This document shows, one piece after another, positions 1-46,915 of a stretch of 46,915 bases of DNA. The translations under genes were made by a program, and so were the position numbers. The notes beneath the pieces are model-generated. The model had not been told where the DNA came from and did no database searches. It was given only the letters and a program-made list of their open reading frames with translations. The stretch is from an uncultured Clostridia bacterium (GTDB lineage Bacteria; Bacillota; Clostridia; Christensenellales; UBA3700). Positions within the stretch are counted from its first letter, which is position 1. Every line of letters starts with the position of its first letter. The stretch spans positions 1 through 46,915 of the forward strand of contig CAMWQA010000004.1 of the NCBI GenBank assembly GCA_947176265.1. Direction: 5' to 3'.

Positions 1-127
1 TTTTATTTTCTCTTTTTTAAGTTGGTCTATAAATTTAAAATATAAATTTAAATATCATCATTGTATTTTGAAAAACTTTATGTTAAAATAATACAGTAAA
101 TACTTATAAAAAGCGAGGTAAAATATT

Positions 128-607
128 ATGGGTTTCTTTTCAAATCTTTTCGGCGGTAAGAAAAACAAGAATGGCAACGCGTCAGTTCAGCAAGAATCGC
201 CAAAGCAAACTGTTAAAGTAGAGCCTAAATCTTTTGAAGGATATAGAATGACGGTTGACTTTGAGAGCGAGACAAGCGAAAAGTATTATTCCGATCCTAC
301 CTCTCAAATGGTAGACGAAATAATCGACCAAATGAGCAAAGGACTCGTCAACTTCGTTATCGTAGAGCACAGCAAAAGCGTTGGCGGATGCGTATTCGTT
401 CAATGTATGTGGGGCGGAGACGGCGTATATCAAGTAGAGGCGCAAGTGCGCAGAAATACGCAAGAGGGAGTATTGCGCAGTCAATATCGCTTGTTTTCGG
501 AGGATATTGACGAAGTCAAAGATTTGTTTGCGGCATTTTTGGCAGGTCAAGCGCCTAATATTAAAGATTGGGAATATATGGACGACTTTGATTTTTACGA
601 GGAGTAA
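128..607 (+). CDS. hypothetical protein (159 aa)
   Basis: ORF with GCGAGG-like RBS upstream; followed by a terminator at 641-675. Confidence 0.75.
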   Translation: MGFFSNLFGGKKNKNGNASVQQESPKQTVKVEPKSFEGYRMTVDFESETSEKYYSDPTSQMVDEIIDQMSKGLVNFVIVEHSKSVGGCVFVQCMWGGDGVYQVEAQVRRNTQEGVLRSQYRLFSEDIDEVKDLFAAFLAGQAPNIKDWEYMDDFDFYEE

Positions 608-640
608 AATTCAAAAGATAATAACGAATAAGTAATAAGT

Positions 641-675
641 AAAAAAGACAAATCTAAATTAGATTTGTCTTTTTT
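641..675. terminator. bidirectional intrinsic terminator (AAAAAAGACAAATCTAA/TTAGATTTGTCTTTTTT)
   Basis: perfect inverted repeat flanked by A-run and T-run. Confidence 0.85.
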
Positions 676-750
676 GGCGCCCTCAATAGGACTCGAACCT
701 ATGACACTGCGGTTAACAGCCGCATGCTCTACCGACTGAGCTATAAGGGC
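675..750 (-). tRNA. tRNA-Asn (GTT), CCA encoded
   Basis: reverse complement GCCCTTATAGCTCAGTCGGTAGAGCATGCGGCTGTTAACCGCAGTGTCATAGGTTCGAGTCCTATTGAGGGCGCCA folds as a cloverleaf, anticodon loop CTGTTAA. Confidence 0.97.
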
Positions 751-953
751 ATTTGCATATTTAAGCATATTCATATTAAAGTAAATTGCCGTAATTGTCA
801 AGAGTTTTTTTCCAATTTTTTAAAAAATTGTTTTTGCTCTTTGTATTTATGCAAATTTCTTACGTTTTAATATATGCGCGATTGCAAAACGAAGTTAACG
901 TATAAAATATAGACGGTAAGTTTTCTTACCGTCTATATTATTTTCAGTTGCAA

Positions 954-3452
954 TTATTTGGACTTTTTAGCTTGTTTTGCTTGCTCTTTAGCCTTTGCCT
1001 TTTCGGCTTTTTTCTTGGCTTTGTCTTCTTTGTCTCCGCCGATATTCTTGAGTACCATACCGACGCCCTTGAATAATTTGCCGTTCATTACGGTAACTAC
1101 GCCGTCAACCATCTTCATATTGAACATACCTTGCGAAGAGAACGCCAACGCTCTCATCGGGGAAGTCTTCATTACTTCGTAAATCATGAGATAGTTTGGG
1201 TCGTCCTTCTTGGCTTTCATGCTCATTCTGATTGCAGGCTTTGCAATCTTAAGAGCAAATCTTGCAAGACCGCTGGTATGCGCCATATCTTCAAAAGAAT
1301 CGTCCTCAGTGAATTCGCCTTTTTTTGCCAACTTGCGATATTCTTCCTTGATATCGAGACCCGACATTGCTACGAATTCTTCTTTGGTAATCTCTTTCTT
1401 AGCGTCCGGAGCGAAATACCAAGTATCTGCCGGAGTTGGGATGATTTCTGCCGAGTCGGTAGACGTGACGATTACGCTGTCTTCAAGACGGATATCTCTG
1501 CTTGACGCGCCTATCATAATCTTGAACTCGCCGCTTTCAACTTGCCAATCGCCAGCGTTCGTATTATAGAAAGCAAAGCTGCGTTTGTCAAGACTGAATG
1601 TAATTCGCTTCTTTTCGCCTGCTTTGAGGAATACTTTTTCAAATCCTTTGAGTTGTTGAGCCGGCGTATATACGCTTGACTCCACGTCGCCGACGTAAAG
1701 CTGAATTATCTCTTTACCGTCTACGTCGCCTACGTTTTGAACGTCGATAGTAGCCGTCAAAATGTCTTTATCGGTTATGTACTTTGACGACAAAGTGAGG
1801 TTGGAGTATTCAAACTTCGTATACGAAAGTCCGTGACCGAATGGGAAGAGTACCGGTGCGTTTGCCGTATTAAAATATCTGTATCCTACGTAAAGTCCTT
1901 CTCTGTATTCCACGCTGAATCTTGCGCCGGGGAAGTTTTGCGTAGAAGGTACGTCATCAAGTTTGAGCGCAAATGTCTCCGCCAATTTTCCGCATGGGTT
2001 AGCCTTGCCTAGCAAGAGATCTACGCACGCGTCGCCCGAAGTCTGACCGCCGAGATACATGCAGAGCACGCTGCGTACTTTGTCTATCCAAGGCATCTCA
2101 ACGCTTGAACCCATAGTCAATACGACGTTGACGTTTTTATTTACTTGAGTAAGTTCTTCAATCAACAGATCGTGACTTTGAGGCATATTGATATGCTTTC
2201 TGTCAAAACCTTCTGCCTCGTACTTGTCGGGCAATCCTGCTACTACGAGTACGGTGTCGTAATTCTTTGCAAGTTCTACCGCATTCTTGCGGAGTTTTGC
2301 ATTTTTCTTTACAGAGTCGTCGGAGAGGTCGTAACCGCTTGTGAACTCGTATTCTATACCTGCGTCGCGCAAACTTTGTTCTATCGTTGAAATCTTGGTG
2401 CAGTTGACGAAAGAAGAACCTGCGCCTTGGAATCTCGGCTCTATTGCAAGTTCGCCGACGAGCAAGATTTTTTGAGATTTGAGAGGCAAAGAACCGTCGT
2501 TTTTGAGGAGTATTGCGCTTTCTTTTGCGATATTCTTTGCAATTTGATAATGTTCTTCCTTATCGTACGTAGCGTCAGTAGGATTCTGGGTTGATCTCAT
2601 TACGAGGTCGAGTATTCTGTCTACAGCCAAGTCGAGTACGCTTTCGTCGAGCGTGCCGTCCTGAACGGCTTTGACGATGAGCTTGTCATTCATGCCGCCG
2701 CTTGAAGGCATTTCGAGGTCGTGACCGGATTTAATACCGTCGACGCGCTTATTGGTTGCGCCCCAGTCGCTTACTACGAGTCCTTCAAATCCCCATTCGT
2801 CTCTCAAGACTTTGTTGAGCAAGAATTGGTTTTCAGTCGCGTACGTATCGTTGATGAGGTTATAAGACGCCATTATCGAGCGAGGCTGAGATTGCTTGAC
2901 GGCAATTTCAAAAGGCAAGAGATAGAGTTCTCTCAAAGTTCTCTCGTCGACTACCGAGTTGATCGTCATACGGTAGGTTTCTTGGTTGTTGGCGCAATAG
3001 TGCTTGATTGAAGTGCCGACGTTTTTGCTTTGCACGCCGTCGATAAAACTTGCAGACAGCATACCTGCGAGATACGGGTCTTCGGAGAAGTATTCAAAGT
3101 TACGTCCGCAAAGAGGGCTTCTCTTAATATTCGTACCTGGTCCGAGAACCATAGCTACGTTTTCCGCGACTGCTTCTTCGCCAATCGCCTGTCCGAGTGT
3201 GTATAGCAACGACTTGTCCCAAGACGACGCCGTTGCCGACGCGGTAGGGAAGCATATAGCGTCCACCGAGACGTTGAGGTTGGTGGATACGCCGCTAGAG
3301 TCTTGTTTTCTCAATCCGTGAGGCCCGTCGCACATCATGACGGAGGGGATGCCCAATCTTTCGATTTCTTTTGTGTGCCACATATCTTTGCCGGAGCAAA
3401 GACTTGCTTTTTCTTCCAAAGTCATTTGGGCAATTAAATCTGCATATTTCAT
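954..3452 (-). CDS. glycoside hydrolase family 3 beta-glucosidase
   Basis: GH3 motifs (GPGTNIKRSPLCGRNFEYFSEDPYLAG, KHYCANNQE, GLVVSDWGA); C-terminal Fn3-like domain; Lys-rich tail. Start placed at MKYADLIAQMT, downstream of the ORF-track start, because an RBS precedes it. Confidence 0.93.
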   Translation of the reverse strand: MKYADLIAQMTLEEKASLCSGKDMWHTKEIERLGIPSVMMCDGPHGLRKQDSSGVSTNLNVSVDAICFPTASATASSWDKSLLYTLGQAIGEEAVAENVAMVLGPGTNIKRSPLCGRNFEYFSEDPYLAGMLSASFIDGVQSKNVGTSIKHYCANNQETYRMTINSVVDERTLRELYLLPFEIAVKQSQPRSIMASYNLINDTYATENQFLLNKVLRDEWGFEGLVVSDWGATNKRVDGIKSGHDLEMPSSGGMNDKLIVKAVQDGTLDESVLDLAVDRILDLVMRSTQNPTDATYDKEEHYQIAKNIAKESAILLKNDGSLPLKSQKILLVGELAIEPRFQGAGSSFVNCTKISTIEQSLRDAGIEYEFTSGYDLSDDSVKKNAKLRKNAVELAKNYDTVLVVAGLPDKYEAEGFDRKHINMPQSHDLLIEELTQVNKNVNVVLTMGSSVEMPWIDKVRSVLCMYLGGQTSGDACVDLLLGKANPCGKLAETFALKLDDVPSTQNFPGARFSVEYREGLYVGYRYFNTANAPVLFPFGHGLSYTKFEYSNLTLSSKYITDKDILTATIDVQNVGDVDGKEIIQLYVGDVESSVYTPAQQLKGFEKVFLKAGEKKRITFSLDKRSFAFYNTNAGDWQVESGEFKIMIGASSRDIRLEDSVIVTSTDSAEIIPTPADTWYFAPDAKKEITKEEFVAMSGLDIKEEYRKLAKKGEFTEDDSFEDMAHTSGLARFALKIAKPAIRMSMKAKKDDPNYLMIYEVMKTSPMRALAFSSQGMFNMKMVDGVVTVMNGKLFKGVGMVLKNIGGDKEDKAKKKAEKAKAKEQAKQAKKSK

Positions 3453-3597
3453 AAATTTCACTCCCATTGTTATCTTTTTACCAATTGCGCCTGCGAATTT
3501 ATTTCGCTGTAGCGGTTGTTGTAGTAATAATATTATAATAATATCATATTCGATTGGCGATTTCAATATTTTTATAGATATTTGTTGAGGTTAAATA

Positions 3598-3630
3598 TAA
3601 AAAAATACGGCATGGCTGCCGTATTTTTAA
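3598..3630. terminator. intrinsic terminator AAAATACGGCA-tggc-TGCCGTATTTTT
   Basis: inverted repeat with T-run/A-run. Confidence 0.75.
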
Positions 3631-3651
3631 TTTTAAGTTCAGAAGAGTATA

Positions 3652-3876
3652 TTACTCGCTCTTGCTTACTGGGGTATGTCCAACGAGCTCGTCAAGAGAT
3701 ACCTCAAGATAGTCTGCAAGTATGCAAAGTCCCTCGATACTTGGTTGGCAAGTGCCGTTCTCATAGTGAGAAATAGTACGTTGCGATACGCCTAGCAATT
3801 CTGCAAGGACGGTTTGGGAAACTCTTTTAAGTTTCCTGAAAATTCTTAAGTTTTTACTAAAATTCATTGTTGACAC
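3652..3876 (-). CDS. XRE-family helix-turn-helix regulator
   Basis: SQTVLAELLGVSQRTISHYENGTCQPSIEGLCILADYLEVSLDELVG. Confidence 0.9.
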   Translation of the reverse strand: MSTMNFSKNLRIFRKLKRVSQTVLAELLGVSQRTISHYENGTCQPSIEGLCILADYLEVSLDELVGHTPVSKSE

Positions 3877-4110
3877 CTCTCTATTTGTCTTTATGTAATG
3901 ATTTTCAAGACTTCTTATAAGCCTTGTATATTAAATATAGCACATTTTTTTGTTAATTTCAAGAGTATTTTAAAATTATTTTGTCACAATTTGCAAAATC
4001 AATATAAAATACGCCGTTTTTAGAATTAAATCGGGGTTGGCGTCTATAAGGCTATAATAAATATATTTAAATATTCGCATAATATTTATATATAAATAAT
4101 TCTTAAACAG

Positions 4111-4139
4111 TTGATATTATGCAAGTCGTTTGCTATAAT
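4111..4139 (+). promoter_or_regulatory. SigA-type promoter TTGATA-17-TATAAT
   Basis: consensus hexamers with 17-bp spacer upstream of the lipoprotein gene. Confidence 0.7.
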
Positions 4140-4164
4140 AAGACAGTACAACCAAGGAGATCAA

Positions 4165-4206
4165 ATGCTTTCCTCGATAATTTGCGTAGAGGTTGGCATT
4201 GAGTAA
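4165..4206 (+). CDS. candidate 13-aa leader peptide MLSSIICVEVGIE
   Basis: AAGGAG SD 5 nt before ATG; stop TAA abuts the AAAGGAG RBS of the 4217 gene. Confidence 0.4.
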   Translation: MLSSIICVEVGIE

Positions 4207-4216
4207 AGGAGTAAAT

Positions 4217-7200
4217 ATGAGAAATAAAATCAACGTAATCGTCTGCATTATGATAATAGTGGTATGCGTGGCATTATTTGCAGCCGCATGTCAGCCTAAG
4301 GACGCAGACGGATTGATTAAACTTTCCAAGCCAGGCAATTTGGCGCTCAACGGAAGCGTGTTGAGTTGGGACGAAGTTAAGAATGCAGAGAAGTATTTTA
4401 TTTCCGTAGACGGAGTGGAGAATGAAAATAGCTTGACGTCCACGACTTGCGATTTGAGCGCAATGGTCACAGGCTACGGCAATTTCTCAATTACCGTAAG
4501 AGCTTACGGAGACGGAAAGAAATACGGTACGAGCGATAAGAGTTCCGCTATAGTTTACCACAAGGGTAACGCTCTTGACACTCCGGTAGTGACAGTCGTC
4601 AATAAGGTCGCATCTTGGAGCGCAATCGAGAACGCGGTAAATTATTCCGTCAAAGTCTTTGACTCAAAGGGTAAGGTCATGGACGAGTTGGAAAAAACCG
4701 AGGCATTGTCTTATAATTTCGCAGATAAAAAGACTTCTGCCAGCGGCGACGCAAGCGGAGATGCTCAAGAACAAAAAGATCTTTACGGAGCATACGGCGC
4801 GTATAGAATAAGCGTAACAGCTAATCCTTCCGCCGACAATATTCAATATTCGCCGTCTTTGGCAGGTACGGCAACTTACTATAACGCAACGGTCTTGGCA
4901 GTTCCGGCGTTTACCGATATGACGGGTTCTACTATTAGGTGGGGAGCAGTTGCCAACGCTACCAACTACACTTTGAGAAAGACGTATCAAGTTGACGGCA
5001 CTTACGAAGAAGCGGAAGTTTCTAGCACCAGCTATGCTTACCGCACCAAGTTCAATCTAGAAGAGGTCGGTAAATATACCTTTACTATCAAAGCCAACGG
5101 AGACAATCAAGTATATTATTCAAGCGAATTCAGCCAAGAAGACAGCGATTACACAGTCAATAAACTCGCTCCTCTAAAGGCTGAGGATATAGAACTTAAG
5201 TATGAAGGAGAAAGCGCAAAACTTTCATGGAAGTTGCCCGCCAATTCTCTTGAGACGGAGTTGTTTACTCTCAACTTGAGCGCGTTGTTGCCAGACGGAA
5301 GCGTCAAGTTGGAGAGCAGTATTTTGCAACAGACGATTTCCAATAAGATTAAATACGTAGTAGGCGACGTGTACGATTTCTATAAATACGACGCAGACGG
5401 CACAGGACTTGTAAAGGGAGAGTCGACTATTCTCGTATACAATTTCAACGGAAAGGCAAAAGTTCGTTACGACGGCAAAGATTATTTCCTCAAGGATAAA
5501 AAAGAAGACGGCAAAGACGTTGAATGGAAGGATTACGCGCCAAGCGCAAGCGTAGATATTATCTGCGACGATAGCAATCCCGATGAAATCAAGTTTGTCA
5601 ATGAGAGAAAAGAGTACAACGATCCTGCAAGCGGCGCGCTTTTGAGCCAAAACACCGGAAATAAAGAAGACGTGAACGGAACAGACGGACAGCAGCTCTT
5701 CTATTTTGAAGACGCTGACGGAGAGAGTAAATTCGACGTCGCTAAGAGCGTAGAAGAAATCGACGGAGTAACATATCATACTTTTGAAATTACTCTTGAC
5801 GATATATTTATCAAAAAGACAAATGAAGATGGCGATATTAAATACGAGTATAATATAACCGACAACGCATATTACGGATTGCTTTACGACGTATCTATTA
5901 CGGCAGGCAACGATTCAAAGAATTACGTCGCGAGCAAAAGCGTATCGACTGACGGTCAGTATATGAGTTATAAGATACCGGAAAAGAAGGACGGAAAGTT
6001 CGTCGTCAAAACTACCGGCGAGTATGCTTATTTGATATTGAATAGTTTCGTCAATCCCGGCAATACCGAAGAGTTCTCAATCGAAGAGAATATCAATTTC
6101 AACGGATATGAGATTGCGCAAGTCGAGACTTTCAACGGCAATATCAACGGTAACAATCATACCGTTTCGGGTGTCGTAATAGGCAACAAGGTCATGACGC
6201 AAAACGGCGTAATGAAGAATGACGGCGTAAGCGACCTTGAGTATTCTATGTTTGTCAATATCGACAGCAACGGAAATGAATTCAAGGGTATTATTCAGAA
6301 CGTCTTCTACGTGGGAATGAGCTTCGTCGGATACGACAAAGAAAAACTCGACGAGAGCGTAAGTTCAATCAAAGTTGCGCCTATCGCTATCAACAACAGA
6401 GGTACAATCCGCAATACGCTTGTTCAAAGCGATTCTATTAAGGCAGAGGGTGCTCAAGTTGCAGGTATGGTAATCAACAACTACGGATATATCAATACCT
6501 CTTCCGTATACGCAAACCTTGAGGGAACTACCGTGGGCGGCGTTATGGTAAATAACGAAGCCAACACGTACGTTGTCGACGTAGGTTTCTACGGCAAAGT
6601 TAAGTCGACGCTTTCGGATATTTTGACGGACGGCGTCACGACAATAAGCGGAGCAGGATTCGCAGTAAACAATAGCGGTAATATTATAGAAAGCTTTGCA
6701 ATAGGCGACGTTAGCGTTTCGGCAACCGGACTGGACAAAGTGTACGCAGGCGGTTTTGTGGCAATCAACAGCGGCAGCATAAATAAGTCGTACAGCGGAG
6801 AATTTACTCTCAACAACGTAATAACTACGGTTAGCGCTGACGGTGACAATGCGTACGCAGGCGGTTTCGTTGCAAGCAACAACGGCGAGATTAAATCAAG
6901 CTATTCTACGAATAAAGCTACGGCAAGTATGTACTCAGGCGGTTTCGCAGGATACAACGAGGCAAGCATTACGAGTTGTTACTCCACCGGCGGTACGGCG
7001 CGTACGGGCGAGAATAGAGGCGCGTTCGTAGGTAAGAATCAAGGCGGAACTATCGCAAAGAGCGTAAGCTATTCGACCGACAGCTGGGCTGAAGACAAAG
7101 AGGTAGAAGTATTGAAATCAAGCGAGAAACTTGCAGATATCGTAACGATACTTTACGGCGAAGACGAAGCTGATATGGTTATTATAAGAGACAAGGGTTA

Positions 7201-7441
7201 TCGTAACCCATTGATCAAAGGACTTATCTATATCGTAAGAGACGGCAACGAAATCAAGAATATCGTAACCATGCGTCCGTCGCAGAACGTAGATACTCAA
7301 GGCGTTATATTCATCTTAAATGAAGTCAAAGACGTAAAAGTTACTTTGCACGGTAATAATAGCAAGAAGGATAATAAAGTAGTAATCGAATTGAGTATTG
7401 ACAACGCTCCTGCAAGATATATTTACGGTTACGTAAAATAG
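4217..7441 (+). CDS. surface lipoprotein with Fn3-like domains and GLUG-type beta-helix repeats
   Basis: lipobox signal peptide (VCVALFAAAC); repeats AGGFVAINSGSINKSYS / AGGFVASNNGEIKSSYS / SGGFAGYNEASITSCYS. Confidence 0.85.
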   Translation: MRNKINVIVCIMIIVVCVALFAAACQPKDADGLIKLSKPGNLALNGSVLSWDEVKNAEKYFISVDGVENENSLTSTTCDLSAMVTGYGNFSITVRAYGDGKKYGTSDKSSAIVYHKGNALDTPVVTVVNKVASWSAIENAVNYSVKVFDSKGKVMDELEKTEALSYNFADKKTSASGDASGDAQEQKDLYGAYGAYRISVTANPSADNIQYSPSLAGTATYYNATVLAVPAFTDMTGSTIRWGAVANATNYTLRKTYQVDGTYEEAEVSSTSYAYRTKFNLEEVGKYTFTIKANGDNQVYYSSEFSQEDSDYTVNKLAPLKAEDIELKYEGESAKLSWKLPANSLETELFTLNLSALLPDGSVKLESSILQQTISNKIKYVVGDVYDFYKYDADGTGLVKGESTILVYNFNGKAKVRYDGKDYFLKDKKEDGKDVEWKDYAPSASVDIICDDSNPDEIKFVNERKEYNDPASGALLSQNTGNKEDVNGTDGQQLFYFEDADGESKFDVAKSVEEIDGVTYHTFEITLDDIFIKKTNEDGDIKYEYNITDNAYYGLLYDVSITAGNDSKNYVASKSVSTDGQYMSYKIPEKKDGKFVVKTTGEYAYLILNSFVNPGNTEEFSIEENINFNGYEIAQVETFNGNINGNNHTVSGVVIGNKVMTQNGVMKNDGVSDLEYSMFVNIDSNGNEFKGIIQNVFYVGMSFVGYDKEKLDESVSSIKVAPIAINNRGTIRNTLVQSDSIKAEGAQVAGMVINNYGYINTSSVYANLEGTTVGGVMVNNEANTYVVDVGFYGKVKSTLSDILTDGVTTISGAGFAVNNSGNIIESFAIGDVSVSATGLDKVYAGGFVAINSGSINKSYSGEFTLNNVITTVSADGDNAYAGGFVASNNGEIKSSYSTNKATASMYSGGFAGYNEASITSCYSTGGTARTGENRGAFVGKNQGGTIAKSVSYSTDSWAEDKEVEVLKSSEKLADIVTILYGEDEADMVIIRDKGYRNPLIKGLIYIVRDGNEIKNIVTMRPSQNVDTQGVIFILNEVKDVKVTLHGNNSKKDNKVVIELSIDNAPARYIYGYVK

Positions 7442-7467
7442 CGCACTAATTCAAATGTAATTTAAAG

Positions 7468-7500
7468 CCGCTCCCGCCTATCGCGGGGGTGGCTTTTTAT
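7468..7500 (+). terminator. intrinsic terminator (AAGCCGCTCCCGCctatCGCGGGGGTGGCTTTTTAT)
   Basis: GC-rich inverted repeat plus T-run. Confidence 0.85.
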
Positions 7501-7572
7501 TTAAAGTGTGCCTATTGATTTATAATATTATATATGGTATTATTAATATATAAATAAAATATAGGGAGAAAT

Positions 7573-9135
7573 ATGAGCGAGCAAGAGAGATTGGAAGAAT
7601 ACGTGTCAATCGTGCCTAGCGTAAATCAAAAAGCTATTCAAAGACAAAGATTCAACGTGTTTTTTCACTATGGACTCAATACGTTTTCTGCAAAGGAATG
7701 GGGCGACGGTAAAGCTGACCCTAAAATTTTTAATCCAACCCAGCAAGACACCGATCAATGGGTAAGGACTGTCAAGGAAGCGGGCGCGTACGGAGTAATA
7801 CTCACGTGCAAGCATCACGACGGCTTTTGTCTTTGGCAGACTAAGACTACCGATTACAGTGTTGCGCAATCTCCTTATAAAGGCGGTAAGGGAGACGTAG
7901 TCAAAGAAGTGTCGGACAGTTGCAGAAAATTCGGCATAAAATTTGGGATATACTTATCTCCGTGGGATAGAAATCACGAATCGTACGGCATTGACAGATA
8001 CAATGATGTGTACTGTGAGCAGCTTGAAGAACTTTTGACGGGATACGGAGAAATATTTTGCGTGTGGTTGGACGGCGCTTGCGGATCTTATATGGACGGC
8101 AAGCCCAAGCAAGTTTACGATTGGGATAGATATTTTTCCACAATACGCCGACTTGCGCCCAATGCGTGCATTTCCAATTGCGGTCCCGACGTGCGTTGGG
8201 TGGGCAACGAAGGCGGATTCGCAAGGGAAAGCGAATGGAACGTCGTACCTAAGTTCGCTTTTGATATACAGTCAATCGAGTCGAAATCCCAACAGAGCGA
8301 CGAGAGCGATTTTGCCAAGAAAGAAGTCGATGTAAATTCTTCTGATTTGGGAAGTAGGGACTTCTTAAAGAATTTTGACAATTTCATCTGGTATCCTGCA
8401 GAAGTCGACGTGTCTATTCGCCCCGGTTGGTTTTATCATAAGTCGCAGGACAAATCCGTGCGCAGTCTCAAAAATCTTTTGAAGATATATTACACGTCTG
8501 TGGGCGGTAATTCTATTTTACTTCTCAATGCGCCTCCCGACAGACGGGGTTTACTACATGAAAATGACGTCAAGAGACTGCAAGAACTTGGCAATCATAT
8601 CAAAGAGAGCGAAGCGCAACTTTTGAATGTCAAATCTATATTAGCGCCTATTGCCGAAGAAGGAAAGGATATTCAAGGCGTTATTGAATATAGCTTTGAC
8701 GATACTACTTTTGACCCAACAAACTATTATACGCCAAAAGAAGAGCAGTCTAGTTATGAGATAAAAATCGAGTTGGAAGAGACCGTTAAAATCAACAGGT
8801 TGCAATTGGTGGAAAATGTAGCGTATTCCCAACGCATAGAAAAGTTTGAGATACACGCATTTGTCAAAGACGAGTACGTAAAGGTTTTTGACGGAACTAC
8901 GGTAGGTTACGGCAGGATTGCCACGTTTAAGGCAGTGAAGACAGACAAAGTAAAAGTCGTGTTGACAAGCGTACGTAAAAAGCCGCATATAGAGTTTGTC
9001 GGCGTGTATTCCGACAACGGAGTGCTTATTAAAGATACTTTGCGTCAAAAGTTTGTCAAATGGTTGCATCACGTCAATTATATAACTTATATTAGACGAG
9101 AAAACAAAAAAAGTAAGAAGAACAATTCGCAATAA
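7573..9135 (+). CDS. alpha-L-fucosidase (GH29)
   Basis: FNVFFHYGLNTFSAKEWGDG, GAYGVILTCKHHDGFCLWQTKTTDYS, VWLDGACGS; AGGGAG RBS. Confidence 0.9.
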   Translation: MSEQERLEEYVSIVPSVNQKAIQRQRFNVFFHYGLNTFSAKEWGDGKADPKIFNPTQQDTDQWVRTVKEAGAYGVILTCKHHDGFCLWQTKTTDYSVAQSPYKGGKGDVVKEVSDSCRKFGIKFGIYLSPWDRNHESYGIDRYNDVYCEQLEELLTGYGEIFCVWLDGACGSYMDGKPKQVYDWDRYFSTIRRLAPNACISNCGPDVRWVGNEGGFARESEWNVVPKFAFDIQSIESKSQQSDESDFAKKEVDVNSSDLGSRDFLKNFDNFIWYPAEVDVSIRPGWFYHKSQDKSVRSLKNLLKIYYTSVGGNSILLLNAPPDRRGLLHENDVKRLQELGNHIKESEAQLLNVKSILAPIAEEGKDIQGVIEYSFDDTTFDPTNYYTPKEEQSSYEIKIELEETVKINRLQLVENVAYSQRIEKFEIHAFVKDEYVKVFDGTTVGYGRIATFKAVKTDKVKVVLTSVRKKPHIEFVGVYSDNGVLIKDTLRQKFVKWLHHVNYITYIRRENKKSKKNNSQ

Positions 9136-9183
9136 ATATGCAAATTTTAACAAAAAATATAGACAAAATCGACAAAATCAGTA

Positions 9184-9212
9184 TTGACAATCAGTTGAAA
9201 AACCTTTATAAT
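9184..9212 (+). promoter_or_regulatory. perfect-consensus promoter TTGACA-17-TATAAT
   Basis: TTGACA 9184-9189 and TATAAT 9207-9212. Confidence 0.85.
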
Positions 9213-9218
9213 ATAAAT

Positions 9219-9294
9219 GTAAATGTTTAGTTGTGAAATGTTTACTTTCTCCTTGTGTAAAGATACGGACTGCAAGAGCAGTCCGTATCTTTTT
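9219..9294 (+). ncRNA. candidate 76-nt small RNA
   Basis: consensus promoter; 5' hairpin GTAAATGTTT-AGTTGTG-AAATGTTTAC (10 bp with G-U pairs); single-stranded linker UUUCUCCUUGUGU; terminator AAAGATACGGACTGC-AAGA-GCAGTCCGTATCTTT; no obvious ORF. Confidence 0.6.
9259..9294 (+). terminator. intrinsic terminator, perfect 15-bp stem
   Basis: AAAGATACGGACTGC/GCAGTCCGTATCTTT followed by T-run. Confidence 0.92.
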
Positions 9295-9332
9295 GCCAAC
9301 AAACTTTTTTAAATATGCCTACTTTAATTTGA

Positions 9333-9361
9333 TTGACAAATGGGAGATAATTAACTATAAT
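9333..9361 (+). promoter_or_regulatory. perfect-consensus promoter for tRNA-Arg (TTGACA-17-TATAAT)
   Basis: hexamers at 9333-9338 and 9356-9361. Confidence 0.85.
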
Positions 9362-9381
9362 GTCAAATGTAGCAAAGATAT

Positions 9382-9458
9382 GCACTCATAGCTCAATTGG
9401 ATAGAGCGTTCGGCTACGGACCGAAAGGTTGGGAGTTCGAGTCTCTTTGGGTGCACCA
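9382..9458 (+). tRNA. tRNA-Arg (ACG), CCA encoded
   Basis: GCACTCATAGCTCAATTGGATAGAGCGTTCGGCTACGGACCGAAAGGTTGGGAGTTCGAGTCTCTTTGGGTGCACCA cloverleaf; anticodon loop CTACGGA. Confidence 0.96.
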
Positions 9459-9480
9459 ATCACAATGCAAGTCGAACACC
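9458..9480 (+). repeat. left terminal inverted repeat of element
   Basis: AATCACAATGCAAGTCGAACACC; 20/23 match to the reverse complement of the right end. Confidence 0.85.
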
Positions 9481-9512
9481 TTAATGTTTGGCTTGTATTT
9501 TTTATTACGCTC
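9464..9512 (+). terminator. element-supplied terminator now downstream of tRNA-Arg
   Basis: AATGCAAGTCGAACA..TGTTTGGCTTGTATTTTTTATT, G-U tolerant stem plus T-run. Confidence 0.65.
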
Positions 9513-9549
9513 TGGCAATCTTGTAAACGGCTACTTTATGCCGCGAAAG

Positions 9550-9687
9550 CCACTTGACGAGAGAAAGGAGTGCGTTAGGCTTGAACGCCATAGGCAAACC
9601 AAAACCCACCGAGTTTCGCTCGATGGGTTGCTGTGTTCGCCCTTATTTGCCTATCATACGCACTCCTGCGAGGCTCACGTCAAGTGG
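9550..9687. repeat. long nested imperfect palindrome A (138 bp)
   Basis: nested arms CCACTTGACG/CGTCAAGTGG, AGGAGTGCGT/ACGCACTCCT, ATAGGCAAA/TTTGCCTAT, AACCCAcCGAG/CTCGaTGGGTT. Confidence 0.85.
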
Positions 9688-9706
9688 AACGTGGAATAAA
9701 TAGCCA

Positions 9707-11212
9707 TTATAGGCTTAATTCAATTTTCATTTTAATCGTTGTATCTTCGGTATATGAATATTTATGTGTAATCATTCTATATGTTGCCGTATAAAAAATA
9801 AGCCCCGATTTTTCGTCATCGGGACTTATTCTAATTGGACTATTAAATTGTATTTGTATCTTATCGTCAAATAATGTTATTTGCTTTATTAAAAAGTTGA
9901 TAAGTATTTGTGGCTCTAACTTTAACGCTTGATTGTAATATTCTCTTATATCGCTTTCTTTAAGTTGTACCGCTAGTTTGCTATGTTCTATGAGTATTTG
10001 CTTTTCCAACTCGGCTTGTTGCTGTTCTAGTTCGTGCAAACGCTTATTAGTTGTATTTGATATAATACCACGCTCAACGGCACTCACAAGATTATTTAAC
10101 GCTGTGTCAACTTGTCGTTTTTGCTTTTCCAACACTTTTATGATAGCGTTTTCCATTGATTGCTGTCTTTGTATTTGCAGTAACTCATTTACGATATAGT
10201 TCATAATATGTGGCTCGCTTAATTTTTCAATGGTCGCATTGATAACTAATTCTTCGAGTACGTCTTTACGCACCATTGATTTATTACAATCCGCCAAGTG
10301 TTTTTTACGCCCCCTACATTTATAGTAGTAAACCTTTGCACCTGATTTGGACGTACCGCTTTCGCCATTGAGAGTATGACCACAATAACCGCATATAAGT
10401 TTATGGCGTAATAGAAAGTCAACTTTCTCACACCGTTTACAGTTTCTATTTTTCATTACTCTTGCTCTCACAATATCGAAAGTAGATTGCGGAATAATTT
10501 GCGGATACATATTGTCAATGATTTCTTCGCCGTGTTTATATACGCCCGAATACTTTTCATTGCGTAGGATATTGTAAACGCTGTTTTTAATGAACGGCTT
10601 TCCTTTGTAGTAAATACCCATTGCTGTTAGTCCGTCAATAATTTGTCTAATGAATTTTCCTTTTGAATATTCATTATAAATATATCGTACTACTTCGGCA
10701 TCGTTTTCGTCTACGACAATTTTTCGTCCGTCCAACTTGTAGCCATACAATAACGTACCGCCTTGAAAGTAACCTTTACGGCGAGTTTCTTTCATACCAC
10801 GACTGACCTTTTGAGCAAGTTCCGCTGAATAGTATTGATTCATACCTTCGAGCAAACTCTCTAATATAATGCCTTCGGGTGTATCGGGGATATTTTCCAT
10901 TGCTGACAATACTTTTACGCCGTTATCTCTCAATGTCTTTTTATGTATTGCCGTTTCGTATTTGTTTCGAGAAAACCTATCAAGTTTGTAGACAAGTACA
11001 TAGTTCCATTCTTTGCGATTGCTATCCTTTAACATACGCTGAAAGTCGGGGCGGTTATCATTTGTACCTGTCATTGCTCGGTCGATGTAAGTATCGAGTA
11101 TGAGAATATTATTGCGTTGTGCATATTCTTCACATACTCTCAACTGTCCGTCGATAGATTGTTCCGTTTGTTGGTCGCAAGAGTATCTTGCATAAATTAC
11201 TGCTGTTTTCAT
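9707..11212 (-). CDS. large serine recombinase (resolvase/invertase N-terminal, recombinase and Zn-ribbon domains)
   Basis: AVIYARYSCDQQTEQSIDGQL, VYKLDRFSRN, zinc-ribbon CGYCGHTLNG...YYYKCRGRKKHLADC. Confidence 0.96.
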   Translation of the reverse strand: MKTAVIYARYSCDQQTEQSIDGQLRVCEEYAQRNNILILDTYIDRAMTGTNDNRPDFQRMLKDSNRKEWNYVLVYKLDRFSRNKYETAIHKKTLRDNGVKVLSAMENIPDTPEGIILESLLEGMNQYYSAELAQKVSRGMKETRRKGYFQGGTLLYGYKLDGRKIVVDENDAEVVRYIYNEYSKGKFIRQIIDGLTAMGIYYKGKPFIKNSVYNILRNEKYSGVYKHGEEIIDNMYPQIIPQSTFDIVRARVMKNRNCKRCEKVDFLLRHKLICGYCGHTLNGESGTSKSGAKVYYYKCRGRKKHLADCNKSMVRKDVLEELVINATIEKLSEPHIMNYIVNELLQIQRQQSMENAIIKVLEKQKRQVDTALNNLVSAVERGIISNTTNKRLHELEQQQAELEKQILIEHSKLAVQLKESDIREYYNQALKLEPQILINFLIKQITLFDDKIQIQFNSPIRISPDDEKSGLIFYTATYRMITHKYSYTEDTTIKMKIELSL

Positions 11213-11236
11213 TTTTGTTTCTCCCTATTAAATTAT

Positions 11237-11398
11237 TTATTTTGTCTTTCGACGGGAGCGAAATAAACGAAATCGTCTTTGCTGTTCTTCCATTGGCTGT
11301 CTTTACTCTTGCGGTCAAGGGTTGCCAACGGCAATGCACTTTACCCTTGACGGCAAGGGCGGTTTCGTTTACGCTCCCATAGGCGAAAGACAAAATAA
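11237..11398. repeat. long nested imperfect palindrome B (162 bp)
   Basis: nested arms TTATTTTGTCTTTCG/CGAAAGACAAAATAA, GGGAGCG/CGCTCCC, TAAACGAAA/TTTCGTTTA, CTTGCgGTCAAGGGT/ACCCTTGACgGCAAG. Confidence 0.85.
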
Positions 11399-11399
11399 T

Positions 11400-12284
11400 T
11401 TAATTGGCTTTTGGCATTTGCCTTATTATCTCCGCACTTATCTCGCCCATAATTAAGCCGTCGTCCACGCAAGTAAAGTTATCAAATAACAAGGCTTTTT
11501 TATCGTCTATTCCTATCGGACAAACTATATCTTCGTCCAAAATATCACTCACTAGGTAGGTGGGCAATTTACCTCCAAACACAAGTTTCTCGCCACTTTT
11601 CTCTATGTATTTGAGCAAATATCTCACGGCTTGCGGTATCTCTCTTGAACATATCTCTTTGAAATCGTTCCGTCCAAAGTGTTTTAGAAAGTGCGTGTTT
11701 TGATAGGTTGTTTGTTTCCTATGGCTCTTTGTACTAAAATCGTTGACTTGTTCCAACGTGCCTATCATTTGCGGTATGTAGAAGATTCCGTGAAAATGTA
11801 AGCGTTGTTTTTCGGGCGAACGCTCCCACACGCCTATATATTTCCAACCTTTACGGCTGACAAGGTGTTTGAGAGTGTTCCGCAACTTTGCCTTGAACGT
11901 TTCTTCCGTGTGCTTTTCGCTATCGTAAGTAAACGTAACAAAGTAATTCCACTCTTGCAAATATATCTTCCGCCATAAACGTGTACGCCGTTTGGCGAGA
12001 TTGTCTTTCTTTCGCTCCACGTTTTGCTCGATATATTCCGTTGCTTGCTCGGTAGTAGTAAACTCGCTTTGCAGTTTCTCGGCAATATATCCCTTGCGTT
12101 CTCGCTTGGGTAGGCTTTGACTCTCGGCGTAGGCTGTATCAAACTTTGACTGCAACTCAACTTGTCTAGGCGTTGCTATCGCAGTATTCTTCCGTTTACT
12201 GCCTTTGCCGTGCTTGTAGTTCTCTTGCAGTATCGCAATGTAATGACTTCCGTCATAATAGACTTTTGCATTTTCAAATGGCAT
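11400..12284 (-). CDS. HUH-type rolling-circle replication initiation protein (G2P/ORF2-like Rep)
   Basis: HUH motif RLHFHGIFYIP, downstream Y-x3-K motif (RYLLKYIEK), YFVTFTYDSEKHTEE motif. Confidence 0.85.
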   Translation of the reverse strand: MPFENAKVYYDGSHYIAILQENYKHGKGSKRKNTAIATPRQVELQSKFDTAYAESQSLPKRERKGYIAEKLQSEFTTTEQATEYIEQNVERKKDNLAKRRTRLWRKIYLQEWNYFVTFTYDSEKHTEETFKAKLRNTLKHLVSRKGWKYIGVWERSPEKQRLHFHGIFYIPQMIGTLEQVNDFSTKSHRKQTTYQNTHFLKHFGRNDFKEICSREIPQAVRYLLKYIEKSGEKLVFGGKLPTYLVSDILDEDIVCPIGIDDKKALLFDNFTCVDDGLIMGEISAEIIRQMPKAN

Positions 12285-12298
12285 TTTGTTTCGCTCCT

Positions 12299-12436
12299 TT
12301 ATTGCTTATTTTTGGCAAGTTCCAACACTCTCGAATAGAGCGTTTGGAAAAATACAATTTTCTCGCTTGGCTCTTGAATATTAGGCTCTCCAATAAATTC
12401 AATAGACAAGTCAATGTGTAACTCGGTTTTCAACAT
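12299..12436 (-). CDS. small element protein, 45 aa (MLKTELHIDLSIEFIGEPNIQEPSEKIVFFQTLYSRVLELAKNKQ), upstream of rep
   Basis: AAGGAG RBS 9 nt before ATG; stop just upstream of the rep RBS; absent from the supplied ORF track. Confidence 0.7.
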   Translation of the reverse strand: MLKTELHIDLSIEFIGEPNIQEPSEKIVFFQTLYSRVLELAKNKQ

Positions 12437-12454
12437 TTTCAAAATCTCCTTGCT

Positions 12455-12549
12455 GGTTGTGAGATTAGTCTAGCAATTATTCGGGGAAAGTGTTAGAATC
12501 TAACTTGTACTTTTCCCCGCCAAAACCTAGTATCTACCTAATCTCAACC
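12455..12549. repeat. nested imperfect palindrome C (95 bp)
   Basis: GGTTGtGAGATTAG/CTAATCTCAACC, CGGGGAAAGT/ACTTTTCCCCG, GTTAGAaTCTAAC. Confidence 0.8.
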
Positions 12550-12580
12550 AAACAAAACTTGAACAAACAAGTACAAAAAT

Positions 12581-12648
12581 GGTGGCAACGTAAAAAAATC
12601 GGGGGCTCGTGGAAAGCCTGCGCACGAACCCCGATTTTAGTTGCCACC
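12581..12648. repeat. hairpin D: GGTGGCAAC/GTTGCCACC enclosing ATCGGGGgCTCGTG/CACGAaCCCCGAT
   Basis: inverted repeats read directly; terminator-like on the minus strand. Confidence 0.85.
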
Positions 12649-12683
12649 TTTGGGTAAGGTATTTTTTTGTTGTGTCTAGTCGT

Positions 12684-12743
12684 GTGGCGGGTGCTTGACG
12701 GCGAGCGTAAGCGAAGCCGCTTGTTATATCAAGCACCCGCCAC
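12684..12743. repeat. hairpin E: perfect 15-bp stem GTGGCGGGTGCTTGA/TCAAGCACCCGCCAC with inner CGGC/GCCG
   Basis: inverted repeats read directly; candidate replication-origin structure. Confidence 0.85.
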
Positions 12744-12832
12744 AGTGCCAAAATACTTTTTGTTGTTGCTTTTATTATGCAAATATGCTACAATAGTTGT
12801 ACGATAAACAGTAATTTAACGGAGAAATAAAA

Positions 12833-13042
12833 ATGATTTTACCTGTACCCCTTATCGTAAGAAGGCGCATTATAAACAAGCTATTGGAAAAGAATGCTAT
12901 TTCTATTGAAACTGCTATTACGTTGGAAGAAGCAGGCATCTCAGGTCCAAATAATTTTCAAGCGGTTATCTCGCGCTTGATTGAACAAGGCGTCGTGCAT
13001 CAACTTGATAACAGATATTATTTGGATACGACAAAGCTGTAA
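12833..13042 (+). CDS. small winged-helix-like protein (69 aa) encoded by the element
   Basis: GGAG RBS; promoter-like TTGCTT-17-TACAAT upstream; predicted helices plus wing (ISRLIEQGVVHQLDNRYYL). Confidence 0.7.
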   Translation: MILPVPLIVRRRIINKLLEKNAISIETAITLEEAGISGPNNFQAVISRLIEQGVVHQLDNRYYLDTTKL

Positions 13043-13080
13043 ATTTCAATTTATCGTAGAAAAATACAAATGCAAGTCGT

Positions 13081-13103
13081 GGTGTTCGACTTGCATTCGC
13101 ATT
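13081..13103 (-). repeat. right terminal inverted repeat of element
   Basis: reverse complement AATGCGAATGCAAGTCGAACACC. Confidence 0.85.
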
Positions 13104-13137
13104 GGTGCACCATTACGGGTGTATAAGAACACCTAGA

Positions 13138-13165
13138 AAGAGAAATCGCAGTTGCGGTTTCTTTT
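13138..13165 (+). terminator. orphan intrinsic terminator GAAATCGCA-gt-TGCGGTTTCTTTTTCTTTT (probable original tRNA-Arg trailer)
   Basis: inverted repeat plus T-run immediately right of the element's right boundary. Confidence 0.7.
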
Positions 13166-13301
13166 TCTTTTGCGTTATTAATTATTACGATATTGCTAAT
13201 AAGGTTATATATTGTAGTTAGTTATGGCTTGTAAATTTACATTGCTTTTGCTATAATGATTGTACGATAAACAGCGATTTAGCGTGGAGAACGAAAAAAT
13301 T

Positions 13302-13775
13302 ATGAAATTCATTAAGAAATCAAGAAAAAGTTTTTTGTCAATGTTTGTTTTGCTAATCTGCGTTATTGCTTTTGCGGGGTGCACAAGAGGAACGGTTATT
13401 GATAGGCTTAAAAATATGTATAACGTCGATACTCGACTGTTGACTAATTGTGAAATTGTTTGTGATATATCGGGCGAAACATTTACGGGTTATGCCCCTC
13501 ATTATGCGGTAATACAGTTTAATGCAGAGCCGACGGAGTTTTTGCAGTCATTTGACAACGTAAAAGAAAATATTAAAGGCTTTTCTTCCGAAAAGAATGA
13601 AGAAATCAAAAACAGTATAGACGCCCATTCGTGTATGGAAATACCAACCGAATATTACCCAGAATGGGATGACGAATATATTTGGTATTACTCGTATGAT
13701 GTAAGAGTATCCGCTTTGTATCTGATATATTTTCCTAATGACTATAAGTTGGTGGTTTATGAAGCAGGACATTAA
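13302..13775 (+). CDS. putative lipoprotein
   Basis: signal peptide with lipobox (CVIAFAGC); start chosen at MKFIKKSRKS. Confidence 0.75.
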   Translation: MKFIKKSRKSFLSMFVLLICVIAFAGCTRGTVIDRLKNMYNVDTRLLTNCEIVCDISGETFTGYAPHYAVIQFNAEPTEFLQSFDNVKENIKGFSSEKNEEIKNSIDAHSCMEIPTEYYPEWDDEYIWYYSYDVRVSALYLIYFPNDYKLVVYEAGH

Positions 13776-13844
13776 AATAATTTAAGTTTCAATTTGGCAT
13801 ATTGGGCGAGTACAACTCCGCAATAAAACTTGATTGTATTTCGC

Positions 13845-13873
13845 TTGACTAATATATTTCAAATAACTATAAT
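13845..13873 (+). promoter_or_regulatory. promoter TTGACT-17-TATAAT
   Basis: consensus hexamers, 17-bp spacer. Confidence 0.75.
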
Positions 13874-13879
13874 GTAAAA

Positions 13880-14016
13880 GTAAATTAAATATGGGTCATC
13901 GGAGGACTGACTGCCGCAGCAGTCGTGGCAAAATATTTGCCCTTAGTCGAAAAGATGTCGAGTGCGCTCGGTTATTTTAGGATAATCAGGCGCTAATTTT
14001 TTGTAAAGGATTGGGT
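13880..14016 (+). promoter_or_regulatory. structured 5' leader of MATE gene (candidate riboswitch)
   Basis: ~137-nt leader with GACTGC-cgca-GCAGTC, GGCAAA-ata-TTTGCC, closing GACT/AGTC, CGAG-tgcg-CTCG, then ...GCGCTAATTTTTT. Confidence 0.5.
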
Positions 14017-15357
14017 ATGAAGATACAAATATCAGACCATTTTAATTTAAAAAGGCTGTTTAGATTTGTTTTGCCGTCAATATTTATGATGGTTGTGACT
14101 TCAATTTACGGAGTAATTGACGGACTATTCGTATCCAACTTTGTTGGTAAAACTCCATTTGCCGCAATCAATCTCATAATGCCGGTCGTTATGATATTGG
14201 GCGGTATGGGATTTATGATAGGCACGGGCGGTACTGCGCTTGTAACCAAAGTCGTGGGCGAAAGCGATAGTGAAAGAGCAAATCGCTATTTTTCTATGCT
14301 TATAATTTTTTCAGTAATCTTCGGCGTGGTATTGACAGTTATCTGTGAAATAATCCTAAGTCCTATCGTTCGTCTTTTGGGCGGCGGAAATGCAAGTGAA
14401 GAGATGCTTGAAGATTGCGTATTATACGGCAGAATTACGATAGGTTTTTCCACTTTCTTTATGTTGCAAAACATATTTCAGAGTTTTTTGGCAGCCGCCG
14501 AAAGACCTAAACTCGGTTTTTTTGTTACGTTGATAGCGGGCTGCGCAAACGCCGCTTTGGACGCATTGTTTATAATGGTTTTCAAATGGGGTATCGTAGG
14601 CGCTGCCGTTGCAACGGGAATAGGACAGGTTTTAGGCAGCGTAATACCTCTCATATATTTTGCGAGAAAAAATGGCAGTCTATTAAGATTAAAAAAGACA
14701 AATTTCGAAATCAAGCCAATATTAATCGCTTGCGTCAACGGCTCTTCCGAACTGTTAACGAACGTAGCTACGTCCATCGTAAGTATGCTATATAATTTAC
14801 AACTTATAAAATTCTATGGCGAAAACGGAGTATCTGCTTACGGCGTTATAATGTACGTTCAGCTCATTTTCTTGGCGTTGATAATAGGTTATACCATAGG
14901 AAGCGCTCCGATAGTTTCATTCAATTTTGGCGCAAAGAACGATTTAGAGCTAAAAAATATCTTTAAAAAGAGCATATTCATTTTGGCTATATCCGGCGTT
15001 GTATTATCTTTACTTGCGCAAGCGCTTGCTATACCGCTTGCAAAACTCTTCGTTGGATACGACGCGCAATTATACAATTTGACAATTCACGCTTTTAGAT
15101 TATATTCGTTTGCATTTATATTCTCCGGAGTGGCTATCTTTTCATCGGGATTCTTTACCGCTTTGAACAATGGCTTGGTTTCGGCGATAATATCTGCATT
15201 GCGCGCGTTAGTGTTTCAGATTTCATTCATATTCTTATTGCCGTTTTTATTTGGAGTTGACGGAATATGGTGGGCAATGTTTGCGACAGAAGTATTAGCG
15301 ACGATTGTCTCCGTCATATTCTTCATAGCTTACAGAAAAAGGTATCGTTATATTTAA
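14017..15357 (+). CDS. MATE family efflux transporter
   Basis: multi-TM protein; FVLPSIFMMVVTSIYGVIDGLFVSNFVG, MGFMIGTGGTALV; RBS AAAGGA. Confidence 0.93.
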   Translation: MKIQISDHFNLKRLFRFVLPSIFMMVVTSIYGVIDGLFVSNFVGKTPFAAINLIMPVVMILGGMGFMIGTGGTALVTKVVGESDSERANRYFSMLIIFSVIFGVVLTVICEIILSPIVRLLGGGNASEEMLEDCVLYGRITIGFSTFFMLQNIFQSFLAAAERPKLGFFVTLIAGCANAALDALFIMVFKWGIVGAAVATGIGQVLGSVIPLIYFARKNGSLLRLKKTNFEIKPILIACVNGSSELLTNVATSIVSMLYNLQLIKFYGENGVSAYGVIMYVQLIFLALIIGYTIGSAPIVSFNFGAKNDLELKNIFKKSIFILAISGVVLSLLAQALAIPLAKLFVGYDAQLYNLTIHAFRLYSFAFIFSGVAIFSSGFFTALNNGLVSAIISALRALVFQISFIFLLPFLFGVDGIWWAMFATEVLATIVSVIFFIAYRKRYRYI

Positions 15358-15411
15358 CTTTTTGCCATGCAAAAACTTATAGGGAAATTTGTAAAATTTT
15401 ACGAAAAGTAC

Positions 15412-15442
15412 TTGACAAGCAATACTATGCATTGTATAGTAT
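15412..15442 (+). promoter_or_regulatory. promoter TTGACA-17-TATAGT with overlapping palindrome ATACTAT-n7-ATAGTAT (candidate PadR operator)
   Basis: inverted repeat 15422-15442 overlaps the -10 region upstream of the PadR gene. Confidence 0.65.
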
Positions 15443-15464
15443 AATATATAGCGGGGTAATACTT

Positions 15465-15776
15465 GTGGATATACAATTGAAAAAAGGAATTTTGGACGTA
15501 TGCGTGCTTGCTGCGCTCAGCAGAGGAGAAAGCTACGGCTATAAAATAATAAGCGACCTTACGGGCATTATCGAGATATCGGAAAGCACGCTGTATCCTA
15601 TTTTGAAAAGATTAGAAGCGGGCGGATTTGTGATAACGCGCACTGCTGAATTCAGCGGACGGCTTAGACGGTATTATAAGATAACGTCGTTGGGACTTAA
15701 AAAACTCAAATCGGGCAGAGATGATTTGCTCGAAATAAACAGTATATATAAAAAGTTGTTTGGTGGACGTATATAG
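15465..15776 (+). CDS. PadR family transcriptional regulator
   Basis: LKKGILDVCVLAALSRGESYGYKIISDL...ISESTLYPILKRLEAGGFV; GTG start. Confidence 0.92.
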   Translation: MDIQLKKGILDVCVLAALSRGESYGYKIISDLTGIIEISESTLYPILKRLEAGGFVITRTAEFSGRLRRYYKITSLGLKKLKSGRDDLLEINSIYKKLFGGRI

Positions 15777-15794
15777 TCCACAGTGGAGGTAACT

Positions 15795-16496
15795 ATGACC
15801 TATAATGAATGGCGAGACGAGCTCAAAAGTAACCTCTTATGCGTACCTGAAAATGAGATGCTTAGAGTGTTGGATTACTATGCAGAAGCTTACGCCGATA
15901 GACGTGACGCAGGATATTCCGAACGTGAAATAACTGCAGAATTCGGAGCTCCGTACGACGCGGCGCAGCGCATACTTGCAGAGAACGCTGAGTATCCGGC
16001 GGAGGCAATTTGTTTGGGCGAAAAGCGCAAGGCTCAAGCTAAACCGAAATATTATCCGGAACCGCAGAGCCGTCAACCTAAAAATCAAGAATATCAAAAT
16101 GACGAAGTTCAGCCGCAGCCTAATCCTGCGCAGTATGCGTCGCAAAACGCGCAACCAAAGACAAACAATAGAGGTTGGATTTTTGCGTTGCTTTGCGTGA
16201 TATTTGCAATACCGATATTTAGCGTCATTATGACAATGGTCGGCGTGACGATTGGATTTGGCGTAACGCCGTTTGCCTTGCTTATAGCAGGCGTCGGTTC
16301 AATCATAGAAGGCGTGGTAGAGTTGTTTTCCGATATTACTTTAGGCGCTGCCACTATTGGAATAGGACTTATAACATTTGGGTTAGGTCTAATACTTATG
16401 CCGATTATTTTTAAAATCGTAAAACTCATGTGGAAACTTTTTACTAAGTTTTTCTTATGGATTAAATCGCTCTTTAGCGGAAAGGAGAAACAATAA
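15795..16496 (+). CDS. DUF1700 (HAAS domain) membrane protein
   Basis: MTYNEWRDELKSNLLCVPENEMLRVLDYYAEAYADRRDAGYSEREITAEFG; C-terminal TM segments; GGAGG RBS. Confidence 0.85.
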   Translation: MTYNEWRDELKSNLLCVPENEMLRVLDYYAEAYADRRDAGYSEREITAEFGAPYDAAQRILAENAEYPAEAICLGEKRKAQAKPKYYPEPQSRQPKNQEYQNDEVQPQPNPAQYASQNAQPKTNNRGWIFALLCVIFAIPIFSVIMTMVGVTIGFGVTPFALLIAGVGSIIEGVVELFSDITLGAATIGIGLITFGLGLILMPIIFKIVKLMWKLFTKFFLWIKSLFSGKEKQ

Positions 16497-17341
16497 TGAA
16501 ATCATTTATAAAGGTAATTATAGCAGGCGCAGTAATTCTTGTCTTGGGCATTGGCGTACTTGCCGTAGCTTTAGGTATAAACGGTTGGCAGATTGACGGC
16601 GATTACGAGATGAAAACCTTTGAATGTCAAGATACGAATACGACTCTTGATATTGACTTTGCGGCAGGTACGCTTGAGATAAACAAATATGACGGACAGT
16701 TTATTAAAATTGAATATCCCGAAAATAGTATTTGGTCGACAGACGTAACAGAGTCCAACGGCACGGTATCAGTTGCTACGACAGGGAAGTTCAGATGGAA
16801 TAATATCCCAAGTTTGTTTATGAAGATACCGACGACGAAAATATGGATACCGCAGGGCGATATATTGAATATTAAACTCGATATGGACGCAGGCACGGTA
16901 AAATTTGCAGAAGGCGAATACGGAGATTTTATTGTCGCAATGAACGCCGGAACGTTTTTAACGCAAGATATCGTATGCAAAAAGTTGTCGGTAGAAATGA
17001 ATGCAGGTACAATCAGCATTAAAGACGTCGTATCAGAGCAGAACGTAAACATTGATTTGAACGCAGGCGCTATAAACGTCCAATCGCTTGTATGTCCGGC
17101 GCTAAAAAGCGAAGTTAGCGCAGGAAGCGTAAATATCAACAAATTGCAAACCTCGTACGTTGACGTTGACGTCAATGCGGGCAGCCTCAAATTGGGAATG
17201 ACGGGTGCTAAGTCGGATTATAACATCGACGTCGATAAGAGCGCAGGATCATGTAATATATCTAATCAAAATGGTTCGACGGATAAGCGCATAAAAGCAG
17301 AAGTTTCTGCAGGCTCGTTGGTAGTCAAGTTTGACGCTTAA
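16496..17341 (+). CDS. DUF4097-like adhesin-type protein
   Basis: N-terminal TM and repetitive beta-strand 'MDAGTVKFAEG / MNAGTISIKD / VNAGSLKLGM' pattern; follows DUF1700. Confidence 0.85.
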   Translation: MKSFIKVIIAGAVILVLGIGVLAVALGINGWQIDGDYEMKTFECQDTNTTLDIDFAAGTLEINKYDGQFIKIEYPENSIWSTDVTESNGTVSVATTGKFRWNNIPSLFMKIPTTKIWIPQGDILNIKLDMDAGTVKFAEGEYGDFIVAMNAGTFLTQDIVCKKLSVEMNAGTISIKDVVSEQNVNIDLNAGAINVQSLVCPALKSEVSAGSVNINKLQTSYVDVDVNAGSLKLGMTGAKSDYNIDVDKSAGSCNISNQNGSTDKRIKAEVSAGSLVVKFDA

Positions 17342-17359
17342 AATTATGATGATATACAA

Positions 17360-17389
17360 AATGCAAGGCTAACAGCCTTGCATTTTTAT
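17360..17389. terminator. terminator AATGCAAGGCTaacAGCCTTGCATTTTT
   Basis: perfect inverted repeat plus T-run. Confidence 0.85.
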
Positions 17390-17405
17390 TGTATAGCATG
17401 TTGAT

Positions 17406-17990
17406 TTACAACAACTCAGATTTTAATTTTAACACCATAGTCATGTATTCTTTAAGCGTTTCTTCATTACTTTCATGAGAGAGTAAGTCAACACACCTTT
17501 CTATGACGGAATATATGTATTCGTAATATGTGTTTTTAAGCTCAGAGTTGTTTATTCTTTCAACGATTTCAGGAGCAATTTTGTAATATTCGTCGATAAG
17601 TTTTTGCCCGTTTTTCACAGACTTCATATAAGTATCTCTAAATAAACGCAATGCAGTAAGTTCTTTACAGTCGTCGGGTTTGCCCTTATATTCAACGCAG
17701 GCAGAAGTTAAAAAGCAACCGGGGCTAAAGTCGCCGCACGCAGGTTTATCCTTAGAATGCTTTCCGCCGCCAACCAACCCGAAAAACGCTGCCTTGTAAG
17801 TGCATCTTCCGCTGTCTCTGAAATGTGAACACTGACCGCAAGTATATTCTGTGCTTGCAAAAGATCCGCAAGGCGAACTACTTCCATAAGCGATCTCATC
17901 GGATACTGAGCATTTACTATATCTCAGGAACAATCCTTTATGTGCGTCTTCTATAAAATGAGCGCAGTCTCTGCATTTAAAATAAGACAT
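17406..17990 (-). CDS. Cys-rich protein with CFI-box-like C-terminal domain
   Basis: CFLTSACVEYKGKPDDCKELTALRLFRDTYM; multiple CxxC-like motifs. Confidence 0.7.
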   Translation of the reverse strand: MSYFKCRDCAHFIEDAHKGLFLRYSKCSVSDEIAYGSSSPCGSFASTEYTCGQCSHFRDSGRCTYKAAFFGLVGGGKHSKDKPACGDFSPGCFLTSACVEYKGKPDDCKELTALRLFRDTYMKSVKNGQKLIDEYYKIAPEIVERINNSELKNTYYEYIYSVIERCVDLLSHESNEETLKEYMTMVLKLKSELL

Positions 17991-18013
17991 ATTATCACCT
18001 TCCTCTTATATTA

Positions 18014-18268
18014 TTATTGATTAAATTTATTACACGCGCCGTCGTTTTTGTTTACCTTGCCGCCACGTCTTGAACAGTTTCCGCTTTCCGCATTGAAATT
18101 TGAGCATTCTTCACAAGTGTTAACATTGCTTACATAATGATTGCAAGAGTTCATATTACTTAAATAATTAGTATTCTTAAGGTTGCACCAGTAGTTTGTA
18201 AAAAATATTCCCTTTAAAATTTCACCATATTTACAGGTTTTGCATATAGCCATTTTTGCACCTCTCAA
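18014..18268 (-). CDS. small Cys-rich (probable Zn-binding) protein
   Basis: CKTCKYGEILKG...CEECSNFNAESGNCSRRGG resembles the N-terminal parts of its neighbours; likely start MAICKTCKYG at 18253. Confidence 0.65.
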   Translation of the reverse strand: MRGAKMAICKTCKYGEILKGIFFTNYWCNLKNTNYLSNMNSCNHYVSNVNTCEECSNFNAESGNCSRRGGKVNKNDGACNKFNQ

Positions 18269-18768
18269 ATATTTAAAAGTTTTGCTTTCAACTTGTGCAC
18301 CATTGATTTATATTCGCTGAGAGCCCCCTCGTTATTTCCATTTTTAATCAAAGTCAAACATATTTGAATTACGCCGTAAATATATGCGTAATGCGCTTCT
18401 TTATTTTGACTTTCATTAATTTTTTTAACTATTTTCGGCGCAATTTCATAATATTCTTTAATGAGTTGTTCAGCATTGGAAATTCCCGACATATAGTTAT
18501 CCCTAAATGAGCGGAGCATAGTCAATTCTTCGCAATCGTCGGGTTTGCCTAAATATTCAACGCATGCGGACGTCAAAAAGCAATCGCTCGTCTTTCCGTT
18601 ATTGGCAAGATCATCGTCATAATCGCTGTTAGGGACAAAATAGTTGCAAGCAAGCCAGTTCTCTGATGCGAGATCGTTTCTTTCGCCCATACGATGTTTG
18701 AAGTCGCAATAACTGCTAAACCAAGGCTTTTTTACAAAGTATCTGCAATTTCCACACTTTAACGCCAT
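18265..18768 (-). CDS. Cys-rich protein with CFI-box-like C-terminal domain (paralogue of the 17406 gene)
   Basis: CFLTSACVEYLGKPDDCEELTMLRSFRDNYM; CGNCRYFVKKPWFSSYC. Confidence 0.7.
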   Translation of the reverse strand: MALKCGNCRYFVKKPWFSSYCDFKHRMGERNDLASENWLACNYFVPNSDYDDDLANNGKTSDCFLTSACVEYLGKPDDCEELTMLRSFRDNYMSGISNAEQLIKEYYEIAPKIVKKINESQNKEAHYAYIYGVIQICLTLIKNGNNEGALSEYKSMVHKLKAKLLNI

Positions 18769-18832
18769 AATCGCTCCTTTCTATCAATAGTTAAAATATT
18801 GATAGATAATGTTTAAAAATAGATTTTTCTTT

Positions 18833-18861
18833 ATTATATGGCGGATTTTCCGCTATGTCAA
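18833..18861 (-). promoter_or_regulatory. minus-strand promoter TTGACA-17-TATAAT with the operator filling the spacer
   Basis: spacer is exactly TAGCGGAAAATCCGCCA. Confidence 0.85.
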
Positions 18862-18884
18862 GTATTTTGGCGGATTTTCCGCTA
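18839..18884. promoter_or_regulatory. two 17-bp operator copies TGGCGGATTTTCCGCTA, 29 bp apart
   Basis: identical 17-mers at 18839-18855 and 18868-18884, each with palindrome GCGGA-ttt-TCCGC. Confidence 0.85.
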
Positions 18885-18895
18885 ATATTATTAAT

Positions 18896-19099
18896 ATGAG
18901 CGAATACAATGTGGGAATTACAATTCGTACTTTGCGAAAGAATAAAAAAATGACACAAGCCGAATTAGGGAAGGTGTTAGGGTATTCTGCAAGAACGGTT
19001 TCCGATTGGGAAAATGGTTGTACAGAACCCAACATAGTTGCCATTAAAACGCTAGTAAGATTTTTTGAAATTTCTTATGATGAATTTTTTGAGGGATAA
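18896..19099 (+). CDS. XRE-family regulator
   Basis: IRTLRKNKKMTQAELGKVLGYSARTVSDWENGCTEPNIVAIKTLVRFFEISYDEFF. Confidence 0.92.
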   Translation: MSEYNVGITIRTLRKNKKMTQAELGKVLGYSARTVSDWENGCTEPNIVAIKTLVRFFEISYDEFFEG

Positions 19100-19125
19100 A
19101 AGTAAATAACAATATTAATATAATA

Positions 19126-19162
19126 AAAGCCCTTGTACGAATTGCACAAGGGCTCTTATTTG
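19126..19162. terminator. shared convergent terminator AGCCCTTGT/ACAAGGGCT
   Basis: inverted repeat with A/T runs on both sides. Confidence 0.85.
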
Positions 19163-19170
19163 ATTTAAGA

Positions 19171-19554
19171 TTATTTCTTATCTTCTTTATTGGATTCTTC
19201 TTGTTTAGGCTCTTCGGATTTCGCCGGCTCAGCAGGAGTAGGGGATGGCGCGGATATGCCCACGACGTCGTCGACTGGGAGAGAAAAGGCGATACCTTTA
19301 CCTTCGCTGTTGAGTCCTGCGTTGCGATAGATTGCATGTAACACATTGTCTTTGATATCTGAAGGAACTAGTATCAAGACGATATCTTTATCGGGTTGTA
19401 TTGCGATATGGAAGAATTGTTCAGCGTCTTTATTGGCTGTACCGCGGGCGTGAATAACCGTACCGCCGCGCGCGCCTTCTTCTCTTGCCGCGTCCATGAC
19501 AAGTTCTGAGAAACCTGCATTTACTATACACATAACCATTTCGTAATTATTCAT
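19171..19554 (-). CDS. PII-family (GlnB/GlnK-like) regulator
   Basis: MCIVNAGFSELVMDAAREEGARGGTVIHARGTA...GKGIAFSLPVDDVVGI. Confidence 0.85.
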   Translation of the reverse strand: MNNYEMVMCIVNAGFSELVMDAAREEGARGGTVIHARGTANKDAEQFFHIAIQPDKDIVLILVPSDIKDNVLHAIYRNAGLNSEGKGIAFSLPVDDVVGISAPSPTPAEPAKSEEPKQEESNKEDKK

Positions 19555-20039
19555 TATTTACTCTCCTTTACCGTCATCTTGTTGTTGCTCAAAAAGCCGT
19601 AAATCAACGTGCCTATTACGCTTGTCAAAGGCACTGTGAAAGCAATTCCTTTGCCGTCCCTTATCGTTTGAAATTTCGATTCCAACGTGTTCAAAGTGTC
19701 GGGGATTTTGCTCTCCTGAATTACGCTGAGAATTACCGCCTTTTCGTTATCTAAAAAACCGAGAAGACCCAACATTTTTGCGTTTGCAGTACCTTCCGCC
19801 ATCACGACCATTTGCATATTAACGTCAAAAGACTGAATTAGGTCGGTAAAATACTCGGCTTTTTTTCTTGCAACTATAGTTATAAGAAGTTTAAGCTTGT
19901 TGGATTTAACTCTATTTGGCGATGCAGTCTTTGCCTTTTCTTTTGGGGCAGAGTGTTGCTTTTGCTCTTTTTTAGCAGTAGCGGTATGTTCTTTCTTAGC
20001 AGAAGTTGTATGTTCTTTTGCATGATTCTTATCTGACAT
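19554..20039 (-). CDS. PII-like protein with Lys/Ala/His-rich N-terminal extension
   Basis: KLLITIVARKKAEYFTDLIQSF...MAEGTANAKML...GKGIAFTVPLTSVIG; overlaps the next gene by TAATG. Confidence 0.75.
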   Translation of the reverse strand: MSDKNHAKEHTTSAKKEHTATAKKEQKQHSAPKEKAKTASPNRVKSNKLKLLITIVARKKAEYFTDLIQSFDVNMQMVVMAEGTANAKMLGLLGFLDNEKAVILSVIQESKIPDTLNTLESKFQTIRDGKGIAFTVPLTSVIGTLIYGFLSNNKMTVKESK

Positions 20040-20052
20040 AGCCTACCTCCAA

Positions 20053-21591
20053 TTAAAAGTAAATGATTTGCTCGTCGTCGGCGGACAGTATTCTCTTCAT
20101 AGCTATCTTATCGCGAACCTTTGCCGACATTACGGCTTTGAAGCCGAGAGCTTGAATTGTGATAAGAGGGGTCATTGCAACCATTGCAACTACGCCGAAT
20201 GCGTCGGTTAAAATTGCATTCGAGCCTCCGTTGACGGATACGCACGCGCCTACGACCAAAGGCAAGATAAAACTTGAAGTCAAAGGACCGCTGGCAACGC
20301 CGCCTGAGTCAAACGCGATTGCAGTATATACTTTCGGGACGAAGAATGACAGTCCCAAAGATATGAGATAACCTGGTATCAAATAATACAAAAGCGAGAA
20401 GTGGAATATCATTCTGATTATAGAAAGACAAAGCGATACGCCTACTGCGGCGGATAGCGCAAGCATCATTTCTATCTTTTTGACGCCGCCGCCGGTAACT
20501 TGTTCAACTTGTTTATTCAAGACGTGTACCGCAGGCTCTGCCAATACTACCACAAAACCTAATACTAAACCGAATATAGCAAGACCGGGCTTGGAGAAGT
20601 TTGCGATTTCTTGACCAAGCTTGAAACCTATTGGCATGAAGCCCACTTCAACCGCAACGAGGAATATTACCAATCCTACGAAAGTGTAAGCAATACCTAC
20701 GCCTATTTGCGCCAGCTTTTGGCGGGGCAACTTCAATACTGCAAATTGCAATATAAAGAAGAAGACTACGATAAGCGCCAAAGCGATGGCTACGTTTTTA
20801 ACTGTGTTCAAAATTGCATGTCCGATATGCGCAAGGCTTTCTTGAACGGTAGCGTAAGAAGCAAGCGCGTCCATGGTCTCTTGCGACATCTCGCCCTTTG
20901 AGAAAAGCGCAAGCGCCATAACTGCAATGATAGGACCGATGGAGCACAATGCGATAAGTCCAAAGCTGTTTTCATTTGCGTCTCTACCGCCGACGGTAGT
21001 CGCAATACCAAATCCAAGAGCCATTATGAAAGGCACTGTTATAGGACCTGTGGTTACGCCGCCCGAATCGAAAGAAAGGGCAAGGAAGTTGTTCTTGCTG
21101 CATTCCAAAAGAAGCGCGCATACTGCAAACAACATCATATAGAAGAATAGCAAAAACATTGATAAATCTTTGTGAAATACTATTTTGAGTACGGCAATAA
21201 TCAAGAATATACCTACTCCAACGCCTACCGTGACGATAAGTACCATATTGTTCATTACGTCGCTTACTTGTCCGGCAAGGACGGAAAGGTCAGGCTCTGC
21301 AACCGTAATGAGAAGACCCATTATAAAGCATACGGAAATGAGGACCATTACCTTTTTAGACTTGGTAAGTCCCGTGCCGACGTGTCCGCCCATAGGCGTC
21401 ATTGCAAGGTCTGCGCCCAAATTGAAAAGACCGATACCTATGATAAGCATAACTGCGCATACAGCGAAAGTAATCCTCTCGGCTGCAGTCAAAGGCGCAA
21501 GCGGGGTAAATGAAATTATAAGTACGATTATTGCAATCGGCAAAACCGAAATGAGCGATTCTTTAAGTTTCAATAAAAGCGCTTTTAACAT
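20053..21591 (-). CDS. DUF1538 family membrane protein (duplicated halves)
   Basis: multi-TM; paired motifs LSFDSGGVTTGPITVPF and IAFDSGGVASGPLTSSF. Confidence 0.85.
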   Translation of the reverse strand: MLKALLLKLKESLISVLPIAIIVLIISFTPLAPLTAAERITFAVCAVMLIIGIGLFNLGADLAMTPMGGHVGTGLTKSKKVMVLISVCFIMGLLITVAEPDLSVLAGQVSDVMNNMVLIVTVGVGVGIFLIIAVLKIVFHKDLSMFLLFFYMMLFAVCALLLECSKNNFLALSFDSGGVTTGPITVPFIMALGFGIATTVGGRDANENSFGLIALCSIGPIIAVMALALFSKGEMSQETMDALASYATVQESLAHIGHAILNTVKNVAIALALIVVFFFILQFAVLKLPRQKLAQIGVGIAYTFVGLVIFLVAVEVGFMPIGFKLGQEIANFSKPGLAIFGLVLGFVVVLAEPAVHVLNKQVEQVTGGGVKKIEMMLALSAAVGVSLCLSIIRMIFHFSLLYYLIPGYLISLGLSFFVPKVYTAIAFDSGGVASGPLTSSFILPLVVGACVSVNGGSNAILTDAFGVVAMVAMTPLITIQALGFKAVMSAKVRDKIAMKRILSADDEQIIYF

Positions 21592-21746
21592 TTTTACTCC
21601 AATTTTCTCTGTACTGTAAGTTTAAATATACACTATTTAATATATTCTATGATATTATACCATAAATTTAAGCCTTAGGCAATCATATAATTTTGTTTTT
21701 ACATATAAATTTAATTATATTTAATATAAGTTTTGTATGTAATATT

Positions 21747-22163
21747 TCAATCAAACTTGATTTTTTCAACTTTAAAATCGCAGTAATATTCGGCTTGTTC
21801 GCAAGTGAATTTGAGTACGCAATAATCCGGATCTGTCACGCCTTTTTTGTAAAAGAGAGTGTCTCCGAATTTCCATATCATATCTTTAGTGGGTTGGTCT
21901 TGGCATACTTGCATAGTACCCGTTATCGTTGCGCCTTGATATTTGAATCTTCCGCGCTTGTAAAAATAAATGCAAGCCTTTGGATTGTCCAGATACTGTT
22001 TAACTTTATTGGACGACGTATTGGTAGAGAAGTATACGTCTTTGCCGTCGATTTTTCGCGGAGCAAGCATAGCCCTCATTACAGGGTAACCTTCGTCGTT
22101 TACAGACGCTATAATAGCTGTCTTTTGCTCAGATATAAATTCTAATAGTTCTTGCGCTGTCAT
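21747..22163 (-). CDS. pyridoxamine 5'-phosphate oxidase family protein
   Basis: TAIIASVNDEGYPVMRAM...VYFSTNTSSNKVKQYLDNPKACIYFY. Confidence 0.88.
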   Translation of the reverse strand: MTAQELLEFISEQKTAIIASVNDEGYPVMRAMLAPRKIDGKDVYFSTNTSSNKVKQYLDNPKACIYFYKRGRFKYQGATITGTMQVCQDQPTKDMIWKFGDTLFYKKGVTDPDYCVLKFTCEQAEYYCDFKVEKIKFD

Positions 22164-22175
22164 TTGCGATTTTCC

Positions 22176-22487
22176 TTATTTGACTTCCTGTATTATGAAT
22201 GGATTGCCTTGCAAAGGAGAGTATTTTGGCGAAGCGATGAGATTTGCGTCGTTTTCTCCTGCCGGTATAGCGTAAGAGACCTCCATGGTGCTTGAGACTA
22301 CCAATACTTTCGTCTCTTCATTCCATATTTCCACTTCTACGCTTTTTCCGTTCTTAAAATCAAAATGTTTGAAATAATCTTCGCCGTGTTTACATACAGC
22401 GTCATCTTTTGAGCATTGCACATACAAATGAATTTTTGATCCGCATTCGATAATGCTCCATTTTCTTTTAATTGTCAATTTTCTCAT
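22176..22487 (-). CDS. hypothetical protein
   Basis: ORF with RBS GAGGTAG; start MRKLTIKRKWS. Confidence 0.65.
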   Translation of the reverse strand: MRKLTIKRKWSIIECGSKIHLYVQCSKDDAVCKHGEDYFKHFDFKNGKSVEVEIWNEETKVLVVSSTMEVSYAIPAGENDANLIASPKYSPLQGNPFIIQEVK

Positions 22488-22576
22488 TTTTCTACCTCGC
22501 AAATTTTTGTATTTATATCATATCATAATTTAGCAATTGATTTCAACTTTTTAAAGATTATTAATGGACTTTTGTA

Positions 22577-22605
22577 TTGAAATTATAGATTTTTTATGTT
22601 ATAAT
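22577..22605 (+). promoter_or_regulatory. promoter TTGAAA-17-TATAAT
   Basis: hexamers with 17-bp spacer upstream of the GH2 gene. Confidence 0.7.
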
Positions 22606-22609
22606 ATAA

Positions 22610-25687
<3,078 letters not shown>

Positions 25688-25703
25688 TAGTAATTGAGTA
25701 ATA

Positions 25704-25733
25704 AAAACGCCGATTAAATCGGCGTTTTTTAAT
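25704..25733. terminator. terminator AAAAACGCCGATtaaATCGGCGTTTTTT
   Basis: perfect inverted repeat, bidirectional. Confidence 0.9.
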
Positions 25734-25738
25734 TTGTT

Positions 25739-26251
25739 TTATACCATTTTGGTTAAAATGAAATCCATTACTTTTTGAGATGCATTCTCATAAATGAAAT
25801 TCGAATCGACTGCGTTCTCCGGATATGCGTCAAGGTTAAAAGTTGAGTCGGGTTCGTTGACTTCGCCTATCCATACGTCGACCCAATCGACGACATTTGT
25901 TTCGCCGTCTACGACAAGATTAACCATTACCGGATCTTCCAAGCAATCAAATATCTTTAAGCTTATGCTTACGCATTTTAGCGCGTCGTTCCAATCTTTG
26001 CAAATCGCGTTGGCGCAGGGCTCGACTTTTTCGCACCCAAGAGTCTTTTTCAAAGCGTCTCGCAACTTGTCGACGGCAATGCCGTCAAGCGCGTCTTGCG
26101 CAAAATAATCTTTTGCGTTGAATCTTTCGCCGTTTGATTGTTTGTTTTGCAAATACTCTGCAATAAAATCATCGGCAGTTTTTATTGGTTCTTCTTTTTC
26201 TTGTTTTTTAAATAGATTGGGAAATAATTGCATAATCCACTTGTTTTTCAT
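25739..26251 (-). CDS. hypothetical protein (170 aa)
   Basis: uninterrupted ORF between terminators and a divergent gene. Confidence 0.65.
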   Translation of the reverse strand: MKNKWIMQLFPNLFKKQEKEEPIKTADDFIAEYLQNKQSNGERFNAKDYFAQDALDGIAVDKLRDALKKTLGCEKVEPCANAICKDWNDALKCVSISLKIFDCLEDPVMVNLVVDGETNVVDWVDVWIGEVNEPDSTFNLDAYPENAVDSNFIYENASQKVMDFILTKMV

Positions 26252-26353
26252 ATTGCGCCTCTTAATATATGTTATTATGCGATATGACGGATTATGTCAT
26301 AATTTGCAAATTCTTTTGTTTTCTTTTGGGGATTGGCGTGATATAATATATCT

Positions 26354-27190
26354 ATGGATTCACAAAAGTTGAACGGCGAAATATTATATAAGATAAGCAG
26401 GTATCTGAATTTCGCAGAGAGGTCTATCGACGCTAAGCAAGTGGAGCAAGTCGCCTCGTGCGGAGTAAGCCGACAAAAGGCGGTAGAGCTTTTGCTGGGC
26501 GGTTATCTCGATTTGGACGAGGTCGCGCAAAGAGAGTATTTACCGTATATGCTCAAAAAACTTGATAGAGTGACGTATCAAAAAGACGAATATTACGCCA
26601 ACGTATTTTTTGACAATGCGACAAAAGGCAATTGGCAGCTCAAGAGAGCAAGTTATGCGCCTTACGAGATATTCGTGCAAGACGATTTTAAATACGACTT
26701 TCAAAAGGTATTGCCTCAACTTGGGTATTTTGATGAGGCTTTCGAATATCCCGCTGTATATCAAGACGGGCGGCTGTGGATGAGCGTAACTCCCAACGAG
26801 ATTAACACAATGAGAGAGCCAATTTGCAAGGCAAAAGGAAAGACGTTGACTTTTGGATTGGGACTTGGGTATTTTGCATACATGTGTTCAATCAAGAAAG
26901 AAGTGGAAAGCGTGACCGTGGTTGAGAAAGATAAATGCGTAATTGAGCTTTTTGAAGATATAATTTTGCCGCAGTTTGCATTCAAAGATAAGATACGCAT
27001 AATCAACGACGACGCGTATGCGTATCTTGAAAAGATGCAAGACAAAGAGTATGATTACGCATTCGTCGATATTTATCACGACGCAGGCGACGGATTGGAA
27101 GTATACAAAAAATTCAAGCAAAGACTTGGCAAGTTTTGCCATACTCAATTTGATTTTTGGATAGAAAAGACCATCAAATATTATTTATAA
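26354..27190 (+). CDS. SAM-dependent methyltransferase / spermidine-synthase-fold protein
   Basis: TLTFGLGLGYFAYMCSIKKEVESVTVVEKDKCVIELF...IINDDAYAYL...YDYAFVDIYHD. Confidence 0.75.
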   Translation: MDSQKLNGEILYKISRYLNFAERSIDAKQVEQVASCGVSRQKAVELLLGGYLDLDEVAQREYLPYMLKKLDRVTYQKDEYYANVFFDNATKGNWQLKRASYAPYEIFVQDDFKYDFQKVLPQLGYFDEAFEYPAVYQDGRLWMSVTPNEINTMREPICKAKGKTLTFGLGLGYFAYMCSIKKEVESVTVVEKDKCVIELFEDIILPQFAFKDKIRIINDDAYAYLEKMQDKEYDYAFVDIYHDAGDGLEVYKKFKQRLGKFCHTQFDFWIEKTIKYYL

Positions 27191-27191
27191 T

Positions 27192-28433
27192 TTAGATTTC
27201 TTGTTTATTTGACGGAGAAGACGCGCAAAGCGGAAGTTCGACAATAAATTTTGTGTATTCTCCCACTTGACTTTCGCAAGTGATTTTGCCCTTGAGAGAA
27301 TCGACTATTGATTTTGCGATGCTCAGTCCCAGTCCAAAAGAATTGCCGGTGTCTTTATGCGAAGAATCCACCTTATAAAATCTATCGAATATATGGTCTA
27401 GCTTTTCTTGCGGAATGCCATCGCCGGTGTTTGTCATACTGATTATTGCGTGTCGTCTCGTCTTTTGCAACGTCAAAGTAATTTTACCGTTTTGCAAGGT
27501 ATACTTAATTGCATTGTCGAGCAGTATTCCAACGATTTTTTCAATTTCCGCCTTATTCGCCGCCACTTTGATATTGTCGTCGGCGGAATAATCGAGCTTA
27601 ATTGATTTCTCGTAACATATCGCCTCAAAAGACAACGTCATACCCTCGACTATATCGTTGATTTCAAGTTCTTCGCGCTCGGAGTTTATATTCTTTGACT
27701 CATACTTCGTCAGCTCCAGCATATCCAATATCAAAGATTGCATTCTGTCAAGCTGATAGCCTGCGGAGTCGAGCCACTTTCCATTGTCTGCGACTGTGGA
27801 ATTCTTGTCGCTTTGAATCAACTCCAGATTGGTTTTGACGACCGTCAGCGGAGTTTTAAGCTCGTGCGAAGCATTGGCGATAAGTTCTTGTTGGCGCAAG
27901 AAAGACTGCCTGACAGGCTCTATCGCGTGTTTTGCAAAGAAGTAGAAGAATAAGAAAATGGCAAGCATTCCCACTATGCAAATACAGGCAAGCGTGATGC
28001 TCATAATCTGAATATACTTGTACGAACTGGTGTAATCTATAACCGTATATTTAATTGCAGGTCGACCGCTTTCTTGGACGGAAGTAGCAATAAATTTATA
28101 TCGTCTTCCGCTTGCTGTTTTAAACTCGTCGTCTTGATTGCCTTTTGCCGTCACCGCTTTAACAACTGCTTGTATTTCGTCTTGAGAGAAATAGTCGGGG
28201 GAGTAATAAGTCGTGGGCTCGTGATTATCTATTTTGACGACGTATACGTAGTTGTTGCTTTGGAAGTAAGGACCTGCCGCGGCTCGCAATAAGTCGTTTT
28301 CTACTTCAGTCAACGTCTGAACTCTCGATACTAATAGCACGAGTAGACACGCAAGTATAACGAGCGCCCAGCCTATTGCCAACGGGACGTAAAAAAATTT
28401 TCGTTGAAGTTTTTTGAATACCTTCTCGTTCAT
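27192..28433 (-). CDS. sensor histidine kinase
   Basis: two TM regions; ELIANASHELKTPLTVVKTNLEL; DNAIKYT; FGLGLSIAKSIVD. Confidence 0.95.
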   Translation of the reverse strand: MNEKVFKKLQRKFFYVPLAIGWALVILACLLVLLVSRVQTLTEVENDLLRAAAGPYFQSNNYVYVVKIDNHEPTTYYSPDYFSQDEIQAVVKAVTAKGNQDDEFKTASGRRYKFIATSVQESGRPAIKYTVIDYTSSYKYIQIMSITLACICIVGMLAIFLFFYFFAKHAIEPVRQSFLRQQELIANASHELKTPLTVVKTNLELIQSDKNSTVADNGKWLDSAGYQLDRMQSLILDMLELTKYESKNINSEREELEINDIVEGMTLSFEAICYEKSIKLDYSADDNIKVAANKAEIEKIVGILLDNAIKYTLQNGKITLTLQKTRRHAIISMTNTGDGIPQEKLDHIFDRFYKVDSSHKDTGNSFGLGLSIAKSIVDSLKGKITCESQVGEYTKFIVELPLCASSPSNKQEI

Positions 28434-29116
28434 TAATTCTTTGCAGCGAGTTGATAGCCGACTCCTCTAATAGAATTGATAGTAAAATCGGCGTCGACGA
28501 AATTCAACTTTTTTCTTAAAAATGATATAAAGACTTCCAAAGAGTTGGATTCAAAGTCGTTGTCAAATCCCCAAACTTTGTTGATGAGCGGTTCTTTTTC
28601 TGCCACGTGACGCGGTCTTTCAAAGAAATAACGCATAATATCAAATTCTTTTTGAGAAAGTTTTACGCTCTTGTTTTGACTCTTGTTGATAAGTTGAAGG
28701 GTGGAGAGATTGAGAGATACGTTGCCAAAAGAGATGAGATTGTCGGGCGTAGCGTCCGTCTTTCTTCTCAAAAGCGCTCTTATGCGGGCAAGCAATTCTG
28801 CGGTGGAGAATGGCTTAGGCAAATAGTCGTCTGCGCCCAAGTCAAGCCCTTTGACTTTGTTGTATTCTTGCGACAGCGCAGTCAGCATAATGACCGGCGT
28901 GGTAATTCTTTTGCCTCTTATCTCGCTCAATACCTCAAAGCCGTTCTTCTTTGGCATCATCACGTCGAGTATAATCAAATCGAAAATATCAGATACTGCG
29001 AGTTGCAATCCCGCTTCGCCGTCGTTAGCGACCTGCACTTCATATTTTTCTTTTTGCAAAACGGTACTCAACGCTTCGCAAAGGCTCATAGAATCTTCTA
29101 CCAACAATATTCGCAT
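28433..29116 (-). CDS. OmpR/PhoB-family response regulator
   Basis: MRILLVEDSMSL, LIILDVMMPKKNGFEVL, GADDYLPKPFSTAELLAR, winged-helix C-terminus; ATGA overlap with the kinase. Confidence 0.96.
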   Translation of the reverse strand: MRILLVEDSMSLCEALSTVLQKEKYEVQVANDGEAGLQLAVSDIFDLIILDVMMPKKNGFEVLSEIRGKRITTPVIMLTALSQEYNKVKGLDLGADDYLPKPFSTAELLARIRALLRRKTDATPDNLISFGNVSLNLSTLQLINKSQNKSVKLSQKEFDIMRYFFERPRHVAEKEPLINKVWGFDNDFESNSLEVFISFLRKKLNFVDADFTINSIRGVGYQLAAKN

Positions 29117-29225
29117 AAATTCCTCCTACTCAAGCATAACAGCTTAAGTAATTTTATTATATAAGAATACATGAGGTTTTTCAATAGTTTTAATCAAATC
29201 TATACAAAAAATCGCAAGTCATAAA

Positions 29226-29268
29226 AAATGCGCCCCATATCGTTGAGTCCAACTTTTTGGGGCGTATA
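29226..29268 (-). terminator. intrinsic terminator (minus strand) ATACGCCCCA...TGGGGCGCATTTTTTA
   Basis: inverted repeat with T-run on the minus strand, downstream of the 29299 gene. Confidence 0.75.
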
Positions 29269-29298
29269 TAGTTAGGTTAATTATTGAGGATTGACTTA

Positions 29299-32200
29299 TT
29301 AAGCCGCGTATTTTGTGTCGATACCGGAAGTAAATCCGTACTTGTTGAGGCTAGTTCCGCTATTTACGTATTCTGACGGAGTTTGAGGCAAAGTTGCTAC
29401 GCACTCTTGGGCGTCGGAATCTGTGTAGTATCCGTGTCCTATCGCGGTAATTACAACCACGTAACCGTTGCTTGCCGCAACGTCGCTGTCGTATTCGACG
29501 ATGCCTGTCAAATCTGCAAAGTTGATGCTGTATCCGATTCTTCCGTCCTTGAGGATAGAAGTTCTGCCGATTTCAATCTTCTCGCCGCCGTTGATTTGAA
29601 GCTCGACGAGATACTCGTATCCGTTCTGCACGCCTTGCCAGCTTGCGTGGATGACCGCATTGTCGTCTTCGTTGATGGTTGCGGTAATAGTAGTCTCGTC
29701 TACTGCGTTGAGTTTCTCCGTAGTGGAATGCGCGATCATGGAGTCAGGCGAGTCTTTGATATTAGGATTGTTAGTGTTGACAGCCTTTACTCTTATAGAG
29801 TGGTCGCCGACTTTGTTGACGTATTGCGTAATATCAACGCTGAGGTTGGTGCCGTTTTCAGAGAAAGCGGGGTTCTTGATCTCTTTGCCGTCAACGTAGA
29901 TTTTGTAGTTCGTTGCGTCCGGCACTTTGTCAAACTCAAAGGAAGCCTTGGTTGTTTCGTCTTCAGTAATCGTGTTTACCTTTAATCCCGTAGGCATATT
30001 CAACGTAATGATATAGTTGTAATTTACGGATACCGAAGCGCCGTCAACGTACAACGTTGAAGAACCTATTTTCTCAAAATCGAGAGTATCGTCGTAGTTG
30101 CCTTGCGGAGTAACGGTTATCGTATAGCTTCTGCCCGGGGTAGATACGTATTGCGTAATATCAAATTCGGGATCGTCAGTGCTGTTCTTTTCCCAAATTA
30201 ATGGCTCTTCAACTCCGCTTATATCAAACTTATAAGATTTTGCGTATTTGACTTTTGCCACTTTGCAATATATTCTGTTTGATCTCTCTTCAATAATGAT
30301 GTCAATAGGCTTAGCCAACTCTTCAACGTAGATGACGTTGTCGCAACCCGACATATTATGTGTTGAGTTAAGGTCTCTGAATATAATCAAATTCTTGACG
30401 TCTTGATAAGTGGGGCAGGAGTGTCCGGCTTTCATTATGACTTGCTTACCGCCGTTGATCGTGTTGGAAATGTTACCTTCAACGATAGCGGTCGAGTTGG
30501 AGTCGAGGTTCAAAGTCGCAACCGTGCTTTTGCTCTTAACCGTCGCATCGCTGCTCAACAATTCAAGAGTATTTGCAATCTTAACGCCGCTTTGAACTAC
30601 TACTTGAGGACAATTAACTATACTTATTTTGCTCGTAGACTTTGCGTTGACGATATTGCCGGCAAAGGTTACTTTTTCAGCCGTTATTTCAGCGTTGACC
30701 TCGTTGGTGTTTCCGCCTCCGTAGTTATACAGTGTCAACGTTTTTGCCGTTGCCGTCAAGTTTTCGCAAGATACGTTTGCCATAAGCACGACGTTCATAT
30801 TAGGAGCGTTTATTTCAAGAGTTCCTGCCTTGAGGTTGGATTTTTTGTTGGTAACGTAGCTCTTGCCCTTTCTCGTACCGATATACAAAGTACCTGATTT
30901 GTCGGTAGTGATCTCAAGTTTGTCAGACACGCTCAAAGTATGCTTATTGAGGTCAATGCTGTGCAAGTTGCTATCGTTGAAAGTCAAGGTGTTGCAAGAT
31001 ATGTTCTTGTCAAGCACGAAGAAGTACTTTCCAAAATCATTTTTCTTCAAATTTGCCGCATTAAATCCGTCTGCGTTCTTGACGAAAATTCTTGGAGCGT
31101 GGAAGAATACTACCGGCAATATTATCGAAAGAAGTATTGCCACGACGGCTACGCTTGCGACAATTGCTATGATGCCTTTTTTGCCGAGTTTCTTCTTTGG
31201 AGAGGTAGGTTTGTCTTGCTTATCCTTGTCTTTTTTCTTATCGTCTTGGGTCTTATCTTCAACCTTGTCGTCAGAAGTTTTATCGTCTTCGCTCTTTTTG
31301 TCTTCTTGGGTATCTTGTTGAGGATTAGCGGCAGTAGCCATATCTCCGTGCAAGAATTCATCCATAAGGTCTTCGCCGGTGGAGAAGACGAGTCCGCTTG
31401 CCTGACCGTTCTCTTCGCTATACGGCTTTCCGTCAGCAGGTTCATCTTTTACGCCCGCTTTGTGCGAATAGATTATAAACGGCACAGGATCGCTCGTGTG
31501 AGTTTTAAGCGAAAGCGGAGTGGGGTGGTCGGGAGCAATGAGAATCTTATAGTCATCGTTCATTTTGTCAAGTTGCTCTTTGACGTACTTGACTACGATA
31601 GAGTCGATGAGTTCGATCGACTTGATTTTGTTGTCGGCGTCGCCTTGGTGTCCGCATTCGTCGGGAGCTTCCATGTGAATATATACGTAATCGTATCCTT
31701 CTTTCAAAGCGTCGATACAAGCTTTTGCTTTGCCTTGGAAGTTGGTCTTATAAGTACCCGTTGCGCCTTCTACGTTGATGACTTTCATCTTTGCGCCCGT
31801 GCCGATACCTTTTATCAAATCGACTGCAGAGATAACTGCGCCTTTTATGCCGTATTTTTCCTCAAACGGCGTAAGTTCGGGACGTGTGCCTTCTCCCCAA
31901 AGCCAAATGCTGTTGGCGGGTTTGAGTCCGTTTTCGATACGCTTTTTATTGACGGGGTGGTCTTTAAGCAATTTGTAAGAATCAATCATGATATCCAAGA
32001 AAATATCTCCGTATTCTCCCTTGGGAAGATATTCGGTAATTTTCTTATCGGAAATATCATGCGGAGGAGTAAAGTCAGTGCCTTTCTCTGCGTTGTGCGC
32101 AACAAGACAATGACGGTAACTTACGCCTGCGTGAAAATCAATGTATTCGTCTCCGAGATTTTGTTGGAGATACTCGATAAGCTCTTTTGCCTCTTCGGTA

Positions 32201-32571
32201 GAAATTTCGCCAGCAGAGTAGTCAAGCATAGTTTTGTCAGCATAATTCTCTTCGTCTGACAGCGTAACGAGATTGCATCTGATAGCTAAGTCAGTGTCCT
32301 TGAGGTCAATGCCGATAGAAAGAGCCTCGAGAGGAGAACGTCCCGTATAATACTTGTCGGGAGCGTAACCCATCATAGAGAGATTTGCCACGTCGCTACC
32401 GGGTTTCATACCGTCGGGAACAGTCTTGACAAGTCCCAATTTACCTTTCTTGCACAAGTCGTCTATATTAGGCTTGTTTGCTACTTCAAGAGGAGTGCGT
32501 CCCCCTAAAGCCTTTGATGGGTAATCGGCCATGCCGTCGCCCAAAATCACCACATACTTCATATATTTCAC
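29299..32571 (-). CDS. fusion protein: cofactor-independent phosphoglycerate mutase (ApgM-type) + acidic/Lys linker + TM + Fn3-like extracellular region
   Basis: N-terminus MKYVVILGDGMADYPSKALGGRTPLEVANKPNID...HMEAPDECGHQGD...LIAPDHPTP; TM GIIAIVASVAVVAILLSIILPVVFF; C-terminal beta-rich repeats. Confidence 0.88.
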   Translation of the reverse strand: MKYMKYVVILGDGMADYPSKALGGRTPLEVANKPNIDDLCKKGKLGLVKTVPDGMKPGSDVANLSMMGYAPDKYYTGRSPLEALSIGIDLKDTDLAIRCNLVTLSDEENYADKTMLDYSAGEISTEEAKELIEYLQQNLGDEYIDFHAGVSYRHCLVAHNAEKGTDFTPPHDISDKKITEYLPKGEYGDIFLDIMIDSYKLLKDHPVNKKRIENGLKPANSIWLWGEGTRPELTPFEEKYGIKGAVISAVDLIKGIGTGAKMKVINVEGATGTYKTNFQGKAKACIDALKEGYDYVYIHMEAPDECGHQGDADNKIKSIELIDSIVVKYVKEQLDKMNDDYKILIAPDHPTPLSLKTHTSDPVPFIIYSHKAGVKDEPADGKPYSEENGQASGLVFSTGEDLMDEFLHGDMATAANPQQDTQEDKKSEDDKTSDDKVEDKTQDDKKKDKDKQDKPTSPKKKLGKKGIIAIVASVAVVAILLSIILPVVFFHAPRIFVKNADGFNAANLKKNDFGKYFFVLDKNISCNTLTFNDSNLHSIDLNKHTLSVSDKLEITTDKSGTLYIGTRKGKSYVTNKKSNLKAGTLEINAPNMNVVLMANVSCENLTATAKTLTLYNYGGGNTNEVNAEITAEKVTFAGNIVNAKSTSKISIVNCPQVVVQSGVKIANTLELLSSDATVKSKSTVATLNLDSNSTAIVEGNISNTINGGKQVIMKAGHSCPTYQDVKNLIIFRDLNSTHNMSGCDNVIYVEELAKPIDIIIEERSNRIYCKVAKVKYAKSYKFDISGVEEPLIWEKNSTDDPEFDITQYVSTPGRSYTITVTPQGNYDDTLDFEKIGSSTLYVDGASVSVNYNYIITLNMPTGLKVNTITEDETTKASFEFDKVPDATNYKIYVDGKEIKNPAFSENGTNLSVDITQYVNKVGDHSIRVKAVNTNNPNIKDSPDSMIAHSTTEKLNAVDETTITATINEDDNAVIHASWQGVQNGYEYLVELQINGGEKIEIGRTSILKDGRIGYSINFADLTGIVEYDSDVAASNGYVVVITAIGHGYYTDSDAQECVATLPQTPSEYVNSGTSLNKYGFTSGIDTKYAA

Positions 32572-32712
32572 CTACAAAATAAGAATATTCTTATACATAG
32601 TTTATTATATATTATATGTTGGACAAATGTCAAATGTTTTATGACTATGTTTAAGACAACTAACGAGTGCGTATGTTAGCCGTCTTTTTGCTCAATTGAC
32701 GCAAGATTTAAT

Positions 32713-32853
32713 TGGAGTAGCGCGGCTCAAGTAGTATTTGCATTAGTACTAACATATTTTTTAGCGATTGTATTCTAAAATTCGCAAGTAACTAAACCAA
32801 AAACTATGAATGTACTTAATCGCAAACACTACTTTTCGCCATTATCCAACTTG
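32713..32853. repeat. diverged intergenic repeat, copy 1
   Basis: shares GGAGTA, ATTTGCA, ATTTTTTA, AAGTArCTAAACC, TTAA..GCAAACA and CGCCAT blocks in order with 41706-41847. Confidence 0.5.
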
Positions 32854-32911
32854 ACTTCATTTTTGATCGCACGAAGTGGAGTGGAGAAATTTTCATTTGT
32901 ATATCTAAATA

Positions 32912-33118
32912 TCAAACCGCTGTTAGTTTCAGTATGAATTTTTGTCCGTTGTTAAATGTGATTTTGATAGAATTGCCATCGTCTGTAAAAGTACCGCAGT
33001 AGTATTCTTTTAACAATACTTTTAAATCAAGTAACATATCGTCAACGCCCACTTTGTAATCAAGGTTATTTAATTGCATATTAAAAATATGTTCTGCAAT
33101 TTCTTTACTCTCTTTCAT
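32912..33118 (-). CDS. small hypothetical protein (68 aa), divergent from an XRE gene
   Basis: GGAGG RBS; promoter TTGATA-17-TATAAT on the minus strand. Confidence 0.65.
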   Translation of the reverse strand: MKESKEIAEHIFNMQLNNLDYKVGVDDMLLDLKVLLKEYYCGTFTDDGNSIKITFNNGQKFILKLTAV

Positions 33119-33171
33119 TTGTGCACCTCCTTATATTTTTTTTACATAGTTGTCGAAGCTTATGTAAATAT

Positions 33172-33217
33172 ATTATATCCAGTATTTTGTCCCATATCAA
33201 GCATTTTGGGGACAAAA
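33172..33217. promoter_or_regulatory. divergent promoter/operator: TTGATA-17-TATAAT (minus) with inverted repeat TTTTGTCCC/GGGACAAAA
   Basis: half-site 33185-33193 lies in the -35/-10 spacer; partner at 33209-33217. Confidence 0.75.
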
Positions 33218-33250
33218 CAAGCCATAATTTATATAAGGAGTTGCGAATAA

Positions 33251-33697
33251 ATGGATATTTTGTCGAATTTTAGCGAAACGCTGTCAGAACTAATTGCAAT
33301 GCATAATTTGAACGCTTCTATACTTGGAAAGCAACTTAAAATTGATAGGTCTACGATTACGAAGTATTTAGCAAAAAGGTCTTTGCCAAAATTGCAATTT
33401 GCAATAAAAATAGTTGATTATTTTGGATGTTCGTTGGACTATCTTTTTGGATTGACAAACGATTATCAAAAGAAAAGTTATTTGCAGTGTCCACCTTTCT
33501 TTCAAGTATTTCAACAATTATTAGCGTCACGCAACTGCTCAAGATACAGACTCTTTACAGACCTCGATATACACGATCAAATTGTAGATGATTGGTACTA
33601 CGGCAGGAGTATTCCATCAATGTATAATATTATTCGTCTTGCAAACTATTTCAATTGCACACTTGACGAACTGGTTGGAAGGAAAGCGGTGGAGTAG
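33251..33697 (+). CDS. regulator with two tandem XRE-like HTH domains
   Basis: IDRSTITKYLAKRSLPKLQFAIKIVDYFGCSLDYLFGL and HDQIVDDWYYGRSIPSMYNIIRLANYFNCTLDELVG. Confidence 0.85.
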   Translation: MDILSNFSETLSELIAMHNLNASILGKQLKIDRSTITKYLAKRSLPKLQFAIKIVDYFGCSLDYLFGLTNDYQKKSYLQCPPFFQVFQQLLASRNCSRYRLFTDLDIHDQIVDDWYYGRSIPSMYNIIRLANYFNCTLDELVGRKAVE

Positions 33698-33701
33698 AAG
33701 A

Positions 33702-33743
33702 TTTTAATCGGTAGAGATTTCTCGACTTCGCTCGAAATGACAT
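33702..33743. repeat. dispersed REP-like palindromic sequence (GAGATTTCTCGACTTCGCTCGAAATGACA)
   Basis: palindromic TCGAcTTCGcTCGA core; resembles intergenic repeats seen in many bacterial genomes. Confidence 0.45.
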
Positions 33744-33765
33744 TTTGTTTTATCTATAACTTAAA

Positions 33766-33793
33766 AACGACTCTCTTACGAGAGCCGTTTTAT
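33766..33793. terminator. convergent terminator AACGACTCTCttacGAGAGcCGTTTT
   Basis: inverted repeat with A/T runs. Confidence 0.8.
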
Positions 33794-33795
33794 CA

Positions 33796-35202
33796 TTATC
33801 CCAAAATATTTTTATCTTCTTTTTCGCAAGGCACTTTGCAAGGATACTTGCCTGTAAAGCAACCTTTACAGAACGTTACCTTGGAATCGGGAGCAATTTT
33901 GTCAACAGTCTTTACGTCGAGGAAGGCAAGGGAATCCGCGCCTATCTTTTGTCTCAATTCGTCGATGGTGTAGTTGTTGCACGCAAGGTCTTTTCTTGAC
34001 GGTATATCCGTACCAAAGAAGCAAGGATAGATAAACGGTGGAGAAGATATTCTTACGTGTACTTCTTTTGCGCCTGCCTTCTTGAGAAGTTTGATAATAT
34101 TTGCAAGGGTAGTACCTCTGACTATAGAGTCGTCGACCATGACGAGTCTTTTGCCTTCGACGTTGCTCTTGAGCGTGTTGAGCTTGAGCGCAACGCTACG
34201 TTCTCTCATTGCTTGCGTAGGTTGAATAAAGGTTCTGCCTATGTATCTGTTTTTGATAAGACCCACGCCGTACGGAATACCGCTGCCGTGCGAATATCCT
34301 ATTGCTGCGGGAAGACCGCTGTCGGGTACGCCAATTACGAGGTCCGCCTCTGCCGGAGCAATCTTGGCAAGCATTTTGCCTGCGTTCATTCTGGCTTCGT
34401 TTACGCTTTGACCGTCGATTACGCTGTCGGGACGGGCAGTGTAGATATGCTCGAATATACAAAGACCGCCGCTGTGTCCGCAATACTTTGTGTTGGATTC
34501 CATACCGTCTTCGGTAACGATTACTATCTCGCCAGGGCGAACGTCTCTTTCAAAGGTCGCGCCAACGCTTTCAAACGCGCAGCTTTCGCTTGCGAATACC
34601 ACGTTGTTCTCAATTTTGCCAATACAAAGCGGACGAATGCCGTATCTGTCTCTTACGGCAATAAGCTTTTTAGGACTCATTATAAGCAGCGAGAAAGCGC
34701 CTTGGAGCATAGGGAAGACCTTTTCGACGGCTTCTTCAACGCTCTTTGATTTAAGTCTTTGAATTGCAATCAAGTACGATACGACTTCGCTGTCGCTCGT
34801 GGTGTGGAAGATCGCGCCCTTTGCCTCAAGCTTGTCCCTCAATTCTTTAGCGTTGGTAATATTACCGTTGTGAGATACAGTGAGATTGCCTTTTGCGTAC
34901 TTTACGCTTATAGGTTGAGCGTTTTCGGGAGTATTGTTGCCCGTAGTGGAATAGCGGACGTGTCCGATTGCTATTTCGCCTTGCAATTTGGCAAGAGTAG
35001 CGTCGTTGAAGACTTCGCTTACAAGTCCCATGTTTTTGACAAGAGTAATTTCTCTGTCGTTATTTACGGCGATACCTGCAGCCTCTTGTCCTCTGTGCTG
35101 AAGAGCAAAGAGTCCGACGTAGACTTGCCCGGCAATGTTGCCAAGGCGGGATTTGTCGTATATACCGAATATTCCGCACTCATCCTTGATATTTTCTGAC
35201 AT
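33796..35202 (-). CDS. purF: amidophosphoribosyltransferase
   Basis: ECGIFGIYDKS, GLFALQHRGQEAAGIAV, LVMVDDSIVRGTTLANIIKLL. Confidence 0.97.
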   Translation of the reverse strand: MSENIKDECGIFGIYDKSRLGNIAGQVYVGLFALQHRGQEAAGIAVNNDREITLVKNMGLVSEVFNDATLAKLQGEIAIGHVRYSTTGNNTPENAQPISVKYAKGNLTVSHNGNITNAKELRDKLEAKGAIFHTTSDSEVVSYLIAIQRLKSKSVEEAVEKVFPMLQGAFSLLIMSPKKLIAVRDRYGIRPLCIGKIENNVVFASESCAFESVGATFERDVRPGEIVIVTEDGMESNTKYCGHSGGLCIFEHIYTARPDSVIDGQSVNEARMNAGKMLAKIAPAEADLVIGVPDSGLPAAIGYSHGSGIPYGVGLIKNRYIGRTFIQPTQAMRERSVALKLNTLKSNVEGKRLVMVDDSIVRGTTLANIIKLLKKAGAKEVHVRISSPPFIYPCFFGTDIPSRKDLACNNYTIDELRQKIGADSLAFLDVKTVDKIAPDSKVTFCKGCFTGKYPCKVPCEKEDKNILG

Positions 35203-35385
35203 ATTGTACCTACCTTTTGTGATTTAATTTCAAAATCAACTTTATTATAGCAAATATCGACTGTATAATCAAATACTTGATATAAAAAAATCTTGATTTT
35301 TTCTACAAATTTTGGAAATTCTCTCGCGCACGCACGTAATAGTTTAAATATATTATCAATATTAAATATATCCATAACGTCAAGA

Positions 35386-35409
35386 ACGCGCAACCTTGCG
35401 ATTGCGCGT
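35386..35409. terminator. hairpin ACGCGCAA/TTGCGCGT between purF and the type III glutamine synthetase
   Basis: perfect inverted repeat, no clear T-run. Confidence 0.45.
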
Positions 35410-35445
35410 CCCTGCATACTAACGTACGACCTTTTAATATTACTG

Positions 35446-37530
35446 TCAATCTTTGACGGAGAAGAGTATTGCTCCGTAAGTTGGGAATGGCCAATACTTG
35501 TCGGCAGTGTTGACTTCCATCTCGTCTGCCGCCGCGCGCAGTTTGTCCATAGCGGGGATTACGTCGGTGCGGTAGAACATTGCCTTTTTCTCTATATCGG
35601 CGATTGCCTCTGCCTTGTGGACTTTTGTCGTAAGCTCGTCGAGATACTTGTACGCGTCTGCGGAAAGTTTGGTCAACTTCTTAGCGGTTGCCGTCTGCGC
35701 AGTAGCTTCAAATCCCAATTCCTTTGTCGCGAGAGCCGTCTTTGCAAGCTCTTTAATATAGGTGGTTACGGCAGGAAGTATCTGTTTGTTTGCCATATCA
35801 ATCATCGTCAACGCTTCGATATTGACGACCTTTGCGTAATTCTCAAGCAATATGTCGGTTCTCGACTCTACTTCCAATGCTGAGAATATACCGTGTTTTT
35901 CAAAGAGCGCGATATTCTTTGCGTTCTTGAAGTATGGGATAGCTTCGGGAGTGGATTGCAAGTTGAGCAAGCCGCGCTTTTTGGCTTCCTTTACCCATTC
36001 GTCGGAGTAGCCGTTGCCGTTGAAGATGATCTTCTTGTGGGCAATGAAAGTCTTTTTGACGAGTTCTTTTACCGCGCCCATAAAATCTTCTGCGCCCTCA
36101 AGTTCGTCGGCAAATTGGTCGAGAGACTCGGCTACTATCGTGTTGAGTATGATATTCGGTCCTGCTATAGAGAAGGTCGAACCCAACATTCTGAATTCAA
36201 ATTTATTTCCTGTGAATGCAAACGGGGAAGTGCGGTTGCGGTCGGTGGTGTCCTTGGTAAACTTGGGCAGCGAGCTTACGCCGATTTCGTATTCGCATCT
36301 TGCTCTCTTGCTATACGTTCTGTCTTCTGCGATTGCGGTAAGTATACCGTCAAGCTCTTCGCCGAGGAACATAGATACGATTGCCGGAGGAGCTTCGTTT
36401 GCTCCAAGTCTGTGATCGTTGCCCGCGCTTGCTACGCTGACTCTCAATAGATCTTGATAATCATCGACCGCTTTGATTACTGCGGCGAGGAAGAGCAAGA
36501 ATTGAGCGTTGTCTTCGGGAGTGTCGCCAGGTTCGAGCAAGTTTTCGCCCTTGTCGGTGGACATTGACCAGTTGTTGTGTTTACCGCTTCCGTTGACGCC
36601 CTCAAACGGTTTTTCGTGGAGAAGACATACCATGCCGTGACGGCTTGCAATCTTTTTCATCATCTCCATAGTCAATTGGTTTGCGTCGGACGCTACGTTG
36701 GATTGCGAGAAGATAGGAGCAAGTTCGTGCTGAGCGGGAGCAACTTCGTTATGCTTGGTTTTTGCGAGTACGCCGAGTTTCCAAAGTTCCGTATCGAGGT
36801 CTGCCATATACTTAACGACTCTTTGTTTGATAGAGCCGAAGTAGTGGTCTTCAAGTTCCTGTCCTTTGGGAGCCGGCGCGCCGAAAAGCGTACGGCCTGT
36901 GTATATCAAATCCTTTCTCTTTTCGTATACGCTCTTGTCAATGAGGAAGTATTCCTGCTCGGGACCTACCGTCGTGGTAACGCTGCTGACGTCCTTGCCA
37001 AAGAGTTTTAAAATTCTGCAAGCAGTCTTGCTGAGCGCTTTCATTGACTTGAGAAGAGGAGTCTTTTTGTCGAGAACTTCGCCGGTGTACGACACGAACG
37101 CCGTAGGTATGCAAAGCGTGCCGTCTTTGATGAATGCGTAAGAAGTCGGGTCCCAAGCCGTATAGCCTCTTGCTTCAAAGGTTGCTCTGATACCGCCGTT
37201 GGGGAAAGAAGACGCGTCGGGTTCGCCCTTAATGAGCTCTTTTCCGCTGAACTCCATTATTACCTTGCCGTCGGCAGTGGGTTGGATAAAAGCGTCGTGC
37301 TTTTCTGCCGTAATACCAGTCATAGGTTGAAACCAGTGAGTATAGTGCGTACAGCCTTTTTCGATTGCCCAATCTTTCATTGCATTGGCGATAACCGTTG
37401 CGCAGCTCAAAGAAATGGGGGTATCGTGAGCGATACACGATTTGAGTTCCTTGTAGGTGTACTTTGGAAGTCTTTCCTGCATTACAGTGTCGTTGAATAC
37501 GAGGCTGCCGAAGAGTTCTGACATTACCAT
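35446..37530 (-). CDS. glnN: type III glutamine synthetase
   Basis: [71 protein letters not shown]. Confidence 0.96.
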
Positions 37531-37585
37531 ATTTGTATATCTCCTTTTGTAAAAAGTTTATTTACTTAAGATTTTAAGAGGATTT

Positions 37586-37738
37586 GATTAAGCGATGCGA
37601 GCAGGATTGTGTAAGCGATTTTTGTGATAAGAAGGATACGCGTTGCGGTCGTAGCAGAGTTACGAGCGCGTTGCGTAGACGCACTTAACGCGAAAATCGG
37701 TAGCAAGGCTGTCGCAAGAACTTCATCAAAGACTCTTG
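37586..37738. repeat. long imperfect palindrome in the glnN leader
   Basis: left arm GATtAAG..CGA..CAG..TTG..CGATTTT..AAG..ACGC mirrors the reverse complement of the right arm. Confidence 0.5.
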
Positions 37739-37745
37739 ATAGAAA

Positions 37746-37783
37746 AAAGGCGCTAATTAGGGAAGTCCTAGTTAGCGCCTTTG
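37746..37783 (-). terminator. promoter-proximal terminator hairpin AAAGGCGCTAAcTAGGacttcCCTAaTTAGCGCCTTTTTT
   Basis: begins a few nt after the predicted glnN TSS; T-run on the minus strand. Confidence 0.7.
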
Positions 37784-37793
37784 CTACAATGAC

Positions 37794-37822
37794 AGTATAA
37801 CTTTTTACAAATTGCTTGTCAA
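37794..37822 (-). promoter_or_regulatory. promoter TTGACA-17-TATACT upstream of glnN
   Basis: hexamers on the minus strand with 17-bp spacer. Confidence 0.75.
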
Positions 37823-37918
37823 ACGTTTTGAAATAAAAAATTGCGAATTTTGTCAAAATTTTTTGACGTCATTTTGACGTAGTCGGAGAATCTAAATATA
37901 ATAAATTAACCTTAACTG

Positions 37919-37998
37919 TTCGCAAGGCGAACAATCTCACTCGCTATAGGCGAATATAACTGCCTCATAGCGGCAAAATAACTTCGACGCAGTCGAAA
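37919..37998. repeat. array of short hairpins separated by AATATAACT-like linkers
   Basis: TTCGC-aag-GCGAA, TCGC-n6-GCGA, TGCC-n7-GGCA, TTCGAC-gca-GTCGAA. Confidence 0.6.
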
Positions 37999-38319
37999 TA
38001 TAACTTATATATAATATTTGCACGCGTAATTTTATAAATATTAATATGGACAATATGGGGAAATATATTATGCAGAGATAATTTTTTGTATTTGATGACA
38101 ATGCTGTAAAAATATTGATATAATTGTCATTTAATGGATATTTGTCGATTATTTACGCCATTTTAAGTACTATTTGTTCTTAAATTTATGTAAAATTAAA
38201 AAAATATCATTGATATAAAAAATATTTTTTCATTTTATTGACAAGGATAAATTGGGAGTATTATAATTGCGATAAAAGGAAAGGGCGGGGAGGCTTTTCC
38301 GTCCTTTAGAGGTACTGCT

Positions 38320-39414
38320 ATGTTGAAAGAAGGCGAGGTCAGAATACCGTCGGGTTGCGCAATATCGGGTATATTTTCGAGAAGCGGAAAACTTACCAAC
38401 GGAGAGAAAATTATCACGTCGATAGCCACTATGCACGACAGATCCAACGGACTTGGAGGCGGTTTTGCAGGCTATGGAATTTATCCGCAATACGCGGACT
38501 TTTACGCATTTCATATTTTCTACGACGACAACGAGATAAGAAAAGAGGCGGAGAATTTCCTATATCAAAACTTCTTTATCGTCAATATGTCTATGATACC
38601 AATACGCAAGACCAAGAAGATATCAGACGAACCGCTTATTTTGAGATACTTCGTCAAGCCGCTTGACGCGCGTTTGCACGAGACTAATCTCGACGAAAAA
38701 GAATTCGTCGCGAGAATGGTAATCAAAGTCAATACCACAATCAAGGGCGCGTATATATTCTCAAGCGGAAAGAATATGGGTATATTCAAGGCGGTTGGCT
38801 ATCCCGAAGACGTAGGCGAGTACTATAGACTTGAAGAATACGACGCGTATTGTTGGACGGCGCACGGCAGATATCCTACGAATACCCCCGGTTGGTGGGG
38901 CGGAGCGCACCCATTCGGTATGCTCGATTATTCGGTAGTTCACAACGGCGAAATATCGTCTTACGACGCAAATAGACGCTATATAGAGATGTTTGGATAT
39001 AAGTGTACGCTTATGACGGATACCGAAGTAATAGCTTACGTCGTCGACTTTTTGTGCCGTCGTCAGGGCTTGAGTATGCAGGAAATGGCGGGAGTTATTG
39101 CCGCTCCGTTTTGGAGTACAATTGAGAAAAAATCTCCCGAAGAGAGGGCGTTGGCGGAGTACCTTCGCAATACCTTTTCAAGCTTGTTAATTACAGGTCC
39201 TTTCAGCATAATGGTAGGATTTGAAAACGGACTTATGGCTCTTAACGACAGACTTAAGTTGCGTAGTATGGTAGTTGGCGAAAAGGACGATATGACTTAT
39301 ATCGCAAGCGAAGAATGCGCGATTAGAGCGATAGAACCCAACTTAGATAGGATATGGTCGCCGAGGGGCGGAGAGCCAGTTGTGGTAACTCTCGACAAAA
39401 AGGAGGTAAAATAA
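38320..39414 (+). CDS. glutamate synthase glutaminase (class II amidotransferase) subunit
   Basis: GCAISGIFSRSGKL, WTAHGRYPTNTPGWWGGAHPFGMLDYSVVHNGEISSYDANR. Confidence 0.9.
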   Translation: MLKEGEVRIPSGCAISGIFSRSGKLTNGEKIITSIATMHDRSNGLGGGFAGYGIYPQYADFYAFHIFYDDNEIRKEAENFLYQNFFIVNMSMIPIRKTKKISDEPLILRYFVKPLDARLHETNLDEKEFVARMVIKVNTTIKGAYIFSSGKNMGIFKAVGYPEDVGEYYRLEEYDAYCWTAHGRYPTNTPGWWGGAHPFGMLDYSVVHNGEISSYDANRRYIEMFGYKCTLMTDTEVIAYVVDFLCRRQGLSMQEMAGVIAAPFWSTIEKKSPEERALAEYLRNTFSSLLITGPFSIMVGFENGLMALNDRLKLRSMVVGEKDDMTYIASEECAIRAIEPNLDRIWSPRGGEPVVVTLDKKEVK

Positions 39415-39415
39415 T

Positions 39416-40921
39416 ATGTCAATCAATTATATATATCCTCCCTATGAAGTCGTCAGAGATTTTAACAAATGTATAAATTGCAAGATATGCGTCAAACAGT
39501 GCGCCAATGAGGTACATACCTTTGACGAAAAGCGGGGCATTATGCTTGCCGACGATACTAAGTGCGTCAACTGTCACAGATGCGTTGCAACGTGTCCTAC
39601 GAGAGCGCTCAAAATTGTCAAATCCGACAATACGTATAAAGAAAACGCCAACTGGTCGGCAGATTCAATGAAAGAGATTTACCGTCAGGCGGAGAGCGGC
39701 GGAGTTTTGCTCTCGTCCATGGGTAATCCTCAACCTCTGCCTGTATATTGGGATAAAATACTTATCAATGCTTCGCAAGTTACCAATCCGTCAATCGACC
39801 CATTGAGAGAGCCTATGGAGACGACGGTATTTTTGGGTAGTAAACCCGATAAAATAGTCAGAGACGAAACCGGCAAGATTGTCGACAACCTACAGCCGCA
39901 GCTCAAATTGAGTACGCCTATTATGTTTTCGGCGATGAGTTACGGATCAATAAGCTACAACGCTCACGCGTCGCTTGCCAAGGCGGCGGAGAAGTTGGGT
40001 ATATTCTACAACACTGGCGAAGGCGGACTTCACGAAGACTTTTATCAGTACGGAAAGAATACGATAGTGCAAGTTGCTTCGGGTAGATTCGGAGTATACA
40101 AAGATTATCTCGAGGCAGGCGCGTGCATAGAAATCAAGATAGGTCAGGGCGCAAAACCCGGCATCGGCGGACATTTGCCGGGAGCAAAGATTGTGGGCGA
40201 CATATCCAAGACGAGAATGATACCCGTCGGCAGCGATGCAATATCTCCCGCGCCGCACCACGATATATATTCAATAGAAGACTTGCGACAACTCGTGTAT
40301 TCGCTTAAGGAAGCAACGGATTACAAAAAGCCAATTGCAGTCAAAGTCGCAGCCGTGCATAACGTGGCTGCCGTCGCAAGCGGTATTGCCCGAAGCGGAG
40401 CGGATATTATTGTAATCGACGGATTTAGAGGCGGTACCGGCGCAGCGCCAACGAGAATAAGAGACAACGTAGGTATACCTATCGAACTTGCCCTTGCAAG
40501 CGTAGACAAGAGACTGCGCGACGAGGGTATAAGAGGCAACGTGTCTTTGGTCGTCGGCGGTTCTATCCGCAATAGCGCGGACGTAGTCAAGGCAATCGCA
40601 TTGGGCGCGGACGCTTGCTATATCGCCACGGCGGCGCTTATGGCAATGGGCTGTCATCTTTGCAGGTCGTGCCATCTGGGCAAATGTAATTGGGGTATAG
40701 CTACGCAAATCCCCGAGCTTGTCAAGAGACTTGACCCCGAGACTGGTTGCAATAGACTTGTCAATCTTGTAACGGCTTGGACGCATGAAATAAAAGAAAT
40801 GATGGGCGGTATGGGTATCAACTCAATTGAGGCGCTCAAAGGTAATAGGCTTATGCTTAGAGGCGTGGGACTAAATGAAAAGGAACTTGATATTTTAGGT
40901 ATCAAGCATGCAGGTGAATAG
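39416..40921 (+). CDS. glutamate synthase FMN/ferredoxin-domain subunit
   Basis: 4Fe-4S motifs CINCKICVKQC, CVNCHRCVATCP; FSAMSYGSISYNAHASLAKAAEKLG, DGFRGGTGAAPTRIRDNVGIP. Confidence 0.95.
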   Translation: MSINYIYPPYEVVRDFNKCINCKICVKQCANEVHTFDEKRGIMLADDTKCVNCHRCVATCPTRALKIVKSDNTYKENANWSADSMKEIYRQAESGGVLLSSMGNPQPLPVYWDKILINASQVTNPSIDPLREPMETTVFLGSKPDKIVRDETGKIVDNLQPQLKLSTPIMFSAMSYGSISYNAHASLAKAAEKLGIFYNTGEGGLHEDFYQYGKNTIVQVASGRFGVYKDYLEAGACIEIKIGQGAKPGIGGHLPGAKIVGDISKTRMIPVGSDAISPAPHHDIYSIEDLRQLVYSLKEATDYKKPIAVKVAAVHNVAAVASGIARSGADIIVIDGFRGGTGAAPTRIRDNVGIPIELALASVDKRLRDEGIRGNVSLVVGGSIRNSADVVKAIALGADACYIATAALMAMGCHLCRSCHLGKCNWGIATQIPELVKRLDPETGCNRLVNLVTAWTHEIKEMMGGMGINSIEALKGNRLMLRGVGLNEKELDILGIKHAGE

Positions 40922-40922
40922 T

Positions 40923-41645
40923 ATGCTGAAAATAGACTGTACAGATAAGCATTTTTCCGAAATAGGAAAACTAATACGCGAAACTAAGGAAACGCAAATA
41001 GTAATCGACAATGCGCAAGGGCATAGATACATTGCTTCGGGCGTGGGCGGTAAGGAGATAACCATCAACGGTACTCCCGGCAACGCTATGGGCGCGTATC
41101 TCGACGGCTGTAAAATTGTCGTCAACGGAAGCGCGCAAGACGCAATCGGCGACACTATGAACGACGGACTTATAGTCATTCACGGCAACAGCGGAGACGC
41201 TACGGGATATTCAATGCGCGGCGGAAAGATTTTTATCAAGGGCGACGCGGGCTACCGCGCAGGTATACACATGAAAGCCTACAAGGATAAATTTCCAGTA
41301 CTCGTCATTGGCGGAAAGGCGGGCAGTTTCCTTGGCGAATATCAGGCGGGCGGAATAATACTGGTACTTGGAATTAATACCGACAGCAAGACCAACGTGG
41401 GCTTCTTTACCGGCAACGGCATGCACGGCGGTAAGATTATCTTGCGTAGCGACGAATTACCCGACTTGCCCGAGCAAATCGTAGCAAGAAAGGCAAACGC
41501 GGAGGATATGCAGGAGATAGAGCAGTACGTCAAAGAGTATTGCGGATATTTCGGCAATGAGCCAAAGGATATTTTGAGTAAAGAGTTTTTTGTGCTGACG
41601 GCTAATAGCGCGAATCCTTATAAGCAGTTATATACTTCCGTGTAA
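40923..41645 (+). CDS. glutamate synthase GXGXG-domain (GltB C-terminal) subunit
   Basis: GNAMGAYLDGCKIVVNGSAQDAIGDTMNDGLIVIHGNSGDATGYSMRGGKIFIKGDAG. Confidence 0.93.
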   Translation: MLKIDCTDKHFSEIGKLIRETKETQIVIDNAQGHRYIASGVGGKEITINGTPGNAMGAYLDGCKIVVNGSAQDAIGDTMNDGLIVIHGNSGDATGYSMRGGKIFIKGDAGYRAGIHMKAYKDKFPVLVIGGKAGSFLGEYQAGGIILVLGINTDSKTNVGFFTGNGMHGGKIILRSDELPDLPEQIVARKANAEDMQEIEQYVKEYCGYFGNEPKDILSKEFFVLTANSANPYKQLYTSV

Positions 41646-41665
41646 GATTAATTAAGTTGAAGTCA

Positions 41666-41697
41666 AAAGGTATGTACTCGAGTACGTGCCTTTTTAT
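41666..41697 (+). terminator. terminator AAAGGTATGTACtcgaGTACGTGCCTTTTT
   Basis: inverted repeat plus T-run. Confidence 0.8.
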
Positions 41698-41705
41698 TTT
41701 TTTAG

Positions 41706-41847
41706 TAGGAGTATGGGTTCGCTCGGTGTAATTTGCACAATAAGCAGATTTTTTATGTAGTGATACCTAACTAAAATACAAAGTAGCTAAACCCCATAAA
41801 AAATACGTTATTTAAGCAAACAACACCTTCGCTCGCCATATACAAGT
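41706..41847. repeat. diverged intergenic repeat, copy 2
   Basis: collinear blocks shared with 32713-32853. Confidence 0.5.
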
Positions 41848-41853
41848 TGCCGC

Positions 41854-42132
41854 TTACTTGCCAAATACCTCTTGTCCCATAGCAAGACCAAATGCAAAAG
41901 CCTCTCTGTATACGTCGTAAGCGTAGAGAACGGTTTCGTTTAAGTGAGCGTCTTGCAATTCGATAAACTCTTTCAAAAGTTTTGGATTGTCGGCAATTTG
42001 TTTTTGGAATTCTTCGATTTTATCGACCAAATCGTCAAAAGTTTTTTTGTATTCGTCGCTAGAATGAAATTCATCCAAGTTGCCTCGCTCTCCCATCATC
42101 ATTTGCATTATGGCTGAATTATGTTGTTTCAT
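41854..42132 (-). CDS. small hypothetical protein (92 aa), divergent from an XRE gene
   Basis: helical acidic small protein; promoter TTGACC-18-TATAAT on the minus strand. Confidence 0.7.
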   Translation of the reverse strand: MKQHNSAIMQMMMGERGNLDEFHSSDEYKKTFDDLVDKIEEFQKQIADNPKLLKEFIELQDAHLNETVLYAYDVYREAFAFGLAMGQEVFGK

Positions 42133-42162
42133 TGTCTTTACTTCCTTTGTAACATTTTTATA

Positions 42163-42213
42163 ATTATATTTCAGGTATTACCTGAAGGTCAAGTGTTTTT
42201 AAGGTAATACCTG
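42163..42213. promoter_or_regulatory. divergent promoter with two operator palindromes CAGGTATTACCTG and AGGTAATACCT(G), 29 bp apart
   Basis: CAGGTATTACCTG (42172-42184) lies in the -35/-10 spacer of the minus promoter; second copy at 42202-42213. Confidence 0.85.
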
Positions 42214-42239
42214 ATAAAATCAAACTATAATTATAAGGG

Positions 42240-42476
42240 GTGTCATTGACTATGATAACGTTAGAACAAATTAAATCAAAGTTTCAAGAGGTCGTTAAAG
42301 AGGCGATTACATATAGCGGTATAACTCAATCTGAGATTGCAAGGAGAATTAGGGTTAGTCCGCAAACAGTATCAGATTATTTAAAAGGTAATATTATGCC
42401 TGCGTTCGATACTTTCGCCAACTTATGTGAAGTTTTAGACCTTGATCCTGCCGAAATACTTTGTTTAAAAAGATAG
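42240..42476 (+). CDS. XRE-family regulator
   Basis: GITQSEIARRIRVSPQTVSDYLKGNIMPAFDTFANLCEVLDLDPAEIL. Confidence 0.92.
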   Translation: MSLTMITLEQIKSKFQEVVKEAITYSGITQSEIARRIRVSPQTVSDYLKGNIMPAFDTFANLCEVLDLDPAEILCLKR

Positions 42477-42581
42477 GTATTAAAATATTTATATATTTAT
42501 TATTTACAAAACTTGATATTTAAGATTTAGTATGATATAATTATAAAAATATTGGACAAGTACGCTCCAAAAGAGGTTTTT

Positions 42582-43883
42582 ATGAGTCAGACTGTAAAGG
42601 AAGTTTTGGATTTTGTCAAAGACAATGACGTCAAATTTGTCAAATTGACCTTTTGCGACTCTTTCGGAAATATCAAGAATATATCAATCATAGCCGACGA
42701 GTTGCCCAACGCCTTTGAAAAGGGAGTGTCGTTTGAAGCCTATTCGATAGGCGGATTTGTCGACCCCGAAGAAAGCGACTTGTTGCTTTACCCCGACGCC
42801 TCAACTATTCAACTGTTGCCTTGGAGACCCCAGCACGGAAGCGTAGTGAGGTTTTTTTGTAAGATAAGACATCTAGATGGAAGGGATTTTGACGGCGACG
42901 GCAGAGGATTGCTGGCAAACGCTCAAAACAAACTTTCGCAGATGGGCTTGTCTTGTCTCATTGGTAGCGATTGCGAATTCTATCTATTCAAAATGAACGA
43001 GGGCGGAGCTCCAACGCTCGTGCCTCACGATATGGCGGGCTATCTTGACGTTGCTCCCTTTGACAAAGGCGAAAACGTAAGAAGAGATATTTGTCTCACA
43101 ATGGAGAGAATGGGTATCAAGCCATTGAGTTCTCATCACGAGAGAGGACCGGGACAAAACGAGATTTGTTTCAAGGTCAACGACGCGCTTATGGCTGCGG
43201 ACGATTTGCTGACCTTTAAGACGGTTGTCAAAGCCGTGGCAAATATGAACGGACTTCACGCGTCATTTATGCCCAAGCCGCTCAAAGACGAGATAGGCAG
43301 CGGATTGCATATCAATCTTTCTCTTCTCAAAGACGGCGACAACTTGTTTGACCCAACACGTCTTTCGGGGTCCAAAGAAGCCGAGAGCTTTGTCGCAGGT
43401 ATACTTGCAAGGGCAAAGGAAATGGCGGTATTCCTCAATCCCACCGTCAACTCATACGAAAGATTGGAAAACAACGAAGAGATAGAGGCTTACAATCAAA
43501 TTGCTTGGTCGTACCTCAACGGCCGTCAACTCATAAGGATAAAGAAGGACGGACTTGCAAAAATGCAACTTCGTTCCGCAGACCCGTCTTGCAATCCTTA
43601 TATCGCTTATGCGCTTTTGCTCTTTGCAGGCGCGGAGGGCATAGAGCAAGGGCTTAAGCTTCCCAAAGAGTTGGACGTGAAAAACGTCGGCGAAGTAGAG
43701 AGTTTGCCCGAAGACCTTATGAGCGCAATAGAGCTTGCAAAGAACAGCGAGTTTATCGCAAGATATATTCCGCGTAAGACTTTGGATAAGTTCTTTGAGT
43801 ATGAGGAAAACGAGTACAAGAACTATTCGTTGTCAAAAGATAAGGACGAGTTTGTTAATAAGACGTACTTCAATAAAATTTAG
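42582..43883 (+). CDS. glnA: type I glutamine synthetase
   Basis: VKFVKLTFCDSFGNIKNISI, GSDCEFYLFK, GSGLHINLSL, RIKKDGLAKMQLRSADPSCNPYIAYALLL. Confidence 0.95.
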   Translation: MSQTVKEVLDFVKDNDVKFVKLTFCDSFGNIKNISIIADELPNAFEKGVSFEAYSIGGFVDPEESDLLLYPDASTIQLLPWRPQHGSVVRFFCKIRHLDGRDFDGDGRGLLANAQNKLSQMGLSCLIGSDCEFYLFKMNEGGAPTLVPHDMAGYLDVAPFDKGENVRRDICLTMERMGIKPLSSHHERGPGQNEICFKVNDALMAADDLLTFKTVVKAVANMNGLHASFMPKPLKDEIGSGLHINLSLLKDGDNLFDPTRLSGSKEAESFVAGILARAKEMAVFLNPTVNSYERLENNEEIEAYNQIAWSYLNGRQLIRIKKDGLAKMQLRSADPSCNPYIAYALLLFAGAEGIEQGLKLPKELDVKNVGEVESLPEDLMSAIELAKNSEFIARYIPRKTLDKFFEYEENEYKNYSLSKDKDEFVNKTYFNKI

Positions 43884-43891
43884 GAAAAACT

Positions 43892-44461
43892 ATGGCAAGC
43901 GTACTAATCGTCTCGACGGCTGAATACGTAAGTAAACTTTCGGCAATGTTGCTAGATGTTGGCTTTGCCGACGTCTATCAGGCTCACTCAAGCGTCGAAG
44001 CAAGACATTTGATAATGGAAAGAGGGTACGCGCTTATGATTATCAACGCTCCGCTGGTAGACGAATTCGGGTACGAACTTGCCATATACGCAGTGGAAAA
44101 TACCACGATGAGCGTGCTTATGTTGGTGCGCGGAGAAGTAAGCGAAGCTGTGGAAAACAAAGTCGAGGACTACGGAGTTGTGGTTGTTTCAAAGCCTGCG
44201 ACCGGCGAAGGACTCTTCAAGACTTTGAAAGCGCTGTACGCCAACCACAACAGAATAAATTCAATTATGCAAAGCAATCGCAGATTGCAAGACAAGATTG
44301 AAGAGCTCAAACTCGTGGACAGAGCAAAATGTTTGCTGATTGCAAAAGAGGGTATGAGCGAAGAGCAAGCGCATAAATATATCGAAAGCGCGGCTATGGA
44401 TATGAGAGTATCCAAAAAACAAATTGCGGAAAAAATTATATCAATAAAACAATACGATTAA
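43892..44461 (+). CDS. ANTAR-domain response-regulator-like antiterminator
   Basis: receiver-like N-terminus; C-terminal KLVDRAKCLLIAKEGMSEEQAHKYIESAAMDMRVSKKQIAEKII is an ANTAR signature. Confidence 0.9.
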   Translation: MASVLIVSTAEYVSKLSAMLLDVGFADVYQAHSSVEARHLIMERGYALMIINAPLVDEFGYELAIYAVENTTMSVLMLVRGEVSEAVENKVEDYGVVVVSKPATGEGLFKTLKALYANHNRINSIMQSNRRLQDKIEELKLVDRAKCLLIAKEGMSEEQAHKYIESAAMDMRVSKKQIAEKIISIKQYD

Positions 44462-44476
44462 GAAAAAGAGGTAGAA

Positions 44477-45556
44477 ATGAAAAAAGTTTATCTTATTCTC
44501 GAAAACGGTAAGGTCTTTGAAGGCGAGTCGATTGGCGTCGAAGGCGAAGTAATCGGCGAAGTAGTCTTTACCACTGCAATGACGGGATATCTTGAGACTT
44601 TGACAGACCCAAGTTATTACGGTCAGATAGTTTGTCAAACTTTCCCGCTTATAGGTAATTACGGCGTTATCGAAGAGGACTTTGAATCTCCGGCTAGCGC
44701 AGTCAAGGGATATATCGTCAGAGATATATGCGACGCGCCGTCCAATTTCCGTTCTCAAGGCAAGCTCGACGATATGCTCAAGAAGTTGGGCGTAATAGGT
44801 ATCTGCGGTATAGATACCAGAGAGCTTACCAAGATAGTCAGAGAAAGCGGCGTTATGAACGGCATTATTACCGACAAGCCTACTCTCAACGACGAGCAGA
44901 AAAAGGCTCTTAACGAATACGTCATTACGGACGCAGTCAAGAGCGTATCTTGCAAAGAAAAGAGAGTCGTTTGCACCGTCAAGAAGCCGACCAAGAGAGT
45001 TGCGCTCCTCGATTACGGTATCAAGAGAAATATCATTGAGAAGTTGGCAAGACGCGGTTGCGAAGTTACGGTATTCCCGCACAATACTTCCGCCGAAGAG
45101 ATAATCGAGTTTAATCCCGACGGCATTATGCTTTCAAACGGACCGGGCAACCCCGAAGAAAACGTATATGAGATAAAGCAAATCAAAAAGCTTGTCAAGA
45201 GCGGCATACCTATGTTCGGTATTTGCATAGGACATCAGTTGCTTGCTCTTTCGCAAGGCGCAAAGACGTACAAGCTCAAGTACGGTCACCGCGGCGGAAA
45301 CCAACCGGTCAAGGACCTTGCAACAGGCAGAGTATACGTATCCACGCAAAATCACGGATACGCGGTTGACCTCGACACGCTTCCAAAGAACGCTCAAGTG
45401 ACTTTCGTCAACGTCAACGACGGAACTTGCGAGGGTATCAATTATAAGAATTCAAACGTATTTTCGGTACAGTTCCACCCCGAGGCTTGCGCAGGACCGC
45501 TCGACACGGGATATTTGTTTGACAGATTTATGGAGAATATGGAGGAAAGAAAGTAA
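44477..45556 (+). CDS. carA: carbamoyl-phosphate synthase small subunit
   Basis: [75 protein letters not shown]. Confidence 0.97.
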
Positions 45557-46915
45557 TGCCACTCAACAGTAAATTGCAAAAAGTAATGGTAATAGGTTCA
45601 GGACCTATCGTAATTGGACAAGCTGCAGAGTTTGACTATGCAGGAACGCAAGCTTGCCGCGCTCTCAAAGAGGCGGGACTCGAAGTAGTACTTGTCAACT
45701 CCAACCCCGCAACTATAATGACTGACAACGCAATCGCAGACAGAATATATATCGAGCCTTTGACGTTGACCACAGTCAAAAGAATAATCGAAAAAGAAAG
45801 ACCCGATTCGCTCTTGTCTACACTCGGCGGACAGACGGGTTTGACTTTGAGTATGCAACTTGCAAAAGAAGGCTTCCTTGAAAAGATGGGAGTTACGCTC
45901 CTCGGCGCAAGAGTGGATACTATTGACAAGGCTGAAGACAGACAGATGTTTAAGGATACGCTCGCTGAAATCAACGAGCCGACTATTCCGTCAGAAGTCG
46001 TCAACGATATAGAAAACGCCGTACGCGTAGCTGAAGAGATTGGCTTGCCGGTAATCATAAGACCTGCGTTTACGCTAGGCGGTAGCGGCGGCGGTATCGC
46101 ATATACGCAAGACGAATTTTTGGAGATTGCAGAAAACGGATTGCGTACTTCGCCTATACACCAAATCCTCGTTGAGAAATGTATCAGCGGTTGGAAGGAA
46201 ATCGAATTTGAAGTCATCAGAGACAGCAAGGGCAACGCAATCACGGTATGTAGTATGGAAAACTTCGATCCCGTAGGCGTACATACGGGCGACAGTATAG
46301 TTATCGCGCCTGCCGTAACCTTAGCTGATAAAGAATATCAAATGCTCCGCAGCGCGGCTTTGAAGATTGTCGAAGCGCTCAAGGTAGAAGGCGGCTGCAA
46401 CTGCCAGTTTGCTCTCAATCCCGATTCTTTTGAGTATGCGGTAATCGAAGTAAACCCGCGTGTCAGCAGAAGCTCGGCATTGGCGTCAAAGGCTACCGGC
46501 TATCCAATAGCAAAGGTTGCTACCAAGATAGCGATAGGCTATACGTTGGACGAAATCCAAAACGCCGTTACAGGCAACACCTTCGCTTGTTTTGAGCCGT
46601 CGATAGACTACGTGGTAGTCAAGTTCCCAAAATGGCCGTTTGACAAGTTCTTCTACGCAAGCCGTAAGTTGGGCACGCAGATGAAAGCTACGGGCGAAGT
46701 TATGGCAATAGGCGTAACATTCGAACAGGCTATAATGAAAGCAGTCAGAGGCGCGGAAATTTCTCACAACACCCTCAACGACAAGAAGTTCGAGAAGTAT
46801 TCAGACGAGAGACTCCACGAAAAACTTCACGACGTCGACGACGAGAGAATATTCGTCATCTACGAGGCTTTGAAGAGAGGAGTCAGCCCCGACGAGATTT
46901 TTGAAATAACAAAGA
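45556..46915 (+). CDS. carB: carbamoyl-phosphate synthase large subunit (partial, runs off the window)
   Basis: TAATG overlap with carA; translation begins [57 protein letters not shown]; open to the window end, hence absent from the ORF track. Confidence 0.96.

Follow-up and report, generated by a model that had tools for sequence, protein, structure and literature searches.

Introduction

RsgI anti-sigma factors and PASTA kinases are bacterial proteins of single-pass design, with the N-terminus inside the cell and the C-terminus outside. Among enzymes of the ApgM fold, the closest described relatives of the protein considered here are the archaeal phosphoglycerate mutases and ThrB2, represented by BT2402 of Bacteroides thetaiotaomicron. 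ThrB and ThrB2 show complementary occurrence in gut genomes, and ThrB2 genes commonly, though not universally, lie next to other threonine genes, as in about half of Firmicutes cases (PMC9026213). BT2402 mutants require threonine; an E. coli thrB mutant is not rescued by BT2402, and the activity of the ThrB2 family is unproven (PMC7311316).

Here we analyze the window, a 46,915-nucleotide stretch from an uncultured Clostridia bacterium. Its preliminary description, made from the sequence alone, reported a glycolytic enzyme fused to a transmembrane anchor and an Fn3-like exterior and knew of no described protein of this design. Our literature searches likewise turned up no case in which a soluble biosynthetic enzyme is joined in this way to a surface protein with a membrane anchor.

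Results

The window carries a gene in which an enzyme is continued into the surface protein that related genomes encode next door, and this fusion is conserved within a clade and recurs elsewhere. All parts of the gene and its flanking signals lie on the minus strand. The frame from 32571 to 29299 is open over 1090 codons and forms an intact single ORF, in agreement with the single uninterrupted polypeptide first described. The whole gene occupies 29299..32562 (ATG at 32562, stop TAA at 29299-29301), and the ATG product is 1087 aa. The ATG at 32562 is a likelier start than 32571, given a Shine-Dalgarno-like AGGTG 6 bases upstream (32569..32573, read from the sequence); the GTG start assigned earlier falls within this motif. 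At 29231..29264 we read by eye a terminator-like stem of 7 bp, CGCCCCA/TGGGGCG, with C-A-T6 after it. Around the fused gene, the window encodes a two-component pair, an XRE-type regulator and purF. The pair, composed of a histidine kinase and an OmpR-type response regulator (27192-29116, minus strand), lies downstream in the same orientation. The ThrB2-exterior locus has the same pair in G001, G006, G007 and G009 and also, though rearranged or with inserts, in G002, G008, G011 and G015.

The protein begins with a ThrB2/ApgM-like enzyme domain (31351..32562; residues 1-404), identified by profile, PDB and fold matches. It is followed by a charged, disordered linker of ~59 aa with 16 D/E and 16 K/R (31174..31350), once the N-terminus of the surface protein, in which AlphaFold predicts about residues 409-464 to be disordered. 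This linker varies both in length (45-109 aa) and in sequence. A single transmembrane (TM) helix (31102..31182) spans residues 461-487 in the AlphaFold model, with KKKLGKKG just before it, so that the acidic/Lys linker and the one helix originally placed at about residues 465-490 are both borne out. The protein has one hydrophobic helix, positive charges on its cytosolic side and no N-terminal signal peptide, as expected of a single-pass N-in/C-out protein; no second hydrophobic stretch was found in close relatives. We infer that the enzyme and the KKKLGKKG cluster face the cytosol and that the C-terminal part lies outside, which supports the proposal of a cytosolic enzyme tethered to the membrane.

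Downstream of the TM helix, AlphaFold predicts ~600 exterior residues to be all-beta. The mean pLDDT is 85.6 for the exterior alone and 78.5 for the whole protein, and the enzyme domain is well predicted. From the strand pattern in model m1f170605c92e (pLDDT mostly 75-96), the first part of the exterior (30310..31092; about residues 491-751) is a putative beta-solenoid, for which a structure search found no specific PDB match. Three Fn3-like domains follow (29395..30309; about residues 752-1056, boundaries set by eye), and the last third of the protein resembles Fn3 arrays in the PDB (Foldseek, E about 1e-6). These domains are Fn3-like by fold only, as no Pfam Fn3 match over the gathering score was found in the protein; the exterior as a whole gave no Pfam or PDB sequence match better than E 0.02. 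The Fn3-like part matches the surface lipoprotein encoded at 4193-7441 of the window (profile match at 4316-4822, E 1.3e-14), while the solenoid part has no profile match there. The preliminary description had an Fn3-like exterior with repeats like those of this lipoprotein, which it placed at 4217; this holds for the three Fn3-like domains but leaves out the solenoid, which precedes them and does not share the similarity. In G006, G007, G008 and G015, the contig with the ThrB2/exterior pair also carries stretches homologous to the lipoprotein.

Split relatives, in which a stop at the linker separates two genes, had been named in advance as a sign against the fusion. They do exist, and the two genes part at exactly the point that would be expected if an assembly or frameshift error had joined them in the window. 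However, the same fused ORF is present in seven other MAGs of the genus (G001, G003, G004, G009, G010, G013 and G014), at 70-77% identity over the protein and 59-71% in the exterior, and these form a well-supported clade with the window's protein on the tree. Its presence in all of these MAGs rules out both chance and mis-assembly. Coding selection also runs through both halves, dN/dS in the fused clade being 0.03-0.08 for the enzyme and 0.07-0.16 for the exterior, with synonymous sites saturated in some pairs; both values indicate purifying selection. We therefore reject an artefact, whose probability we regard as negligible. The split relatives show the origin of the fusion rather than its refutation.

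The remaining nine genomes of the genus (G002, G005-G008, G011, G012, G015 and G016) and most of the family encode the two halves as neighboring genes on the same strand, and dN/dS in split relatives is near the fused values (0.02-0.04 for the enzyme, about 0.07-0.12 for the exterior). Within the genus, the enzyme gene of split genomes closes with ...F-L-K-E-stop, and its final codons, AAGGAG, are the Shine-Dalgarno sequence of the next gene, whose ATG lies 4 bases after the enzyme's stop in another frame. Where these genomes have AAGGAG-stop-4 bases-ATGG, the window carries the scar CACGGAGATATGGC (31330..31350), a remnant of the neighbor's GGAG and ATG that is read through as H-G-D-M. Aligned by eye with the split form, the window junction CACGGAGATATGG shows a net loss of four bases, by which the stop disappears and the two frames become one. 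As read from these aligned junctions, the fusion arose when two genes lying side by side with little space between them lost the stop codon that separated them and came into a single frame.

Only the window still has the old ATG; at this position the seven other fused members of the genus read ATT, AAT, ATA, ATC or GAA. Since the window's linker contains no start codon led by a Shine-Dalgarno sequence, and the seven others no longer have the old ATG, one long product is expected, and a separate second product by internal initiation is rejected for the window. In G020 an internal start is possible, with AAGGA 7 bases before an in-frame ATG.

A maximum-likelihood tree of 55 enzyme domains has the split arrangement as the common state and requires four changes for the fused state, across two families. 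Fused clades comprise eight genomes of g1 (100/100), both genomes of g2 (100/99) and, from a different family, ten g45 genomes (100/99); G020 is fused and its sister G025 is not. One g45 genome, G236, has a frame break in the linker, between ThrB2 and the exterior (L098, G236:C17), and was counted as fused. The tree alone cannot separate gain from loss, but gains are favored by the remnant Shine-Dalgarno sequence that the fused clade retains and by the scatter of fused tips, and the four changes are apparently separate fusions. Two further candidates were discarded: a g45 ORF whose length had suggested a ThrB2-ThrC fusion turned out to have the ThrB2-TM-exterior design as well, and the 769-aa ORF of G309 is merely an upstream extension of an unfused ThrB2.

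The preliminary description took the enzyme (about residues 1-408) for a complete ApgM-type glycolytic phosphoglycerate mutase. The ApgM fold is upheld for residues 1-404, which match PF10143 (215 bits) and PF01676 (156 bits) and, among known structures, 2zkt (E 7.6e-80; TM 0.84 by target for 2zkt_B), with Foldseek matches to 2zkt, 3idd and 3kd8. The glycolytic role is not. The gene is not the genome's only candidate for this activity: a full GpmI (670 bits, G000:C21:3253-4767) lies in a pgk-tpiA-gpmI cluster, and we reject a glycolytic role on this ground. GpmI was present in 35/35 genomes searched, over the cut-off in 34.

The enzyme domain instead belongs to the TIGR02535 ('proposed homoserine kinase') kind, passing the curated cut-off of 446.3 bits with 537 bits (540 in the genome search). 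It also passes TIGR00306 (540 bits) and PRK04200 (547 bits). Its own genome holds hom and thrC and no ThrB over the cut-off; this MAG is 93% complete, and more complete relatives show the same pattern. Among 297 genomes of the order, 133 carry a ThrB2-like gene (290 bits or more, hand-sorted), 41 carry ThrB (over the cut-off) and 3 carry both, a mutual exclusion with a Fisher p of 3.8e-8, uncorrected for relatedness. The two are swapped even inside one family, where g45 has ThrB2 and G049 and G172 of g21 have ThrB. In G049, of a genus without ThrB2, L078 (G049:C7) encodes a ThrC-ThrB fusion of ~780 aa adjoining apparent hom and asd genes. G115, G132 and G147, also of g21, have no ThrB over the cut-off and no strong ThrB2 match, and keep the exterior gene. 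In the window's genome the ThrB2 gene adjoins neither thrC nor hom; in G025 it lies near metH/metF. From profile scores and gene distribution, we conclude that the fused enzyme is probably ThrB2, a stand-in homoserine kinase of threonine synthesis. The mutual exclusion of ThrB2 and ThrB is in line with PMC9026213 and PMC7311316.

The same domain might nevertheless serve glycolysis or gluconeogenesis alongside GpmI, as a second phosphoglycerate mutase held at the membrane. It has the ApgM fold and conserved metal and catalytic residues (D9, S56, D301, E302, H305, D345, H346 and H355 are invariant in A3), and two of the profiles that it passes, PRK04200 and TIGR00306, carry phosphoglycerate mutase names. 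Against this, GpmI is universal in the genomes searched and sits in the glycolytic cluster, and the distribution of the enzyme tracks the absence of ThrB. The fused enzyme also fails the archaeal phosphoglycerate mutase equivalog PRK04024 (322 bits, cut-off 489) as well as PRK04135, and has K38 at the position of the mutase calcium ligand E41, where BT2402 has R38 (PMC9765024). We consider a second mutase decidedly unlikely, and take the ThrB2 assignment forward.

No full-length exterior was found outside the order in 392 genomes drawn from the class; within the searches made, the full-length exterior is a family confined to the order. By our own count, 38 genomes hold both genes, which are fused or sit side by side on one strand in 35 of them; in G121 the two are unlinked, and in G057 they are divergent. 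The exterior gene is retained in five g21 genomes that lack ThrB2, so the exterior has a function of its own. By product names read from sequence, the gene there adjoins metH/metF or a dus-type cluster.

Such linkage could mean that the protein is a transmembrane sensor, whose exterior binds an outside ligand such as cell wall, mucin or polysaccharide and whose enzyme responds in activity or place, much as in RsgI anti-sigma factors or PASTA kinases. An N-in enzyme joined through one TM helix to C-out domains of binding type would suit that role, as would the adjacent or fused state of most pairs and the four separate fusions. However, a disordered linker of such variable length and sequence is a poor conductor of signals, the pair can be parted, as in G121 and G057, and the surface gene persists in genomes that lack ThrB2, which speaks against control of the enzyme by the exterior. 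We judge a sensor unlikely. It also seems improbable that exterior and enzyme form a working unit, with threonine synthesis placed at or governed from the surface and repeated fusion reflecting selection for such coupling.

Discussion

The explanation that we favor, and hold to be probable, is that a ThrB2-type enzyme has been fused at its C-terminus to the surface protein of its operon neighbor and acts on the cytosolic side of the membrane. In the cytosol, the enzyme domain would make O-phosphohomoserine while anchored to the inner face of the membrane, and the flexible linker would leave it free to work. The exterior may retain its own job outside the cell, in binding or structure. Most likely, the tether is no signaling device but a side effect of fixed co-expression, tolerated by both halves.

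Two features give the locus wider interest. Its apparent four-fold origin from the same gene pair offers a natural experiment on how a stop codon between tightly spaced genes disappears and does not return. In addition, the ThrB2/ThrB exclusion adds a genome set that bears on whether TIGR02535 enzymes phosphorylate homoserine.

Compared with known systems, the fused enzyme is closest to ThrB2 as represented by BT2402 (TIGR02535): the match is full-length and over the cut-off, and the gene is present where ThrB is missing. Described ThrB2 members are free enzymes, often encoded in thr operons (PMC9026213), whereas the fused protein has a membrane anchor and surface domains and is encoded away from thrC and hom. 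With the archaeal ApgM phosphoglycerate mutases (2zkt, 3kd8 and 3idd) it has the fold and metal-site residues in common, but identity is about 25-30%, the archaeal equivalog cut-offs are failed and GpmI fills the glycolytic role. In overall architecture it is like RsgI and the PASTA kinases, with a cytosolic working domain, one TM helix and exterior beta domains. In those proteins, however, the cytosolic part is a regulator whose coupling has been studied, whereas here it is a metabolic enzyme set behind a disordered linker.
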